A stretch of DNA of 64,000 nt from Komagataeibacter xylinus (GTDB lineage Bacteria > Pseudomonadota > Alphaproteobacteria > Acetobacterales > Acetobacteraceae), in NCBI RefSeq assembly GCF_031081985.1, contig NZ_JARWSK010000002.1:124001-188000 (forward strand). The letters are read 5' to 3'. Position 1 is the stretch's first letter, and every line of letters begins with the position of its first letter. Shown here in pieces: positions 1-64,000 of the stretch. Position numbers and translations under genes: made by a program. The notes under the pieces are model-generated. The model was not told where the DNA came from. It was given only the letters and a program-made list of their open reading frames with translations, and searched no databases.

Positions 1-731
1 TTGATGGGCGCATCGGTCTGGATGAAGTCATCATACGGCCCCTGCTCGATATTGCGCCCGCGCGAGGAGACGATGCCCGCCGTCACCGTGCCCGACAGGC
101 CGAACGGGTTGCCGATCGCCAGCACCCAGTCGCCCACGCGGGCGTGGTCGCTATCACCAAACGGCACGGCGGGCAGGGGCTTGGGGCTGTCCACCTTCAG
201 CACGGCAAGGTCGGTGCGGTCGTCATGGCCGAGCAGCCGGGCCTTGAGCACGGTATTGTCCTGCAGCGTGATGGTGATCTGGTCGGCATGGCGCACGACG
301 TGGTTGTTGGTCACGACCACGCCGGAAGGGTCGATGATGAAGCCCGAGCCCAGCGCCTGCATCTTGCGCGGCGGCGCGTTGGGGCTGTCCTGGCGGTTCA
401 TGAAGTCGTGGAAGAATTTCTCGAACGGCGAGCCTTCGGGGAAGTTGGGCACCTGGGGCGCACTATCGCCATCATCGCCGTCGTCATCGTCCTCGCCGGG
501 GCGGACCATCTCGGTGGTGGAGACGTTTACCACGGCGGGCAGCAGCCGGGCCGCGAGGTCGGCGAAGCTGTCGGGCATGTTGCGCCCCTCGCCGGGCAGG
601 CGCAGCGGTGCTGCGGGCGCGGGCGTTGAAGCCGGGGCGGGATCGGCCGCGCGGGCGGCATGGCCCCCAAGGGCCGTGACCAGCCCCATGGCAAGGCAGG
701 ATCGGGAAAAGACTGCGGCGCGAAAGGACAT
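1..731 (-). CDS. degP: DegP/HtrA-family periplasmic serine protease, N-terminal part (cut by window edge)
   Basis: Periplasmic quality-control protease; about 243 residues are visible. Read from the minus strand, the ATG at 731 opens a protein with a signal-like N-terminus (hydrophobic run about residues 11-28 ending AARAAD), an acidic linker (about 78-90), then the trypsin-like domain. The catalytic His is in TNNHVV (about 143) and the catalytic Asp in DRTDLAVLK (about 173). The GNPFGLSGTVTAGIVSSRGR stretch is also typical. Translation runs off the left edge at QTDAPI, just before the expected GNSGG catalytic Ser, so the active-site Ser and the PDZ domains cannot be checked. The family is clear; assignment to DegP rather than DegQ/DegS is by overall layout only. 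Confidence 0.9.
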   Translation of the reverse strand, partial: MSFRAAVFSRSCLAMGLVTALGGHAARAADPAPASTPAPAAPLRLPGEGRNMPDSFADLAARLLPAVVNVSTTEMVRPGEDDDDGDDGDSAPQVPNFPEGSPFEKFFHDFMNRQDSPNAPPRKMQALGSGFIIDPSGVVVTNNHVVRHADQITITLQDNTVLKARLLGHDDRTDLAVLKVDSPKPLPAVPFGDSDHARVGDWVLAIGNPFGLSGTVTAGIVSSRGRNIEQGPYDDFIQTDAPI

Positions 732-811
732 GGGGCTCATACATCCTGCTGAACGGGATCGATCGGACGGGCACCTATATCACGCCCTTCACAGGGGCGG
801 AAACCACAGCT

Positions 812-1963
812 TCAGCCCCGGCACAGCGGGGCGGCCGCGGGCATGGAGGCCGCCCTGCCCCGCCTTGCCGCCACGCGCTGGCGCTCCTTCACCCTTGCCA
901 CGGCCAGCAGCACGTAAAATCCCGCCACGTTCACCACCACCTGCATCACCCACCCGGTGCCAAAACTGGTCAGCACCAGCCGCCCGTACAGGTCGACCAG
1001 CGTGCCTGCGGTGAAAATTTCCAGCGAGTGGCGGCCAAACAGCGCCATGAGCTGGCCAAAGCGCGTACCGGCCCACACGGTGGCGCGTGGCGAGGACTGC
1101 ACGAGGTAGAACAGCGCCAGCACATCAACCAGCCGCCACGGCGAGAGGATCATCTTGTCCGGCAGCGCCATGACCACGGGCCTAAGATCGGCAAAGCCCC
1201 AGTCCGTCCACGGAAAGGACTGCACGGCGGAAAATATCAGGTAGAGCGCACACAGCCCCGCAAGCAGGCGCGAGCGCGGCAGGCTGCCATCATGCCGCCC
1301 CGCAACCCGGGCCGCGCACACGCCGAGCACAAACAGGAACTGCCAGGCCAGCGGGTCGAAATACCAGCCATCAGGGTCGAGCCAGTTGGGAAAGTTCAGC
1401 CGCGGGTCATAATTCACCCCCAGCCACACCGCAGCACTCAGCCCCAGCACCACCGGCGTGCCCACCCCGCGCAGCAGGGCGTAAAGCGGGGCGAACCCCA
1501 GCAGCAGCACGATATAGAGCGGCAGGATGTTGAGGTTGCCCGGCAGCGCCACGAGCGAGAGCACCCGCCACACCGAATCCAGCCCATGCGCCAGTTCCGG
1601 CTCTAAAAAATCGACCGGCACCGGCCAGAAATGCCGCCAGATTCGGATGGTCGCGATACACACCACCACCATCACGATCTGGAACACATAAAGCTGCCAG
1701 CACCGCCGCCCGATGCGCGCCAGAACCGCGACCACCGGCTTTTTGGCAAAGGCCCGCCCGTAGGCCAGCCATGAGGCATAACCCGCGAGCAGCACGAAGA
1801 CCTCCGCCGCATCGGCAAAGCCGATATTGCGCATGGTAAAGCGGTTGAGCCAGTTCTGGGGGATATGGTCGATGCACATCATGAGGAGTGCAGCCCCCCG
1901 CAGGGCGTCGATACGGTGGTCACGCCGGTGCGGGGCCTGCGCCCGCTCGCTGGAAATGCCCAT
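812..1963 (-). CDS. OpgC-like integral membrane acyltransferase
   Basis: Predicted membrane protein of 383 residues with about ten hydrophobic segments. The N-terminus has the pattern RRDHRIDALRGAALLMMCID, typical of the OpgC / acyltransferase-3-like family, which transfers acyl groups such as succinyl to periplasmic glucans or other envelope polysaccharides. I chose the ATG at 1963 over the in-frame start at 1987 because AGGGAG lies just upstream of it. It sits between degP (same strand, 80 bp away) and the divergently transcribed mrp gene. The substrate is not shown by the sequence; osmoregulated glucan substitution is the family precedent, not evidence from this locus. Confidence 0.75.
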   Translation of the reverse strand: MGISSERAQAPHRRDHRIDALRGAALLMMCIDHIPQNWLNRFTMRNIGFADAAEVFVLLAGYASWLAYGRAFAKKPVVAVLARIGRRCWQLYVFQIVMVVVCIATIRIWRHFWPVPVDFLEPELAHGLDSVWRVLSLVALPGNLNILPLYIVLLLGFAPLYALLRGVGTPVVLGLSAAVWLGVNYDPRLNFPNWLDPDGWYFDPLAWQFLFVLGVCAARVAGRHDGSLPRSRLLAGLCALYLIFSAVQSFPWTDWGFADLRPVVMALPDKMILSPWRLVDVLALFYLVQSSPRATVWAGTRFGQLMALFGRHSLEIFTAGTLVDLYGRLVLTSFGTGWVMQVVVNVAGFYVLLAVARVKERQRVAARRGRAASMPAAAPLCRG

Positions 1964-2185
1964 GATGCTCCCTGCCTGCCTCAACACGATGCGCCCGGAC
2001 CATGACCCGGCGGCGCCCGATGAGCGTAAAGCAGCAAATCGGATCGCAAGCCATTCTCATCATGGCAGGGATGCCCCGCAGCACTGTCATGGCGCGCCAA
2101 TGCCGCCTGCGCACCGTTTCATGACTCGACCACCCTGCCCCGGCCCTTCTATACCCGCACGGGCGAGAGAGCAGGGAGCGCAACC

Positions 2186-3313
2186 ATGACCAGTCCCGAC
2201 CGGGCAACCATAGAAACCGTGCTGCGACAGGTGCGCACGGACGATCATGCCGCAAGCGTTGCGGAACTGGGCAGCCTTGATGCCTTCATGATGCGTGACG
2301 GCGTGCTCCATGTCGCCATTGCGACCGACCGCACGCGGGCCGAACGCCTGCAATCCCTGCTACCCGCACTCGAACGCGCCCTTGTTGGTGCGGTTCCCGG
2401 CAGCACGGGGGCCAGTGTCATCCTGACCGCGCACCGCCCTGCCCCGGCCCCCACAGCACCCGCGCCTGCGGCAGGCGGCGGCCACCGCCCGCTCAACCTT
2501 GGCGGGGGTAAGGCAGGCAAGGCGCCCACCGGCCCGCTGCCCGCAGGCGTGGGCGTGGTGATTGCCGTGGCCTCGGGCAAGGGGGGCGTGGGCAAGTCCA
2601 CCACGGCGGTCAACCTTGCCGTGGGTCTGGGGCTGGAAGGGCTGAAGGTGGGGCTGATGGATGCCGACGTGCATGGCCCCTCCCTGCCGCGCATGATGGG
2701 CGTGAACGGCCAGCCCGAAGTGCGCGATGGCCGCCTGATCCCGCCGCATAAATGGGGCATTGCCGCCATGTCGATCGGCATGCTGGTGGAAGAGGACAAG
2801 GCCATGATCTGGCGCGGGCCGATGGTGATGGGCGCCATTGGCCAGTTGCTGGGCGATGTGGAATGGGGCGCGCTGGACGTGCTGGTGGTGGACATGCCGC
2901 CCGGCACGGGCGATGCCCAGTTGACCCTTGCGCAGAAAACCGCGCTGGCCGGGGCCATTATCGTCTCCACCCCGCAGGACATTGCCCTGCTCGATGCGCG
3001 GCGCGGTGTGACCATGTTCGAGAAGATGAACGTGCCGGTGCTGGGCGTTGTGGAGAACATGTCCTATTTCTGCTGCCCCAACTGCAACCACCGCACCGAA
3101 CTGTTCGGCCACGGTGGGGCACGGGCGGAAGCCGAAAAGATGGGCGTGCCCTTTCTGGGCGAGATCCCGCTGCTGGCCGATATCCGCGCCAGCGCCGATG
3201 AGGGCGCGCCCATCGTGATCGCAGCGCCTGACAGCCCGGCAGGCCTGGCCTATCGCGCGCTGGCCCATACGGTGGGGGCTACGCTGCGGCGCCTGCTGGA
3301 CAAAAAGAAATGA
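2186..3313 (+). CDS. apbC: Mrp/ApbC-type P-loop Fe-S cluster carrier ATPase
   Basis: Cytosolic scaffold/carrier of the Mrp/NBP35 family that binds and delivers [4Fe-4S] clusters. 375 residues: an N-terminal MIP18/DUF59-like domain (about 1-80), an Ala/Pro-rich linker (about 85-115), then the deviant Walker A SGKGGVGKS (about 130-138), the nucleotide-binding VVDMPPGTGD segment, and a C-terminal CPNC pair (about 295-298) that would ligate the cluster. The start at 2186 follows a GGGAG ribosome-binding site. The gene is followed immediately by a strong intrinsic terminator, so it is probably monocistronic. Confidence 0.93.
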   Translation: MTSPDRATIETVLRQVRTDDHAASVAELGSLDAFMMRDGVLHVAIATDRTRAERLQSLLPALERALVGAVPGSTGASVILTAHRPAPAPTAPAPAAGGGHRPLNLGGGKAGKAPTGPLPAGVGVVIAVASGKGGVGKSTTAVNLAVGLGLEGLKVGLMDADVHGPSLPRMMGVNGQPEVRDGRLIPPHKWGIAAMSIGMLVEEDKAMIWRGPMVMGAIGQLLGDVEWGALDVLVVDMPPGTGDAQLTLAQKTALAGAIIVSTPQDIALLDARRGVTMFEKMNVPVLGVVENMSYFCCPNCNHRTELFGHGGARAEAEKMGVPFLGEIPLLADIRASADEGAPIVIAAPDSPAGLAYRALAHTVGATLRRLLDKKK

Positions 3314-3321
3314 AGCCTTGA

Positions 3322-3390
3322 GGGCCGCCTTTATTTCAGGGGCGGCCTTTTTTGAAGCTTTTTGAAAAAAGCTTCACCAAAAACTTCTAT
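3322..3390 (-). repeat. Palindromic repeat element, copy a
   Basis: Member of the two-hairpin repeat family described under findings. It contains GAAGCTTTTTG/AAAAAAGCTTC and ends in CCAAAAACTTCTAT at 3376-3390. The GC-rich hairpin here diverges from the other copies (GGCCGCC rather than GCCGCC). It lies between the convergent apbC and djlA genes. Confidence 0.75.
3323..3353 (+). terminator. Intrinsic terminator of apbC
   Basis: A GC-rich stem GGCCGCC (3323-3329) pairs with GGCGGCC (3341-3347) across an 11-nt loop and is followed by a T-run (3348-3353). It begins 10 nt after the apbC stop codon. The stem also serves as the GC-rich hairpin of the repeat element beginning here. Confidence 0.85.
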
Positions 3391-3412
3391 TTTTAAAAAT
3401 CAGAAGTTTTTT

Positions 3413-3436
3413 GGTTCTTTTTTACAAAAAAGAACC
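3413..3436 (-). terminator. AT-rich hairpin downstream of djlA
   Basis: GGTTCTTTTTT (3413-3423) is a perfect inverted repeat of AAAAAAGAACC (3426-3436) with a minimal loop. It lies 16 bases beyond the djlA stop codon and could end the que-djlA transcript. Read on the minus strand it is followed by an A-rich rather than T-rich tract, so canonical Rho-independent termination is uncertain. Confidence 0.4.
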
Positions 3437-3451
3437 GCTTAACTACACAAA

Positions 3452-4267
3452 CTACAGCTTGCGATCCCGCTTGATCCGGTCCCATGCCGCGTTGATCTGG
3501 GCAATCCGGGCCTCGCCCTGCGCGCGCATGGCCTCGCTCGCCCCACGCGCAGACAGCACATCGGGGTGGTGCTCACGCACGAGGCGGCGCCAGACCACGC
3601 GCACTTCGTCATTGCTGGCATCGCGTGAAACGCCCAGTACCTCATAGGCGTCGATTTCGCTCACGCCGGGGCGGGCACCACCTTCGCGCGCGCGGTCCCA
3701 CGCACCGGGGCTGAGGTTGAAGGCCCTGTGCACGCCCCGCAGGAAGGCTTCCTCGCGTATGTTCACCTCGCCATCGGCGCGGGCGATGACGAACAGCGCG
3801 GCGAGTGCCTCTTCAAGCATGTCGGTCTTGTTGGCAAAGGCGCGGCCGAGTTCGGAAGCGAAGGCCTTGTAGTCATCGGTGCGCTGGCGGGCGCTGTCGA
3901 ACAGGCGGCCCACTTCCTTCATGTTCTCGGGGGGCAGGTGGAAGCGGCGCTTGAAGGCGTCGATCTCGGCGCGGTTCACCGGCCCGTCGCACTTGGCCAC
4001 CTTGGCGGACAGGATGATGATGACCAGCCCGTATAACTGGTCGCGCTTGCCCATGGCGGCTGCCATCTTGGCGGCCATGAAGGTGGCCGCGCCGTTGGGG
4101 TCGGCATTGAGCCGCGGGCCCCAGCGATCGGTCCAGCCACCTGCCGGGGTTTCCAGCAACGAGCCGTTATCCGCCGCGTGGCCGAGCGCCGTGCCCACCA
4201 CAGCGCCCATGGGGCCGCCAACCGCGAACCCCGCAACGCCACCAAAAATCTTGCCCCAGATCGCCAT
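3452..4267 (-). CDS. djlA: DjlA-like membrane-anchored J-domain co-chaperone
   Basis: 271 residues with the DjlA order of parts: a Gly-rich hydrophobic N-terminus (about residues 5-30) as membrane anchor, a TerB-like all-helical middle (about 60-175), and a C-terminal J domain (about 205-268) with the HPD tripeptide in REHHPDVLS that stimulates DnaK. The cytoplasmic J domain suggests recruitment of DnaK to the inner membrane. The gene starts 26 nt after the RHH gene and is probably the last gene of the queuosine operon. Ribosome binding before the ATG at 4267 is weak. Family is clear from the domain order; the cellular target is unknown. Confidence 0.88.
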   Translation of the reverse strand: MAIWGKIFGGVAGFAVGGPMGAVVGTALGHAADNGSLLETPAGGWTDRWGPRLNADPNGAATFMAAKMAAAMGKRDQLYGLVIIILSAKVAKCDGPVNRAEIDAFKRRFHLPPENMKEVGRLFDSARQRTDDYKAFASELGRAFANKTDMLEEALAALFVIARADGEVNIREEAFLRGVHRAFNLSPGAWDRAREGGARPGVSEIDAYEVLGVSRDASNDEVRVVWRRLVREHHPDVLSARGASEAMRAQGEARIAQINAAWDRIKRDRKL

Positions 4268-4293
4268 GCCCCGATGTTAGCACGATTGCCCGG

Positions 4294-4593
4294 TCAACCC
4301 AACTGATCTTGCCTGTCGGTACCAGCCATTTCGGGCAGGGCTGGCATCCATTCGCGCAATGCCTCCACCCGCAGGGCAGACGCCAGGGGCCGGTCGGGGG
4401 GGCGTGCGGCATCGACCTGCCCCACGAGGGCTGCGAGGGCAAGCCCGCGTGCCTGCGCAATGAGGTGCAGCGCATGCCAGAACTCCGGCTCCAGCGCCAC
4501 GGAGGTGCGGTGACCCGACAGGTTGAGGCTACGCTTTTGCAGCATCCTGGCACCGCGCTGGGCGGGCAGCGGCATGGCGGGCGGCGCGCTCAT
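4294..4593 (-). CDS. Ribbon-helix-helix domain protein
   Basis: Small protein of 99 residues. The segment [20 protein letters not shown] followed by [20 protein letters not shown] matches the short RHH domain found in many alphaproteobacteria: a beta strand containing a 'HRTSVALE' core, then two helices. I place the start at 4593 because its ATG overlaps the queG stop codon (ATGA), indicating translational coupling, although the frame is open to 4617. RHH proteins are usually DNA-binding dimers, but this subgroup has no established target. A role in regulating the que operon is only a possibility suggested by position. Confidence 0.7.
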
Positions 4594-5657
4594 GCGGGCA
4601 GCCGCAGCGTGGCCCACCGCGCGGCCTCGGCCACGACGGGATCAAGGTCATTGCACAGGCGGGCGACTGCCGGGCGAAGGGAAGCCTGCCCGCTATTGCC
4701 AATGGCCACCGCCACGTTGCGCACGAACCGGTTGCGGCCAATGCGCTTGATGGGCGAGCCGGAAAAACGCGCCCTGAACCCCGCATCATCCAGCGCCGCC
4801 AATTCTGCCAAAGGCGGAGCATGCAGGTCATCGCGCGCGGCAAGCTTCATATGGCTGGTCGCCTGCGCGAAGCGGTTCCACGGGCACACGGCAAGGCAGT
4901 CGTCGCAACCATAGATGCGGTTGCCCATGGCCGGGCGCAGTTCTACGGGAATCGGGTCGCGGTTCTCGATGGTGAGGTAGGAAATGCAGCGCCGCGCATC
5001 CATTACGCCAGGCGCAGGAAAGGCATCGGTCGGGCAGGCGTCAAGGCAGCGGGTGCAACTGCCGCACCCCCCGCCTGATGGCGCGGATTGCGGCAGGTCG
5101 AGCGTGGTATAGACCTCGCCCAGAAACAGCCAGCTCCCGTGCTGGCGCGATACCAGCGAGGTATGCTTGCCCTGCCAGCCCAGCCCCGCATTCTGCGCCA
5201 GCGGTTTTTCCATGACCGGAGCGGTATCGACAAACACCTTGACCTGCGCCTCACAGGCCGCCCGCCTGCCCTCGTTCACCACAAACTGCGCCAGATGCTT
5301 GAGCATGCCCTTGACCACGTCATGATAGTCGCGGTTACGGGCATAGACGGAAATATTGCCCGCATCAGGCACGCGGGTGGTGGCCAGCGCGTCGCCCTGT
5401 GGCGCGTAGTTCAGCCCCAGCGCGATGACGCTGCGCACCTCGGGCCACAGGCCACGAGGGTCGCCGCGCTGGGCCATGCGCTCGGCCATCCAGCCCATGC
5501 TGCCCGCAAATCCGTTCTCCACAAAGGCGGCAAGGCGGGCACGCGTCGCATCATCCAGCCGCGCGGGCGCAAAGCCCACGGCATCAAAGCCCAACGCGCG
5601 CGCATGGGCTTCAATGCGGGCCGCAAGGCGGGCCGGATCAGGCGACGCCTGTGCCAT
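4590..5657 (-). CDS. queG: Epoxyqueuosine reductase
   Basis: Cobalamin-dependent iron-sulfur enzyme that reduces epoxyqueuosine to queuosine in tRNA, the last step of the pathway. 355 residues, normal for QueG. The C-terminal half carries the ferredoxin-like double [4Fe-4S] motif: [12 protein letters not shown] and, about 50 residues later, [16 protein letters not shown]-like tail follows ([20 protein letters not shown] region). It overlaps or abuts tgt upstream (5657) and overlaps the RHH gene downstream by 4 nt. With tgt and queA on the same strand this makes the late queuosine pathway complete in one operon. Confidence 0.95.
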
Positions 5658-6817
5658 CAGGCCACGGGCGGAATGTCGGGAAAGGGCATTTCATCCCCAC
5701 TCCAGTCATCCATTGCCCACTGAGCACGCAGGTGGGCGGCATGGGCTTCGAACGTGCCATCGACAATGGCCGCCCGCATGCCGCGCATCAGCCGCTGGTA
5801 ATAGGCGATGTTGTGCCATGTCAGCAGCATCGGCCCCAGCATCTCGTTGGCGCGGAACAGGTGGTGCAGGTAGGCGCGGCTGTGGCGTGAGCAGGCCAGG
5901 CAGTCGCAATGCGGCGAGATGGGCCGCGAATCGCTGGCATGCCGGGCATTGCGGATGTTGAGCGTGCCACGCTCGGTATAGGCGCGCGCCGTGCGCCCCG
6001 CCCGCGTGGGCATGACGCAGTCGAACATGTCCACCCCGCGCTCGACCGCGCCAAGCAGATCATCGGGCGTGCCGACGCCCATCAGGTAGCGCGGGCTGCC
6101 ATCGGGGATGAGCGGCACGGTGGCCTCAAGGGTGGAGAACATCAGTTCCTGCCCTTCCCCCACTGCAAGGCCGCCAATGGCGTAGCCTTCAAAGCCGATG
6201 CCGGTCAGCGCCTTCACGCTCTCGGCCCTCAGTTCCGGCTCGGTACCGCCCTGGATGATGCCGTACTGCGCGTAACCGGGCCGCTGCACGAAGGCCGTGC
6301 GGCACCGCTCGGCCCAACGCATCGACATGCGCATGGATTGGGCAATCACCTCCGGGGCCGCGGGCAGGGCGGGGCATTCGTCAAAGCACATGCTGATGGT
6401 GGCATCGAGCGCGTGCTGGATGTCGGTCGAGCGCTCGGGGGTGAGGCGATGCTTCGAGCCATCAATATGCGAGCGGAAGGTCACGCCGTCCTGATCAAGC
6501 TTACGCAGCGGGCCAAGCGACATGACCTGAAACCCGCCCGAATCGGTCAGGATCGGCCCCGGCCAGTCCATGAAGCGGTGCAGGCCACCAAGCTGGCGCA
6601 CCCGCTCGGCGCCGGGGCGGAGCATGAGGTGATAGGTGTTGCCCAGCACGATACCAGCGCCCGTAGAACGCACGCTGTCCATCGTCATGGCCTTGACCGT
6701 GCCAACCGTGCCCACGGGCATGAAAGTGGGGGTGGCGACCGTGCCATGCGCGGTGTCGAGCCAGCCCGCGCGGGCGTGGCCGGAGCGCGCTTCGGGCCGC
6801 CAGCGGAAAGTGGTCAT
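5657..6817 (-). CDS. tgt: Queuine/preQ1 tRNA-guanine transglycosylase
   Basis: Exchanges G34 for preQ1 in GUN-anticodon tRNAs. 386 residues. Signature [10 protein letters not shown] holds the general-base Asp, and [12 protein letters not shown] holds the nucleophile Asp. The zinc site [16 protein letters not shown] lies near the C-terminus. Its start overlaps the queA stop by 4 nt and its stop touches the queG start, so the three genes are tightly coupled. Length and motifs match the bacterial enzyme. Confidence 0.97.
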
Positions 6818-7872
6818 GGCAGGTCTCCCTCGGTGCGGTGCAGCAGGCAGGCATCGCCATAGGAATAGAAGCGGTAGCCGCTGGCAATGGCGTGGGCATA
6901 GGCCGCCTGCATGCGGTGGTAGCCGCCAAAGGCGCAGACCAGCATGAACAGCGTGGAGCGCGGCAGGTGGAAATTGGTCAGCAGCATGTCCACCGCACGA
7001 AAGCGGTAGCCGGGCTTGATGAAGATGGCCGTCTCGCCATGAAAGGGGTGGACGATGCCGTTCTCGTCCGTTGCACTCTCGAGCAGGCGCAGCGAGGTGG
7101 TGCCCACGGCCACAATCCGCCCGCCTGCCGCCCGCGCGGCGTTGATGCGCTTGGCTGCATGCGGCGAGATGGTGCCGCGCTCGGCATGCATGCGGTGGGC
7201 GGAAATCTGGTCGCTGCGCATGGGCAGGAAGGTACCCGCGCCTACATGCAGCGTCAGGGTCTGGCGAATCACGCCTGCCCTGTCGAGTGCGGCCAGCAGG
7301 TCGGGCGTAAAGTGCAGCCCCGCCGTGGGGGCGGCTACCGCGCCCCGGTGCTGGGCGAAGATGGTGCTGTAGTCCTTGCGATCTTCCTCGGTCGGGCCAT
7401 CGGGGCGGGCGATGTAAGGCGGCAGGGCCAGTTGCCCCGCATCATGCAGGAACTGGTCAAAGGCTGCCCCCTCGGCGCTGAAGCGCAGGGTCACGTCGCC
7501 CGCATCGCCCCGGCTGATGACCTCCGCCGTAACCGCGCTGCGGCCAAAGGTGAGCGTATCACCCGGCCGCAGGCGGCGGGCGTTGCGGGCGAGCACATGC
7601 CATGAGCCATCGGGCAGGATGCGGTCGAGTGTTATGCCGATCTTCGCCTCGCCGCGCATGGCGGCAAGCTGGGCCGGAATGACTGCCGTGTCATTGGCCA
7701 CCAGAATATCGCCTGCCCGCAGACAGCCCGGCAGGTCGCGCACGTGGCGGTCGATGAAGGGGCCTGCCGTGGGCACCTCAAGCAGGCGCGCGCTGTCACG
7801 CGGGCGGGCCGGGTGGTCGGCGATGCGCGCGGGCGGGAGGGTGAAGTCGAAATCAGAAACCAGATCCGTCAT
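6814..7872 (-). CDS. queA: S-adenosylmethionine:tRNA ribosyltransferase-isomerase
   Basis: Builds the epoxycyclopentane ring of epoxyqueuosine on preQ1-tRNA using the ribosyl group of SAM. The product is 352 residues when started at 7872 ([20 protein letters not shown]). This start is preferred because AAGGGGG lies just upstream and it matches the usual QueA N-terminus; the 29 residues upstream in the same frame are not QueA-like. Family stretches include [17 protein letters not shown] and [13 protein letters not shown]. It is the first gene of the queA-tgt-queG-RHH-djlA operon. The intergenic region upstream carries a palindromic repeat (7981-8061). Confidence 0.96.
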
Positions 7873-7980
7873 GCGGCCCCCTTTACGGAATCCACACTCC
7901 GGTTGCCAGCATGAACTCTCATGGCCCTTACAAAGAAACTGCTGAAAACGCCTGATCACGGCATATGCCGCAAATCATGG

Positions 7981-8061
7981 AAAAGTTTTTGGTGAAGCTT
8001 TTTTCAAAAAGCTTCAAGGAACGCCGCCTTTTTGAAAAAAGGCGGCGCCCGGAAACTTTTA
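7981..8061 (+). repeat. Palindromic repeat element, copy b (near-consensus)
   Basis: Full-length copy: AAAAGTTTTTGGTGAAGC at the left end, the hairpin GAAGCTTTTTTC/AAAAAGCTTC, then GCCGCCTTTTTGAAAAAAGGCGGC as one hairpin, and CCCGGAAACTTTTAT at the right end. The outer ends are imperfect inverted repeats of each other. It lies upstream of queA, between divergent genes, so this copy is not simply a shared terminator. Confidence 0.85.
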
Positions 8062-8214
8062 TTCCATTTTTCAATACGCTTCGTGCGCCTGCTGCATGGC
8101 GGTGTTGGACAGACGCAGCGGGGAAAGCCACAATGCGGCAGCGATTCCCGCACGGGAATGTTCCCGCCCGCACCCGGCGCAGCCGGATGCCGCGAAATTT
8201 ATGGAGTTATGTTC

Positions 8215-8442
8215 ATGTCCTACGCCGCCCTTGATGCCGTCCGTATTGCCCGCGCCTGCAAGACCGCGCTGCATGTGCTCGAAACGGTGGAAGAAAAGGA
8301 CCGCAGCGAGGCCCACCAGCGCAAGACCATCATGATCCAGCGCATCGAGGCCCTGGCCCGCGCCGCCGCCGAGAGCAAGAACAACGACCAGGTCATTACC
8401 CTGACCTCGGAAGAATTCTGGCTCATCAGCCAGAACTGGTAA
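8215..8442 (+). CDS. Small conserved-looking hypothetical protein, 75 aa
   Basis: Not recognised. 75 residues beginning MSYAALDAVRIARACKTALH and ending EEFWLISQNW; mostly charged, amphipathic helix (about 5-55) with no membrane segment or cysteine cluster. I chose the ATG at 8215 because GGAG at 8203-8206 lies at a suitable distance; an ATG at 8209 is too close to that site. It lies 62 nt upstream of the PEBP gene on the same strand and may be co-transcribed. Codon use is GC-rich like the neighbours, supporting a real gene. Confidence 0.6.
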   Translation: MSYAALDAVRIARACKTALHVLETVEEKDRSEAHQRKTIMIQRIEALARAAAESKNNDQVITLTSEEFWLISQNW

Positions 8443-8504
8443 TTCCCGGCGCCATTACCCTCCCCCTATTCGCGCCAGCACGGCACGAAAAGCAGGAAAT
8501 TCAC

Positions 8505-8999
8505 ATGACGTTTACACTGACCAGCCGCTCCTTCAAGGATGGCGACCGCCTGCCTGAAGCCCAGGTGTTTGAGGGCATGGGCTATTGCGGCGGCAACATC
8601 TCGCCGCCGCTGGCATGGCAGGACCCGCCCGCGGGCACCAAGAGCTTCGCCATCACCATGTATGACCCCGATGCACCCACCGGCTCGGGCTGGTGGCACT
8701 GGGTTGTCATCAACATCCCTGCTGATGTCACTTCACTGCCCGCGGGCGCTGGCTCGGGCGACAACAGCCTGCCCGAACATGCCGAGATGACGCGCACCGA
8801 CTTTGGCGGCAACGTGTATGGCGGCGCGGCTCCCCCGCCGGGGCCGGACCACCATTACATCTTCACCATCCACGCGCTCGACATTGCGCAGATCGAACTG
8901 CCGAACGATGCCTCGGGTGCAATGGTGGGGTTCGTGATCAACCAGCACAGCCTTGGCTCGGCCAGGCTGACTGCCGTGTATGGCAAGAAGCCGAAATAA
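8505..8999 (+). CDS. YbhB/YbcL-family PEBP (Raf-kinase-inhibitor-like) protein
   Basis: 164 residues with the bacterial phosphatidylethanolamine-binding-protein fold signatures: a DPDAP segment (MYDPDAPTGSGWWHWVVINI) and the ligand-pocket region GGAAPPPGPDHHYIFTIHAL. No signal peptide, so cytosolic. The start follows an AGGA site. The biological role of the bacterial family is poorly defined, so no pathway is assigned. A repeat element directly follows the stop. Confidence 0.92.
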   Translation: MTFTLTSRSFKDGDRLPEAQVFEGMGYCGGNISPPLAWQDPPAGTKSFAITMYDPDAPTGSGWWHWVVINIPADVTSLPAGAGSGDNSLPEHAEMTRTDFGGNVYGGAAPPPGPDHHYIFTIHALDIAQIELPNDASGAMVGFVINQHSLGSARLTAVYGKKPK

Positions 9000-9003
9000 G
9001 AGA

Positions 9004-9056
9004 CGTTTCCGGGCGCCGCCTTTTTTCAAAAAGGCGGCGTTTTTTGAAGCTTTTAT
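9004..9056 (-). repeat. Palindromic repeat element, copy c (truncated)
   Basis: Contains the outer end CGTTTCCGGGC, the GCCGCC/GGCGGC hairpin and only half of the second hairpin (GAAGCTTTTAT), so about 30 bp are missing relative to full copies. It lies between the convergent PEBP and VOC genes and its GC-rich hairpin followed by T-run probably terminates the PEBP transcript. Confidence 0.75.
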
Positions 9057-9062
9057 CCGTTA

Positions 9063-9455
9063 CTACCCCTGATACGAGGCGATCTCGATCAGGTTGCCAT
9101 CCGGGTCATGGCAATAAACCGAGGTGACCGGGCCGAGTGCTCCCAGCCGGGCCACCGGTCCCTCGGTCACGCGCACGCCGCATTTTTCCAGGTGTTCAAT
9201 CACGTCCACGCTGTTGAGCGCGGTGGTGAAGCACAGGTCATTGGTGCCGGGCAGCGCATCTTCCGCCGTGACCCAGCCCTCGGCCCCATGCGGGCGGAGA
9301 TTGATCTTCTGGCCGCCGAATTTCAGCGCCGTGCGGTTGTTGCGCCCGTATTCCTCGCGCTCCATGCCCAGCACGCGCTGGTACCACGAGGCCGAGACCT
9401 CAAGGTCCCGCACACTCACCACAAGGTGGTCAAGACGATCGACGGTAAAACGCAT
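9063..9455 (-). CDS. VOC-superfamily (glyoxalase/bleomycin-resistance-like) protein
   Basis: 130 residues, one complete two-module VOC domain. The N-terminal motif RLDHLVVSVRDLEVSASWYQ gives the first metal-ligand His, and the C-terminal SVYCHDPDGNLIEIASY gives the last metal-ligand Glu. This pattern resembles virulence/'VOC family protein' members of the glyoxalase/dioxygenase superfamily. GGGAG precedes the start. It is on the same strand as fumarase, 64 nt downstream of it. The substrate cannot be told from sequence. Confidence 0.9.
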   Translation of the reverse strand: MRFTVDRLDHLVVSVRDLEVSASWYQRVLGMEREEYGRNNRTALKFGGQKINLRPHGAEGWVTAEDALPGTNDLCFTTALNSVDVIEHLEKCGVRVTEGPVARLGALGPVTSVYCHDPDGNLIEIASYQG

Positions 9456-9519
9456 GGCGCTCCCTAACCTTCGGTTGTCCGGCCCGACGGGCAGGCCGGA
9501 CGTCCCATGGGGTAACGTC

Positions 9520-11172
9520 TCAGCCGGTCAGGCCATCATAAAAATCATTACCCTTGTCGTCGATCACGATAAAGGCCGGAAAATTCTCGACCTCGATCTT
9601 CCACACCGCTTCCATGCCCAGTTCGGGGTATTCCAGCACCTCGACCTTGCGGATGCAGTCCTGCGCAAGGCGGGCTGCGGGGCCGCCGACGGAGCCGAGA
9701 TAGAAGCCGCCATATTCGTGGCACGCAGTGCGCACCGCCTTGGAGCGGTTGCCCTTGGCCAGCATGACATAGGAGCCGCCGGCCTTCTGCAGCATGGCCA
9801 CATAGCTGTCCATGCGGCCTGCCGTGGTGGGGCCGAACGCGCCGGTGGGCATGCCTTCGGGCGTCTTGGCGGGGCCAGCGTAATAGACGGGGTGGTCCTT
9901 GAGGTATTGCGGCAGGCCCTCGCCCTTCTCCAGCCGTTCGCGGAACTTGGCATGGGCGATGTCACGCGCCACCACCATCGTGCCGGTCAGCGACAGGCGC
10001 GTGCGCACAGGGTATTGTGAGAGCTTGCGGCGGATCTCGTCCATCGGCTGGTTGAGGTCGATCTGCACCGCCTCGCCCTCAAGGTCGTCATCCGTGGTCT
10101 CGGGCAGGAAGCGGGCGGGATCGGTCTCGAGCTGTTCAAGGAACACGCCATCGCCCGTAATCCGCGCCTTGACCTGCCGGTCAGCCGAGCACGACACCCC
10201 GATTCCCACCGGCAGCGAGGCGCCATGGCGCGGCAGGCGCACCACGCGCACGTCGTGGCAGAAATACTTGCCGCCAAACTGCGCGCCGATGCCGAGACGC
10301 TGGGTCAGCTTGTGGATTTCCGCTTCCATCTCAAGGTCACGGAAGGCATGCCCGTGCGCGCTGCCCTCGGTGGGCAGGCTGTCGAGCCAGCGGGTGGAGG
10401 CGAGCTTGACGGTCTCGAGGTTCTGCTCGGCGGACATGCCGCCAATCACCACGGCAAGATGGTAGGGCGGGCAGGCAGACGTGCCGAGCGTGCGGATCTT
10501 GCCATCCAGCCATTTCAGCAGGTTTTCCTTGTTCGAAAGGAGTGCCCGCGTTTCCTGGAACAGGAAGGTCTTGTTGGCCGAGCCACCGCCCTTGGCGATG
10601 AACATCAGGTCCATCTGCTCGGCATGGTAGTCGCCCGGTGTGGCCGAGATATGGAACTGCACCGGCAGGTTGGTGCCGGTGTTCACTTCCTCGAACATCG
10701 AGATCGGGGCCATCTGCGAATAGCGCAGCGCCGTGCCGGTATAGGTATCATACACCCCGCGCGAGAAGGCTTCCTCCTCATTGCCATCCACCCACACGCG
10801 CTGGCCTTTCTTGCCGTACACGATGGCCGTGCCGGTATCCTGGCACATGGGCAGCACGCCACCGGCCGCGATGCAGGCGTTCTTGAGCAGGTCCATCGCC
10901 ACGAAGCGGTCGTTCTCCGATGCCTCGGGGTCTTTGAGGATCTTGGCAAGCTGTGCGAGATGGCCCGGCCGCAGCAGGTGCGCCACGTCGTTGAAGGCGC
11001 GGGCGGCCAGGGCCGTCAGCGCCTCGGGGCGGATATGGACCACCGTGCGGCCCGCGAGGGTCGAGGTGGTGATGCCCTCGATCTCAAGCTTCTTCCACGG
11101 TGTGTCATCATCATGCAACGGAAAGAGCGGGCCATACACGAATGGCTTGCGCGCGGGTGCGGATACGTTCAA
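9520..11172 (-). CDS. fumA: Class I fumarate hydratase (Fe-S dependent), TTG start
   Basis: Interconverts fumarate and malate in the TCA cycle. 550 residues, with the fused alpha-beta architecture of FumA/FumB: alpha part (about 1-350) and beta part (about 370-550). Candidate [4Fe-4S] ligands are in PMCQDTGTA (about 110), SACPPYH and VSCSADRQ. The beta part has the [15 protein letters not shown] and [11 protein letters not shown] segments. There is no ATG near the N-terminus; the frame begins with TTG at 11172, with GAGGAGAG six bases upstream, which supports TTG as the true start. It follows sspB on the same strand. Confidence 0.94.
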
Positions 11173-11276
11173 CGGACACTCTCCTCTGCCTTTTCCCCCG
11201 GATTGGTTCCGGGTGGCGGCGTTATGGAATCAGGGCGCGTCCGGTGCATCCGGCGCACCCGGATGGTTAATGTGGC

Positions 11277-11861
11277 TCAGCCCGGTCCGCCCGGTCCGCG
11301 CTTGCGGAAGGCTGCAAGGCTTACGACCTGCGAGCCTTCACCCCTGTCCTTTTCCCCCTCGCCTTCCTGCGCTGCGGGTGCGTCCACCTGTGCGGCGGCT
11401 GCGGGCATGACCGGCACCACGTTCTCGCCCTCGGGCACGGCGGCCACGGGCGGCTGCTCGGGCACGCTGAAGCGCAGGGCAAGGCGGATATGCGGATCGG
11501 CGAAGGCTGAGATGGCGGCCACCGGAATCACCAGCGTGGAGGGAATGCCGCCAAATGACAGCCCGACCGAGACAATCTGGCGCGCGCGGTCAACCTTGAG
11601 ATCCCAGAACTGGTGCTGGAGCACGATCGTGATCTCGTGGGGGTACTGCGCGCGCAGGCGGTCGGGCATTTCAACGCCTGGCCAGTCGGTCCTGAATGTC
11701 AGGTAGAAATGATGATCGCCGGGCAGGCCGTGGGCTGCGGCATAATCAAGCGCGCGCAGCATGACATGGCGGTATGAATCCTCGATCCAGGAATCATAGG
11801 GCATGAGGCTGTCGGGGATGGCGGCATCGAAACCGTTTTCCTCGTCGTGATCATCGGACAT
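11277..11861 (-). CDS. sspB: SspB-family ClpXP adaptor (alphaproteobacterial type)
   Basis: Adaptor that tethers ssrA-tagged proteins to ClpX for degradation. 194 residues: a folded N-terminal domain (about 15-135; DSWIEDSYRHVMLRALDYAA, then HHFYLTFRTDWPGVEMPDRL, then SVGLSFGGIPSTLVIP), an acidic/Ala-rich linker, and a basic C-terminal tail (VVSLAAFRKRGPG) of the kind that docks on the ClpX N-domain. A GGAG site precedes the ATG. It is the first protein gene downstream of the tmRNA gene on the same strand, so tag and tag-adaptor are encoded side by side. Confidence 0.9.
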   Translation of the reverse strand: MSDDHDEENGFDAAIPDSLMPYDSWIEDSYRHVMLRALDYAAAHGLPGDHHFYLTFRTDWPGVEMPDRLRAQYPHEITIVLQHQFWDLKVDRARQIVSVGLSFGGIPSTLVIPVAAISAFADPHIRLALRFSVPEQPPVAAVPEGENVVPVMPAAAAQVDAPAAQEGEGEKDRGEGSQVVSLAAFRKRGPGGPG

Positions 11862-12049
11862 TTCGGACTTCTCCGTACATCCGCCCGGGCAATGCTGACC
11901 CGGAACGGATTTTTGCAGACATGCGGGTTCGGACCACGCCGTGCCACAGCACCAAGCTGTGCGTCAAACTTCATGGCATGGCAAGCCACGGGCGCGCGGC
12001 ATCCCTTCACGAAGCGGATACCGCGTCATCAACCTAACATGAGCAGAAG

Positions 12050-12360
12050 AATAAGTGGGAGGGCTTCTGTTGCCCGGTGCCCTCCCGAACCGCGCTTATC
12101 GCTTATGCAGCGACAGCGAGCACCTCTGAGTTATCGTTGGCACTTGTGATTTAGCCCGATAACGGTGGTACAATGCCGGGCAAAAGGCGGGTCTTTACCA
12201 TGCGTGTCGAGCCTGTTTCGTCCCCATATCCCCCATCTGGGGGAAACTGGTGGAGACGCCGGGTACCGCCCCCGGGTCCACAACACTTATTCCACGCGCC
12301 GTTTATCGCCATAGCCAAGGGGCAAGCCCCTCCGGCACTTACCAACATAGGTGTTCACCC
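12050..12360 (-). ncRNA. ssrA: tmRNA (ssrA), two-piece circularly permuted form
   Basis: Ribosome-rescue RNA. On the minus strand the upstream acceptor piece ends CTCCACCA (12248), preceded by a T-arm GGACCCGGGGGCGGTACCC. A spacer of about 22 nt follows (12226-12247), then the coding piece starting GGGGACGAAACAGGCTCGAC at 12225. The tag frame at 12141-12103 reads ANDNSEVLAVAA then TAA. A pseudoknot-like GGGAGGG/CCCTCCC helix follows near 12060-12090. This order is the alphaproteobacterial permuted arrangement, which is cut into two RNAs. Outer ends are approximate (12050 and 12360 are my estimates). Confidence 0.93.
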
Positions 12361-12491
12361 CCCATCTGGCAAGGGGCGGCTGCAGGCCATGGCGGGCACA
12401 ACGGCTGGCCCCCGCCCCGCCCATGCGCCATGATGCCGCCGTGATGGCTGCATAGGAAAACGCCCCTAGGACAGGCCTGCATGGATATGGT

Positions 12492-13496
12492 ATGGCCCGC
12501 GTCCCTGTGGTGATGCATATGAGCGAGGCGGTAGGACACATGTTTTCCAGCGAGCAGAAATCGGCAATCGAGGCAGCCCGCGCCGGATGGGCCCAGACCC
12601 GCCGCCTTGTCGTGCCGGCAGTGGAAGATGTGCTGTATTCGCCCATTCCCGTGCTCGAGACCGGCTTCGTGCGCGCGGTGGACTACATGGGCGGCGATAG
12701 CGGCATCGTGCAGGGGGCGCGCGTCTCCTACGGCAAGGGCACGCGCAGCACGTCCGATGACCGGGGCCTGATCCGCTACCTCATGCGCCACCGCCACACC
12801 AGCCCGTTCGAGCTGGCCGTGATCAAGCTGCATGTGCGCGCGCCCATATTCGTCACGCGGCAGTGGTTCCGCCACCGCACCGCCAGCATCAATGAATACT
12901 CGGCGCGCTATTCGGTGCTGGAGAAGGAATTCTATTTCCCCCGCCCCGAGGACATTGCCGCCCAGTCCACCAACAACAAGCAGGGCCGCGCCAATGCCCT
13001 GCCGCCCGAGCAGGCAGCCGAGGTGCTCGACATCCTGCGCGATGACGCCGCGCGGTGCTATGACCACTACCTCGACCTGCTCAACGAGGATGAAAACGGC
13101 GAGAAGCGCGACCCGAACCGCCCCGCCATCGCCCGCGAACTTGCGCGCATGAACCTGCCGGTCAATATCATGACGCAGTTCTACTGGCAGATTAACCTGT
13201 GGAACCTGCTGCATTTCCTGCGGCTGCGCGCCGACAGCCATGCCCAGTACGAAATCCGCGCCTATGCCGACGCCATCCTGCAGATCGTGGAAAAATGGGC
13301 GCCGTTCACCTACGAGGCATTTACCGACTACATGCGCGACGCCGTGCTGCTGTCCGGCCCGGCGCTGCGCGTGCTGCGCACGGCCATGGGCGGGCAGGAC
13401 ATCGACCCCGCAACCCACGGGCTGAGCAAGCGCGAAGCACGCGAGCTGGCCGAGATGTTCCCCGAAATCGCGCCCCGGCTGGTCCGCCAGGGCTGA
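12492..13496 (+). CDS. thyX: FAD-dependent thymidylate synthase ThyX
   Basis: Makes dTMP from dUMP using methylene-THF and FADH2. The ThyX signature RHRTASINEYS (RHR-x7-S) is present near residue 132, and QWFRHR precedes it; the C-terminal half has the NIMTQFYWQINLWNLLHFL segment of the dUMP/FAD pocket. Length is 334 residues from the ATG at 12492, somewhat longer than the family core; alternative starts at 12513 or 12540 (the last with AGGA upstream) are possible. It is divergent from ssrA. No thyA is visible in the window. Confidence 0.95.
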   Translation: MARVPVVMHMSEAVGHMFSSEQKSAIEAARAGWAQTRRLVVPAVEDVLYSPIPVLETGFVRAVDYMGGDSGIVQGARVSYGKGTRSTSDDRGLIRYLMRHRHTSPFELAVIKLHVRAPIFVTRQWFRHRTASINEYSARYSVLEKEFYFPRPEDIAAQSTNNKQGRANALPPEQAAEVLDILRDDAARCYDHYLDLLNEDENGEKRDPNRPAIARELARMNLPVNIMTQFYWQINLWNLLHFLRLRADSHAQYEIRAYADAILQIVEKWAPFTYEAFTDYMRDAVLLSGPALRVLRTAMGGQDIDPATHGLSKREARELAEMFPEIAPRLVRQG

Positions 13497-13831
13497 TGGG
13501 TGCGTTCAACAAAGCGTGATCTGGTGCCACTGCTCCGCTGCGGTGGCGTTGAGGGGATGTGGATTTTACGTCACACCCAACGCGGCAATTCTGCCAGCAT
13601 CCCCTTGTTCCAGGGCCATCCGGCCCGGGTTCAGCCCCATGTGCATCCTGCAGGGCAGCCACAATCTTCCCTCATCATCGGGCTAGCGGATTGCACAACA
13701 GCCATCCCATGCTAGAGAGTGACGCGAGAAAGGGGCGGTATCGCCCGGTTCAGGATTCTTGCAAACACATTGGGCCACCCCGCCATGCCTGCATGACGGT
13801 GAAGCAAAGACAGAGGGAAGCGGAAACGAGT
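13497..13831 (+). other. Intergenic region between thyX and mlaA, no gene seen
   Basis: About 335 bases. A weak hairpin (GCCAC/GTGGC) lies at 13527-13548 after thyX. A possible promoter for mlaA is TTGCAC at 13691 with TAGAGA 16 bases downstream, a mediocre match. I see no convincing coding frame or RNA gene. Confidence 0.35.
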
Positions 13832-14650
13832 ATGCGCGCAGAGACAGGATCGAATTCTTGGTCGTCCCGCCCGTTCCCGTCCCTGCGCCGTCCGGCGCTG
13901 CGCGTCGTGGGGGTGATGCTGGGCCTGCTGGGGCTTGCCTCATGCGCGGCCCCGCCGCCAACTGACCCGGACGCCCTGGCTGAATACAAGGAAGCCAACG
14001 ACCGCTACGAAAAGCTGAACCGCAAGGCCTTCAACCTTACCATGTGGGCCAACAAATACACCCTGCGCCCGGTGGCCAAGGCCTATATCTGGGCCGTGCC
14101 GCGCCCGCTGCGCAACGCGTTTGGCGGCCTGTACCAGACCATGAACGAGCCGGTGGTGTTCTTCAACGACGTGGGCGCGGGCAAGCCCCGCCGCGCGGGT
14201 GACGCCTTCGTGCGCTGGTGCATCAACATGACGGTCGGCATTGGCGGGCTGATCGATGTGGCGAACTACGCAGGCTACAAGCATCATGACAACGATGCCG
14301 GCCTGACCCTGGCCACATGGGGCGTGCCTTCGGGGCCGTACCTGTTCCTGCCGGTGCTTGGCCCGTCCTCCTTCCGTGATGGCATCGGCTACGGCATCGA
14401 CGTGGGCCTCTCGCCATGGAACTACGTGCCGCGCGGCTACGGGCTGCTGACCTTCAACTGGGCCTATAACATCATGGGCACCATCAACGGCATGGCCACC
14501 AATGTCGATGCGCTTGACCAGGTGATGAAGGATTCGCTCGACCCCTACGCCACCATCCGCAGCGCCTACCAGCAGCAGCGCAAGGCCCTGGCCGAAGCCA
14601 TAAAGAACGACCATCGGGCCACCGTGCCTGACTGGTACCACACGAAATAA
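13832..14650 (+). CDS. mlaA: MlaA/VacJ-family outer-membrane lipoprotein
   Basis: Outer-membrane component of phospholipid trafficking that removes phospholipids from the outer leaflet. 272 residues. A lipoprotein signal is clear: hydrophobic VVGVMLGLLG then the lipobox LASC (Cys about 37). The MlaA core follows: NRKAFNLTMW, PRPLRNAFGGLYQTMNEP, ADNDAG-like DNDAGLTLATWGVPSGPYLF, and RDGIGYGID. The start at 13832 is preferred because GAGGGAAG lies upstream and it puts the signal peptide at the N-terminus. mlaC follows after 18 bp, forming a two-gene unit. Confidence 0.93.
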   Translation: MRAETGSNSWSSRPFPSLRRPALRVVGVMLGLLGLASCAAPPPTDPDALAEYKEANDRYEKLNRKAFNLTMWANKYTLRPVAKAYIWAVPRPLRNAFGGLYQTMNEPVVFFNDVGAGKPRRAGDAFVRWCINMTVGIGGLIDVANYAGYKHHDNDAGLTLATWGVPSGPYLFLPVLGPSSFRDGIGYGIDVGLSPWNYVPRGYGLLTFNWAYNIMGTINGMATNVDALDQVMKDSLDPYATIRSAYQQQRKALAEAIKNDHRATVPDWYHTK

Positions 14651-14668
14651 CCAAAAAGGGACACAGCG

Positions 14669-15283
14669 ATGCAGAGATTCATCCCCCGTCGCCACGCACT
14701 GGCCCTGCTGGCAGCACTCGCCACCATGCCTGTTGCTTCAGCATGGGCGGTTGATGCCGGCGCGCAGGCCCGTTCCTTCGTCACCATGTTTGGCAACAAG
14801 CTCGTTGGCGTCGTCAACAGCGACATCTCGCTGGAAAAGAAGAAGCAGGACATCCTGCCCCTGCTCGAGCAGTATGTGGATGTTGACGCCATCGGCCGCT
14901 ACTGCCTTGGCCGCTACTGGCGCACCGCAACCCCTGACCAGCAGGCCCGCTACATCAAGCTGTTCCATCAGGTGCTGGTCAATGCCATTACCGACAAGAT
15001 CGGTGACTACCGTGGCGTGACCTTCGTGGTCGGCTCAAGCGCGCCCTCGGGCGATGACACGGCCGTCTCCACCGTCATCAACCGCCCCGGCCAGCCGGGC
15101 GCCGATACGCAGTGGATCATCAGCACCGCCAGCGGCAGCCCCAAGGTGGTGGACGTGGTGGGCGAAGGGGCAAGCCTGCGCCTGACCCAGCGGCAGGATT
15201 ACGGCTCCTTCATTGCGCGCAATGGCGGCAATGTAGATGCCCTGCTGCGCGCGCTCGACAAGCAGATCGCCAATCACCACTAA
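14669..15283 (+). CDS. mlaC: MlaC-family periplasmic phospholipid-binding protein
   Basis: Periplasmic shuttle carrying phospholipid between MlaA and the inner-membrane Mla complex. 204 residues with a Sec signal peptide (LALLAALATMPVASAWA) and the MlaC/Ttg2D core: YVDVDAIGRYCLGRYWRTAT, then IGDYRGVTFVV and the C-terminal GSFIARNGGNVDALLRALDK. AAGGGAC precedes the ATG. It lies 18 bp after mlaA. The ABC components (MlaFEBD) are not in the window. Confidence 0.92.
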   Translation: MQRFIPRRHALALLAALATMPVASAWAVDAGAQARSFVTMFGNKLVGVVNSDISLEKKKQDILPLLEQYVDVDAIGRYCLGRYWRTATPDQQARYIKLFHQVLVNAITDKIGDYRGVTFVVGSSAPSGDDTAVSTVINRPGQPGADTQWIISTASGSPKVVDVVGEGASLRLTQRQDYGSFIARNGGNVDALLRALDKQIANHH

Positions 15284-15307
15284 CGGCGCCCATAGTGGAT
15301 ATGTCAT

Positions 15308-15336
15308 AAAAAAGCCGGTTTCGTACAGGCTTTTTT
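15308..15336 (+). terminator. Bidirectional intrinsic terminator after mlaC
   Basis: AAAAAAGCC (15308-15316) is a perfect inverted repeat of GGCTTTTTT (15328-15336) with an 11-nt loop. It lies 24 bases after the mlaC stop. The A-run/T-run symmetry allows termination in both directions. Confidence 0.85.
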
Positions 15337-15742
15337 AATGGCGATGAGCCCCTGTTCCCCCGGCTGGCAAACGCCCCCGCCTGCATTTTCCAGCCGGGTG
15401 CGCAGCGGGTCAGAAAGGGGCGCCTCCACAATGGCACGATGCATGAAGCCTGCTGGCCATGTTGCAGGGGATTTTGGGGTCAACATTTTTGCGATAACGC
15501 GGAAAGTGTGCTCAAACTCCTCTCCATCGATTAACCCTATGCGTATATTGTATCTTTAACTTCATGAGATCAGAAAATTCATCGCCGATGGCGGAATATC
15601 ATGCCGTTCTGCCCTGGCAGCATAACGGGGCGATGCCTGAACAATTTACTCAATACAATATGACGCAACTCAATATATGGCATCCAGAATTATATAAAAG
15701 AGATCGTTTTCATATAATAATCAGAAAAAAGAGAACGCAAAA
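15337..15742 (+). other. Transition from core to AT-rich insert; possible gene remnant
   Basis: GC content drops sharply after about 15480. Between 15304 and 15486 a minus-strand frame of 60 codons (ending KKACTKPAFL, with its stop inside the terminator) has core-like GC content and could be the tail of a truncated gene, but I cannot identify it. From 15490 to 15742 the DNA is AT-rich with no convincing gene and may hold the promoter of the module that follows. Confidence 0.35.
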
Positions 15743-16825
15743 ATGAAGCAAATTCTGAAAGCGAATAAAATTCTCTTTTTTTCGTTTATTGTAGTCGCCT
15801 TCTCGCTTGTTGTTTTTGATCTTGAAACAATTCCTTTTGGCGGCCTCACCTACAGTACCTGCAAATGGGACTGTTTGTGGTACAGAGACATTATCCTGCA
15901 TGGATACCAGCCCGATGTCTATCTGTCGCTTCGCCATATAGGCAAGGCTGCGTGGCCGTTTTTCCCACTTTTTCCGGGACTTGCCGCAGGTGTTAAATAT
16001 CTGACGGGCCTGACTGCCGAAGGCGCGGCGCTGCTGCTTAACCAGACGCTGTTCTTTTTCATGGTGGCTTTTGCCGCGCTATATTACAAGAAATTCGTTG
16101 ATGGCCAGAAGTATATTTTATTTATATTATTACTTTGCCTTTCACCATTCTCCTTATGGTGCAAGATTCAATATACGGAATGTATTTATGCACTCATAAC
16201 GATTGCCATTGTTTATTTTGCAAAAGAAAAAAAATACATCCCGCTCTTCCTGTGTGCTTTCCTTGCCACCCTCACCCGCCCCACAGGCATCATGCTGGTG
16301 GGCACATGTGGGGCCTATCTCATGATTGAGGCGCTCAGGGCACGGAACCTGAATGATTTCTTGAACGGGGGTTTTTCCATCATGGCCGGCAGCCTGGGGC
16401 TGTCTGGCTATATGCTCTATCTCTATCATCTGAGCGGTGATGCGCTGGCCTTCGCGCATCTGGAGCGAAGCTGGGGGCGCGAGTTCGCGTTTCCCGGTGC
16501 GTGGCTCCTGGAGGCCATTCGGCATGGGCACCGGATCAACGGGCTGATCTCAGCATTTATCGACATGTTTTTCCTGTATTACGGCTTTAAAAAGCGGATG
16601 TACCTGGAAACATCGATCCTGGCAGTCACGTTCCTGTGCGCCATCAGTTCCGGTGTGGACTCACTGCATCGATACATCATGGGCAACCCTTTGTTTGTCA
16701 TGATTTTTGCTCGGCTTTTTGATTACAAAAGTAAAAAATTTACCAACTATGCCGTTCTGGGTGTTTTTTTTCTGAATATAATCATTTCCGCAATGTGGTT
16801 TAACGATTCACATTACTTCTACTAG
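15743..16825 (+). CDS. GT-C/PIG-V-like multispanning glycosyltransferase, module copy 1
   Basis: 360 residues, about 10 hydrophobic segments. It resembles bacterial PIG-V/Mannosyl_trans2-type GT-C enzymes: a lumenal CKWDCLWYRDI motif (W-D-x-x-W-Y), AAWPFFPLFP, IQYTECIYAL, and LTRPTG after the seventh or so helix. Such enzymes transfer a sugar from a polyprenyl-phosphate donor at the outer face of the inner membrane. It is far more AT-rich than the flanking core genes, suggesting transfer. A close paralogue with the same motifs is at 44670-45749, and each is followed by a related small protein. The donor and acceptor are unknown. Confidence 0.7.
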   Translation: MKQILKANKILFFSFIVVAFSLVVFDLETIPFGGLTYSTCKWDCLWYRDIILHGYQPDVYLSLRHIGKAAWPFFPLFPGLAAGVKYLTGLTAEGAALLLNQTLFFFMVAFAALYYKKFVDGQKYILFILLLCLSPFSLWCKIQYTECIYALITIAIVYFAKEKKYIPLFLCAFLATLTRPTGIMLVGTCGAYLMIEALRARNLNDFLNGGFSIMAGSLGLSGYMLYLYHLSGDALAFAHLERSWGREFAFPGAWLLEAIRHGHRINGLISAFIDMFFLYYGFKKRMYLETSILAVTFLCAISSGVDSLHRYIMGNPLFVMIFARLFDYKSKKFTNYAVLGVFFLNIIISAMWFNDSHYFY

Positions 16826-16842
16826 ACGGAGGCGTTAAATCC

Positions 16843-17118
16843 ATGCCAAAAAAAATAATCATTCCTCTGTCAATTCTTATTGCTTTATTTGACTTTTTTG
16901 TTCTCTCAAAAGCCATGCACCCGACAGCCAATCAAAATTACATAGATTATTTTATAAAAAAGAATATACCGGCCATGGATTACTATTACAAAGAATTGTA
17001 CGATTACTATGAACTCAGGCAGGCCCATCCGAATATGGAGACCTGGCGGTTCAGGCCCATCTGTCAGGACAAGCAGAAAGAATGCGTCCTGCCCACACCG
17101 TCGAGGTCATCACCGTAA
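16843..17118 (+). CDS. Small membrane-anchored protein of the GT-C module, copy 1
   Basis: 91 residues, family not recognised. An N-terminal hydrophobic segment (about 4-20, IIIPLSILIALFDFFVL) is followed by SKAMHPT, then YIDYFIKK, a Tyr-rich stretch and WRFRPIC with a second Cys seven residues on. The same pattern recurs in the protein at 44430-44660 (LSKAMHPT, YINYFIKK, WRLKSVC). GGAGG precedes the start and the gap after the GT-C gene is 17 bp, so they are probably co-translated. The likely arrangement is a periplasmic domain, perhaps with a disulfide, tethered beside the GT-C enzyme. Confidence 0.65.
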   Translation: MPKKIIIPLSILIALFDFFVLSKAMHPTANQNYIDYFIKKNIPAMDYYYKELYDYYELRQAHPNMETWRFRPICQDKQKECVLPTPSRSSP

Positions 17119-17209
17119 CCAAACCCATCTATTCTTGCAGGGAAGAACGGGGACATGCCGCCCTTCCCCCAAGTGCCCAAAAGGGTCGCCAGACGGTTTC
17201 AGAACGCCG

Positions 17210-18193
17210 TCAGTCGCCCTTGAGAATGGCGACATGAGCCACGCCATCATGCGTGATCCAGCCCCGGTACATGCCATCCGTGTTGAAGGGCATGGCGATA
17301 TTGCCCCTGTCATCGAGCAGGATCGCGCCGCCATCACCACCAAGTGCTGGAATTTCGTGGTTGATCACCTCATCCGCCGCCTGGGCCAGTGGCTGGTGCA
17401 TCATCGTCACCCGCATGCAGATTTCATGGGCGGCGACCGTGCGGATGTAATATTCACCCCATCCCGTGCCTGACATGGCGCAGCCTGCATTGGCGTATGT
17501 TCCAGCACCAATGATGGGCGAATCGCCCACGCGGCCCCACATCTTGTCCGTCAGCCCCCCTGTGGAGGTCGCTGCCGCCAGATGCCCGTTACGGTCAAGG
17601 GCCACGGCGCCCACCGTGCCATGATGGGTGTCCGCTTCTTTCTCCTGCTTCTGCCGGTCTTTCTCCAACGCCTCCTGCAACTGCGCCCAGCGCCGGTCGG
17701 TGCGGAAATAGGCGGGATCAACCAGCGCCACGCCCTGCGTTCTGGCAAAAGCTTCCGCACCATCGCCAATCAGGAACACATGCGGTGAATGCGCCATTAC
17801 GGCTGCTGCCAGCGTTATGGGGTTGCGCACATGCGTCACCCCCGCAATGGCCCCGGCCTGCAAGGTTGCGCCATCCATGATCGCGGCATCCATCTCGTTA
17901 TGCCCATCATGCGTGAAAACTGCGCCCTTGCCTGCGTTGAATTCCGGGTCATCCTCAAGCACCTGCACGGCGGCTTCAACGGCCTCGACCGCGGGTCCGC
18001 CGGTTTTCAGCTTTTTGTAGCCGGTGCGCAACGCGCGCCTGAGGGCTGCCTTGACCGCTTTTTCACGCGCAGGCGTCATGTCCTTGCGGATCACGCCCGC
18101 CCCACCATGAATGACCAGCACCGGCTCGGCCGCATGGGCCGGCACCGCCACGGAACACAGCAGGCAGGCCAACGCCGCAGAAAGTATTTTCAC
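17210..18193 (-). CDS. Isoaspartyl peptidase / plant-type asparaginase with signal peptide
   Basis: Ntn-hydrolase that self-cleaves to expose an N-terminal Thr; family members hydrolyse isoaspartyl dipeptides and L-asparagine. 327 residues from a GTG start at 18193, supported by GGAGAT just upstream and by giving a Sec signal peptide (LSAALACLLCSVAVPAHA). Motifs: PVLVIHGGAGVI, EFNAGKGAVFT, and the cleavage/nucleophile site HGTVGAVALD, then GGLTDKMWGRVGDSPIIGAG. The signal peptide suggests a periplasmic enzyme, which is less usual than the cytosolic IaaA. Core-like GC content; the AT-rich module lies just beyond its 3' end. Confidence 0.92.
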   Translation of the reverse strand: MKILSAALACLLCSVAVPAHAAEPVLVIHGGAGVIRKDMTPAREKAVKAALRRALRTGYKKLKTGGPAVEAVEAAVQVLEDDPEFNAGKGAVFTHDGHNEMDAAIMDGATLQAGAIAGVTHVRNPITLAAAVMAHSPHVFLIGDGAEAFARTQGVALVDPAYFRTDRRWAQLQEALEKDRQKQEKEADTHHGTVGAVALDRNGHLAAATSTGGLTDKMWGRVGDSPIIGAGTYANAGCAMSGTGWGEYYIRTVAAHEICMRVTMMHQPLAQAADEVINHEIPALGGDGGAILLDDRGNIAMPFNTDGMYRGWITHDGVAHVAILKGD

Positions 18194-18311
18194 CCGTCCA
18201 TCTCCTTGGAACACCAAGGCAGGGAGTTTACAGATATAATACGGACAGGAAACGATTTCTTCCGCACACAACCTGGCGCGTATTGAAAACAGATTATTGA
18301 TAAAAAATAAG

Positions 18312-18393
18312 AAAAGTTTCTGGGTGTCGCCTTTTTTCAAAAAAGTGACGTCTTTCGAAGCTTTTTGAAAAAAAAGCTTCGCCAAAAACTTTT
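18312..18393 (-). repeat. Palindromic repeat element, copy d
   Basis: Full-length copy in reverse orientation: AAAAGTTTCTGGGTG at the left, then a mutated GC hairpin (GTCGCC/GTGAC), then GAAGCTTTTTG/AAAAAAGCTTC and CCAAAAACTTTTAT at the right. It lies between the GNAT gene and the upstream region of the asparaginase gene, both on the minus strand. Confidence 0.8.
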
Positions 18394-18425
18394 ATAATTT
18401 GAGGGTTTGTTGGGGCTAACAGTCT

Positions 18426-18956
18426 CTAATGCAAGCTGGCCCATGCGGGCGCGCCCCGCAGGCTATGATAGAGCAGGATATCCGGCCCACAGCGCTCCGG
18501 CTTCTCCGGGCACACGCTCATGCCCGCCCCGCCAAAAACCTGCCGGGCCACGATGTCATGTTCACGCACATAGGCAATGACGCGGCTCACCCCCGCATCA
18601 TGCGCAAAAGCCAGCGCCGTGGTCGTTGCCTCGCGCGACAGCGCCGTATCACGCGCGGCGGCTATCATGGTGAACTGCAATTCATGGCAGTCAGGCACGG
18701 TGGTGGAAGGCTGCACGCCAGCCAGCCCGATGAACCGCCCCTGCTGGCGCACGGTAAACATGCCCACGCCCTCGCGGCCCCAGGTCATGAGATCGGTCAG
18801 CATGTCCTGCTCGCTCAGCACGCGGTTGCACACGCCGCCAGCAAGCCGCCCGGTCACGCCAGCGCTGGCCTTGAGCCGCACGACATCTTCAAGGTCGGTC
18901 CATGAGACCGGATCAAGCTGCAGGTGGCCTGTCTGTATGTGATATCGACATCCCAT
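18426..18956 (-). CDS. GNAT-family N-acetyltransferase
   Basis: 176 residues from the ATG at 18956, chosen because GAGGGAGG lies just upstream (an in-frame ATG exists at 19025). The fold order fits RimJ/RimL-like GNATs: an N-terminal strand LQLDPVSWTDLEDVVRLKAS, central GMFTVRQQGRFIGLAGVQPS, then the acetyl-CoA region and VSRVIAYVREHDIVARQVFG, where RVIAYV and N/R-x-x-S/A-x-x-V are typical. The Q/R-x-x-G-x-G/A acetyl-CoA loop is degenerate. Substrate unknown. Confidence 0.78.
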   Translation of the reverse strand: MGCRYHIQTGHLQLDPVSWTDLEDVVRLKASAGVTGRLAGGVCNRVLSEQDMLTDLMTWGREGVGMFTVRQQGRFIGLAGVQPSTTVPDCHELQFTMIAAARDTALSREATTTALAFAHDAGVSRVIAYVREHDIVARQVFGGAGMSVCPEKPERCGPDILLYHSLRGAPAWASLH

Positions 18957-19031
18957 TACTGCCTCCCTCAGAGCCGGAGCGTGAACCCGGCCTTTATTGA
19001 AGGCAGATAATGGGGAAGATGGCAAATGGAA

Positions 19032-20711
19032 TCAGCGCTCGATGGGGCGGTACTTGATCCGGCTCGGCTCGGTCGCATCCGGGCCAAGGCGACGGCGCTT
19101 GTCTTCCTCATAGGCCTGGAAGTTACCCTCGAACCACTCAACGTGGCTATCACCCTCAAAGGCAAGGATGTGGGTGGCCAGACGGTCAAGGAACCAGCGG
19201 TCATGGCTGATGATGACGGCACAGCCCGCGAATTCGGCCAGAGCCTCTTCCAGCGCGCGTAGCGTATCAACATCAAGGTCGTTGGTCGGCTCATCGAGCA
19301 GGATCACGTTGCTTTCCTGCCGCAGCATCTTGGCCAGATGCACGCGGTTGCGCTCACCACCCGAGAGCACGCCCACTTTCTTCTGCTGATCAGCACCCTT
19401 GAAGTTGAAGGCGCCGACATAGGCGCGTGACGGCACGGCGCGCTTGCCAAGGTAGATCACGTCGGTCCCGCCGGAGATTTCCTCCCACACGGTCTTGTCG
19501 TCATCAAGGCTGAAGCGCGACTGGTCCACGTAGCCAAGCTTGACCGTGTCACCGATGGTCAGCTTGCCGCTATCGGGCTGCTCTTGGCCCATGATCATCT
19601 TGAACAGGGTGGACTTGCCCGCGCCGTTCGGCCCGATCACGCCCACGATGCCGCCCGGCGGCAGCTTGAAGTTCAGGTCATCGATCAGCAGGCGGTTGCC
19701 AAAGCCCTTGCGCAGGTCCTCGGCCTCGATAACGGTGCTGCCAAGACGGGGGCCGGGCGGAATGACGATGTCGGCCACGCCATTAGCCTTCTCGTTGTTC
19801 TGGGCCAGCATTTCCTCATAGCGCGCGATACGCGACTTGCTCTTGGCCTGACGGGCCTTGGGCGAGGAGCCGATCCATTCCTGCTCGGCGGCAAGGGCGC
19901 GCTGGCGGGCGCTCTCTTCCTTTTCCTCCTGCGCCAGGCGCTTGCGCTTCTGGGTCAGCCAGGAGGAGTAGTTGCCCTCGAACGGATAGCCACGGCCACG
20001 CTCAAGCTCGAGAATCCAGTTGGTGACGTTATCGAGGAAGTAACGGTCATGGGTGATGACCATCACGGTGCCTTCGTAGTCACGCAGCGTCTTTTCCAGC
20101 CAGGACACGCTTTCCGCATCAAGGTGGTTGGTCGGCTCATCGAGCAGCAGCAGGTCGGGCTTTTCAAGCAGCAGGCGGCACAGGGCAACACGGCGGCGCT
20201 CACCACCGGAGAGCTTTTCAACCGGGCTGTCAGCCGGCGGGCAGCGCAGGGCTTCAAGCGCGATCTCGAGCTTGCGGTCGAGTTCCCAGCCATCGCCCGC
20301 GTCGATCACTTCCTGCAGTTCGGCCTGTTCGGCCAGCAGGGTGTTCATCTCGTCATCGGACATGGGTTCGGCGAACTTCATCGAGATCTCGTTGAAGCGA
20401 TCCACGGCCTTTTTCAGCTCGCCAAAGCCCAGCGCCACGTTCTCGCCTACCGTCAGGCTCTCGTCGAGCTTGGGTTCCTGCTCGAGGTAGCCCACGCGCG
20501 CGCCCTCGGCGGCCCATGCCTCGCCGCCAAATTCCTTTTCCACGCCCGCCATGATCTTGAGCAGCGTCGATTTACCGGCACCGTTGACGCCGAGCACGCC
20601 AATCTTGACGCCGGGCAGGAAGGACAGGGTAATGCCCTTGAAGACCTCACGCCCACCCGGATACGCCTTGGTCAGGTCCTTCATCACATAGACATATTGC
20701 GTGGCGGCCAT
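19032..20711 (-). CDS. ettA: Energy-dependent translational throttle protein EttA (ABC-F)
   Basis: Cytosolic ABC-F protein with two ATPase domains and no membrane part; binds the ribosomal E site and gates elongation by ADP/ATP level. 559 residues from the ATG at 20711 ([20 protein letters not shown]); the frame extends upstream to 20750 but without similarity. Walker A boxes GVNGAGKST and GPNGAGKST, signatures [11 protein letters not shown] and [11 protein letters not shown], Walker [13 protein letters not shown] and [12 protein letters not shown]. The EttA-type C-terminus [21 protein letters not shown] is present. Confidence 0.96.
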
Positions 20712-20809
20712 GACGGTCGGCTCCTGATAAACTGATGAGAAAATGGTCAAGTCACCGCGCGGCGTGGGCTACACCGGGGCATGCCCGCCGCGCCGCATGC
20801 TGAAAAGCC

Positions 20810-20883
20810 TGCGCCCGGCAGGACTTGAACCCGCAACCAAGCCGTTATGAGCGGCCCGCTCTAACCAATTGAGCTACGGGCGC
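20810..20883 (-). tRNA. tRNA with CAU anticodon, probably tRNA-Ile2 (lysidine type)
   Basis: Read on the minus strand, acceptor strands GCGCCCG (from 20883) and CGGGCGC (ending 20811) pair fully, with discriminator A at 20810. The D-arm is AGCTCAATTGGTTAGAGC, the anticodon loop CTCATAA (anticodon CAU) and the T-arm GGGTTCAAGTCC. CCA is not encoded. The segment after the anticodon arm (GCTTGGT) resembles the E. coli tRNA-Ile2 that reads AUA after lysidine modification by TilS, rather than elongator tRNA-Met. That choice is inference. Confidence 0.9.
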
Positions 20884-20900
20884 GCAGGCAGCCCCTGATC

Positions 20901-20931
20901 TCGCGCATGTCGCGGGTTTTGGCAAGGTCAA
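20901..20931 (-). promoter_or_regulatory. Possible tRNA promoter
   Basis: On the minus strand TTGACC (20931-20926) lies 43 bases upstream of the tRNA 5' end, a suitable distance for a -35 box. The expected -10 region about 17 bases downstream (ACATGC) is a poor match, so this is tentative. Confidence 0.3.
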
Positions 20932-21146
20932 CGTGGCTTTTTGTGCGTAATTTTTTCAGTGCTACAGGCGATATCGCCATAAAAAAAACACGTTCATGAT
21001 CTGGCTCATGGTTGGCCACCCTGCCACGGAACATGATTTGCACAGGAAACGCGGGGAGATATACCGTCATCCCCCGTTAATTCATGCCGCCCCGCTCTGG
21101 GGTGGCCCTTAACGCACATTACAGGCAGCAGGAGGCCTGAACAGCA

Positions 21147-21674
21147 ATGGACGTATCGAAGATTTCCCCCGGCAAGGACGTACCCAACGACATCAACGTC
21201 GTGATCGAAATTCCGCAGGGTTCAGGCGTCAAGTACGAGATCGACAAGGATAGCGGCGCGCTGGTGGTGGACCGCATCCTGTTCACGCCCATGGTCTATC
21301 CGGCGGCCTATGGCTTCATTCCCAACACGCTGGCCGCCGATGGCGACCCGACCGACGCGCTGGTACTGATGCCCGCCGCCGTGGTGCCCGGCGTTGTGGT
21401 GCGCGCGCGTCCCATCGGCGTGCTGCGCATGGAAGACGAGAGCGGCCAGGACGAAAAGATCATCTGCGTGCCGCACGACAAGGTGCACCCGTACTATTCC
21501 AACGTGGAAAAGCTCGAGGACCTGCCCGAGATCGTGCTCAAGGAGATCGAGCACTTCTTCACCCGCTACAAGGACCTGGAAAAGGGCAAGTGGGTCAAGG
21601 TTGCAGGCTGGGCCGACAAGAAGGTCGCGGGCGAAGTGATCCTTGAATCCGTCAAGGCCGTCGCTGGCAAGTAA
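21147..21674 (+). CDS. ppa: Inorganic pyrophosphatase, family I
   Basis: Hydrolyses pyrophosphate to drive biosynthetic reactions. 175 residues, the usual bacterial length. Family motif DGDPTDALVL contains the metal-binding Asp cluster; VVIEIPQGSGVKYEIDKDSG and YPAAYGFIPNTL give substrate-binding Lys/Glu/Tyr. AGGAGG precedes the ATG. Cytosolic, single gene, followed by a palindromic repeat between it and a convergent glycosyltransferase gene. Confidence 0.97.
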   Translation: MDVSKISPGKDVPNDINVVIEIPQGSGVKYEIDKDSGALVVDRILFTPMVYPAAYGFIPNTLAADGDPTDALVLMPAAVVPGVVVRARPIGVLRMEDESGQDEKIICVPHDKVHPYYSNVEKLEDLPEIVLKEIEHFFTRYKDLEKGKWVKVAGWADKKVAGEVILESVKAVAGK

Positions 21675-21687
21675 GCCGCTACCGGAT

Positions 21688-21770
21688 AAAAGTTTTTGGT
21701 GAAGCTTTTTTCAGAAAACTTTGAAAAAACGCCGCCTTTTTGAAAAAAGGCGGCACCCAAAAACTTTTAT
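21688..21770 (+). repeat. Palindromic repeat element, copy e
   Basis: AAAAGTTTTTGGTGAAGC, a partly degraded first hairpin (TTTTTTCAGAAAACTTTG), intact GCCGCCTTTTTGAAAAAAGGCGGC, and CACCCAAAAACTTTTAT. It lies between convergent ppa and the GT4 gene, where both strands could use the hairpin to terminate. Confidence 0.85.
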
Positions 21771-21779
21771 CCTCTTTAC

Positions 21780-23027
21780 TCAGGCTGCGTTGATGAGCCT
21801 GCTGCCACCTTGGGTCAGTTCCCCGATCAGTTGATGGTAGCGCGCCATATAGTCCTGCATGGCCAGCGTTTTTACGGCGTGGGTGCGGACATTGGCCCGT
21901 AGTTGCGCCGCCAGCCCCTCATCCTCAAGCAGTTCCACCACGCCCTGCGCAATGCGCCTTGGCGCGAGGAAGGGCACAAGCCGCGCAGTCTGCCCATCGC
22001 GCAGGAATTCCTGCACTGGCGCCGTCTGGCTGCCCACGATGGCACAGCCGCAGGCCATGGCCTCACGCAATGACCATGATGCCACGAACGGGTATGTCAG
22101 GTAGACATGCACGTCCGATCGCTGCAGCAGGCGGCGAAAATCATCATATTCCACCCTGCCCGCAAAATGTACGCGCCGCATGTCCAGCACGCCGCCAAGT
22201 TCGGCCAGCATGTGCTGCCGCCATGTCTGCCCGCCCGGCGCGGGACCGCCATAGCTGACCCCATTGCCGCCAACCAGCACCACCCGCGCATCAGGCCGCG
22301 CCCGCAAAATATGCGGCAGCGCGCGCATGAACACATGAAAACCCCGATACGGCTCAAGGTCACGCGCAACATAGGTGACCAGTTTCTCGCCGGGCTGCAC
22401 CACCACATGGCCCAGCGTGAAGGGGCGCAAGCGGGCCTGCGGGTCGGGCGCGCATTTTTGCAAATCCACCCCTTCAGGCAGCAGGGTCAGGCGCGGGCGC
22501 GCCCAGTCGGGATAGGTCGCGTGCTGGAAGCGCGTGGGCGTATGCCCCCACCCCGGCAGGGCAAGGGCCAGCAGGTTGAGCGTATTGCGGGCGCGAATAA
22601 GCGGCGCCACATCGGCAGGCGGGGCGAATTCGGGGTCGAAGCCCACATCCAGCCCGGTGGGATGATAGAAGAACTCATAATAACCCAGCATCGGCACGCC
22701 GGGATACACATCGGGCAGGTCCAGCATCTCGCCCCAGCCATGGTGGCCGATGATGATGTCGGGCACATAGCCCAGCTCCCGCAGGGCGCGGGCCGCCTTT
22801 GCTACCGCTGCCGCGCGCTGCATGGCGCGGGCGAGTTCCGCCACCGGCCCCGGTGCGGCCAGTTCCGGCGCGGGCGGCAGGCGGTAGGACACCCGGCGCA
22901 CGTCCGCCATGTGCGACGTTCCTGATTCGCTGATGAAAATGATCTCGTTGCCGCCCTGCCCGCGCAGGTCGCGCAGCAGGTGCACGAACTGGGCCGGAAA
23001 ATTCTGGTGCACGAACAGATATTTCAT
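21780..23027 (-). CDS. GT4-family glycosyltransferase
   Basis: Cytosolic retaining glycosyltransferase of GT-B fold, 415 residues from the ATG at 23027 (MKYLFVHQNFPAQFVHLLRD). N-terminal Rossmann half with PDIIIGHHGWGEML and GYYEFFY; C-terminal half with donor-binding elements VTYVARDLEPYRGFHVFMRA, VVLVGGNG and the EX7E-like SLREAMACGCAIVGSQTAPV. Last gene of the minus-strand secretion/glycosylation operon, 28 bp after the ChW-like gene. Likely adds a sugar to the secreted product or a surface glycan; the sugar is unknown. Confidence 0.88.
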   Translation of the reverse strand: MKYLFVHQNFPAQFVHLLRDLRGQGGNEIIFISESGTSHMADVRRVSYRLPPAPELAAPGPVAELARAMQRAAAVAKAARALRELGYVPDIIIGHHGWGEMLDLPDVYPGVPMLGYYEFFYHPTGLDVGFDPEFAPPADVAPLIRARNTLNLLALALPGWGHTPTRFQHATYPDWARPRLTLLPEGVDLQKCAPDPQARLRPFTLGHVVVQPGEKLVTYVARDLEPYRGFHVFMRALPHILRARPDARVVLVGGNGVSYGGPAPGGQTWRQHMLAELGGVLDMRRVHFAGRVEYDDFRRLLQRSDVHVYLTYPFVASWSLREAMACGCAIVGSQTAPVQEFLRDGQTARLVPFLAPRRIAQGVVELLEDEGLAAQLRANVRTHAVKTLAMQDYMARYHQLIGELTQGGSRLINAA

Positions 23028-23055
23028 GCACGCCCTCCGCGCCCGCCACTTGCAG

Positions 23056-24312
23056 TCATGAACCGGCCAGCACGCCGGGCCTGCGGGGTGTTGCGCCCCC
23101 ACGCCGGGGCGACCGGGCGGGCGAGACCGCCGCGCCACCGGGCTTGCGGTGCCACCACGGCACGGGCTGGCCCGGGCTGGCCTGCGCCTTGCGCTTCGTT
23201 TTTTCAGGCGGGGCATCGTCCTGCGCGGCCTCTACCGCGCCGGATGGTTCCCTGCGTTGCTGCGGCGGCACGCGCCTGCCCCGCCTCACCCGCCCTACAG
23301 GCGGCGCGGGAGCTACGGGCGGGGCCAGCGCATCGAGCACCTGATCTTCCATGCCTGCATCACCCTGCGCCGGGGCAGGCGGTTGAACCGGGTGCTTGGG
23401 CCGCACCACCACGCGAAAAGCCTCGAGCGGAGCCTGTGTTGCGGCCATGACCGGCGCATCCGCCACCGGCCCGATGCGGCTGCCATCGGTAAAGCTGGCT
23501 TCCACCTCGCATTCGCAGGCTTCAGCCGCCGCCCCCTTCAGCCGCACGCGCAGGCCCAGCAGGGGCAGCGCCATGCCCCGGCTGCCACAATACGCGCCCC
23601 CGCTCACCCAGGGCGAGAACCAGTCCTGCCCCAGTATGGCCTGATATTCGAGATCGGCCGGAGCCACGCCGGGGGCGGGCTGGATGGCAAACCCCTCCAG
23701 CCAGTGCCCGCTCCCGCTCTCGCCCATCCAGGCCCCAAGTTCGGCCCGCACATCGCCACGGTGCTGGATATGGGCAATCATGCTACCCGGCGCGGGTGCC
23801 GCCTGCGCACCACGTGCCGGCTCGGTGGCAGGCCGGGCCGCGGCCGGGCTGCCAAGGCGGACAATCTGCAGGGCAGGCAGTTCACCGGGCGCATCAGGCT
23901 CGCGATAGGTGGTGACCAGCACCGCACCGCCCCCTGCGGCCACCATGACCAGCGCAGCACCGCCGCTGGCCCCGATCCAGCCCTGCGCGTCAAACGTGCT
24001 GACCCGCACCCCATCATTGCCCGGCGGCACGCTGACGCGCATGCCCGTTAGCTTTCCGAAGCGCGTGGGGGCGGACAGGGCCGCATGAAACAGGCAGTAC
24101 AGACCCGCTTCAAGCTGCATGAGCCGTGCGGTGGCCTGCACGGTATCAGGCTTTGCCACGGATGCGGGTTCGCTTGCGGTCTGCATCATGGCCGCTCGAC
24201 CAGCAAAAGGAACGGCACGGGCGCACGGACAAAGGCGGGATAGGTCAAGGCGGGCCTCTCGCAACGGGTCAGGAACAGGCCGGGCGTGCAACGTCATGCC
24301 CGATCCGTGCAT
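23056..24312 (-). CDS. Hypothetical protein with ChW-like (hydrophobic Trp) segment
   Basis: Up to 418 residues; starts at 24297 or 24189 are also possible, and the longest form overlaps the preceding gene's end by 44 nt. No signal peptide. The central part (about 230-330) reads ADLEYQAILGQDWFSPWVSG then GAYCGSRGMALPLLGLRVRL, resembling a ChW/hydrophobic-W unit (Y-x-A, G-W, W-V-x-x-G, G-x-x-G, L-x-x-L). A Pro/Ala/Arg-rich, strongly basic tail follows (about 330-418). I do not recognise the protein as a whole. Its place between two glycosyltransferase genes suggests a role in the same process, but no enzyme motif is visible. Confidence 0.65.
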   Translation of the reverse strand: MHGSGMTLHARPVPDPLREARLDLSRLCPCARAVPFAGRAAMMQTASEPASVAKPDTVQATARLMQLEAGLYCLFHAALSAPTRFGKLTGMRVSVPPGNDGVRVSTFDAQGWIGASGGAALVMVAAGGGAVLVTTYREPDAPGELPALQIVRLGSPAAARPATEPARGAQAAPAPGSMIAHIQHRGDVRAELGAWMGESGSGHWLEGFAIQPAPGVAPADLEYQAILGQDWFSPWVSGGAYCGSRGMALPLLGLRVRLKGAAAEACECEVEASFTDGSRIGPVADAPVMAATQAPLEAFRVVVRPKHPVQPPAPAQGDAGMEDQVLDALAPPVAPAPPVGRVRRGRRVPPQQRREPSGAVEAAQDDAPPEKTKRKAQASPGQPVPWWHRKPGGAAVSPARSPRRGGATPRRPGVLAGS

Positions 24313-27202
24313 AAGACAGCAAAAACGTATTCAATTGGTGAACGGGCAGCCCCAGCGGCACGCATGTGCCCCGCCCCGTGGCGCGGATGCGCTGCGCGAT
24401 GGTGCCGATATCAAACGCCACGGCCCCCAGCCCCGCCCGCCACAGCAGCGTGAGCGTGAAGCACCATGTCTCGGGCCACAGCGCGGGCAGGAAGCCCACA
24501 TCGCCCGCGCAGCCACGCACCAGCGCCAGGCCATCCGCCTCGTCATAGTGGCCGGTCACGAACACGCGGCCCGTTTCCTGCAGGGCGGCATCATCCGCCG
24601 TGTGGCCCACCACCACGAATTCCAGCGGCAGGTCACGCGCGCGCGCATCCATGGCCGCCGCAAGCACGATGGCATGGCCTTTTTCCAGCCCGATCCCGCC
24701 CACGATCACCACCCGGCAGCGCTTATTGCGCGGCGGCAGACCGGTGGCGGCAGGCGTGGCATCGCGGGCTGCGAACTGCGGCAGGGACAGCGCGGGGCCA
24801 TCATCCTCCAGTGCGTGCACATGGGGCGTAACATGAGGGAAATACCGGCCCAGCCGCAACGCAACCTCCGCCGAGGGCACGATCACCCGCCGCGCACCCG
24901 CAAGGTCACGGGCCGTGTCGCGGCGCAGGCGCGCCACATCCCGCTCCCCCACCACGGAGCCGAGCACGCTCACGCACGCCGCACACCCCGCCGCATCCGG
25001 CTCGCCGCAATAGCGCCCCGCAGGCCCCACCAATGTGACGCGCGGGCACAGTCCGGCATAGTCATGCACGTAATATTCATAGGGCAGCGCCAGCACACGG
25101 CACAAAGCCCGCGCGCGCCCATCGTGGCCCAGTTGATGATGGATCTCGACCTGCCTCACGCCCAGCGCGCGCAGCAGGGTTACAAGGGCTGTTTCCTGCG
25201 CGGGCCACGCAAAATTCAGGTCCGGCCAGTGGGCATCGGGCCTGCCATCGCGCAGCACGAATCCCTCGGGCGTGGGGTCGAGCACGACTGGCAACCGCCC
25301 CGCCGCCAGCGCGTGCCGTGCCCGTGCCCGCACCACGCGCGCCACCCCGCCGCCTTCGCCATGGCTGACCAGCAGCACCGCTCCCGCCAGACCTGCCTCC
25401 ACCATGCCCCGGCACCACACCAGCACCGACAGCCTGTGCCGCGCCACCCGTAGCGGATCGGCTGCGATATGGGCCGCCACCAGCGCGTCATAACCGGGAA
25501 AGAGCCGGTTCAGAATCCAGATATTGCGCCGCAGCAGGTCCGCCCGCGCGCTGGCAAACGACACGCCCCCCACATGCCCTACGAACGCGCCCACCGCCGC
25601 CCGGTGCCGCCAGCCACCCAGGCGTGCGCGCATGCAGAAATCATTTTCCTCCCCATACCCCCGGCCAAACAGTTCGGGACGGAAGCCGCCAGTCTGACGC
25701 AGGCAGTCGTGGCGGATGAACATGCAGAAGCCATGCGCGGTGGGAATCTCGACATCCTGCCCGCCATTGGCCCGCCTTGCCGCGTCCATCAACCGCCGCA
25801 CGGCTGCAAGGCCACCCGTCAGCGGTGCGGGGCGTGCAGGGGCGGGCCATGTGAGGATGGTGGCATCGTTGGAAAGCGGCGAGACGGTGCCCGTGTCGGC
25901 GCGGGCATAGGCCACATGCCGCATCTCCTCCAGCCAGCCGGGTGCGACCAGTGTATCGCTGTTGAGCAGCACCACGTCACGGCCCTGCGCATCGGCCAGC
26001 GCAGTGCACACCGCCGCCGGGTAGCCGCGGTTATGGGCATGGCGGCGCAGCACGATACGCCCCTGCCACGCCAGCGCGTCCAGCGCGCGGGCGAGGTCAG
26101 GGTCCGGCGTGGCGTCATCCACCACCATGATCTCGGTCGTGGCCTGCGCCGAGGCCGCAAGGCTGGCCAGCACGCTGTCGATACAGGCCAGCGTGCCAGC
26201 GCGGTCGGCATAGACGGGAATGACGATCCTGCATTGCGTGGCACACGGCGGCACGCGCACCGGTGCCACGCCACGGCCACGCATGGCAGGAAAGACGGGC
26301 CAGGCGGCGGGAAGCCCGATGGGCAGCGGCGAGCCGGACAGATCCCGCCCGTCAGGCCGCACCACCCGCACGCTGCCCCCTGTTGCCATGGCCTGCCACG
26401 GCACATGAAACGTCCAGACCGGCAGGCCGGGGCCTGCCGCGCTGTCCTGTCGGCCCACCTTGCCGCGCGTGAGCGTGAGGGGCCGCCTGCCCCTGGCATC
26501 GATCAGGTGCAGCACAGGACAATGATCAGGCCGGGCGGGCATGAAGGCCCAGCCTGCCAGCCCGTGGTCATCGGGCCACATGGCGCCAAGTGTTGCGCAC
26601 AAGGCCGCGCGGTCGGGGCGACCGCCAAGCAGCACCGCACCCGCATGGCGTACCACGATCTCGCCCCCATGCCGCCAGTGCGGGGGCAGCCGCAAACCGC
26701 TGCCCGGCTGCACCGGGCAGGGCTGGCCATCGAGCAGGATTTCAGGCCGGGCGGGCACGGGCAGGCCGCCCCAGTGCAACACGCCATCGGGGTCAGGCGC
26801 GCACCAGCCGGTTTGTCCCGTGCGCTGGCATACGAGCGTTGCCGCACGGCACAGATCGGGGTCGAAACCATAACGGGTAAAAAAGCGCTCGAGCGCCGCC
26901 GCAGCCCGACTCCATGCCCCGGCACCGCACAGGGCCAGCACCAGCAGCTTCAGCCCTGCGCGGAACTCCTGCCCGACCATGAGTTGCTCGATGCCCTGCG
27001 CGGCCTGCATCGCCTGCCCGGCGCCCAGCAGCACCGCCGCCTGCGCGAAACGGACCGCCCTGTCGCCGGAGGCCATGCGGGCCGCGCGCCCCATCCACGC
27101 CACGGCCTGCGCATGCTGCCCCGCCGCTGCCAGCCGCCATGCCTGCCGCATGGCGGCGGTGACCTCTTTCTCCGGCACGGCATGGGGCGGTTGGCGGTTC
27201 AT
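24269..27202 (-). CDS. Large two-domain glycosyltransferase (GT2 + GT4-like)
   Basis: 977 residues. The N-terminal ~300 residues are Ala/Arg-rich helical and unassigned. A GT-A/GT2 domain follows (about 325-570): CRIVIPVYADRAGTLACIDS, MVVDDATPD, NRGYPAAV and LLNSDTLVAPGW (DxD-like NSD). The C-terminal half (about 610-960) is a GT-B domain with YYVHDYAGLCPRVTLVG, a Cys cluster (CGEP then GCAAC), CRVVIVGGIGLEKGHAIVL and PALWPETWCFTL (E-x-x-x-F). Two different catalytic folds in one chain suggest sequential addition of two sugars. Starts by ATGA overlap with the Sel1 gene. Confidence 0.85.
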   Translation of the reverse strand: MNRQPPHAVPEKEVTAAMRQAWRLAAAGQHAQAVAWMGRAARMASGDRAVRFAQAAVLLGAGQAMQAAQGIEQLMVGQEFRAGLKLLVLALCGAGAWSRAAAALERFFTRYGFDPDLCRAATLVCQRTGQTGWCAPDPDGVLHWGGLPVPARPEILLDGQPCPVQPGSGLRLPPHWRHGGEIVVRHAGAVLLGGRPDRAALCATLGAMWPDDHGLAGWAFMPARPDHCPVLHLIDARGRRPLTLTRGKVGRQDSAAGPGLPVWTFHVPWQAMATGGSVRVVRPDGRDLSGSPLPIGLPAAWPVFPAMRGRGVAPVRVPPCATQCRIVIPVYADRAGTLACIDSVLASLAASAQATTEIMVVDDATPDPDLARALDALAWQGRIVLRRHAHNRGYPAAVCTALADAQGRDVVLLNSDTLVAPGWLEEMRHVAYARADTGTVSPLSNDATILTWPAPARPAPLTGGLAAVRRLMDAARRANGGQDVEIPTAHGFCMFIRHDCLRQTGGFRPELFGRGYGEENDFCMRARLGGWRHRAAVGAFVGHVGGVSFASARADLLRRNIWILNRLFPGYDALVAAHIAADPLRVARHRLSVLVWCRGMVEAGLAGAVLLVSHGEGGGVARVVRARARHALAAGRLPVVLDPTPEGFVLRDGRPDAHWPDLNFAWPAQETALVTLLRALGVRQVEIHHQLGHDGRARALCRVLALPYEYYVHDYAGLCPRVTLVGPAGRYCGEPDAAGCAACVSVLGSVVGERDVARLRRDTARDLAGARRVIVPSAEVALRLGRYFPHVTPHVHALEDDGPALSLPQFAARDATPAATGLPPRNKRCRVVIVGGIGLEKGHAIVLAAAMDARARDLPLEFVVVGHTADDAALQETGRVFVTGHYDEADGLALVRGCAGDVGFLPALWPETWCFTLTLLWRAGLGAVAFDIGTIAQRIRATGRGTCVPLGLPVHQLNTFLLSYARIGHDVARPACS

Positions 27203-28944
27203 CCGCCCGCCAGTTGCGCGTAATCGGCCCGCGCGGCCTCAAGCCCTTGCGCAAGGGCCTGTTCCAGCCAGTGACGCGCCTGTGGCACGTCCACGCGCCC
27301 GGTCAGCCCGCGTGCGAGGTAGCGCCCCGCCATCATCTGCGCCAGCGCGTGGCCTGCCTCAGCCGCCTGAAGGAACCAGCGCAAGGCCTGCACCCGGTCG
27401 GGCGGGATGTCATGGCCGCCGCCATAGAGCGCGCCGAGCGAGAACATGGCCTCCGCCCGGCCAGCGGCGGCGGCCTTGTGATACAGGGCCAGCGCCCCCG
27501 CATGGTCGCGCGGGCCGCCGCGTCCTTCCAGCCGGAGCTGGGCTGCGGCAAGACAGGCCTCGGGCAGGCCAAACGTGGCGGCCTGCTCCAGCCACTGCCG
27601 CGCCTGTTGTGGATCAGCCGCCATGCCATCGCCCTCAAGCAGCATGCGGCCATGCCAGTAGGCGGCATTGACCACGCCCGCGCGGGCGGCGCGTTCCATC
27701 CACATGGCTGCCGCCGCGCGGTCGGTGGGCCGGCCCACGCCCTCATGCAGGCTGACCGCAAGGTTGAACATGGCAACCGGGTCACCCACCTGTGCCGCCG
27801 GTTCAAAATCAATCCGTGCGGGCCGGGTGACGGCCTGTTCCGCCCTGCCTGCCAGCAGGGTTGCGGCAAGCTCGCTCATGGCGGTGACATCACCAAGGTC
27901 CGCCGCGCGTTCCAGCCACTGGCGGGCCAGGTCAGGGTCAGCCGCCACGCCGCGCCCCTGCTGGTACAGCACGGCCAGCATGCGGCAGGCCAGCGCATGA
28001 CCGTGTTCTGCCGCCATGCGGTACCACGCCACGGCTTCATGATCGGCGGGAATCGCCGCCTCGCCGCGTGCATGCAGGTCGCCCAGCAGGGCGGCGGCCT
28101 CGCGGTCGCCGCCAAGGGCCGCGCGGCGCAGCCATGTCTCGGCCATCAGCATATTGCGCGGGCCATCCGCCCGGTCATGCAGCAGCAGCGCGCCATAGCG
28201 GGCCTGCGCGGGGCGCACGCCCTGTTCCGCCGCCCGCCCGTACCACAGCACGGCCTGACCCGTATCACGCGCCATGCCCCAGCCGCGCTCATGCAACAGG
28301 CCCAGCATGTATTGCGCGGTGGGCAGGCCGCCTTGTGCCGCCCGGTGCAGGGCGGCCACCGCATCGGGGTCGGTTCCCGGTGGTTGAGCCGCAAGATGCG
28401 CCACCGCCAGCCCCAGATCACCCTGCGGGCACCCTGCCTGCGCCGCGCGCGCGCACCAAAGGCGCGCCGCCTCCGGGTCGCGCACGCTGTCAGGCCCGCA
28501 GGCCAGCAGGTAGCCATACAGTGCCTGTGCATCGGGCAAGCCGAGTGTGGCCGCACGCTGCGCCCAGCCGGTGGCAGCAACAGGGTCGGGCCAGTGTTCT
28601 ATGCCTGCGGGCAGGCTTGCTGGCAGCAGGCCATCCCCTCCCCTGCCATCAGGCGGGTCAACCAGCAGCATGAGCGCCATGGCAAAACAGGCTTCGGCAT
28701 GCCCGGCGGTCGCGGCGCGGTGCATCCAGCGCACGCCCTCGGCGGGACTGCGCGGCACGCCACAGCCTTCCAGATAGGCGCGGGCCACCTGGTACTGCGC
28801 GGCCACCATGCCCTCCTGTGCCAGCCTGCCCAACAGGGCAAAACCCTGCGGGGCGCGGCCTTCATGCTCCAGCCAGCCCATGGCCCGCTGCAACCGCCCC
28901 TGCGCGGAGAATCCCTCCCGCCAGCGGGAAAACAGCTTGCGCAT
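27199..28944 (-). CDS. Sel1-like repeat protein
   Basis: 581 residues made almost entirely of about a dozen Sel1/TPR-like repeats of roughly 36 residues; for example AQYQVARAYLEGCGVPRSPA, TAQYMLGLLHERGWGMARDT, EAMFSLGALYGGGHDIPPDR. Each has the G-x-G and A-x-x-W-x-x-x-A-A-x-x-G pattern. No signal peptide or membrane segment, so probably cytosolic and a protein-binding scaffold. It starts 11 bp after the HlyD gene and overlaps the next glycosyltransferase by 4 nt. Sel1 proteins beside secretion and polymer-synthesis genes are often assembly or regulatory scaffolds; that is inference here. Confidence 0.9.
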   Translation of the reverse strand: MRKLFSRWREGFSAQGRLQRAMGWLEHEGRAPQGFALLGRLAQEGMVAAQYQVARAYLEGCGVPRSPAEGVRWMHRAATAGHAEACFAMALMLLVDPPDGRGGDGLLPASLPAGIEHWPDPVAATGWAQRAATLGLPDAQALYGYLLACGPDSVRDPEAARLWCARAAQAGCPQGDLGLAVAHLAAQPPGTDPDAVAALHRAAQGGLPTAQYMLGLLHERGWGMARDTGQAVLWYGRAAEQGVRPAQARYGALLLHDRADGPRNMLMAETWLRRAALGGDREAAALLGDLHARGEAAIPADHEAVAWYRMAAEHGHALACRMLAVLYQQGRGVAADPDLARQWLERAADLGDVTAMSELAATLLAGRAEQAVTRPARIDFEPAAQVGDPVAMFNLAVSLHEGVGRPTDRAAAAMWMERAARAGVVNAAYWHGRMLLEGDGMAADPQQARQWLEQAATFGLPEACLAAAQLRLEGRGGPRDHAGALALYHKAAAAGRAEAMFSLGALYGGGHDIPPDRVQALRWFLQAAEAGHALAQMMAGRYLARGLTGRVDVPQARHWLEQALAQGLEAARADYAQLAGG

Positions 28945-28955
28945 ACCGCCCCCGC

Positions 28956-30410
28956 TCAGGGTTCGCGCATGCCGTCGGTCACGGCAGGCAGCAGGCGGTT
29001 GAGCAGGTACTGCATCATGGTGCGCCGCCCGATATGGATATCGGCCTCGACCGGCATGCCGGGCTGCGGGTGGAAGAAGGGCGGCACGCCATGCAGGGTG
29101 TAACGGTCAATGGACAGGCGCACGCGGTAGAAAGCGTTCATCGGGTCGCCATCCTCTTCACCCGTCTGTGCCCCGGCCCCGCCTGCATGGCCTGAGGCAT
29201 CGGTAAACGCATCCGGGCTGATGACGCGCACCGTGGCATCACCCCCGCCATACTGCGTGTAGGGAAAGGCCGAGAATTTGAGCAGCGCGTGATCGCCCGC
29301 GCGCACGTAGCCCGCATCCACCCCGCGCAGCGTGGCCTCGACATCGAGCGTGGCCGCAGCGGGCACCAGTGTCATGAGCGGGCTGGCGGCCTGAATGACA
29401 GAGCCTGCGGAAAGATGGGCGATGCTCAGCACCACCGCATCGCGGTCGGCGCGCATGATGACAAGGTCGTGGTGCAGCATGGCCTTGCTGTAGCTGCCCT
29501 CGGCATCGGCCAGGCGGTGCTGGGCCAGGGCAAGATCCTGATATACGGTGGCGTGCCAGTTGCTGGCATAGCCATCGCGCTGCGCCGTCATGCCATCAAG
29601 GCGGGCGCGGGTGCTGTCCGCCTCGTGCCGGGCGGAAACCTGCGAGCGCACCACCTCCATCAGGCTGTCCTGCGCCGCCAGCGTGGAGAGCCTGCTGCCC
29701 ACCTGCTCGTGCTGCAGGCGGGTGCGCATGTCCTGCACGTCACGTGCCACGCGGGCGCGGGCGGCATACATCGCGGCACTGGCCTCATAGCCCTGCAACT
29801 CGCTTTTCAGCCCCGCGATCTGGCGGTCGTAATTGGCCATCTGGGCCGTGTATTCGGCTTCACGCCGCAAAAAGGCCGCTGCCTCCTGCACAGAGGCAGG
29901 ATCATTCACATCCGCTTTATAGGGCTGGCCCGCGGCCTCGGCGGTGCGGCGCGCCACTTCGGCGCGATAGGCCATGACCTGGCGGCGCAGGTTGGTCACG
30001 TCGGCATCGGTCATGGTGGGGTCGAGGCGGGCGAGCACCTGCCCCTTGCGCACGCTGTCGCCCTCATGCACGTCGATCGAGCGGATGATCGCGGTCTCGA
30101 GCGGCTGGATGACCATCGTCTCATCAAACGGCGTGAGCCTGCCATTGACACTCACCACCCGGTCAAGCGGCAGGAAGGTCATGACCAGCAGCCCCGCCCC
30201 CGCAAGGGCCGCGATCAGCCAGACCACATAACGCGCGGCATCCGACGGCGGCAGGCCGACCAGTGCTGCGCTTGGCGAGTAAAAGGACAGCAGCGCGGGG
30301 GGCAGGTCAGTTGGCACATCCGCCGTGGGCGGTGGCAGCACGGACAGGATCGCCCCTTCCGCAGGGCCACCCTGCGCATCAGGCGGCGGGATGAGCGCCT
30401 GCCCGCTCAT
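28956..30410 (-). CDS. HlyD-family type I secretion periplasmic adaptor
   Basis: Membrane-fusion protein linking the inner-membrane ABC exporter to an outer-membrane TolC-like channel. 484 residues: cytoplasmic N-terminus, one TM (about 63-83, VVWLIAALAGAGLLVMTF), lipoyl halves (GRLTPFDETMVIQPLETAII and later), a long coiled-coil hairpin (about 135-310), then a beta-barrel region ending RRTMMQYLLNRLLP. The first lipoyl half has IDVHEGDSVRKGQVLARLDP, diagnostic of HlyD/LapC/PrsE. It overlaps the ABC gene by 4 nt (ATGA). Confidence 0.93.
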   Translation of the reverse strand: MSGQALIPPPDAQGGPAEGAILSVLPPPTADVPTDLPPALLSFYSPSAALVGLPPSDAARYVVWLIAALAGAGLLVMTFLPLDRVVSVNGRLTPFDETMVIQPLETAIIRSIDVHEGDSVRKGQVLARLDPTMTDADVTNLRRQVMAYRAEVARRTAEAAGQPYKADVNDPASVQEAAAFLRREAEYTAQMANYDRQIAGLKSELQGYEASAAMYAARARVARDVQDMRTRLQHEQVGSRLSTLAAQDSLMEVVRSQVSARHEADSTRARLDGMTAQRDGYASNWHATVYQDLALAQHRLADAEGSYSKAMLHHDLVIMRADRDAVVLSIAHLSAGSVIQAASPLMTLVPAAATLDVEATLRGVDAGYVRAGDHALLKFSAFPYTQYGGGDATVRVISPDAFTDASGHAGGAGAQTGEEDGDPMNAFYRVRLSIDRYTLHGVPPFFHPQPGMPVEADIHIGRRTMMQYLLNRLLPAVTDGMREP

Positions 30411-32638
30411 GCTGCATCTCCGTGCATGGCGGTGAGCGATCCGGTTTCAGCCACGCTGTTCTGTTGCATCCACAGCGTGCGGTAGATGGTGCAGCGCCCC
30501 AGCAGTTCGGCATGCGTGCCGATATCGACCACCCGCCCGTGGTCGAGCACGCAGATCTGGTGGCATTCCACCAAAGAGGCCAGCCGGTGCGACACGATGA
30601 CCATGGTGCGCCCGCGCGCAAGGTGGCGCAGGTTGGCGTTGACCACTGCCTCGCTCTCGGGGTCAAGGGCGGAGGTGGCTTCATCGAGGATCATGAGCTT
30701 GGGGTCGGAAATCACGGCGCGCGCGATGGCGAGGCGCTGGCGCTGGCCGCCGGAAATGTTGGTTGATCCCTCCTCGATCCAGGTATCGAAGCCCGCGGGC
30801 ATGCGCTCGATGAACTCCTCGGCTCCCGCAAGGCGGGCGGCGCGCACCACGTCCTCCAGCGTCAGGCCCGGCCGGCCTGCGATGATGTTGTCGCGAATGG
30901 TGCCGCGAAACAGGAAGTTGTCCTGCAGCACCACGCCGCATGAACGACGCAGGTAGGTCAGGTTGATCTCGCGCAGGTCGATGCCATCAAGCCGCAGGTG
31001 GCCGGTATAGCTGCGGCTTACGCCCTGCAGCAGCCGCGTGATGGTGGACTTGCCCGAGCCGCTGCGCCCCACCAGCCCCAGCATGGTGCCCGCAGGCACG
31101 CTGAAGGTGATGTCATCCAGCGCGGGGGCCGAGGCGCCGGGATAGGTAAAGCACACATTGCTGAACGACAGCGCCCCGTGCAGCGGCGGGCGCAGGCCGG
31201 TGGTGAGCGCGCGGGTCTCGGTCGGGCGGTTGAGCACGGAGCCGGTCTCGGCCAGGGCGGCGCGCACCTCGTTGAGGTCATCGATCAGCCGGGCCATGCT
31301 CACCAGCGGCGCGGCTACGCGGCCACCCAGCATCATGAACGCCATGAGCGCGCCCGCCTCCATGCCCGAGGTCGTGGAGGTAATGGCCATATACGCCCCG
31401 ATGAGGATGATGCCGCGATTGATGAACAGGTCGAGCGGCATGACCGCCGTGCCCACCCAGTTGCCCATGCGCCCGGCATCGAGCGAGGCGGTGACGACAT
31501 CGGCGGTCTTTTCATCCCACACCGCGCGGCGCACCGGCTCCAGCGCCAGCGTCTTGACGGTGCGGATGCCGGCAACCGTTTCATACAGTGCGGCGCTGCG
31601 GGCCATTTCGGCGCGGATCTGCCGGTTGATCAGCCGCCCCACGGTGGGCATGGCCAGCAGGATGATGACGCCAATCAGCGCCGCGCCCACAACGGTCATC
31701 CATGCCAGCGTGGTGCTGAGCCAGAACAGGAAGGGCAGCACCACCAGCAGGGTGAACAGGTCAAGGAACGTGCCCAGCAGCTTGCCGGTCATGAACTGCC
31801 GCACCTTGTAGATGGCGCTGATGCGGCCAATGATGTTGCCCGCCTGTTCGCGCTCGAAAAACTCCAGCGGCAGGGCGAGCAGCCGGTCGAACACGGCCAG
31901 CGAGATGCGTGTATCGAGCCGCGTGGTCAGCACAAGCGTGATCTCGCGCCGCGCATGCGTGAGCAGGATTTCATACACCGCCATGACCACGACCAGCCCG
32001 GTGAGCGAGACCAGTGTGGCCATGGAATGAAAATTCACCACCCGGTCGATCACCTGCATGACGATGAGCGGCGGAAAAATGGCCAGCACGCTGATCACGA
32101 TGGAGGCCAGCAACACATCACGCAGCAGCCTGCGCTCGCCCAGAACGAGGCGGCGCAGCCACGCGAAATCGATCGGCGGCTCGGGGCGCGTGCTGTCATG
32201 CTGGCCGCGCACCAGCAGCACGTCGCCCGTCCAGACCGCTTCAAGCCGCAGGGCATCGATCGCGACCGGAGGCGCCTCGGGGCTGGCGAAGGGATCGGCC
32301 AGCCAGACCACACCACTGGCTTCATCAGCCCCCACCATCAGCCCCGCCGAGCCATCAGCAAACATGAGCACGACCGGCGGCACGTCGCGCAGGCGCACGA
32401 GATCGCGCCATTGCAGGCGCATGCCCCTTGCGGTGCCGCCATTTTCCTCCACCCAGCGCGCAAGGGCGGGAATGGAGGGGGCGCTCTCGCCCTCTTCCCC
32501 GGCAAAATCACGCACGTCGAGGTCAATGCCATGAAAGCGTGCCGCGCACAGCACGGCCTGCAGGCGGATCAGTTCCGGCGCGCGCCGTGGCGCGGCCTGC
32601 CCCCCGACGCCATCACCTGCTTGGTCTTGATGGCCCAC
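30407..32638 (-). CDS. Type I secretion ABC transporter/ATPase with inactive C39-like domain
   Basis: 743 residues from a GTG at 32638, preceded by AAGGGG. Order: N-terminal C39-like domain (about 15-140) in which the peptidase Cys context (D-C-G) is missing (IRLQAVLCAARFHGIDLDVR), so it should bind rather than cleave substrate; six-TM ABC membrane domain (about 170-460); ATPase domain with Walker A GRSGSGKST (about 535), signature NISGGQRQRLAIARA and Walker B LMILDEATSALD. This C39-like type exports RTX proteins or adhesins with a C-terminal signal. First gene of the operon; no outer-membrane channel or RTX substrate gene is in the window. A degraded copy of its 5' part is at 46866-47046. 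Confidence 0.94.
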   Translation of the reverse strand: MGHQDQAGDGVGGQAAPRRAPELIRLQAVLCAARFHGIDLDVRDFAGEEGESAPSIPALARWVEENGGTARGMRLQWRDLVRLRDVPPVVLMFADGSAGLMVGADEASGVVWLADPFASPEAPPVAIDALRLEAVWTGDVLLVRGQHDSTRPEPPIDFAWLRRLVLGERRLLRDVLLASIVISVLAIFPPLIVMQVIDRVVNFHSMATLVSLTGLVVVMAVYEILLTHARREITLVLTTRLDTRISLAVFDRLLALPLEFFEREQAGNIIGRISAIYKVRQFMTGKLLGTFLDLFTLLVVLPFLFWLSTTLAWMTVVGAALIGVIILLAMPTVGRLINRQIRAEMARSAALYETVAGIRTVKTLALEPVRRAVWDEKTADVVTASLDAGRMGNWVGTAVMPLDLFINRGIILIGAYMAITSTTSGMEAGALMAFMMLGGRVAAPLVSMARLIDDLNEVRAALAETGSVLNRPTETRALTTGLRPPLHGALSFSNVCFTYPGASAPALDDITFSVPAGTMLGLVGRSGSGKSTITRLLQGVSRSYTGHLRLDGIDLREINLTYLRRSCGVVLQDNFLFRGTIRDNIIAGRPGLTLEDVVRAARLAGAEEFIERMPAGFDTWIEEGSTNISGGQRQRLAIARAVISDPKLMILDEATSALDPESEAVVNANLRHLARGRTMVIVSHRLASLVECHQICVLDHGRVVDIGTHAELLGRCTIYRTLWMQQNSVAETGSLTAMHGDAA

Positions 32639-33021
32639 GGCACCCCTTCGCGTTGCACGCCCTGTCTAGTGATGCGGCCAAAGGTAGGAGCAGAAAGCAA
32701 AAAGTTCCTTAACACCCCCGGTGTCCAGCACCGATAAAATGCCCGGCCCACACCACAGGGGGATGAATGCCGTGGCAATGTCGTGTCATGGGTGTGTATT
32801 GCGCGACAGAAACGGCCCCGTTTTTCTGCTGCGGTCATGGACGCCCCGCGTCTGGCTGCCCGTGCAGCGAATACTGCCGGAATTGCATGTGCCGGGCAGC
32901 GTTGAGGGATGGCCGCCCATGACCAGATTATTTTTTGACTTTCCGCACGATTGACTGCATATAAAAAAGTCAATCATTTTTATTTATATCTTCCCCTCAA
33001 TCGTTATCGATATACAAATAT
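32639..33021 (+). other. Divergent intergenic region at the island boundary
   Basis: About 380 bases between the secretion operon and the GT2 gene. Composition changes from GC-rich (to about 32920) to AT-rich after it, marking the left edge of the glycan island. It must hold promoters for both directions, but I find no pair of good -35/-10 boxes. No gene or repeat element is apparent. Confidence 0.4.
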
Positions 33022-34011
33022 ATGAACCTGAACCCCAATTCCGTTCCGCGCCTTGCCATTGTCATTCCATGTTACAATGAAACAGAAGTTTTTCCCTTTT
33101 GCTTGCGCGAAATGGGGGAATATCTGAATGACATGATCCGACGGAACCTGGTGCAGGCGGAAAGTTACATACTGTTCGTTGACGATGGCAGCCGGGATGA
33201 TACGTGGCAGCAGATCAGTGCCGCCGCGAAAGAGCATTCCTTCGTCCGCGGGCTCAAGCTGTCATGCAACAAGGGCCACCAGGCGGCGCTGCTGGCGGGG
33301 CTGGCCAACGCGACGCAGGCCGATGCCATTGTCAGCATTGATGCCGACCTGCAGGATGACATCCACGCCATAGGCAAGATGGTGCAGTCCTATATGGCAG
33401 GACATGAAGTTGTTTATGGTGTGCGGGCCTCACGCCAGACCGATACGGCTTTCAAACGCACCACGGCGGAACTCTTCTACCGCATGATGACCTTCATGGG
33501 GGTGAAGCAGGTTTTCAATCATGCCGATTTCCGCCTTCTCAGCCAGCGTGCCTGCGCCGCCCTGCTGGAATATCATGAGAGGAACATCTACATCCGCGGC
33601 CTTGTGCCCCTGGTCGGCTTTCCCGCAGAAGAGGTCTATTACGACCGCAAGGAACGCATGGCTGGCGTTTCCAAATACCCTTTACGGAAAATGCTTGCCC
33701 TGGCCATGGAAGGCATCACTTCCATGACGGTCAGCCCGCTCAGGCTGATTACATTTGTGGGTGCTGCAATCGGCGCCATTTCGGTCCTGCTCTTTCTGAG
33801 CGTCATGGCATACTGGATACTGAAGGGCTGCGTGTCCGGCTGGATGTTTGTCATTGTCGCGCTTTTCGCCGCAACCGGCATACAGATGCTGTCTCTGGGT
33901 ATCGTTGGGGAATATGTCGGCAAAATATACCTTGAGACAAAGGAACGCCCTCGCTACCATATAGAAGAAAAAGAAGGGTTCCCTGCAGGCAACCCTTCCG
34001 CGCCAGCATGA
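33022..34011 (+). CDS. GtrB/ArnC-like GT2 glycosyltransferase with two C-terminal TM helices
   Basis: 329 residues. GT-A fold with LAIVIPCYNETEVFP, LFVDDGSRDDT, NKGHQAALLAGL and the DxD motif SIDADLQDD; GVSKYPLRKMLALAMEG precedes two TM helices (about 240-262 and 277-300). This is the architecture of enzymes that load a sugar onto undecaprenyl phosphate on the cytoplasmic side. The lipid-linked sugar could feed the GT-C-type proteins encoded nearby. No good ribosome-binding site is visible before the ATG. It is transcribed away from the secretion operon. Confidence 0.9.
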   Translation: MNLNPNSVPRLAIVIPCYNETEVFPFCLREMGEYLNDMIRRNLVQAESYILFVDDGSRDDTWQQISAAAKEHSFVRGLKLSCNKGHQAALLAGLANATQADAIVSIDADLQDDIHAIGKMVQSYMAGHEVVYGVRASRQTDTAFKRTTAELFYRMMTFMGVKQVFNHADFRLLSQRACAALLEYHERNIYIRGLVPLVGFPAEEVYYDRKERMAGVSKYPLRKMLALAMEGITSMTVSPLRLITFVGAAIGAISVLLFLSVMAYWILKGCVSGWMFVIVALFAATGIQMLSLGIVGEYVGKIYLETKERPRYHIEEKEGFPAGNPSAPA

Positions 34012-34540
34012 TACGCTACCCGTTCAGGGCCCGATAAAGCCAGAAACAGGCCCACGCCACCGTAGCAGGCCATGAATGCAGCATCGCTGCCTGTGCCTTT
34101 TCCATTCGTGCCGAGCTGGCTGTTGCCGACCCTAGGCGGGTGCGTGCATAAAGCCTTGACTGCACTGGTTATGTCCGGACTCGTTTGCGGTTGATGAAGG
34201 CAGCCTTCTCTTTTAAATTGAGGCCAATGTTCCAGTGCCCGGCCAGAAGGTAAGGACTTTGACCGCTTGCCCGTGTTAACGAGAAAGCAGAACGGATGCT
34301 TTGCTGAATGATTCGGTTGAATCACATCTTAAGGGTTGCGAATTCTGTGTTGATATGGCACGCGCCACGATCCACATCACCAAACGAAGGGGTGAGCCCA
34401 TAGCAGATGCCGGTCCTCAAAGTTCCAAAAAGGGCTCTTATGCATGAACATGCGCATCAAGCTACCCATGAGGGAGAGGCATGGCTGCTAAAAAATTTAT
34501 GTGATTGATATCGCATTCATTAAGAAAGTATATAACTGCA
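34012..34540 (+). other. Intergenic stretch, degraded DNA, no gene supported
   Basis: About 530 bases. Short frames on both strands (for example a minus-strand frame around 34150-34325) show no recognisable protein and contain no ribosome-binding sites of note. The patchy composition is like the IS-remnant regions elsewhere in the island, but I cannot assign it to an IS family. Confidence 0.35.
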
Positions 34541-35581
34541 ATGAAATGTCTTGTTACAGGTGGCGCGGGTTATGTAGGTAGCCATGTTATCATCAGCCTA
34601 CTGGACGCAGGACATGAGGTTGTCATCCTCGACAATCTGAGCACGGGGCACCTGGCTGCAGTGCCGCCGGGCGTACGTTTCTGGAATATTGATCTCGCGG
34701 ATGCACAGGCAACGCGGAACGCTGTCAGCCAGGAAAACTGGGATGTAGTGTTTCATTTCGCCGCCCTTTCCTCTGTCAGTGAATCAGTTGAGCGCCCCTT
34801 TTATTATCTGGGCCAGAATACGATCAACTCCCTCAATCTGATTGAGGCCTGCACGGATCACGGCGTCAAACGCTTTGTGTTTTCCTCTACCGCGGCCCTG
34901 TTCAATGGGGAAAACCATTGCGAATCGATCGCGGATAATGCCGTGATCGATCCCAGCTCGCCTTATGGCGACAGCAAATATTTCATTGAACGCGCGCTGA
35001 TATGGGCAGACCGTATCTGTGGCATGCGAAGCGCATGCCTGCGGTATTTCAATGCTGCGGGTGCTGACCCGCTCGGCCGCCTGGGTGAAGACCACCGGCC
35101 GGAAACACATCTCATTCCCCTCACCATTGATGCCGCCCTTGGCCTGCGCCCCATGCTCAAGATATTCGGCAACGATTATCATACGCCTGATGGAACCTGT
35201 GTCCGCGATTATGTGCATGTGACGGATCTGGCCGATGCCCATATCCGGGTTATCGATCAACTGGAACATGCGTCCGTCACTTACAATCTTGGTAACGGCA
35301 GGGGATTCAGCAATCTGGAGATCCTCCAGAGCGTGGAGCGGGTCAGTGGCCGGAAGGTACCGTGGGAATGGGCAGACCGCCGCCCGGGTGATCCCGCCAT
35401 CCTGGTCGCGGATTCCTCCCATATCCGCCAGGACACTGGCTGGAACCCACAATATCACGACATTGACAGCATTGTAGAAACAGCCCTGCGCTGGCGCGAA
35501 CACCATCCACATGGATATGATGACGCGCAAATATCCAAAGATGATGAGATAATTCTCATGCAGTGTAATGTTGGGACATAA
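34541..35581 (+). CDS. galE: UDP-glucose 4-epimerase
   Basis: Interconverts UDP-glucose and UDP-galactose to supply galactose for surface glycans. 346 residues from the ATG at 34541 (MKCLVTGGAGYVGSHVIISL); the frame also opens with a TTG at 34505. Extended SDR motifs: TGGAGYVGSH for NAD, FHFAALSSV, catalytic Ser in VFSSTAALF and YGDSK for Tyr-x-x-x-Lys, then RYFNAAGADPLGRLGE and CVRDYVHVTDLADAH. Mid-GC, alone on the plus strand between IS-scarred gaps. Confidence 0.94.
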   Translation: MKCLVTGGAGYVGSHVIISLLDAGHEVVILDNLSTGHLAAVPPGVRFWNIDLADAQATRNAVSQENWDVVFHFAALSSVSESVERPFYYLGQNTINSLNLIEACTDHGVKRFVFSSTAALFNGENHCESIADNAVIDPSSPYGDSKYFIERALIWADRICGMRSACLRYFNAAGADPLGRLGEDHRPETHLIPLTIDAALGLRPMLKIFGNDYHTPDGTCVRDYVHVTDLADAHIRVIDQLEHASVTYNLGNGRGFSNLEILQSVERVSGRKVPWEWADRRPGDPAILVADSSHIRQDTGWNPQYHDIDSIVETALRWREHHPHGYDDAQISKDDEIILMQCNVGT

Positions 35582-35779
35582 TAATATTTTCTTAAATAAC
35601 CGAATTTAATTAAAATCCATTTATTATAAAGTACACTGTAGCACGCGCGATCAATCGCCCTTTGCACAGCAGCCTGTGCCAGACCTTACGGTTGCCTAGA
35701 TTCTTATCAGGCGAAACATCTGGTCATCAATAGATCAGTATTGTGCCGGGTCAGCATACTTTCCTATGACTTATCAGAC

Positions 35780-36160
35780 CTTAAATGACAGAATAGAGTT
35801 GTCAGGTCCTGAATGACCGAACAGACTATCTATCTATTTGAGATAAGCATTGATGCAGCCTGTTTTTTCTTATCAGTCCCAAGCTGTCTGGATGTTGCTG
35901 ATCCGGGACCTTTATCTGCATGGCAAACCCTGTCCACAGAACCTGCGGCGGACGCGATATCTACAATTTTCTGGTACCATCAGAACCGCGCAAATGGCAT
36001 GTCCTGCCACCTGAGTCTGGCCCTTGCTGGATTACGGCGCAACTGTTCATTCGCTAGTCGAAGCTCGGTGTGTGCCTCTTTGAAAAAATCACAGGCAGGG
36101 ATAACGCGGCATAGTTTTATCGATGGGACGACGATCCGTGTCCATCACAAGGCGACCTGA
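35780..36160 (+). pseudogene. IS5-family (IS1031-like) transposase remnant, plus strand
   Basis: Frameshifted 5' part of an IS5-type transposase. The frame reads ISTIFWYHQNRANG, then out of register LRRNCSFASRSSVC, then SFIDGTTIRV (the FxDGT start of the DDE catalytic domain). It aligns with the better-preserved minus-strand fragment at 36117-36530. The 5' non-coding part also resembles that copy (GAATGAC near 35811). The DDE core and 3' end are missing. Confidence 0.7.
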
Positions 36161-36530
36161 GTCGCCCGAAGGGGGAGACAGGAATCATCGTACCATCGAG
36201 AAAGACCATACCGAAGGTCTGGTCCCTGTCTTGGGCCTTTTCAAAGAGGCGCTGCCATACTCCGCGCTTCGACCAGCGAATGAACAACTGTGCGGCAATC
36301 CACCAGGGACCAAACTCAGATGGCAGGGCGCGCCATTTTGCACCGTTTTGATGGCGCCAGAAAATCGCGGAAATCGTCCGTCGAAGGTTCTTCGGTGGGG
36401 TCTTGCTCTTCGCTTCGATCAAAGGCTCCCAGACGGACCATGCAGTATCGGAAAAGATAGACTACATCATGCTCATCATAAACAGCTATGCAGTCCGCTC
36501 TGTCATTCAAGGGCTAACAGGCCCTAGAGT
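36117..36530 (-). pseudogene. IS5-family (IS1031-like) transposase remnant, minus strand
   Basis: N-terminal part of an IS5-type transposase read on the minus strand: SDTAWSVWEPLIEAKSKTPP, then AIFWRHQNGAKWRALPSEFG, PWWIAAQLFIRWSKRGVW and VFLDGTMIPV. A TAG follows the presumed start (ATGATGTAG) and the fragment stops at the junction with the plus-strand copy, so it is inactive. The two fragments meet head-on near 36140-36180, forming an interrupted inverted repeat of two diverged elements. Confidence 0.75.
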
Positions 36531-36666
36531 CACCTTCCCATAAACCTTGATATCCTGCTCTATATCAGGAAGTCGGACTGCAGATGTTCTACCCTACTAT
36601 CCGTCAGACCGACTCAATATTTCTGTCCTACCTTTTTCCTAAGTGTAAATAAAAATAAAATTCTGA

Positions 36667-37065
36667 TCAATTATGACTTTTCTTCGACAAAACCATAGTT
36701 GCGAGATAATTAACAATAAGAGAAAGCGGAGTTACAATGATTTTTGATGAAATTGCAGATAAATTATGATCAACATAAAAATATAAGCTTAAATTATGCG
36801 ATAATATTTTAATTAAAAAAGACCAGACAAAAATAAAAAATTCCGTGTGAATGAAATACGACATAAAATACTTAAAATCAAAAAATTTTACTTTGAAAAT
36901 AATACGTCTGGAAATGACGTGCACAGTCATGGCAGCTATTGTAGAGCTTATAATATTTGATGACGCCGGTGAGAAATGCAGCAGCGTCACTAGACATGAA
37001 AATATTACAAGATCTGCAAACCATCCTGCGCCAGATAATAGCGTGAAAATAATACTGGATTTCAT
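36667..37065 (-). CDS. GtrA-family small membrane protein
   Basis: 132 residues, four hydrophobic segments: SSIIFTLLSGAGWFADLVIF, ISSTIAAMTVHVISRRIIFK, YFIHTEFFIFVWSFLI and IIVTPLSLIVNYLATMVLS. This matches GtrA proteins, proposed flippases for undecaprenyl-phosphate-linked sugars. Its ATG at 37065 overlaps the stop of the large membrane protein upstream (TGATG), so it is translationally coupled and the last gene of the seven-gene operon. Strongly AT-rich. Confidence 0.8.
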   Translation of the reverse strand: MKSSIIFTLLSGAGWFADLVIFSCLVTLLHFSPASSNIISSTIAAMTVHVISRRIIFKVKFFDFKYFMSYFIHTEFFIFVWSFLIKILSHNLSLYFYVDHNLSAISSKIIVTPLSLIVNYLATMVLSKKSHN

Positions 37066-39068
37066 CAGGATTGGGCCTTCTTTTGTGGCAGCCAACCTTT
37101 TTGAATAAGAGCCCAAAGCGGCAGAATCAGCATGCCCCAAATCCAGACCAGTATCATGTACGACCAGAATTTGGGCGCTGGCGACGCAAAAGCACATAAT
37201 GCGATAATAGATATTATCATATAATTTATTAAAATGATTATCCGATTTCTCACAAGCAATGGAATACAAAAAGTACAAAATAGCAGCCATATCCCCATAG
37301 GAATGAAAACCGATATTTTATAATAAAATTTTGTTACCGCAGAGGAGAGAGGAGCCTGCCATTTATAATCAGGCACCATGCCAGCAGCATCAGCATAAAA
37401 TTTGAAAATTGATGGCGTAAATACCCACGGTGTATACACCGAGTCCAATGTCTTATCTTGATAACGATCATAGATCTCCCATGCAGGCCACAGCGACAGT
37501 TCTGATAGTCGTGTTGTGGTACGCATAATCTCTGGTCGTGGATCATTTAATAAATCATGATTCAGTAGCTTGTTTAGCCTGTCATATGCCACCTTTCTTT
37601 CGGGATATTTAACCTTGGCAACAAATTTCCAGAAAAAATAGTCTTCTTTTACTGTACAATATGCTTCAATTCCACCTATCGTATCGAATGCTGCCACATC
37701 ATCAGGATTGCTTTTATTGCAATTAACGTATGGCCGCAAAAGATCGAGCGCGCTAATCATTTTATACTTTTCATTTTCTTGATTAATAGGTACGCCTTCT
37801 ATTGCTGGAATCAAGAAATTAATAATTCCTGTAGCAATCACAATATTTAAAAACGATTTTGCAACCTTAAATTTATCTTTATTTATATATGCATCATAGG
37901 CAATACTAAGGATCAGAAAAGACCAATACTCTGGACGAAGAAGAGCCGCCATCAATAAGAAAACGTAGCCAAGCGTCCCAACGCTCTGCTTCTGACTAAT
38001 ACGGATGCCAACGATGATAAACGCAGAAAACAGTATTTCTGCAGCGACAAACATACGTTGCTGAACAAAAAGCATAGAAAAAACAACAGGGCTAAATGCC
38101 TGCACAACAAAATATAACGATATCCATAGTTTACCCATTCTTAATTTTTTAAGATGGTATGCCAGATAAACACTGACAGAAAAATACAACAGAACTTGCG
38201 GTAATTGTATAAACAATGGGAAAAATGGATGAATGATAAATTGATACATGATGTAAAAAGAAGAATACCACGTATAGAATTGAGCCATCAAAGTATCATG
38301 CACTATAATATCACTGGCAAACATGCCAGGAAAAACAGATACATACTGAATGGCAATCTGAACAGCTAGAAGGCATGAAAATACTGGCACTTCAGACAGC
38401 ATATGCCATATATTTTTATAATAAACGATACACCACGTGAGTATGCCTGCGCAAAGGCCAGCAAACAGTACACTGGAGACGATCAAAAGCACATGAGCAT
38501 GTGCGATCGATCGTAAATTTATGCGATTAAGGCCAACATGCAGTGGAACTGTTACGGTGCGTTGAGGAGCCCATAATGAAGTGAACACAACATCATCGGG
38601 AGACATGGCACGGAGGAAAGTTGTCAGATAAATACCTGGGTAGACATGCTTTGCTACGCGTGATGACCACCAGGGATCTTTGCCCGTATGGTTAACCAAC
38701 CACCCGTCATTTTCTACAGTAATACACGAAGCGGATTGTGAGCTTCGTTCGCTTGTTTCCGGGCAGATACTATCGCCTTTTAAAATTTTATAAAAATCGT
38801 TACCTGCGCCAGAATTCCATTCTATAACGGTTCTGCCATCACGCTCAACACGAGCCCGGCCGTTGCCGGAAGCGCCGTCACTCCATGGAATTTGTGTGTC
38901 TTCCGCAGGCGAAAAGAACCGACCACGGTATACATCTGCCCCATTGCGGGAAAATAGAGTATACGATTTAACATATTTCCAAGTTGGAACTGTCATGACT
39001 AGAAATACAGAAAATATAAGAAAAGCTATCCCCCATATAAACTTTTTTTTGTTCTTATTGTAAGCCAT
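37065..39068 (-). CDS. Large multispanning membrane protein, GT-C/DUF6020-like
   Basis: 667 residues. TM helix near the N-terminus (about 10-30), then an extracytoplasmic domain (about 35-190, with EWNSGAGNDFYKILKGDSIC), then about ten TM helices. A short motif FPGMFASDIIVHDTLMAQFY (P-G-x-x-x-x-D near a first lumenal loop) and LRPEYW resemble large GT-C enzymes of the DUF6020/GtrC type. With GtrA directly downstream and GtrB-like GT2s nearby, it may transfer a lipid-linked sugar to a surface glycan. AGGAACC precedes its ATG. The DUF assignment is from memory, so only moderate confidence. Confidence 0.7.
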   Translation of the reverse strand: MAYNKNKKKFIWGIAFLIFSVFLVMTVPTWKYVKSYTLFSRNGADVYRGRFFSPAEDTQIPWSDGASGNGRARVERDGRTVIEWNSGAGNDFYKILKGDSICPETSERSSQSASCITVENDGWLVNHTGKDPWWSSRVAKHVYPGIYLTTFLRAMSPDDVVFTSLWAPQRTVTVPLHVGLNRINLRSIAHAHVLLIVSSVLFAGLCAGILTWCIVYYKNIWHMLSEVPVFSCLLAVQIAIQYVSVFPGMFASDIIVHDTLMAQFYTWYSSFYIMYQFIIHPFFPLFIQLPQVLLYFSVSVYLAYHLKKLRMGKLWISLYFVVQAFSPVVFSMLFVQQRMFVAAEILFSAFIIVGIRISQKQSVGTLGYVFLLMAALLRPEYWSFLILSIAYDAYINKDKFKVAKSFLNIVIATGIINFLIPAIEGVPINQENEKYKMISALDLLRPYVNCNKSNPDDVAAFDTIGGIEAYCTVKEDYFFWKFVAKVKYPERKVAYDRLNKLLNHDLLNDPRPEIMRTTTRLSELSLWPAWEIYDRYQDKTLDSVYTPWVFTPSIFKFYADAAGMVPDYKWQAPLSSAVTKFYYKISVFIPMGIWLLFCTFCIPLLVRNRIIILINYMIISIIALCAFASPAPKFWSYMILVWIWGMLILPLWALIQKGWLPQKKAQS

Positions 39069-39105
39069 AACGGTTCCTAGTCTCGTATCTATATTTATCT
39101 ATTTT

Positions 39106-39858
39106 TTATTTTATTTTCTTGATTGCTTCAGGGGGCGACTGTTTAAAATCTTCTACCTGCTCAGGCGTACCAAGCATGCCCACATCTGCGACAGGAATAT
39201 CAGAGATGATCACGCGTCGGCCAGCATCAATCAGACGATTATACATGGGCGCAATATAGCGTTCGCCTTTCTCCATGCCATCTGCCCGGGAAAAATGCTG
39301 ATGATACAGTTCACAATACATACGCACATTGGCAAACCAGTAGAGTCCCAGTGTGGCAAAATCTGATATCCGCAGCTTTTCGCGCACTTCTACCGCTTTG
39401 TGCGTTTCATCAAGACGCACAAATGACCAGCCATCACCTGGAGCACGAAAACAGGGGATCCAGCCATCGCAGCTTTCAGGAGCAGGCGGAACCATCAGCC
39501 CGGGCGCGACAAAGGTATCAATATTATAGACGGCAAATGGAACATCTGCCGGAGCATCTTCAGCCAGAAGAAGAGCGGTTGTCGCCTGCCCGTCCGTTAC
39601 ATGATCGAGTTCGACCACCTTATCCACAATAATGCCCAAGGCCTTGCATCGTGCTGCAATATATTCCTTGGCATTTGTGTCCTTACGAATTGCAAAACGA
39701 AAGCGCCAACCCGCATCCCGAAAGGAGGTCAGGCTCAACATAGACCAGTCAAACAGCGGACGCCCGAGAACCTCGATCTCGTATTTTGGCATCGGATAGC
39801 CTGCTTTTGTAAAGCGAGACCCCATCCCTGCCATTGTAATTGCCATGATTCCAGTCAT
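39106..39858 (-). CDS. Sugar-phosphate-type nucleotidyltransferase (MobA/RfbA-like fold)
   Basis: 250 residues. N-terminal nucleotide-binding loop MAGMGSRFTKAGYPMPKYEI (G-x-G-S-R-F...P-K), a variant of the NTP-transferase signature, and a metal-binding FAVYNIDTFV segment (in place of the D-x-D/N). This resembles cytidylyltransferase/nucleotidyltransferases in capsule and LPS loci, including those making CDP-activated decorations. GGGATAAC precedes the ATG. It starts one base after the HAD gene's stop. Together with the kinase and HAD genes it suggests synthesis of a nucleotide-activated small group; the substrate is unknown. Confidence 0.8.
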   Translation of the reverse strand: MTGIMAITMAGMGSRFTKAGYPMPKYEIEVLGRPLFDWSMLSLTSFRDAGWRFRFAIRKDTNAKEYIAARCKALGIIVDKVVELDHVTDGQATTALLLAEDAPADVPFAVYNIDTFVAPGLMVPPAPESCDGWIPCFRAPGDGWSFVRLDETHKAVEVREKLRISDFATLGLYWFANVRMYCELYHQHFSRADGMEKGERYIAPMYNRLIDAGRRVIISDIPVADVGMLGTPEQVEDFKQSPPEAIKKIK

Positions 39859-39859
39859 G

Positions 39860-40261
39860 TTATCCCTTTGCTATACGATCACGCGCAATCAGAGCTTCAA
39901 CCCCGGCCAGATCATTCTCGATAAATTCCCGTGGCCGCACGGCACGATCATCAATATAAAAACCCTGCGCGCCTGGCCAAGGCTTCCCAAGATGGAGTTC
40001 ATCAAAAGGGATGTCGTGACGTTGTAGCCATTCCAGCAAAGTGGGACCAACTATTTTATTAATCTGCCCAAGGTTTCCGTCATTCGAACGCATGCCGCGC
40101 GATGAGCTGAGCACGATGCGCCATCCTTCAGCGTGCATTTTCCGTACACGCGCCACGATCAGTGGCTCGGGCGCAACATCAGCATAACTGCCATCCTTGG
40201 TTTTGATGTCACATAACGTTCCGTCAATATCGACTACAAGAACTTTCTCTTTACCGATCAT
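39860..40261 (-). CDS. Small HAD-superfamily phosphatase
   Basis: 133 residues, a minimal cap-less HAD domain. Motif I VLVVDIDGTLCD (nucleophile DxDGT), motif II Ser/Thr in IVLSSSRGM, Lys in LHLGKPWPGA and motif IV YIDDRAVRP. Such compact HADs accompany nucleotidyltransferases in polysaccharide loci and remove a phosphate from an intermediate. Overlaps the kinase gene by 4 nt (ATGA, with AGGAA upstream). Substrate unknown. Confidence 0.88.
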   Translation of the reverse strand: MIGKEKVLVVDIDGTLCDIKTKDGSYADVAPEPLIVARVRKMHAEGWRIVLSSSRGMRSNDGNLGQINKIVGPTLLEWLQRHDIPFDELHLGKPWPGAQGFYIDDRAVRPREFIENDLAGVEALIARDRIAKG

Positions 40262-41736
40262 TTCCTACACTCCAGATCATCAAGAATCGCGGCAGCCGTA
40301 AGGGCAAAGCCTGCCAGTTTCTTTGGCCTGTCAGAATGTAATGGCAGCATGGAAAGGAAGAGAGAAAGTTCGACCGCACGCACGCTTACGATATCAATTC
40401 CCGCCTTATTCAGATGCCTTGTGAATCTTTCCTGCGCCCAGGCCGGCGGACCACCCGCATCAAGCTGGCATTCCAGGACAAGCTGGTCGTTCAGGAAACA
40501 ATTGAACAGACCATTATTGATAAAGTCATAGCCACCCATGACGGAATGACTGAATTTGGCAATATCATACGAGGGATGCATCAAACCGGCTTCAAAGCTG
40601 ACAGCCCCCTTGGGATCGATCAGCCGCATCAGACCAAGACGCTTGTCAAACAGAATGTTAGAAAAGCATGGATCCCCATGCCCGAAAACCAGATGTTGAT
40701 CAGGCCACTGCTCAAGGGCCTTTTCAATAAAGGGCCGCGCATCAGCCAGCATGGTCCGGATATCGCCCCGCGGACCAGATGCCGCCAGGATGGCATCCAG
40801 CTTGCGCCCTTCTTTCATGTTCAGGAAACTGTCAATGCGCGCATCCAGCTTGCCGAGAATATGCCGGCGTCCTTCTTCACGCGTCGCGACCACATTGCCC
40901 ATTCCTTTCTTGCGGGATGACAAGAAAGCAAAAAAATTATCCAGCAACAGATCAAAATCCGCCGGCTGAAGAGCATTGTGAATGAACTGCAAGGCGACAT
41001 CGGGAACAGGAAGGTGCTCCATGGAATAGCCTGCCCTGCCGTCTTTTTTCCAAAAATGGAAAGTTGGCATAAGGAAACGTTTCATTTCCTCAGGGGCAAC
41101 ATGGAAGTAACTGTACTCACCTTCCATTTTGGCAATGTCGGACGAGCTTTTATGGAAAATTCCGTCTACAGCTTCTGTATCATTGAAATGACGGGCTTCT
41201 GTCGATCCAATCAGGAATTTGAACAGGTTCCGTGGCTTGCGAAGATCAACCATACCAAGCTGATCAACCATGCTGGGCGCTGTCTCAGCCAGTCCGAGCA
41301 GGATATTCCGTCGGCCTTCAGCGTTTTTGGCCCGCAGGAATGCAATCGCATCCTTCTCTTTCAGCAATACCGGCGCTTCATCACCGCTTATCGGGGCCAG
41401 AAACATGGTTTCGAGTGCAAAAGCACATTTTTTCAATACAGGAACCAGCCCAGGCATGTACAATGGGGCGATACAGGAGGGCAGAATCACATACAGAGAA
41501 TCGGCTGCCCGATTTTCTATATGGTTTGCCAGATCAAAAGCAGCTTCATCTGTTTCAAGAATCTGAAAGCCATACTGTGCGCTTTCAGCAGCAGCCTGTA
41601 TTTCTGCCCCGAAACGCTTTCGACGCCGGACAATGCTGGAAAAAGGCCTATTCCCAATAATGCTCACCACCTGGGAAGACGGCATGGTCCGATCGTCCAG
41701 AATTACGGTGACATTGTGTAGCGTATTAATTCCCAC
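40258..41736 (-). CDS. APH/choline-kinase-fold phosphotransferase with extra N-terminal domain
   Basis: 492 residues from a GTG at 41736 (AGGAAG upstream). The C-terminal half (about 190-480) is an aminoglycoside/choline-kinase fold: catalytic loop VFGHGDPCFSNILFD (H-G-D-x5-N), then LMRLIDPKG holding the metal-binding Asp, then HPSYDIAKFSHS. The N-terminal ~190 residues (SIIGNRPFSSIVRRRKRFGA onwards) are not recognised and may be a degenerate nucleotidyltransferase or a binding domain. First of a three-gene kinase-HAD-nucleotidyltransferase block. It probably phosphorylates a small alcohol or sugar. Mid-AT composition. Confidence 0.82.
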   Translation of the reverse strand: MGINTLHNVTVILDDRTMPSSQVVSIIGNRPFSSIVRRRKRFGAEIQAAAESAQYGFQILETDEAAFDLANHIENRAADSLYVILPSCIAPLYMPGLVPVLKKCAFALETMFLAPISGDEAPVLLKEKDAIAFLRAKNAEGRRNILLGLAETAPSMVDQLGMVDLRKPRNLFKFLIGSTEARHFNDTEAVDGIFHKSSSDIAKMEGEYSYFHVAPEEMKRFLMPTFHFWKKDGRAGYSMEHLPVPDVALQFIHNALQPADFDLLLDNFFAFLSSRKKGMGNVVATREEGRRHILGKLDARIDSFLNMKEGRKLDAILAASGPRGDIRTMLADARPFIEKALEQWPDQHLVFGHGDPCFSNILFDKRLGLMRLIDPKGAVSFEAGLMHPSYDIAKFSHSVMGGYDFINNGLFNCFLNDQLVLECQLDAGGPPAWAQERFTRHLNKAGIDIVSVRAVELSLFLSMLPLHSDRPKKLAGFALTAAAILDDLECRK

Positions 41737-41743
41737 AGGCTTC

Positions 41744-42721
41744 CTATTTGGTACGCAAACTACGTGAGCGGAATGTTATAATGCGATTGAGATATGCATA
41801 AACTGACGGCGGCCATGCAGCAAGGATCACCAGAATGCTACTGGCGGCAGAAGCGGCCAGGGCCGGGTCAACATGAGAAGAAATGGTGACCTGCCACTCC
41901 TTTGCAGCCCGATTGATCAACAACACGCCTGCATTATGAAACTCCGGCGAAACAGCCAGATGCGTTAACAAGGCGGCCGCAGCCAGTTCGAGCCCCCAGA
42001 TCAGGACTGTAATCATCATAAGTGGAGCCCCCTGCCGGCGCAGCAGGCCTTCACCATTCGTCGCACCTTCGCGCAGCACGTCAATCAGACGCAAGCCAAC
42101 CAGCACATCGCGGCCGGTATGGTTAATCACGACATAGCGCTGCAGGCTGCTTAAGGCACGCGGACCAATCAAAAAGCATATTCCTGCCAGAATCGTCACC
42201 GCAACCGTCATCCACTGCACGGTTCTTGCGCCTTCGTGCATGATATCGTGGGTGATATAGCCATCCATAATAAGCCAGGTCAGTAATACGGCAAGCATGA
42301 TGGCATCGAAAAGCCGATCAAGCAGAATAGTTACCACAGATTCAGATAATTTTTTGCTTACGAGCCATAAATTATAAAGCCGGACGATTTCACCAATCTT
42401 GAATGGCAGGATTATGGCAAACGGGACTGTCGCAAAATGCAACCAGAAAGTCGTGCGCGCCGGAATTTTCAGCAGTGAGCCCGAGATGATGCACAGTCGC
42501 ATTGCCCTGAGGCAATGGGCCAGGAAATATACGATCATCGCGACGATCATTGTCATGGGCATCGTGGGAAGCAGGACTTTAGGCCCGATATATCTTCCCG
42601 CAGCCAAGAGGCAGAGAGTGGCAACGAATGTTGCCACAAATCTCCCTTTGTAAAGCTTTAGACGTATGACATCTTGGGAATGAGCGACTCTCCTCATCCA
42701 GTCATCAGGAATGCGCATCAT
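41744..42721 (-). CDS. Flippase-like (LPG-synthase TM-region/UPF0104-type) membrane protein
   Basis: 325 residues, about eight TM helices, of the lysylphosphatidylglycerol-synthase transmembrane family. Typical features are LRAMRLCIISG near the first loop, PFKIGEIVRLYNLW (G-E-x-x-R) and TILLDRLFDAIML (E/D-R-x-x-D). Members associate with polyprenyl-sugar and glycolipid loci. It lies 15 bp after the GT2 gene and 7 bp before the kinase gene. Confidence 0.88.
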   Translation of the reverse strand: MMRIPDDWMRRVAHSQDVIRLKLYKGRFVATFVATLCLLAAGRYIGPKVLLPTMPMTMIVAMIVYFLAHCLRAMRLCIISGSLLKIPARTTFWLHFATVPFAIILPFKIGEIVRLYNLWLVSKKLSESVVTILLDRLFDAIMLAVLLTWLIMDGYITHDIMHEGARTVQWMTVAVTILAGICFLIGPRALSSLQRYVVINHTGRDVLVGLRLIDVLREGATNGEGLLRRQGAPLMMITVLIWGLELAAAALLTHLAVSPEFHNAGVLLINRAAKEWQVTISSHVDPALAASAASSILVILAAWPPSVYAYLNRIITFRSRSLRTK

Positions 42722-42736
42722 CCGGCATCTTGTTGT

Positions 42737-43582
42737 TCAGATAGGGTCAGCCGCCACAGTGCTGCTGGTTTGGTCGCCTTCCCAGAAACCGACCACTGTA
42801 GAAGGGTAAGCATCACGTACGATAGCACGATGCTCGCCTTTTTCAAACGCGGAAAGCGATTTGACCCGCTGGCCCAGCAGATTCAGAATCTGGAATCCCA
42901 TCCGGGACAGCTTGGCGTTGGAGACCTGATCATCTTCCCGCCATGTCAGTGGGAAGAAGCGCAGCCGGAACGGGCGCGCGGCCACAGTCAGGATCAGATA
43001 ATAATTAAACGTCAGGTCGTCCGCAAACCGATGCTGGAAATCATCATCAAACGAAGAGAGGCGAAACAGATTCAGCCCTGAACCCAGATCATAGAGGCGA
43101 CGGCGGGAAATGACGGAAAAAATGAAATTGAAGGCCTTGTTGGCCATGGTGCGCAGAAGGGAATATCCTTCCAGCCGGGACCCCTTCATAAAGCGCGCCC
43201 CCATGAGGAAGTCCTCATTCAGATAGCTGCCATCCTCCAGGTAGGGCAACAGGTCGATAATGGAACCCTGATCATCGCCATGCAGCACGATCAGGAAGTC
43301 ATAGCCGTGCTTGCGACCAAATTCGATAGCGACCTTGTGTGAGCCACCAAGACCGTAATTGTCGTTATTCCGCAACAATGTACGATGGGAAATCTGATGC
43401 AGGGACGCCAGCCCTTCCGCCGCCGCGGCACTGGTCTGGTCCGTAGACCGGTTATCAATGCAAACCACGCCATCCACAAACTTCGCCACGTCTGGATGGG
43501 TCAACTGCTTTATTACGCGCGGAATCTGAGGAGCGCAATTATACATAGGTATGAAAACAAGAATACGGCTATTATTTAACAT
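42737..43582 (-). CDS. GT2 (DPM1-like) glycosyltransferase
   Basis: 281 residues. ILVFIPMYNCAPQIPRVIKQ, VVCIDNRSTDQTSAAA, NNDNYGLGGSHKVAIEF and the DxD-like LHGDDQGSI give a dolichol-phosphate-mannose-synthase-like GT-A fold; no TM helices in the C-terminus. It is probably a polyprenyl-phosphate glycosyltransferase. Presumed first gene of the seven-gene operon running 43582 to 36667. AAAGG lies about 14 bases upstream of the ATG, a weak site. Confidence 0.88.
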   Translation of the reverse strand: MLNNSRILVFIPMYNCAPQIPRVIKQLTHPDVAKFVDGVVCIDNRSTDQTSAAAAEGLASLHQISHRTLLRNNDNYGLGGSHKVAIEFGRKHGYDFLIVLHGDDQGSIIDLLPYLEDGSYLNEDFLMGARFMKGSRLEGYSLLRTMANKAFNFIFSVISRRRLYDLGSGLNLFRLSSFDDDFQHRFADDLTFNYYLILTVAARPFRLRFFPLTWREDDQVSNAKLSRMGFQILNLLGQRVKSLSAFEKGEHRAIVRDAYPSTVVGFWEGDQTSSTVAADPI

Positions 43583-44429
43583 AGCAATGATATACCTTTC
43601 ATTTTAAGAAATTTTTATGCGCACGTTATTTTTATTATAAGGAAAACTTTGCACACTTATAAATTATCGATATAATGAGCACAAGCCCGCTAGCCAGACC
43701 CCGGTCAATAAAACAGGGGAAGATTCTTGGCAATATGGAACTTGGCCTATGTCCGGTTCCGCCAATGGGCGCGGCACGCAACCACGCCAGCCAACTGACC
43801 AGCACTACGAGAATGCCTGGCTGTTCGGGGCAATCTGTCCGGCGACAAGGCTGTCAGCCTGGTGCTGCCGTTCATCGGCACCGCCAGCATGCAACTTCAT
43901 ATCGAGGAGATCCACGCTGCGTCGCCCGCGGCGCCCATGCTGTCGTGCTGCTCGATCGCGCAGGATGGCATACCACCAGTAAACTGAAGCTACCCCGCAA
44001 TGTCAGCCTGATCTCCCTGCCGTCCCGTGCTCCCGAACTGAACCCGGTCGAGAATATGTGGCAGTTCCTACACGCCAATTGCTGGCAAATACCGTCCTCG
44101 ACGGCATCGAGCACATCATCGACGCCGCCTGTTCCGCTTGGAATAATCTTGCCGCCTTGTCTGAAACCATTCGATCCATCGGTCTGAGAAAGTGGGCTTA
44201 CACAGGTTCAGTGCCTATAACCGTTGGTATCAGAGGCTTCTGTTTCGCTTACAATCATCGCCCGCAGCGTGTTCTGGGCGGCATAACGCCCGCCCAATGC
44301 ATCACGTCGTAGCTTGAAAAACATCCAGCGCTCCGTAATCCTGATCACATCAAACCGGCTGGTCGTGACACCATGAAACAGGTCGACGAAATCATTGATT
44401 ACGCCAATGATGCCTCATCAACCCGACAA
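43583..44429 (+). other. IS graveyard between the operon and module copy 2
   Basis: About 850 bases without an intact gene. It holds a frameshifted IS630-type transposase (separate entry) and, at 44215-44312, a short frame reading FAYNHRPQRVLGGITPAQ, which looks like the C-terminal end of an IS3/IS481-type integrase. The first 90 bases are AT-rich and probably hold the operon promoter. Confidence 0.55.
43730..44215 (+). pseudogene. IS630-family transposase remnant
   Basis: The C-terminal two thirds of an IS630 transposase are spread over three frames. In order these read NAWLFGAICPA, a segment LVLPFIGTASMQLH, LLDRAGWHTTSKLKLP (catalytic Asp), SLISLPSRAPELNPVENMWQ (the PELNPVE catalytic Glu), then AWNNLAALSETIRSIGLRKW. 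At least two frameshifts make it inactive. Confidence 0.8.
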
Positions 44430-44660
44430 CTAACAATCGGTTGTATAATAATCTGGCTTACATACACTTTTCAGCCTCCAGCCATTTCCTTCACCAAGGC
44501 CATTCATTTCCTGCAGCCAGTATTCATCCCTACTTATTTTCTTTTTTATGAAGTAATTTATATAACTTTCACTTTTTGTAGGATGCATTGCCTTTGAAAG
44601 GACGAACACATCAAACGCTATTATCAATAAAGATGCGAATAATATTTTTTTATTTATCAT
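44430..44660 (-). CDS. Small membrane-anchored protein of the GT-C module, copy 2
   Basis: 76 residues, family not recognised. N-terminal TM (about 4-19), then FVLSKAMHPT, YINYFIKK and WRLKSVC with a last residue Cys nine positions on. The same order of motifs is in the protein at 16843-17118. It starts 9 bp after the GT-C gene on the same strand, as in the other copy. Very AT-rich. The conserved pairing argues that the two gene products work together. Confidence 0.65.
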   Translation of the reverse strand: MINKKILFASLLIIAFDVFVLSKAMHPTKSESYINYFIKKKISRDEYWLQEMNGLGEGNGWRLKSVCKPDYYTTDC

Positions 44661-44669
44661 TTTATTCTC

Positions 44670-45749
44670 TCAATAAAAATACTTAGCGCCATAAAACCAA
44701 AAGTAATTAACCAATACACCCGTTACAAAAAGAAGTGATAAAGTGATTTTTCTGAACATTTTTGATTTGTCATTTAGAAAAATACACAATATTATCGAAA
44801 ATAATGGGTTTCCCATTATATACCGATGCATAGATTCAACCCCTCCACTTATAGCAAGCAAAAAAGTAATCAGCAGTATCAAAGCTTCTAAATGTAGATT
44901 ATTTTTAAATCCATATCGTATGAAGAAAATATCAATAAAAGATGATATGACCCCATTTATTTTTTTAAGATGCACAATAGCCTTTACTATCCATGCACCA
45001 GGAAATTTGAGATGCTTGCCCCAACTGATTTCAATATGAGAGAAAGCGAGCGCATCTCCTGCTGTTTTATATAGAAAAAGCATATACGAAGAGACACCCA
45101 GACTACCAACCACGGTAGGAAAAGCATAATTGATTATATTCTCATATTCTTTATTTTTAAGGCATGTATAAATCAGATACAGGGAGCATGCCAATACAAC
45201 GAAAACACCCGTTGGCCTTGTGAGGGATAGAAAAAATGCCACCACACTTAAGGATATATATTTTTTCTCTTTTGTGAAAATACATGCCAGTATCACTAAT
45301 ATGCCATACAAGCACTCAGTATACTGCATTTTATACCATACAGAAAATGGCGACATTAAAAGTATAAACGCCAAAATGACTTCGTTTTTTATCTCACAGA
45401 ACTTTTTTGCATAAAATAAGGTGATGAACATTAGGAAAAATAAAAGTGCCTGATTTAATATTAATCCACATTCATAATAATCATATCCAATGATATAATG
45501 CACAAAACGGACAAGCATTGGATATGCCGGGAAAAATGGCCATCCAGCCATGCCAAATTTATTGTAATATAAATAGGTGTCTTTTTCATACCCAAATTGA
45601 GCGATATGTATATACCAATGGCAATCCCATTTACACGATGCCTGAGATGGATTTGAAAAAAAAATCGCTTCTGCATCAAATATAAATAGAGATAAGATGC
45701 AAATTGCTATCGGTATCAAGAAGTTTTTTATTTTTATATTATTAAACAT
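44670..45749 (-). CDS. GT-C/PIG-V-like multispanning glycosyltransferase, module copy 2
   Basis: 359 residues, about 10 TM helices. Same motifs as 15743-16825: SCKWDCHWYIHI, GWPFFPAYP, MQYTECLYGI, SLTRPTG, ISWGKHLKFPGAW, SSFIDIFFIRYGFKN and GVESMHRYIMGNPLF. GAGGGTTAG precedes its ATG. The gene is more AT-rich than copy 1. As for copy 1, PIG-V/GT-C membership is by motif resemblance; the acceptor is unknown. Confidence 0.72.
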   Translation of the reverse strand: MFNNIKIKNFLIPIAICILSLFIFDAEAIFFSNPSQASCKWDCHWYIHIAQFGYEKDTYLYYNKFGMAGWPFFPAYPMLVRFVHYIIGYDYYECGLILNQALLFFLMFITLFYAKKFCEIKNEVILAFILLMSPFSVWYKMQYTECLYGILVILACIFTKEKKYISLSVVAFFLSLTRPTGVFVVLACSLYLIYTCLKNKEYENIINYAFPTVVGSLGVSSYMLFLYKTAGDALAFSHIEISWGKHLKFPGAWIVKAIVHLKKINGVISSFIDIFFIRYGFKNNLHLEALILLITFLLAISGGVESMHRYIMGNPLFSIILCIFLNDKSKMFRKITLSLLFVTGVLVNYFWFYGAKYFY

Positions 45750-46719
45750 CTAACCCTCAAACCCCCGAAACACGAACCACACCACGCATGCCAACCCTTG
45801 CTTTCGGTTAGATATGCATGGCCAGGCACACCCGATCTGCCGGGAGAAAACTTTTTTCATAGCCGTTCCGGATGACATAACAGGCAACAGCAATCATATG
45901 TTCATTGGTCGCCATAGACCTGCTGACCCAACCCTTAACCCTCTGATGCATCAGAACATCGGAACCGACAAGGAACCCGCTCGGCAAGCAGAACGCCTAA
46001 ACATCCTGCTGCTCCCAATGCTGGCAAACCTGATTACGAACCTGCCCCATAAACAACATCCGTTTCCTACTTACGTCCTGCATCTTCCCGATCAATGCCC
46101 GAAACGCCCTTTACCCATTCTGACCGCCGGGCAATACTGCCTGAAAAGTCTGGTGCCTATGATTCTGAAAAGGTATTCTCCAAGGGAGCCCGAGTTCACT
46201 CAACTGCCTTTGCATAAAGCCAGATACCCCGACTGACTACGACATACCTTTGGCATACAGCAATATACCCATTCATCCTGTCGATCATCCGCCTCCCGGA
46301 TCCGGTCCACACTTCAATCCACACCAACCTTAAAAGTTCCTGACCTTGATGGCAGAAGACGCGCCCTGAACAACCTCGGCGCATCATAATACGATCTCTT
46401 GCTGCTGGCAGCCACATTGCCGTGCATGCCAGCATGCATCGTCCTGCCGCCTCAGAAGAGGATTGCGATAAAAGCCATTATTGATAGTGGGTTAAGGTCG
46501 CATGCCAAACCTGATCCGCTGCAAGGCATACTTTTTATGTTAATGCCACAGTCATATTCAAGACGATGTCGAGCAAGCCCAATACCTCGATCAGGCGCGA
46601 CATGCTTTGCATAACCAATTGTCACACAACAGAATAGCCTTCCCTGATAAAACGTAGCGCACCCTTGCCTATCCGGTCGGAATGCGCGTCATCATGAGGT
46701 CACGATATATCAGTTTCTT
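45750..46719 (+). other. About 970 bases with no supported gene
   Basis: Frames on both strands are short or lack ribosome-binding sites, and none gives a recognisable protein. Composition is intermediate and many stops interrupt possible relics. I read it as decayed DNA at the right part of the island. Confidence 0.4.
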
Positions 46720-46865
46720 ACACAAAACGGGCCTGCACCGGCACATCCTTCTCCATGCCGGCACGTCATACGGCTTCCAGCTCCGGCGGGGGCGCCACGA
46801 CCAAACGGGTAAACCATTCCAGCTCCCCCGTCGCACGCTTACGAAAGAGATCGCCCTTCAGCCCC
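46720..46865 (-). pseudogene. Degraded copy of the 3' part of the CxCC-protein gene
   Basis: The plus-strand text from GGGCCTGCACCGGCAC to GTAAACCATTCCAGC matches, with scattered changes, 48730-48850 (GGGCCTGCGCCAGCAC to GTAAACCATTTCTGG), which is the 3' part of the CxCC gene at 48710-49072. Changes include some that break the frame. It directly abuts a second pseudogene fragment from a different gene. Confidence 0.75.
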
Positions 46866-47046
46866 GTCGAGCCATCGAGCCATCGGCAAACATGAGCACG
46901 ACCGGCGACACGTCGCGCAGGCGCATGCCCCTTGCGGTGCCGCCATTGTCCTCCACCCAGCGCGCAAGGGCGGGAATGGAGGGGGCGGAATCATCCGGCT
47001 CACCGGCACAAAGTCGCGTACATCAAGGTCGATGCCATGAAAGCGC
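46866..47046 (-). pseudogene. Degraded copy of the 5' part of the type I secretion ABC gene
   Basis: Matches 32345-32540, the C39-like-domain part of the secretion ABC gene (for example ACATGAGCACGACCGGC, GCATGCCCCTTGCGGTG, CGCAAGGGCGGGAATGG). Relative to the intact gene it lacks 24 bases between two short direct repeats (GCAGGCGCA) and has other small indels. Similarity stops just after ATGCCATGAAAGCG on the outer side. This is a diverged duplicate, not a recent copy. Confidence 0.8.
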
Positions 47047-47169
47047 GCCTGCCCCGCATGCGGGCGCTTATTGCCCTGGCAAGGAGATTGCCCTCAAGGG
47101 TGCCCCACACCGGGCAGGCTTGTGAAATACAACGTGGCACGGTTCACTAAATTGACCCTGTCTGGGCGC

Positions 47170-47964
47170 TTACGCGGCTTTCTTTGCTGCGCCATCCGTT
47201 TTTGTCTTGTTGCGTAAATTTAAAAATATCATCTGCACAAACTGCAGCAGGACCTTGCTGTTCATCTTGCTGTCTCCCTCATGACGGGAGCGAAAGACAA
47301 ATGGCAGTTCAGTGACCCTGGGTTTGGTTTCCTGCACCATCAGCATATCGAGCAGGATCTTGAAGCCCTTGCCGGACAGCCTGTCAACGGATCTGACAAA
47401 CATCTCCCGCCGCATGGCAAAGAAACCGCTCATCGGGTCTTTTACCCTGACAGGCAACAGGTACTGCGCGATGCGAATGCCCGCATTGGACAGGAACAGG
47501 CGCCATGCATTGGCCAGCCCCGCGTTATTGCAGCCTTCAACATAACGGCTGCCAATCGCCACATCATAGTTATCGTGCACAATGGCGTCAGCCATCTTCT
47601 GCAACAGGCTTTCATCATGCTGCATATCGCCATCCATAACCGCCACGACAGGCGCCGAGGAGGACAGGATGCCTTCGATCACGGCCGATGAAAGTCCCCG
47701 GCGCCCGACACGCAACAGGCCCCGCACCCGACAGTCGGCCTGCGCCAGCCACCAGATTTCATCAATGGTGCCGTCGGGGGAATTGTCATCCACAAAGATG
47801 AGTTCCCACCTGTAGCGTGTTATCGCTTTTTCAACGGCACGGAACAGGGGTTCTACGTTACCGCGTTCGTTGTAACACGGAATGATGATGCTCAATTCAG
47901 GCCCCGGAAGGATGCCATTCCCGTCATGTGTATCGTGTGATGCAGGAGCAGAAAAGACTTGCAT
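47170..47964 (-). CDS. Dpm1-like GT2 polyprenyl-phosphate glycosyltransferase
   Basis: 264 residues from the ATG at 47964 (a TTG at 47970 is in frame). GT-A motifs: LSIIIPCYNERGNVEPLFRA, LIFVDDNSPDGT, GLSSAVIEGIL and VMDGDMQHDE (DxD), then YVEGC and VKDPMSGFFAMRREMF, the signature of polyprenol-phosphate-mannose synthases. No TM helices. GC content is higher than the neighbouring island genes. Probably makes a lipid-linked sugar donor for the GT-C proteins of the island. Confidence 0.9.
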   Translation of the reverse strand: MQVFSAPASHDTHDGNGILPGPELSIIIPCYNERGNVEPLFRAVEKAITRYRWELIFVDDNSPDGTIDEIWWLAQADCRVRGLLRVGRRGLSSAVIEGILSSSAPVVAVMDGDMQHDESLLQKMADAIVHDNYDVAIGSRYVEGCNNAGLANAWRLFLSNAGIRIAQYLLPVRVKDPMSGFFAMRREMFVRSVDRLSGKGFKILLDMLMVQETKPRVTELPFVFRSRHEGDSKMNSKVLLQFVQMIFLNLRNKTKTDGAAKKAA

Positions 47965-47970
47965 AATCAA

Positions 47971-48709
47971 TAAGATCCAAAGAAATCACATCGCGGGCAG
48001 TTGGGCAACGCAGACACTAACAGGAGATGGATCGTGTTTTGCGAGTCATAGCCGATAGAGGATTTTCTCCTCTTTCACAACACGACAAAGTTTTTTTGTA
48101 AAAACAGGATCCATTACGATGATGATTTCAAGCACAGGTCTGCATCGCGCAAACATACCACTTGCTTGATCTAAATAAATTTTGGCTCCATTCTGGTTGA
48201 CACCTGAATTTCGGCAGGTCTTCATAAAAAGCAGAAGATATGAATCGGGCAAATCAATCAATGTTCATATCAAAAACCGCTTTTAGGTTTGTCTATTTTT
48301 AAAAATTACTGCTTTTCAATGTTCTAACCAGTGCTATTTTTATTGAATAATTATTATTTATAAATATAGATATTAATTTATTATAATTTTTATTTCTCTC
48401 CACATCGTGAAGCGGAACAGAAATTTTTAATTATAAAATGTCACAGAAAAATCATGGAAATTTTATCTCCATGTATGGAATCATTTATAACATAAATTAA
48501 TTTCAAAATTTATGTATAAATATGTAAATCATCACCGCATACATCGCTCAGCAAAATTGATCTGCCCCAGGCTGATCGTGCCAGACATCCACCAAACAAC
48601 CCGATCTTCCTGCAAATCAACGCAAGGTGACCTTCATCTTATTCTATTGTTCACCGTTCATGCGAGTACACCTGTTGTAAAATACCAATCACTGCAGCCG
48701 ATTTTGACA
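47971..48709 (+). other. AT-rich intergenic region at the right island boundary
   Basis: About 740 bases. From 48260 to 48500 it is extremely AT-rich. A 71-codon minus-strand frame at 48046-48261 has no recognisable family and no clear ribosome-binding site. I see no RNA gene. GC-rich core sequence resumes near 48720. Confidence 0.4.
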
Positions 48710-49072
48710 TCAGTTCTTTAAACAAAACCGGGCCTGCGCCAGCACGTCTGCCGCCACACCGGCACGCCATGCCGCCTCCTGCCCGGGCGGGGGCACCACG
48801 GCCACGCGGGTAAACCATTTCTGGCCGCCCGTCGCGCGCTGGCGAAAGATTTCGCCTAGAACCTCCGCAAGCCCCCCGCGCGTGGTGCAGCACATGCAGC
48901 CCGCCGCATGCTGCGCGAAAGCGGTCGGTGCAGAACGCACCACCACCACGCCTGCCCAGCCTTCAGCCGGGTCGGGCTGGCTCCCATCACCGACCAGCAG
49001 CAGCGTATCGGCACGGGGAGTCAAAGGCGTGCCCGCCACCTGAAACTCCAGCGCGATACGCCCATCCGTCAT
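48710..49072 (-). CDS. Small CxCC protein, CobW-like fragment without P-loop
   Basis: 120 residues from the ATG at 49072 (GGAG nine bases upstream; an ATG at 49087 is also in frame). It reads LLLVGDGSQPD, a VVVVRSAPTAFAQHA strand, AAGCMCCTTRGGLAEVLGEI, then QKWFTRVAVVPPPGQEA. The GCMCC motif followed by a helix resembles the metal-binding GCICC segment of CobW/COG0523 GTPases, but there is no Walker A, so GTP hydrolysis is unlikely. It could be a stand-alone metal-binding relative. It is divergent from metH (a cobalamin enzyme), which may be coincidence. Confidence 0.6.
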   Translation of the reverse strand: MTDGRIALEFQVAGTPLTPRADTLLLVGDGSQPDPAEGWAGVVVVRSAPTAFAQHAAGCMCCTTRGGLAEVLGEIFRQRATGGQKWFTRVAVVPPPGQEAAWRAGVAADVLAQARFCLKN

Positions 49073-49272
49073 TGTGGCATACTCCACGTCTCGTCACTCC
49101 GGGCCTGTGGCGTTTTTCCATTTGAGCCAATGATGCTGGACACCAGCGGAAAGTTCGGGGAATAAAAGGCACCGGACCAATCCATATGCAAGCCCGGCCC
49201 GGACAGACCGTGCTGGAAAACCGTGGCAGACACTGGCTTTTGCCCGGCATTTATCAGGATTTCAGGATAACC

Positions 49273-52200
49273 ATGACCACTCGCCCCCACCTTCTCGATG
49301 CCCTCCGCGACCAGGTCCTGCTGTGTGACGGCGGGATGGGTTCGCGCGTACAGCTTCTGGACCTCGAGGTCGAGCGCGATTACTGGGGGCAGGAAAACTG
49401 CACCGAAATCCTGAACCTCTCGCGCCCCGAACTGGTGCGTGAAATCCACCGTGGCTACTTCGAGGCCGGGGCCGACATGGTGGAAACCAACAGCTTTGGC
49501 GGCTCGCCCATCACCCTGGCGGAATTCGGGCTGGCCGACCGCGCGCGCGAGATCAACCGCACTGCAGGCCATCTGGCGCGTGAAGCCGCCGAGACCTTTG
49601 CCGATGGCCGCCACCGCTACGTGGTGGGCTCCATCGGGCCGGGCACCAAGCTCCCCTCGCTGGGCAATATCGACTACGACACGCTCGAGGCAGGCCTGAC
49701 CGAGCAGTGCCGCGGCCTGATCGAAGGCGGCGTGGACTGCTTCCTCATCGAGACATGCCAGGACACGCTCCAGATCAAGGCCGCCGTGAACGCCGCCAAG
49801 ATCGCGCGCGCCGAGATGGGCGCGGACACCCCCATCTTCGTACAGGTTACGGTCGAGACCACGGGCACGCTGCTCGTAGGCCCCGACATTACCGCCGCCG
49901 CCACGGTCATCAACGCGCTCGACGTGCCGCTGATGGGCCTGAACTGCGCCACCGGCCCACAGGAAATGGCCGAGCACGTGCGCTGGCTGAGCGAGAACTG
50001 GCCCGGCCTGATCTCGGTCCAGCCCAACGCCGGCCTGCCCGAACTGGTCAATGGCACCACCCACTACCCGCTCACCCCTGCCGAGATGGCAAGCTGGGTG
50101 GACCGCTTCATTACCGAAGATGGCCTGAACCTGATTGGCGGCTGCTGCGGCACCTCCACACCGCACACGCAGGCGCTGGACCAGATGCTGCGTAAGCGCG
50201 CCGAGGGCACGGGCCGCATCCGCCCCGCCCCGGTGCCGCGCAAGCCGGTGTGGATTCCGTCTGTCGCCAGCCTGTATTCGCAGGTGCCGCTGCGGCAGGA
50301 GAACAGCTATTTCTCGATCGGCGAGCGCTGCAACGCCAACGGCTCCAAGAAGTGGCGGCAGTTGCAGGAAGCTGGCGACTGGGATGGCTGTGTGGCGCTG
50401 GGCCGCGAACAGGTGGCCGAAGGCTCGAACGCGCTCGATATTTGTACCGCCTTCGTCGGCCGTGATGAAATGAAGGAGATGAATGCGGTCATCACCCGCT
50501 TCACCTCCTCGGTCAACGCGCCGCTGGTGATCGATTCCACCGAGACGCCGGTGATCGAGGCGGCGCTCAAGCTGCATGGCGGCAAGCCCATCATCAACTC
50601 CATCAACTTCGAGGATGGGGAAGAGATCGCCAACGAGCGCATGCTGCTCGCGCGCAAGTTCGGCGCCTCCGTCATCGCCCTGACCATTGATGAAGTGGGC
50701 ATGGCCAAGACGGCGGAAGACAAGCTGCGCATTGCAACGAGGCTGGTCGAATTCGCCTGTGAAAAGCACGGCCTGCCGCAATCCGACCTGATGATCGACC
50801 CGCTCACCTTCACCATCGGCACCGGCACGGAAGATGATCGCAAGCTGGGCGAATGGACGCTGGAGGGCATCCGCCTCATCCGCGAGCGCTTCCCCGATAT
50901 CCAGATCGTGCTGGGGCTGTCGAACATCTCGTTTGGCCTCAACCCGGCGGCCCGCGCGGTGCTCAACTCGGTGTTCCTGGACCACGCGGTGCGCGCAGGC
51001 ATGACGGCGGCGATCGTGCATGTCTCGAAAATCCGCCCGCTGCACCTCATTGCCGCCGAGGAAGTGAAGGTGGCCGAGGACCTGATCTTCGACCGCCGCG
51101 CCGAGGGTTATGATCCGCTGCAGCGCATGCTGGAAATCTTCGCCGACCGCAAGGCCGCCGATGCGGTCAAGAAAGCCCGCGCCGAAACCGCGCCCGAGCG
51201 GCTCAAGGACCGCATTGTCGATGGCGACCGCAAGGGGCTGGAAGATGACCTGGCGGAAGCCATGCGCGACATGGCCCCGCTCGACATCATCAACACCGTG
51301 CTGCTTGATGGCATGAAGGTGGTGGGCGAACTGTTTGGCGCGGGCAAGATGCAACTTCCCTTCGTGCTGCAATCCGCCGAGACGATGAAGGCCGCCGTGG
51401 CATGGCTGGAACCCCACATGGAGCGCACCGAGGGCCAGGCCCGTGGCACCATGGTGCTGGCCACGGTCAAAGGCGACGTGCATGACATCGGCAAGAACCT
51501 TGTCGACATCATCCTGACCAATAACGGCTACCGGGTCATCAACCTTGGCATCAAGGTGCCAGTGGCCGACATGATTGCAGCCGCCCGCGAGCACAAGGCC
51601 GATGCCATCGGCATGTCGGGGCTGCTGGTCAAGTCCACCGTCATCATGCGTGAAAACCTTGAGGAAATGAACCGTCAGGGCGTGGACGTGCCGGTCATGC
51701 TCGGGGGTGCTGCGCTGACCCGCAACTATGTTGAGGAAGACTGCACCGCAGCTTACGGCGAAGGCGGCCGCGTGGCCTATGCGCGTGATGCGTTCGATGG
51801 CCTCTCGCTGATGGACAAGGTGGCGCAGGGCGAGTTCGACACCTATCTTGCCGCCATCCAGTCACGCCGCGCGGGCAAGGCCACGCGCACCAACCGCACG
51901 CAGGACATAGAAGCCGCCGAGACCCGTGGCTTCGGCCCGGTGGATGTGGCCGCCGCCCGCGCCCGGCGCGAGAAGCTGACGGCGGATGAACCTGTGCTGA
52001 CCCCGCCGTTCTGGGGCCCGCGCGTGCTTGAAGCAACACCGGAGGCGGTGCTGCCGTTCCTCAACGAACGCTCGCTGTACCAGTTCCAGTGGGGCTTCCG
52101 TAAGCAGGGCCGCTCGCTTGATGACTTCATGGTCTGGGCGCGTAAGGAACTACGCCCCGTGCTGCGCCACATGCTGGCCCTGTGCGCGGAACAGGACATC

Positions 52201-52782
52201 CTGCACCCCAAGGCCAGCTACGGCTACTGGAAGGCCGCGGGCGAGGGCAATGACCTCGTGCTGTTTGGTGAGGACGGCACCACCGAGGCCGCCCGCTTCA
52301 CCCTGCCCCGCCAGCCCCGCGCTGATGGCGCCTGCATTGCCGACTTCGTGCGCGACATTGATGATGCACAGCGCGACGTGATCGGCCTGCAGGTGGTGAC
52401 CGTGGGGCAGGATGCCTCCGACCGCGCGCGGGAATGGTTCGAGGCCGATCGCTACAAGGATTACCTCTACCTGCATGGCCTGTCGGTCGAGATGGCGGAA
52501 GCCATGGCGGAATACACCCACAAGCGCATCCGCGCCGAGATGGGCTTCGCCGCCGAGGACGACCGCGACATGGCGAAACTGCTCCAGCAGGGCTATCGCG
52601 GCTCGCGCTACTCGTTCGGCTACCCCGCCTGCCCCCGGCTGGAGGAGCAGGAGCCGATCCTCAAGCTGCTGGACGCGGAAAAGATCGGCGTCTCGCTGAC
52701 CGATGGCTTCCAGCTCCACCCCGAGCAGTCCACCTCCGCGCTGGTCATTTTCAACCCGCACGCGAAGTATTTCTCGATCTGA
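49273..52782 (+). CDS. metH: Cobalamin-dependent methionine synthase
   Basis: Transfers methyl from methyl-THF to homocysteine through cobalamin. 1169 residues, a full-length enzyme. I chose the ATG at 49273 (MTTRPHLLDALRDQVLLCDG), which has AGGATAA upstream; the frame is open to 49186. Domains: homocysteine/zinc (about 1-325, with ETNSFGGSPI, LNCATGP and GGCCGT), pterin-binding (about 345-620, SIGERCNANGSKKWRQLQ), B12-binding (about 640-880, VKGDVHDIGKNLVDII with the lower-ligand His) and the AdoMet reactivation domain (about 900-1169, RGSRYSFGYPACPRL). It is divergent from the CxCC gene and I find no convincing riboswitch upstream. Confidence 0.97.
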   Translation: MTTRPHLLDALRDQVLLCDGGMGSRVQLLDLEVERDYWGQENCTEILNLSRPELVREIHRGYFEAGADMVETNSFGGSPITLAEFGLADRAREINRTAGHLAREAAETFADGRHRYVVGSIGPGTKLPSLGNIDYDTLEAGLTEQCRGLIEGGVDCFLIETCQDTLQIKAAVNAAKIARAEMGADTPIFVQVTVETTGTLLVGPDITAAATVINALDVPLMGLNCATGPQEMAEHVRWLSENWPGLISVQPNAGLPELVNGTTHYPLTPAEMASWVDRFITEDGLNLIGGCCGTSTPHTQALDQMLRKRAEGTGRIRPAPVPRKPVWIPSVASLYSQVPLRQENSYFSIGERCNANGSKKWRQLQEAGDWDGCVALGREQVAEGSNALDICTAFVGRDEMKEMNAVITRFTSSVNAPLVIDSTETPVIEAALKLHGGKPIINSINFEDGEEIANERMLLARKFGASVIALTIDEVGMAKTAEDKLRIATRLVEFACEKHGLPQSDLMIDPLTFTIGTGTEDDRKLGEWTLEGIRLIRERFPDIQIVLGLSNISFGLNPAARAVLNSVFLDHAVRAGMTAAIVHVSKIRPLHLIAAEEVKVAEDLIFDRRAEGYDPLQRMLEIFADRKAADAVKKARAETAPERLKDRIVDGDRKGLEDDLAEAMRDMAPLDIINTVLLDGMKVVGELFGAGKMQLPFVLQSAETMKAAVAWLEPHMERTEGQARGTMVLATVKGDVHDIGKNLVDIILTNNGYRVINLGIKVPVADMIAAAREHKADAIGMSGLLVKSTVIMRENLEEMNRQGVDVPVMLGGAALTRNYVEEDCTAAYGEGGRVAYARDAFDGLSLMDKVAQGEFDTYLAAIQSRRAGKATRTNRTQDIEAAETRGFGPVDVAAARARREKLTADEPVLTPPFWGPRVLEATPEAVLPFLNERSLYQFQWGFRKQGRSLDDFMVWARKELRPVLRHMLALCAEQDILHPKASYGYWKAAGEGNDLVLFGEDGTTEAARFTLPRQPRADGACIADFVRDIDDAQRDVIGLQVVTVGQDASDRAREWFEADRYKDYLYLHGLSVEMAEAMAEYTHKRIRAEMGFAAEDDRDMAKLLQQGYRGSRYSFGYPACPRLEEQEPILKLLDAEKIGVSLTDGFQLHPEQSTSALVIFNPHAKYFSI

Positions 52783-52851
52783 CACAGGCGTTGGCCCGCA
52801 GCCCTGCGGGACGTGTTGACCGGTGCGGAAAATGGTGCCCATCATTGCATT

Positions 52852-53259
52852 ATGTTTCGCCCCCGCCACACGCCATCCACCCCCGCTGATACGCCGGGCG
52901 CCGATCACGCGCTCGGCCGCCTGCTGGCGCGGCTGCACGGGGCAGCGCCCTCCGCAGCCCAGGGCAACCGCGCCACGCGCCACGCCGGGCGCGCCTTTAC
53001 CTGTGCCGCCGAGCAATGCGTGATGGACCTCATGGCCGAAGACCACGCGGGACTGGTGGAACATAGCGCCGATGTGCTGACCCACCTGCTGCAGGTCTGG
53101 GTCGCGGCTGGCATCGACCCCGAGGATGTGTGGACCGAGATCGACCGCCGCACCCGCATGGGCAACCTGCTGCTGGCACTCAACACCGCCGAGCGCACCT
53201 CCGCCCCCACCCGCGCGCGCAGGCGGCCATGGAAGATCCGCACCACCAAGCTGCCCTGA
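52852..53259 (+). CDS. HisE-like (MazG-type phosphoribosyl-ATP pyrophosphatase-related) protein
   Basis: 135 residues. The middle (about 45-110) follows the HisE/all-alpha NTP-PPase layout: AEQCVMDLMAEDHAGLVEHS (E-x-x-E-like acidic residues), ADVLTHLLQVWVAAGIDPED, VWTEIDRRTRMGN. In HisE the order is EE-x-x-E then E-x-x-D; here some acidic positions differ (E then H-S-A-D). The C-terminus is very basic (RARRRPWKIRTTKLP). No other his gene is in the window. It starts 69 bp after metH. An orphan HisE-like NTP pyrophosphatase is the best guess; activity is uncertain. Confidence 0.62.
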   Translation: MFRPRHTPSTPADTPGADHALGRLLARLHGAAPSAAQGNRATRHAGRAFTCAAEQCVMDLMAEDHAGLVEHSADVLTHLLQVWVAAGIDPEDVWTEIDRRTRMGNLLLALNTAERTSAPTRARRRPWKIRTTKLP

Positions 53260-53434
53260 GCGGCCCGTGCCGCCATAACGGCACGAAATCGCAACGAACC
53301 GTTTTTTGGCCTAGCCGCTGCGGCATGCGGGTGGCATAAGCTGGCCGCAGGCGGAACAGCAGGGAATGTCGCGATAAGATGGACCGGGTCCATGCCTGTT
53401 ACGTGCCCGTGGGGCCTGCCCCGGCCCGGCACGC

Positions 53435-53959
53435 ATGAACTGGATTGACATCACGGCCCTCGCCATTGCCGCGCTGTCAGGGGTGGTGGGCATTGTGCGC
53501 GGCTTCTCGCGCGAGGTGCTTGGCCTTGCCGCCTGGGTCATGGCCACCATCCTGGCCGTGGCATGGTACGGCGCGCTAATGCCCTACGCCACGCAATGGA
53601 TCAGCAACCACACGCTGGCCTCGCTGGCGTCCTTCGCGGTGCTGTTCCTGGCCCTTCTTGTCATTTTCACCACCACTGCCCATCTATCGGGTCGGGCGGT
53701 GCAGGGTTCCATCCTGTCAGGGCTGGACCGTGTGCTTGGCCTGCTTTTTGGCCTGGTGCGGGGTTATGTGTGCCTTGTGCTGATCTATGCGGGCATTACC
53801 GCCCTCGTGCCCGCCAATGAATGGCCCGAGGTGATGCGTACCAGCCAGATCATGCCCCTTATCGGCAACAGCGTGACCTATCTTCACGCCCACGCGCCCG
53901 ATAACTTCCCCGCGCATCTTGCGCAACCCGCCGGGACGCGGCATGACGCGCCCATCTGA
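53435..53959 (+). CDS. cvpA: CvpA-family membrane protein
   Basis: 174 residues, four TM helices: IDITALAIAALSGVVGIVRG, LGLAAWVMATILAVAWYGAL, LASFAVLFLALLVIFTTTAH and VLGLLFGLVRGYVCLVLIYA, with the conserved RGFSREVL and D-R-x-L-G-x-x-F-G patterns of CvpA. It is next to purF, the classic cvpA-purF arrangement. Its role in bacteria is envelope-related but not settled. Confidence 0.9.
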   Translation: MNWIDITALAIAALSGVVGIVRGFSREVLGLAAWVMATILAVAWYGALMPYATQWISNHTLASLASFAVLFLALLVIFTTTAHLSGRAVQGSILSGLDRVLGLLFGLVRGYVCLVLIYAGITALVPANEWPEVMRTSQIMPLIGNSVTYLHAHAPDNFPAHLAQPAGTRHDAPI

Positions 53960-54011
53960 ACCTTATCGTCGGTCCCCGCCGCCCCCGTCCGTCAAGGAAA
54001 GATCGCCCACC

Positions 54012-55522
<1,511 letters not shown>

Positions 55523-55526
<4 letters not shown>

Positions 55527-56263
55527 CCAACCCCGCCACCATGCCCGATGCCCCGGTGGCGCTCGTGACCGGCGCCAGCCGGGGCATCGGGCAGGCGGTG
55601 GCCATTGCGCTGGCCCGCGCGGGCATGCGCTGCATCCTGACCGCGCGCACGCAGGGCGGGCTGGAACAGGCGGATGACCAGATCCGCCAGCACACCGGCC
55701 ACAGCGCCATCCTGCTGCCGCTTGACCTGACGGATGGCGAAAAGCTCGACACGCTCGGCCCTTCCATTGCAGCAGGCTTCGGACGGCTGGACTGCGTGGT
55801 GCACTGCGCGGGCACGCTGGGCATGCTCTCACCGCTGGCGCACCTGCAAACAAGGGACTGGGAGCGCGCGCTGCAAACCGGCCCACTCACCACATGGCGG
55901 CTGATCCGCACGCTTGCTCCCCTGCTCGAGCGTGCGCCCGCTGGCCGTGCTGTATTCCTGACCGACCGGCATGCCCGCCAGCCTGCGCCCTTCTGGGGGC
56001 TGGTTGCTGCCACGCGGGCAGCACAGGAGGCCATTGTCAGCACATGGGTGCGCGAACTACCCACGACCAGCCCGCTGCGCATCAACCTGTTTGAACCCGG
56101 CCCCGTCGCCACCCGCCTGCGCAGGCTGGCCATGCCCGCGCTCGACATGGCCAGCCTGCCTACGCCCCACGACATTGCGCCCCATATCGCAAGGCTCTGC
56201 CAGCCCGGCCCCCAGCCGCAGGGCCAGTACATAACGCCCGACCTGCAGGAGTCCGTGGCATGA
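55523..56263 (+). CDS. SDR-family oxidoreductase
   Basis: 246 residues, classical short-chain dehydrogenase: cofactor motif VTGASRGIGQAV, a downstream HCAGTLGML (NNAG equivalent), but the usual Ser-Tyr-x-x-x-Lys catalytic triad is not clear in the 140-165 region (RAVFLTDRHARQPAPFWGLV), where a W-G-x-x-A-x-x replaces Y-x-x-x-K. This suggests an atypical member or a non-catalytic relative. It overlaps purF (4 nt) and ybaK (4 nt), so it is in the purF operon, perhaps with no direct purine role. Confidence 0.8.
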
Positions 56264-56736
56264 GCAGCAAGGCAACACCGGGCGCTGCCGCCCTGCAGAA
56301 GGCAGGCATCGCCTTCACGGTGGTGGAATATGAATACGACCCCACTGCAGGCCAGACCGGCAACCATGCCGCAGCCTCCATAGGCGAGAACCCCGAGCGC
56401 GTGTTCAAGACGCTGATGGTGCTCGTTGATGGCAAACCCGCCTGCGTGGTGGTGCCGGTAGCGGCAACCCTGAGCATGAAGAAGGTAGCCGCCGCCTTTG
56501 GCGGCAAGTCAGCGGACATGATGCCGCCTGCCCAAGCCGAACGCAGCACGGGCTTCCGCGTAGGCGGCATCAGCCCGTTTGGCCAGCGCAGGCGCGTGCG
56601 CACGGCCCTTGCGCGCGAGGCAATGGCACAGCCCTATGTTGTCATCAATGGCGGCAAGCGCGGCTATCTGGTGCGCCTTTCGGCAGCCGATGCCATTGCC
56701 GCGACAGGTGCCGTGACGGCTGACCTGCTGGCGTAA
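56260..56736 (+). CDS. ybaK: Cys-tRNA(Pro) deacylase, YbaK/EbsC type
   Basis: Hydrolyses mischarged Cys-tRNA(Pro) to keep translation accurate. 158 residues: AALQKAGIAFTVVEYEYDP, ERVFKTLMVLVDGKPACVVV (K-T-L pattern with the conserved Lys), KVAAAFGGKSADMMPPAQAE and TGFRVGGISPFGQRRRV (the YbaK G-G-x-x-P/S-x-G signature). Overlaps the SDR gene by 4 nt and is followed by a palindromic repeat, where the operon probably ends. Confidence 0.92.
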   Translation: MSSKATPGAAALQKAGIAFTVVEYEYDPTAGQTGNHAAASIGENPERVFKTLMVLVDGKPACVVVPVAATLSMKKVAAAFGGKSADMMPPAQAERSTGFRVGGISPFGQRRRVRTALAREAMAQPYVVINGGKRGYLVRLSAADAIAATGAVTADLLA

Positions 56737-56741
56737 CAAGC

Positions 56742-56823
56742 AAAAGTTTTTGGTGAAGCTTTTTTCAAAAAGCTTCGAAAAACGCTGCCTTATTGAAAAA
56801 AGGCGGCGCCCGGAAACCTGTAT
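56742..56823 (+). repeat. Palindromic repeat element, copy f
   Basis: AAAAGTTTTTGGTGAAGC, intact first hairpin (GAAGCTTTTTTC/AAAAAGCTTC), second hairpin with one changed arm (GCTGCC/GGCGGC), ending CGCCCGGAAACCTGTAT. It lies between convergent ybaK and the MFS gene. Confidence 0.82.
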
Positions 56824-56830
56824 CTTTTCC

Positions 56831-58216
56831 TCAGCGCGTCGCGGGCCGCCAGATCAGGCGGCTGGCGCTGCACAGCGCGCCGGTCATGGCCACGATCGAG
56901 CCAAAGCCCAGGCAGTCGCGTTCGGCGCCATGCGCAATCAGGCCAAAGGCCATGGCCACGCACATCGCCCCGGTCGCCTGCCCGCATTGGCGCGCAATCT
57001 GCACCATGCCAGAGGCCCCGCCCGAGCGCCCCGGCGGCGCCGTTACCATCATCACCCGGTTATTGGGCGGCTGGAAAATGCCAAACCCCATGCCCGCCAG
57101 CATGATGCGCCAGGCAATATTGAACCAGCCCGGATCCGGCGGGAGCAGGTACAGCGCCAGAAACCCCATCGAGGTCATGAACAGCCCCACAGAGGACAGG
57201 ATGGCCGCAGGCAGCCTGTCGCTCAGGCGGCTGATGAGCGGCGAGACCGCCATGATACCCACCGGCCACGGTGTCATGAGCAGGCCCACGGTTGCGGGCG
57301 GATAATGGAACATCGACTGCAGCGTGAACGGAAACGAGATCATGAACAGGTTGGAGGCAACAAAAGCCACGAACCCCACCAGCGTGCCGATACGGAAGGC
57401 GGGAATGCGCAGCATGTCGATGGGGAACATGGGGTGTGCCTGCCCATGCTGGCGGCGCACCAGCAGCACGCCCGCCGCAATACCGGCCACCAGCAGGGCC
57501 ACCACCTGGGCCGCGCCTGCATGGTGGGCCACGGAATCACCAGCCATGATCAGCGCGCCAAACGCCACCACGTTGAGCGCCGCGCTCATACCATCGAACG
57601 AGCCGGGGCTGAGCGGCGTGCGCGGCAGCGACACCAACGCCAGCACGAATGCTGTCAGCCCGAGCGGGATGTTGATGAGGAACAGCCACGGCCATGTGGC
57701 GAATGACAGGATGATCGAGGCGACGGTCGGCCCGCCGCCCACGCCAAGGGCCACCATCAGCCCGTTGAGCGCAATGCCGCGCCCGATGATGGCATGCGGG
57801 TAGATAAAGCGGATCAGCGCGATGCTGACACTCATGATGCACGCGCCGCCCACACCCTGCACCGCGCGCGCCAGCGAGAGCATGAGCAATGAGTGCGACA
57901 TGGCGCAGAACAGCGAGGCCACGGTCAGCAATGCCAGCCCGATCTGGCACAGCCGCGCAAAGCCGATGCGCGTGCCCAGCGCCGCCATGGGCAGCAGCGA
58001 GACCACGGAGGCAAGCTGGTAGGCATTGACGATCCAGACCGACGCGGCGGGCGAGACATGAATATCCGCCGCAATCGTGGGCAGCGCCACGTTGGCGATG
58101 GCGTAGTCCAGCAGGGCCAGCAGCACGGCAAGGGCAACGGCGGTCACGGCACGCACGCGGGCCGCGCCATGCAGGCCTTCGCCTTCGGTCAGGACAGGTT
58201 TTGATTGGGGGGGCAT
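56831..58216 (-). CDS. DHA2-type MFS drug/proton antiporter
   Basis: 461 residues, about 13-14 TM helices, in the EmrB/QacA (DHA2) subfamily: helix 1 has LLALLDYAIANVALPTIAAD (the L-D-x-x-I-x-N-V-A-L-P signature), then ASVWIVNAYQLASVVSLLPM and GACIMSVSIALIR-x5 with the motif A-like GRGIALNGLM. Probably exports small lipophilic compounds or dyes. No regulator gene is adjacent. It is convergent with ybaK and lies on the same strand as purD beyond a repeat. Confidence 0.9.
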   Translation of the reverse strand: MPPQSKPVLTEGEGLHGAARVRAVTAVALAVLLALLDYAIANVALPTIAADIHVSPAASVWIVNAYQLASVVSLLPMAALGTRIGFARLCQIGLALLTVASLFCAMSHSLLMLSLARAVQGVGGACIMSVSIALIRFIYPHAIIGRGIALNGLMVALGVGGGPTVASIILSFATWPWLFLINIPLGLTAFVLALVSLPRTPLSPGSFDGMSAALNVVAFGALIMAGDSVAHHAGAAQVVALLVAGIAAGVLLVRRQHGQAHPMFPIDMLRIPAFRIGTLVGFVAFVASNLFMISFPFTLQSMFHYPPATVGLLMTPWPVGIMAVSPLISRLSDRLPAAILSSVGLFMTSMGFLALYLLPPDPGWFNIAWRIMLAGMGFGIFQPPNNRVMMVTAPPGRSGGASGMVQIARQCGQATGAMCVAMAFGLIAHGAERDCLGFGSIVAMTGALCSASRLIWRPATR

Positions 58217-58306
58217 GGCAGGGGCTTTTCAGGCGGGAAGAAAAAATGTTCTGTTATGTAAATGATATCCGGGCCCGCCATGTCCATCAATCCACCGCGG
58301 GCAGGA

Positions 58307-58326
58307 GGCAGCCTGAAAAGGCTGCC
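58307..58326 (-). other. Perfect 8-bp stem-loop upstream of the MFS gene
   Basis: GGCAGCCT (58307-58314), GAAA loop, AGGCTGCC (58319-58326). It lies about 90 bp upstream of the MFS start and downstream of purD on the same strand. No T-run follows on the minus strand, so it may be a structured leader or a weak terminator for purD. Confidence 0.4.
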
Positions 58327-58349
58327 CACGCAATATCGTACAAATCATA

Positions 58350-58430
58350 AAGAAGTTTTTGGTGAAGCTTTTTTCAAAAAGCTTCGAAAGATACCGCCTT
58401 TCTGAAAAAAAGCGGCACCCGGAAACTTTT
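58350..58430 (+). repeat. Palindromic repeat element, copy g
   Basis: AGAAGTTTTTGGTGAAGC, intact first hairpin, second hairpin altered (ACCGCC/AGCGGC), ending CACCCGGAAACTTTTGTT. It lies just downstream of purD (minus strand), where its hairpins could terminate that transcript. Confidence 0.82.
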
Positions 58431-58439
58431 GTTCTTTCC

Positions 58440-59723
58440 CTATTTTTCCTGTGCCGCGAGCGCACGCTGGCCAATATCATGGCGGTAGATGCCATCGGGC
58501 CAGTCGATCAGCCCCACGGCCTCATAGGCCCGCGCACGTGCCTGCGCCAGCGTGTCGCCCGTGGCGCACACGGCCAGCACGCGCCCGCCAGCGGCCACGA
58601 TCTCACCCGCGTCATCACGCTTCGTGCCTGCCTGGAACACATGCACGCCGGGCAGCGCCTCGGCTGCTGCAAGGTTGCGGATCACGCCACCCGTCACCGG
58701 CCTGCCGGGATAACCCTTCGCCGCCATGATGACGCTGATCGAGGACTGGCCGGAAAAGCGGATATCCGTGCCCGCAAGGTCGCCCTTCGCCACGCCAGCA
58801 AGGGCGGTGAGCAGGTCGCTTTCCAGCCGGATCAGCAGGGCTTCGGCCTCCGGGTCGCCAAAGCGGACATTGTATTCGATCAGTTGCGGGCCATCGTTCG
58901 TGAGCATCAGGCCCGCAAAGATGATGCCGGTGAACGGCGTGCCGCGCCGGGCCATCTCGCGCAGCATGGGGCGCACCAGCACATCGAGGGCCGCTTCCTG
59001 CTCCGCGCGGCCAAAGCCGGTGGGCGGCGAGACCGCGCCCATGCCGCCGGTATTGGGGCCGGTATCACCATCACCAATGCGCTTGTGGTCCTGGGCCGCA
59101 CCGATCAGCACCGCCGTCTCGCCCGCACAGAAGGCGAAGAGCGAGACCTCGTCGCCCACAAGGCAATCCTCGATCACCACGCTGTGGCCCGCCTGGCCCA
59201 GCGTGCCATCGGTCATCATGTCGGTAATGGCCTGCTCGGCCTCGGCCACGCTCTGGGCCACGACCACGCCCTTGCCTGCGGCCAGCCCGTCCGCCTTGAC
59301 CACCACGGGCGCGCCGTGGCGGCGCACGTAGTCCAGCGCGGGGGCGGCGGCATCAAAGCGTTCCCACCGCGCGGTGGGAATGTTCGCCGCGTCACATACT
59401 TCCTTGGTGAAGGCCTTGCTGCCCTCAAGGGCAGCGGCGGCCTGCGTGGGGCCTGCACACGCAATGCCCGCCGCCTTGCAGGCATCGGCAATGCCCGCCA
59501 CCAGCGGCGCTTCGGGGCCGGGCACCACAAGGTCGATGCGCTCTTGCTGCGCCAGGGCGATCAGGCCCGCCACGTCATCGGCTTTCACGGCGCAATTGGT
59601 GCCCAGTGCAGCGGTGCCGGGGTTGCCCGGCGCGATGAACAGGGCCTCAAGTCGCGGCGAGCGCGCAATGGCAGCGGCCATGGCATGTTCCCGTCCGCCT
59701 GATCCAACCAGCAGCACCCGCAT
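58440..59723 (-). CDS. purD: Phosphoribosylamine-glycine ligase
   Basis: Second step of purine synthesis; joins glycine to phosphoribosylamine using ATP. 427 residues from the ATG at 59723 (a GTG at 59726 precedes it). ATP-grasp enzyme: N-terminal MRVLLVGSGGREHAMAAAIA, central AGPTQAAAALEGSKAFTKEV, ATP-binding VVKADGLAAGKGVVV and the NVRFGDPEAEALL signature. The purF gene is 3 kb away on the opposite strand. Divergent from xseA. Confidence 0.96.
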   Translation of the reverse strand: MRVLLVGSGGREHAMAAAIARSPRLEALFIAPGNPGTAALGTNCAVKADDVAGLIALAQQERIDLVVPGPEAPLVAGIADACKAAGIACAGPTQAAAALEGSKAFTKEVCDAANIPTARWERFDAAAPALDYVRRHGAPVVVKADGLAAGKGVVVAQSVAEAEQAITDMMTDGTLGQAGHSVVIEDCLVGDEVSLFAFCAGETAVLIGAAQDHKRIGDGDTGPNTGGMGAVSPPTGFGRAEQEAALDVLVRPMLREMARRGTPFTGIIFAGLMLTNDGPQLIEYNVRFGDPEAEALLIRLESDLLTALAGVAKGDLAGTDIRFSGQSSISVIMAAKGYPGRPVTGGVIRNLAAAEALPGVHVFQAGTKRDDAGEIVAAGGRVLAVCATGDTLAQARARAYEAVGLIDWPDGIYRHDIGQRALAAQEK

Positions 59724-59789
59724 CACTTGTTTCTCCCGTTTTTCATCTCTGCCCTTTCGGGGTGGCCGTCTCTATCATACCTTGTGCGG

Positions 59790-61250
59790 ATGGTTGAACA
59801 GTTTCCCGACTCCGGCCGCGCCATGGGCGGCAATACGCCTGAATTTTCGGTGGCCGAGATTTCAGGCGCCATCCGCCGCGTGCTCGAGGGCACGTTCGGC
59901 CGCATCCGCGTGCGCGGCGAGATTACCGAATTCAAGCGCTACCCTTCGGGCCACCTGTATTTCTCGCTCAAGGATGAGGGGGGCAAGCTCTCCTCGGTGG
60001 TGTGGCGCGGCACGGTCTCGCGGCTGGGGCTGAAGCCGGAGAACGGGCTGGAAGTCATCGCCACGGGCAAGATCTCCTCCTATGGCGAACGCTCATCGTA
60101 CCAGATGGTGATCGACCGGCTGGAATATGCGGGCGAAGGCGCGCTGCTGGCCCGGATCGAACGCCTGCGCCTGCGGCTGGCGCAGGAGGGACTGTTTGAC
60201 GCCGCACGCAAGCGCCCCCTGCCCTTCCTGCCGCGCCTGATTGGCGTCGTGACATCGGCGCAGGGCGCCGTGCTGCATGATATCCGCACCACCATCACCC
60301 GGCGCTTTCCCCTGCCGGTTCTGGTCTGGCCGGTGCCGGTGCAGGGCGAAGGGGCAGCCGAACGCATTGCCCACGCCATTGCAGGGTTCGATGCCATCGG
60401 CCCGCATAGCGGCGTGCCCCGCCCCGATGTGCTGATCGTGGCGCGCGGCGGCGGCTCGCTGGAAGACCTGATGGCCTTCAATGATGAAGAGGTGCTGCGG
60501 GCGGTAGCGGCATGCCGCATTCCGGTCATTTCCGCCGTGGGGCACGAGACCGATACCACGCTGATCGATTTCGTATCCGACCGCCGCGCCCCCACGCCCA
60601 CGGCAGCTGCCGAGATGGCCGTGCCTGTGCGCGCCGAGCTTGAAGCGGGCCTGGCCCAGCGTGCCGCCCGGCTGCGCAGCGGGCTGGAACGTGGCCTGCA
60701 ACTGGCCCGCGCTCGGCTGGACCGGGCCGCTGCGAGCCTGCCCGACCTGCCTGCGGTGGTGGAAAACGCCCGCCGCAGGCTTGATGACCTCACCTACCGC
60801 CTTGACCTTGCCCTGCCTGCCCGCCTGAGCCGCCTGCGCGACCGCGTGCAGGCCGCATCTGACCGCCTGCCCGCCCCCCAGATGATTCTGGCCCTGCGCC
60901 GTGCGGAACTTGACCGCGTGGGCACGGCGAGCGAGCAGGCCATGAGCAGCCTGCTGCATCGGCGCGCCGCCACCCTTGGCCGCCTGCGCGTGGCGCCCGC
61001 CGTGCTGGTGTCGCAGTTGCGGGCCAGCAAAAGCGTGCTGGCGGGGGCCGCGGGGCAGCTTGAATCCCTCTCGCCCCAGGCGGTGCTGGAGCGGGGCTAC
61101 GTGCTGGTGACCGACCGCGCGGGTCGGCCACTGGCCCAGGCGGCGCAGGCGCGGGCCGAACCCGAGGTGATCATGACCTTTGCCGATGGCACGGTCGCAG
61201 CCCGTCCCCTTGAAGCCACTCCCGGCCCGCAGGGGCAACTGGATCTGTAA
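59790..61250 (+). CDS. xseA: Exodeoxyribonuclease VII large subunit
   Basis: Forms with XseB a single-strand exonuclease that works from both ends. 486 residues from the ATG at 59790. OB-fold N-terminus (VAEISGAIRRVLEGTFGRIR, GEITEFKRYPSGHLYFSLKD), catalytic core (GVVTSAQGAVLHDI, DVLIVARGGGSLEDL, SAVGHETDTTLIDFVSDRRA), then a long coiled coil and a C-terminal ERGYVLVTDRAGR stretch. The stop overlaps the start of the following lipoprotein gene (TAATG). The small subunit XseB is not in the window. Confidence 0.95.
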   Translation: MVEQFPDSGRAMGGNTPEFSVAEISGAIRRVLEGTFGRIRVRGEITEFKRYPSGHLYFSLKDEGGKLSSVVWRGTVSRLGLKPENGLEVIATGKISSYGERSSYQMVIDRLEYAGEGALLARIERLRLRLAQEGLFDAARKRPLPFLPRLIGVVTSAQGAVLHDIRTTITRRFPLPVLVWPVPVQGEGAAERIAHAIAGFDAIGPHSGVPRPDVLIVARGGGSLEDLMAFNDEEVLRAVAACRIPVISAVGHETDTTLIDFVSDRRAPTPTAAAEMAVPVRAELEAGLAQRAARLRSGLERGLQLARARLDRAAASLPDLPAVVENARRRLDDLTYRLDLALPARLSRLRDRVQAASDRLPAPQMILALRRAELDRVGTASEQAMSSLLHRRAATLGRLRVAPAVLVSQLRASKSVLAGAAGQLESLSPQAVLERGYVLVTDRAGRPLAQAAQARAEPEVIMTFADGTVAARPLEATPGPQGQLDL

Positions 61251-61642
61251 TGCATAGACGGGCACCTCACATGACCTTACGCTCACGCTTCTGCGCCACA
61301 CTGGCAGTCCTGCTGCTTGGCGCCTGCACACATGCCCCGCCCACCCCCCACGCGGCGGCCCGGCCCGCGGCAACGCCAGGCCGCATCCCGCCACAGGACT
61401 TCGCCCCCGGCCTGACCGGCGAGGAAGGCACGCCTCCAACAGGCACCATCCTGACCAATGACCCGTCCGCTCCTGCCGATACGCCGCTATGTGGCCACGC
61501 AGCACGGGAGGCCAATGCCATGAGTGCCACCATCCACCCCGAGGTCACGCCCGCTGCCAGCAGTTGCGCGGCCAATGCCTGCTTCGATGCCCAGACCGGC
61601 ACCTATATTGCCGCCGATGGCAGCCGCAACGTCTGCCGTTAA
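61250..61642 (+). CDS. Small predicted lipoprotein
   Basis: 130 residues, or 123 from the ATG at 61271. A lipobox is clear: ATLAVLLLGACT (Cys about 26), so a lipid-anchored periplasmic or outer-membrane protein. The mature part is Pro/Ala-rich with five further cysteines (about 80-130) including SSCAANACFDA and a C-terminal NVCR, suggesting disulfides. Family not recognised. Its start overlaps the xseA stop by one base. Confidence 0.72.
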   Translation: MHRRAPHMTLRSRFCATLAVLLLGACTHAPPTPHAAARPAATPGRIPPQDFAPGLTGEEGTPPTGTILTNDPSAPADTPLCGHAAREANAMSATIHPEVTPAASSCAANACFDAQTGTYIAADGSRNVCR

Positions 61643-61679
61643 GAGGGTTTTTGAGAACAAGCCGTTGATAAGAAATAAT

Positions 61680-61764
61680 AAAAGACTTTAGGAGCCAGCT
61701 TCTTTTTCAGAAAGGCAGCGTTCTTTCGAAACTTTTTGAAAAAAGCTTTACCAAAAACTTTTGT
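61680..61764 (-). repeat. Palindromic repeat element, copy h (diverged)
   Basis: Reverse-orientation copy: AAAAGACTTTAGGAGCCAGC on the left, GC hairpin lost (AAGGCAGCG remains), then GAAACTTTTTG/AAAAAAGCTTT and CCAAAAACTTTTGTTAT. It lies downstream of the lipoprotein gene. Confidence 0.7.
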
Positions 61765-61812
61765 TATTTCAGGGTATTAATCGATCTGACTTTTCAAACA
61801 CCCGCACAGGGT

Positions 61813-61841
61813 TGACCCATACGAGCACACTGCATGGGTCA
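61813..61841 (+). promoter_or_regulatory. 8-bp inverted repeat, candidate operator upstream of HTH gene
   Basis: TGACCCAT (61813-61820) and ATGGGTCA (61834-61841) are perfect inverted repeats with a 13-bp spacer, placing the half-site centres 21 bp (two helical turns) apart. They overlap TTGACC, a possible -35 box, about 77 bp before the HTH gene. It is a good candidate site for that protein or another dimeric regulator. No experimental link is shown. Confidence 0.5.
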
Positions 61842-61917
61842 TATACCCAAGATGGGCAGGACCGCGCCATATTCCCATTGACTTGGCCGGAAGGGATGGT
61901 CGAGTTTCAAGGGCATC

Positions 61918-62379
61918 ATGACCCTGCCCCCTTCGTCCGGTCCCATAGGTGAGCAACAGGCGACGGTCCACATGTTCCCCCTCAAGCGCATGCTCTCGAT
62001 GCGCGAGGCGGCGGAATATGTCGGGATTACGCCGCGCAGGCTCCGCAGCCTGCGACTGGTCGGGGCAGGCCCGCATGCCGCCATGCGCCATGGCCGCAAG
62101 GCGATGTTCCGCATCGAAGACCTTGATGAATACGTGGATGGCCTGTACCGCCGGGCCAATATCTCCCACACCGAGCAGGCCCGCCAGCGCACCGAGTGGC
62201 GTGGCAGGCTTGCAACCCTCCCCGATGATGCGCGCACCAGGCTGTCCGATTCCTTCATGCAGATCGTAACGCGGGACGAATTGCTGGAAAAAGGCGCCAA
62301 CCGGGGCTTCAGGGTCCTGTTTCTGGGTGGGCTGTGCCTTATTTTCCTGTCGCATACGCCGCTGATCTGGCGGCTATAG
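61918..62379 (+). CDS. MerR/excisionase-like HTH protein with a C-terminal TM segment
   Basis: 153 residues (135 from the ATG at 61972). HTH region MLSMREAAEYVGITPRRLRS then RLVGAGPHAAMRHGRKAMFR and YDVDDLDE-like FRIEDLDEYVD, the fold of DNA-binding domain helix_turn_helix_17/excisionase type. A polar helical middle (about 85-120) precedes a hydrophobic C-terminus GFRVLFLGGLCLIFLSHTPL (about 130-150) that may be a TM anchor. A palindromic site lies just upstream. A membrane-tethered regulator is possible; the target is unknown. Confidence 0.7.
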   Translation: MTLPPSSGPIGEQQATVHMFPLKRMLSMREAAEYVGITPRRLRSLRLVGAGPHAAMRHGRKAMFRIEDLDEYVDGLYRRANISHTEQARQRTEWRGRLATLPDDARTRLSDSFMQIVTRDELLEKGANRGFRVLFLGGLCLIFLSHTPLIWRL

Positions 62380-62484
62380 GGGTCTCGTTCCGCCATTTCG
62401 TGCCAAAGGCGCTTTTTTTGCCTGTGCGGGGATGTTCTTTCGCCATACGATCCGCTACGCAGAAACCACGATAGCGGAACAATA

Positions 62485-63222
62485 ATGGATCGGATAATGA
62501 CAGGTATGCGGAGCAGCATTATGGCCCGGACCGGACACGCCCGCCTGCGTGGCGCGCTTTGTGGGCTGGCTATTGCCCTGACCCCGGCCCTTGCCATGGC
62601 GCAGGACGCCGGTGGCCAGCAGCAGAACCCCATTCTGCCCATGCCGCCCGTGCCGGAATTCAAGCCCCTGCCTGCTGGCACCAAGCCTGCGGCGCCTGTT
62701 ATCGGCATCTTCAACACCCAGCAGATCATGGCGCAGTCCACTGCCGTGCAGAAGCTGCAGACCGAGCTGGGCAACCGCCGCGAAGCACTGGTCAAGGACG
62801 TACGCGCCGAAGACACGCAGTTGCAGGCGCTGCGCCAGTCCATCATCAAGGCGGGCAAGGCCCCCACGCCCGAGCAGCAGCAGGACCTGCAGAAGCGCGT
62901 GATGGCCGACCGCACCAAGTTCGGCAACCGCAACCGCATTCTTGAAGAAGACGCGCAGGTCGCCCTCAATCAGGTGCAGCGTGAAATGCAGCAGGTCGTC
63001 AGCGCCATTGCCGCCGCCCGTGGCATGAACCTGGTGCTGCAGGCCGGCACCGCCGCCCTGCATGACAACAGCCTCGATATCAGCGATCAGGTCGTGACCT
63101 ACCTCAATCAGGCGCTGCCCACCGTGTACCTTCCTGGCCCCACGGAAGACCCCGAGGAAATTGCCAAGAGCGGCAAATACCCTGTCATGCCGTTCCAGCC
63201 TGCTGATAACGGCGGCGAATAA
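62485..63222 (+). CDS. OmpH/Skp-family periplasmic chaperone
   Basis: Up to 245 residues; starts at 62485, 62497 or 62521 all give a signal peptide (GLAIALTPALAMAQ). After a Pro/Gln-rich linker, the Skp core begins IGIFNTQQIMAQSTAVQKLQ and forms a long coiled coil (about 95-175), then EMQQVVSAIAAARGMNLVLQ and a C-terminal helix. Skp holds outer-membrane beta-barrel proteins in the periplasm. No bamA/lpxD neighbours here, unlike the usual OmpH locus. Confidence 0.85.
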   Translation: MDRIMTGMRSSIMARTGHARLRGALCGLAIALTPALAMAQDAGGQQQNPILPMPPVPEFKPLPAGTKPAAPVIGIFNTQQIMAQSTAVQKLQTELGNRREALVKDVRAEDTQLQALRQSIIKAGKAPTPEQQQDLQKRVMADRTKFGNRNRILEEDAQVALNQVQREMQQVVSAIAAARGMNLVLQAGTAALHDNSLDISDQVVTYLNQALPTVYLPGPTEDPEEIAKSGKYPVMPFQPADNGGE

Positions 63223-63242
63223 CCCCCAAAGTCCTTAATGAT

Positions 63243-63322
63243 AAAAGTTTTTGTTGAGGCTTTTTTCAAACAGCTTCAAGGAACGCCGCCTTTTTAAAAA
63301 AAGGCGGTACCCAAAAACTTCT
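63243..63322 (+). repeat. Palindromic repeat element, copy i
   Basis: AAAAGTTTTTGTTGAGGC, first hairpin with one mismatch (GGCTTTTTTC/AAACAGCTTC), second hairpin GCCGCCTTTTTAAAAAAAGGCGG, ending TACCCAAAAACTTCTAT. It lies between convergent ompH/skp and the NCS2 permease. Confidence 0.82.
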
Positions 63323-63338
63323 ATCACTTTACCATCAA

Positions 63339-64000
63339 TCAGTTACGACCCTGCCCCACCAGCAGGTTGAGCGCCACGCCGGACAGGATGCACAGCAGCA
63401 CCCCGTTGCCCAGCAACAGCCGCGCCAGACCATTCATGTGCGTGAACAGGTCCGGGCAGGCCATGGGCAACAGTCCCAGCCCGAGTGATACGGCGGCAAT
63501 CAACCCATTGCGCGTGCCTTCAAAGCGCACATGCAGCAATTCGCGTATGCCGCCCACCGTGGTCATGCCGAACATGACCAGCCCGCAGCCTCCCAGCACG
63601 GGGGCTGGCAGGGCAGCAATCAACGCCCCAAGCTTGGGGAACAGCCCCAGACCGATCATGACCACGCCTGCCGCCGCCACCACAAAGCGGCTGCGGATGT
63701 CGGTCATGGCGATCAGCCCGGTATTCTGGGTAAAGGCATTGTAGGGAAAGCTGTTGAACGCCCCGCCCAGCATGGTGGACAGGCCATCAGCGCGCAGCGC
63801 GCCTGCTATGGTCACGTCATTGACTGGCAGATCCACCACGCGGCCAATGGCCAGGCAGTTGCCGGTTGTTTCCGCCACGATGATGACCATGCTCAGCAGC
63901 ATGATGAACACCGGCATGGCATGAAACTCGGGCAGGCCAAAGGCGAAGGGCGTGCTGATGGCGAACCACGGCGCCTCGACCACCATGCCGTAATGCCCTA
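63339..64000 (-). CDS. NCS2-family purine/pyrimidine permease, C-terminal part (cut by window edge)
   Basis: Proton-coupled uptake of xanthine, uric acid or uracil. About 220 residues are visible; the frame is open through the right edge (the ATG at 63986 is internal). NCS2 features: VETTGN-like VAETTGNCLAIGRVV (helix 8 signature Q/E-x-T-x-N), GGAFNSFPYNAFTQNTGLIA (helix 10 N-x-T-x-x-x-x-T), then four further TM helices. The xanthine/uric acid branch is suggested by FNSFPYNAFTQNTG. Substrate cannot be fixed without the N-terminal half. Confidence 0.88.
   Translation of the reverse strand, partial: GHYGMVVEAPWFAISTPFAFGLPEFHAMPVFIMLLSMVIIVAETTGNCLAIGRVVDLPVNDVTIAGALRADGLSTMLGGAFNSFPYNAFTQNTGLIAMTDIRSRFVVAAAGVVMIGLGLFPKLGALIAALPAPVLGGCGLVMFGMTTVGGIRELLHVRFEGTRNGLIAAVSLGLGLLPMACPDLFTHMNGLARLLLGNGVLLCILSGVALNLLVGQGRN

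Follow-up and report, generated by a model that had tools for sequence, protein, structure and literature searches.

A small single-span protein encoded beside PIG-V-like GT-C membrane glycosyltransferases is probably an overlooked subunit of these enzymes

At two places in a 64,000-nucleotide stretch of the Komagataeibacter xylinus genome (hereafter the window), a gene for a GT-C membrane glycosyltransferase is followed by one for a small single-span membrane protein, which raises the question of what the small protein is and whether it belongs to the enzyme. In copy 1, the GT-C (360 aa; positions 15743..16825, plus strand) is followed after 17 bp by a 91-residue partner (16843..17118, plus strand). 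Copy 2, which is inverted relative to copy 1 and has the same gene order, encodes a 359-residue GT-C (44670..45749, minus strand) and a 76-residue partner (44430..44660, minus strand) that is in frame with its GT-C and begins 9 bp past the TGA stop of the latter. The preliminary description of this DNA reported a two-gene module with an inverted second copy and similarity between both protein pairs, and the comparisons bear this out: identity is 46% over 340 aa between the two GT-Cs (E 4e-113) and 41% over 75 aa between the two small proteins (E 8e-20). The G+C content is 45.7% for the copy-1 pair and 32.3% for the copy-2 pair, as compared to 60.4% for the window, and a search of the same genome at E up to 0.001 yielded no third GT-C copy. 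Copy 1 is flanked by mlaC and an asparaginase gene, one on each side, and judging from its ORFs the copy-1 counterpart in K. xylinus L100 has the same flanks. In a tree of GT-Cs the nearest named rows to the window GT-C, among the matches listed, are from K. nataicola, K. xylinus and K. melomenusus, while copy 2 lies outside a five-row copy-1 group, yet inside one supported clade.

The small gene is under purifying selection. Its dN/dS values against four orthologues from the genus Komagataeibacter are 0.14-0.26, near the 0.12-0.16 obtained for the GT-C with the same four, which indicates that it is a real gene; in a fifth comparison (L102) its synonymous sites were saturated and gave no ratio. 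These ratios, together with the separate motif of the small protein, rule out both a chance ORF and the frameshifted end of a GT-C. The core common to the partners is a single helix followed by the sequence HPxVSxxYRxYYI, which takes the form HPTANQNYIDYFI in copy 1 (16918..16956, plus strand) and HPTKSESYINYFI in copy 2 (44547..44585, minus strand). The smallest partner, from Dyella, is 39 aa long and consists of helix and motif alone, and the three forward frames behind it hold no sign that it is a frameshifted long partner. The earlier statement that the small protein has no described family holds in the libraries searched: Pfam has no family for the window's small proteins at E up to 1, DUF7024 included, and nothing above chance level for their relatives (best single-member E 0.012), NCBIfam has none for the window's two, and a sequence search of the PDB returned two chance-level matches only (E 1.7). 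A literature search, which covered few subscription papers, found no description of a bacterial PIG-V-like GT-C with a single-span partner and nothing on DUF7024 or AZOBR_p60025.

The larger protein was initially described as a PIG-V/GT-C-like enzyme, and this assignment agrees with a match to the GT-C membrane fold in a fold comparison and with matches to the PIG-V family (Mannosyl_trans2, PF04188) in 9 of 23 GT-C relatives (E up to 0.1, best 8e-8), the window proteins themselves having no PF04188 match at E up to 1. Both window GT-Cs match NF046093 (AZOBR_p60025) weakly (E 1e-5 and 1e-7; 24.7 and 31.1 bits), far under its 150-bit cut-off, and so are not members, and a PDB search by sequence with the GT-C profile gave no match at E up to 1. 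Sequence landmarks of the copy-1 enzyme, all on the plus strand, are CKWDC (15860-15874), FFPLFP (15959-15976), LTRPTG (16271-16288), GDALAFAHLERSW (16436-16474) and SLHRYIMGNP (16661-16690). The aspartate of CKWDC, D42, is invariant in all 23 aligned relatives and is placed after helix 1 in the structural model; it may be the acidic catalytic residue, located in the first extracytoplasmic loop.

The preliminary description proposed the small protein as a dedicated partner of the GT-C, a proposal against which homologues commonly lying away from GT-C genes would speak. With the copy-2 small protein as the sole query, 9 places were found in 8 of 249 family genomes, each by its coordinates just 3' of a GT-C place. 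The order was then covered with profiles of 19 small proteins (A1) and 23 GT-Cs (A2) in 395 genomes (partner E up to 0.05, GT-C E up to 1e-10); as family members themselves went into both profiles, this search tests linkage, not discovery. The partner was found at 59 places in 51 genomes and the GT-C in 62 genomes. Every genome with a confident partner match also holds a GT-C (49 of 49), no confident partner occurs in any of the 333 genomes lacking a GT-C, and 55 of the 56 confident partner places adjoin a GT-C directly, which speaks for the proposed partnership. In all, 49 of the 51 partner genomes hold a GT-C (Fisher p 8e-48 over the 395 genomes), and three weak partner matches (E 0.013-0.049) fall in the two that do not. 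The usual position is directly 3' of the GT-C (54 of 59 partner places), with one partner directly 5' (G366) and another, in G417, 1.1 kb behind a disrupted GT-C. Counted from the enzyme, the partner stands directly 3' of 54 of 75 GT-C places (78 rows minus three second-fragment rows), and in 13 of the 62 GT-C genomes no partner passes the thresholds applied. At the class level (337 genomes), partner matches beyond the genome itself appeared in five genomes at E 0.007-0.009; within about 1.5 kb on each side of these loci there was no GT-C at E 1e-10 and no match to a wider partner profile (E 0.1). Searched with the GT-C profile, the same genomes yielded a single weak match (E 3e-9) apart from those of the genome itself.

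The range widened when named genomes were scanned with the GT-C profile. Of 391 confirmed relatives the best 80 were taken, and 61 of these loci carry a partner (E below 1e-3 in 59, near 0.09 in two) according to a profile that was made from known partners and taken through three iterations on the same 80 loci; as the 61 loci were gathered by their GT-C, the unbiased test is that of the 395 order genomes. Among the matches listed, partners range from Komagataeibacter to Aeromonas, Zymomonas, a Chlorobiaceae and two Lachnospiraceae MAGs, the three partner loci outside Pseudomonadota being MAG contigs that are possibly mis-binned. The partner gene lies directly 3' of the GT-C in 38 of the 61 loci and 5' in three, two further partners stand behind GT-Cs in two pieces (L143, L149), and Zymomonas L131 has the partner on the facing strand. 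In the remaining 17, from Aeromonas, Vibrio and Shewanella, it is upstream of the GT-C with a GT2 gene between, with or without GtrA (read out in L141 and L144; the rest by distances). Two loci of one genus, L149 1816-4126 (K. europaeus) and G417:C315 83395-85624, have the GT-C in pieces with a partner gene behind each, and in L149 a 141-aa ORF whose look we take to be transposase-like lies between the pieces. In Acetobacter estunensis (L113 6769-9257), two tandem GT-C genes precede one partner. The 19 of 80 loci lacking a partner at the thresholds used include two tree groups, one of five Acetobacteraceae/Acidocellaceae rows and one of seven from Burkholderiales, Neisseriales and kin, and several of the contigs are short. 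Together with the 13 order genomes, they imply that some members manage without a partner or that their partner is undetectable here. Three partnerless GT-Cs (L108, L111, L117) have a GtrB-like GT2 directly adjoining instead.

Mobile elements were covered as well. A tblastn search of plasmids matched 13 records, in all of which less than 80% of the query was covered. Plasmid pMc1192 of Mesorhizobium ciceri (L188 3776-7768) holds GT-C, partner, GtrA, methyltransferase and GT2 genes together; its 207-aa partner, extra to the 61, overlaps the GT-C and carries LHPNVHPDYRAYYI, and both proteins are annotated as hypothetical. The matching stretch of an Aeromonas caviae plasmid has no annotation. Among viral contigs, 27 pattern matches included no relative.

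A dedicated partner of the GT-C that reaches well past the acetic acid bacteria is thus strongly supported, and since it is kept beside the GT-C in distantly related bacteria, the small protein is probably an overlooked subunit. We consider it reasonably likely that the two form one two-subunit enzyme in which the partner is a dedicated single-span subunit. In the mechanism we envisage, the PIG-V-like GT-C would work on the periplasmic side, transferring a sugar from a polyprenyl-phosphate carrier, with a surface glycan or glycolipid as acceptor. The partner, with its N-terminus inside, would pack its single helix on the GT-C within the membrane, which would place HPxVSxxYRxYYI, directly past the helix, on the periplasmic face of the GT-C, where the motif may hold or complete the cavity that lies beneath CKWDC, the catalytic first loop.

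To explore this arrangement, GT-C and partner were modelled as one joint chain. Charges place the end of the GT-C outside and the start of the partner inside, so that a chain joined by a read-through linker of four residues is under strain. The modelled pLDDT is 84-89 for the motif and the residues that follow it (391-410), 71-72 for the partner helix and 47-48 for the tail; in a lone model of the Thiocapsa partner, which differs in sequence and alignment, the same stretch has a pLDDT of 77 falling to 59. The values at the motif of the joint model are consistent with a docked motif. The WR...C...C pattern first put forward as the working region is confined to the Komagataeibacter copies and does not survive as such, the conserved part of the partner being its helix and motif. 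A mutual-information analysis of 68 pairs (Neff 34) produced candidate contacts of consistent depth, which were discarded because within-clade shuffles that keep the phylogeny reached 0.40-0.47, as compared to 0.348 observed. The correlation of GT-C and partner distances is 0.675, and 0.82 in 23 Acetobacteraceae pairs, figures that still contain shared descent. For these analyses near-identical rows were dropped from the tree, distance correlation and coevolution, GT-C rows under 250 profile positions were left out of the first two and those under 300 out of the third, and alignment A3 omits the partner-only rows L140, L148 and L173, which aligned poorly in a trial.

The partner could instead act mainly on the acceptor, holding a surface glycan and presenting it to the GT-C, and most partners outside the acetic acid bacteria do carry an added periplasmic domain. 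This domain is jelly-roll-like in the one long partner modelled, where unrelated jelly rolls score equally, and of nine long partners scanned two match the periplasmic domain DUF7024 (PF22895) and seven do not. It is missing from both window partners, from 41 of 44 distinct partners of the order genomes (loci clipped at about 1.5 kb), from the Dyella partner and from one Lachnospiraceae partner, whereas helix and motif stay in each case. We therefore regard a primary role in acceptor binding as unlikely and favour a structural subunit; the extra domain of the long partners, missing in most acetic-acid-bacterial forms, would be an add-on, probably for a glycan acceptor.

The gene surroundings bring the donor side into question. 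In multi-component transmembrane glycosylation, a C55-P-linked sugar is synthesised on the inside and flipped, and a GT-C then uses it on the outside; such systems were first described, in the available part of one account, as a donor enzyme, a flippase and a GT-C (PMC8035078). Within 3.5 kb of the GT-C, among the best 80 of 391 relatives, GT2 genes occur in 34 of 61 partner loci and 3 of 19 partnerless ones, and GtrA genes in 20 of 61 and 0 of 19, the GT2 and GtrA profiles having been seeded with four or five of the loci counted. By analogy, the surroundings of the partner loci are the setting of these systems, with which they would share the GT-C and, in many loci and the copy-2 island, clustered GT2 and GtrA-like genes; the conserved single-span component is an addition that is not named in the available text of that account (PMC8035078). 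This low-G+C island holds family 2 glycosyltransferase genes at 33022..34011 (plus strand, 329 aa; PF00535 4e-21), a candidate maker of the polyprenyl-phosphate sugar, at 42737..43582 (minus strand; PF00535 6e-8) and at 47170..47970 (minus strand; PF00535 1e-30), together with an NAD-dependent sugar epimerase-like gene (34505..35581, plus strand; PF01370 1e-51) and a GtrA-like membrane protein gene (36667..37290, minus strand). The last, a candidate flippase by sequence, matches PF04138 over residues 82-198 of its ORF (1.5e-5) with 25.6 bits, slightly under the Pfam cut-off of 26.1. The start of this ORF is uncertain, its long form being overlapped by the ORF of a 667-aa membrane protein (37065-39068, minus strand) that has no Pfam match at E 0.01, and the true start is probably further in. 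Beside copy 2, a DDE_3 transposase-like remnant (43675-44187, plus strand; Pfam E 8e-8) suggests a possible route by which the island changed. A partner serving a GtrA flippase or a GtrB-like GT2, and not the GT-C, would accord with these associations and with Aeromonas L144 and Vibrio L141, where the partner gene adjoins the GT2. Within the same 3.5 kb, however, 27 of the 61 partner loci lack GT2 and 41 lack GtrA while the GT-C is present, and copy 1, unlike the multi-component systems, consists of GT-C and partner alone with neither gene next door, which leaves service to the donor side improbable.

The motif itself permits a further reading, in which the partner is a substrate, either glycosylated by the GT-C or relaying a group to the glycan through its conserved tyrosine, as DltX is thought to relay a group in teichoic acid D-alanylation. 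Such a role would be in keeping with the near-invariance of Tyr and Pro immediately outside the membrane, the protein having as few as 39 residues. The Tyr is replaced by W or F in some partners, however (L027, L033, L035, L037), GT-Cs are known to transfer directly from lipid carriers, and we know of no precedent for a glycosyl relay in a GT-C, so that this reading appears slightly less probable still. Mere gene neighbourhood, an unrelated small gene carried along with that of the GT-C, is the least credible, for while short proteins beside a gene in one operon are common, this pairing persists in distant bacteria even where order or strand has changed, and its co-occurrence with the GT-C strains such an account.

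A dedicated single-span subunit would have parallels in eukaryotes. According to the available part of one paper, Gpi18 of yeast GPI mannosyltransferase II needs Pga1 and forms a complex with it, PIGX stabilises PIGM, and the question is posed why yeast Gpi18 needs a partner while mammalian PIG-V does not (PMC7125958). Gpi18-Pga1 is a PIG-V-type GT-C with a partner, and the proposed parallel is one of role; the pair described here is bacterial, and its partner has an N-terminal helix and goes down to 39 aa. In Gpi14-Pbn1, which is GPI mannosyltransferase I, as described in the available text, a Pbn1 helix packs on Gpi14 and the donor does not touch Pbn1; like PIG-M-PIG-X, this pair is of the PIG-M and not the PIG-V type, and Pbn1 differs in its C-terminal helix and large lumenal domain (PMC12653191). 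More tentatively, we propose that bacteria of several phyla pair a PIG-V-like GT-C with an obligate one-helix subunit, of as few as 39 residues, whose HPxVSxxYRxYYI motif completes the active site of the enzyme. If this is true, the need for a single-span partner would be an old property of the enzyme group, kept by Gpi18-Pga1 and lost in mammalian PIG-V, and the bacterial pair would be a model for the partner question raised, in the part of that paper available, for Gpi18 and mammalian PIG-V (PMC7125958). A subunit role would also give a name to small genes that the libraries searched leave uncovered, and a missed subunit could explain failed expression or reconstitution of such GT-Cs alone.
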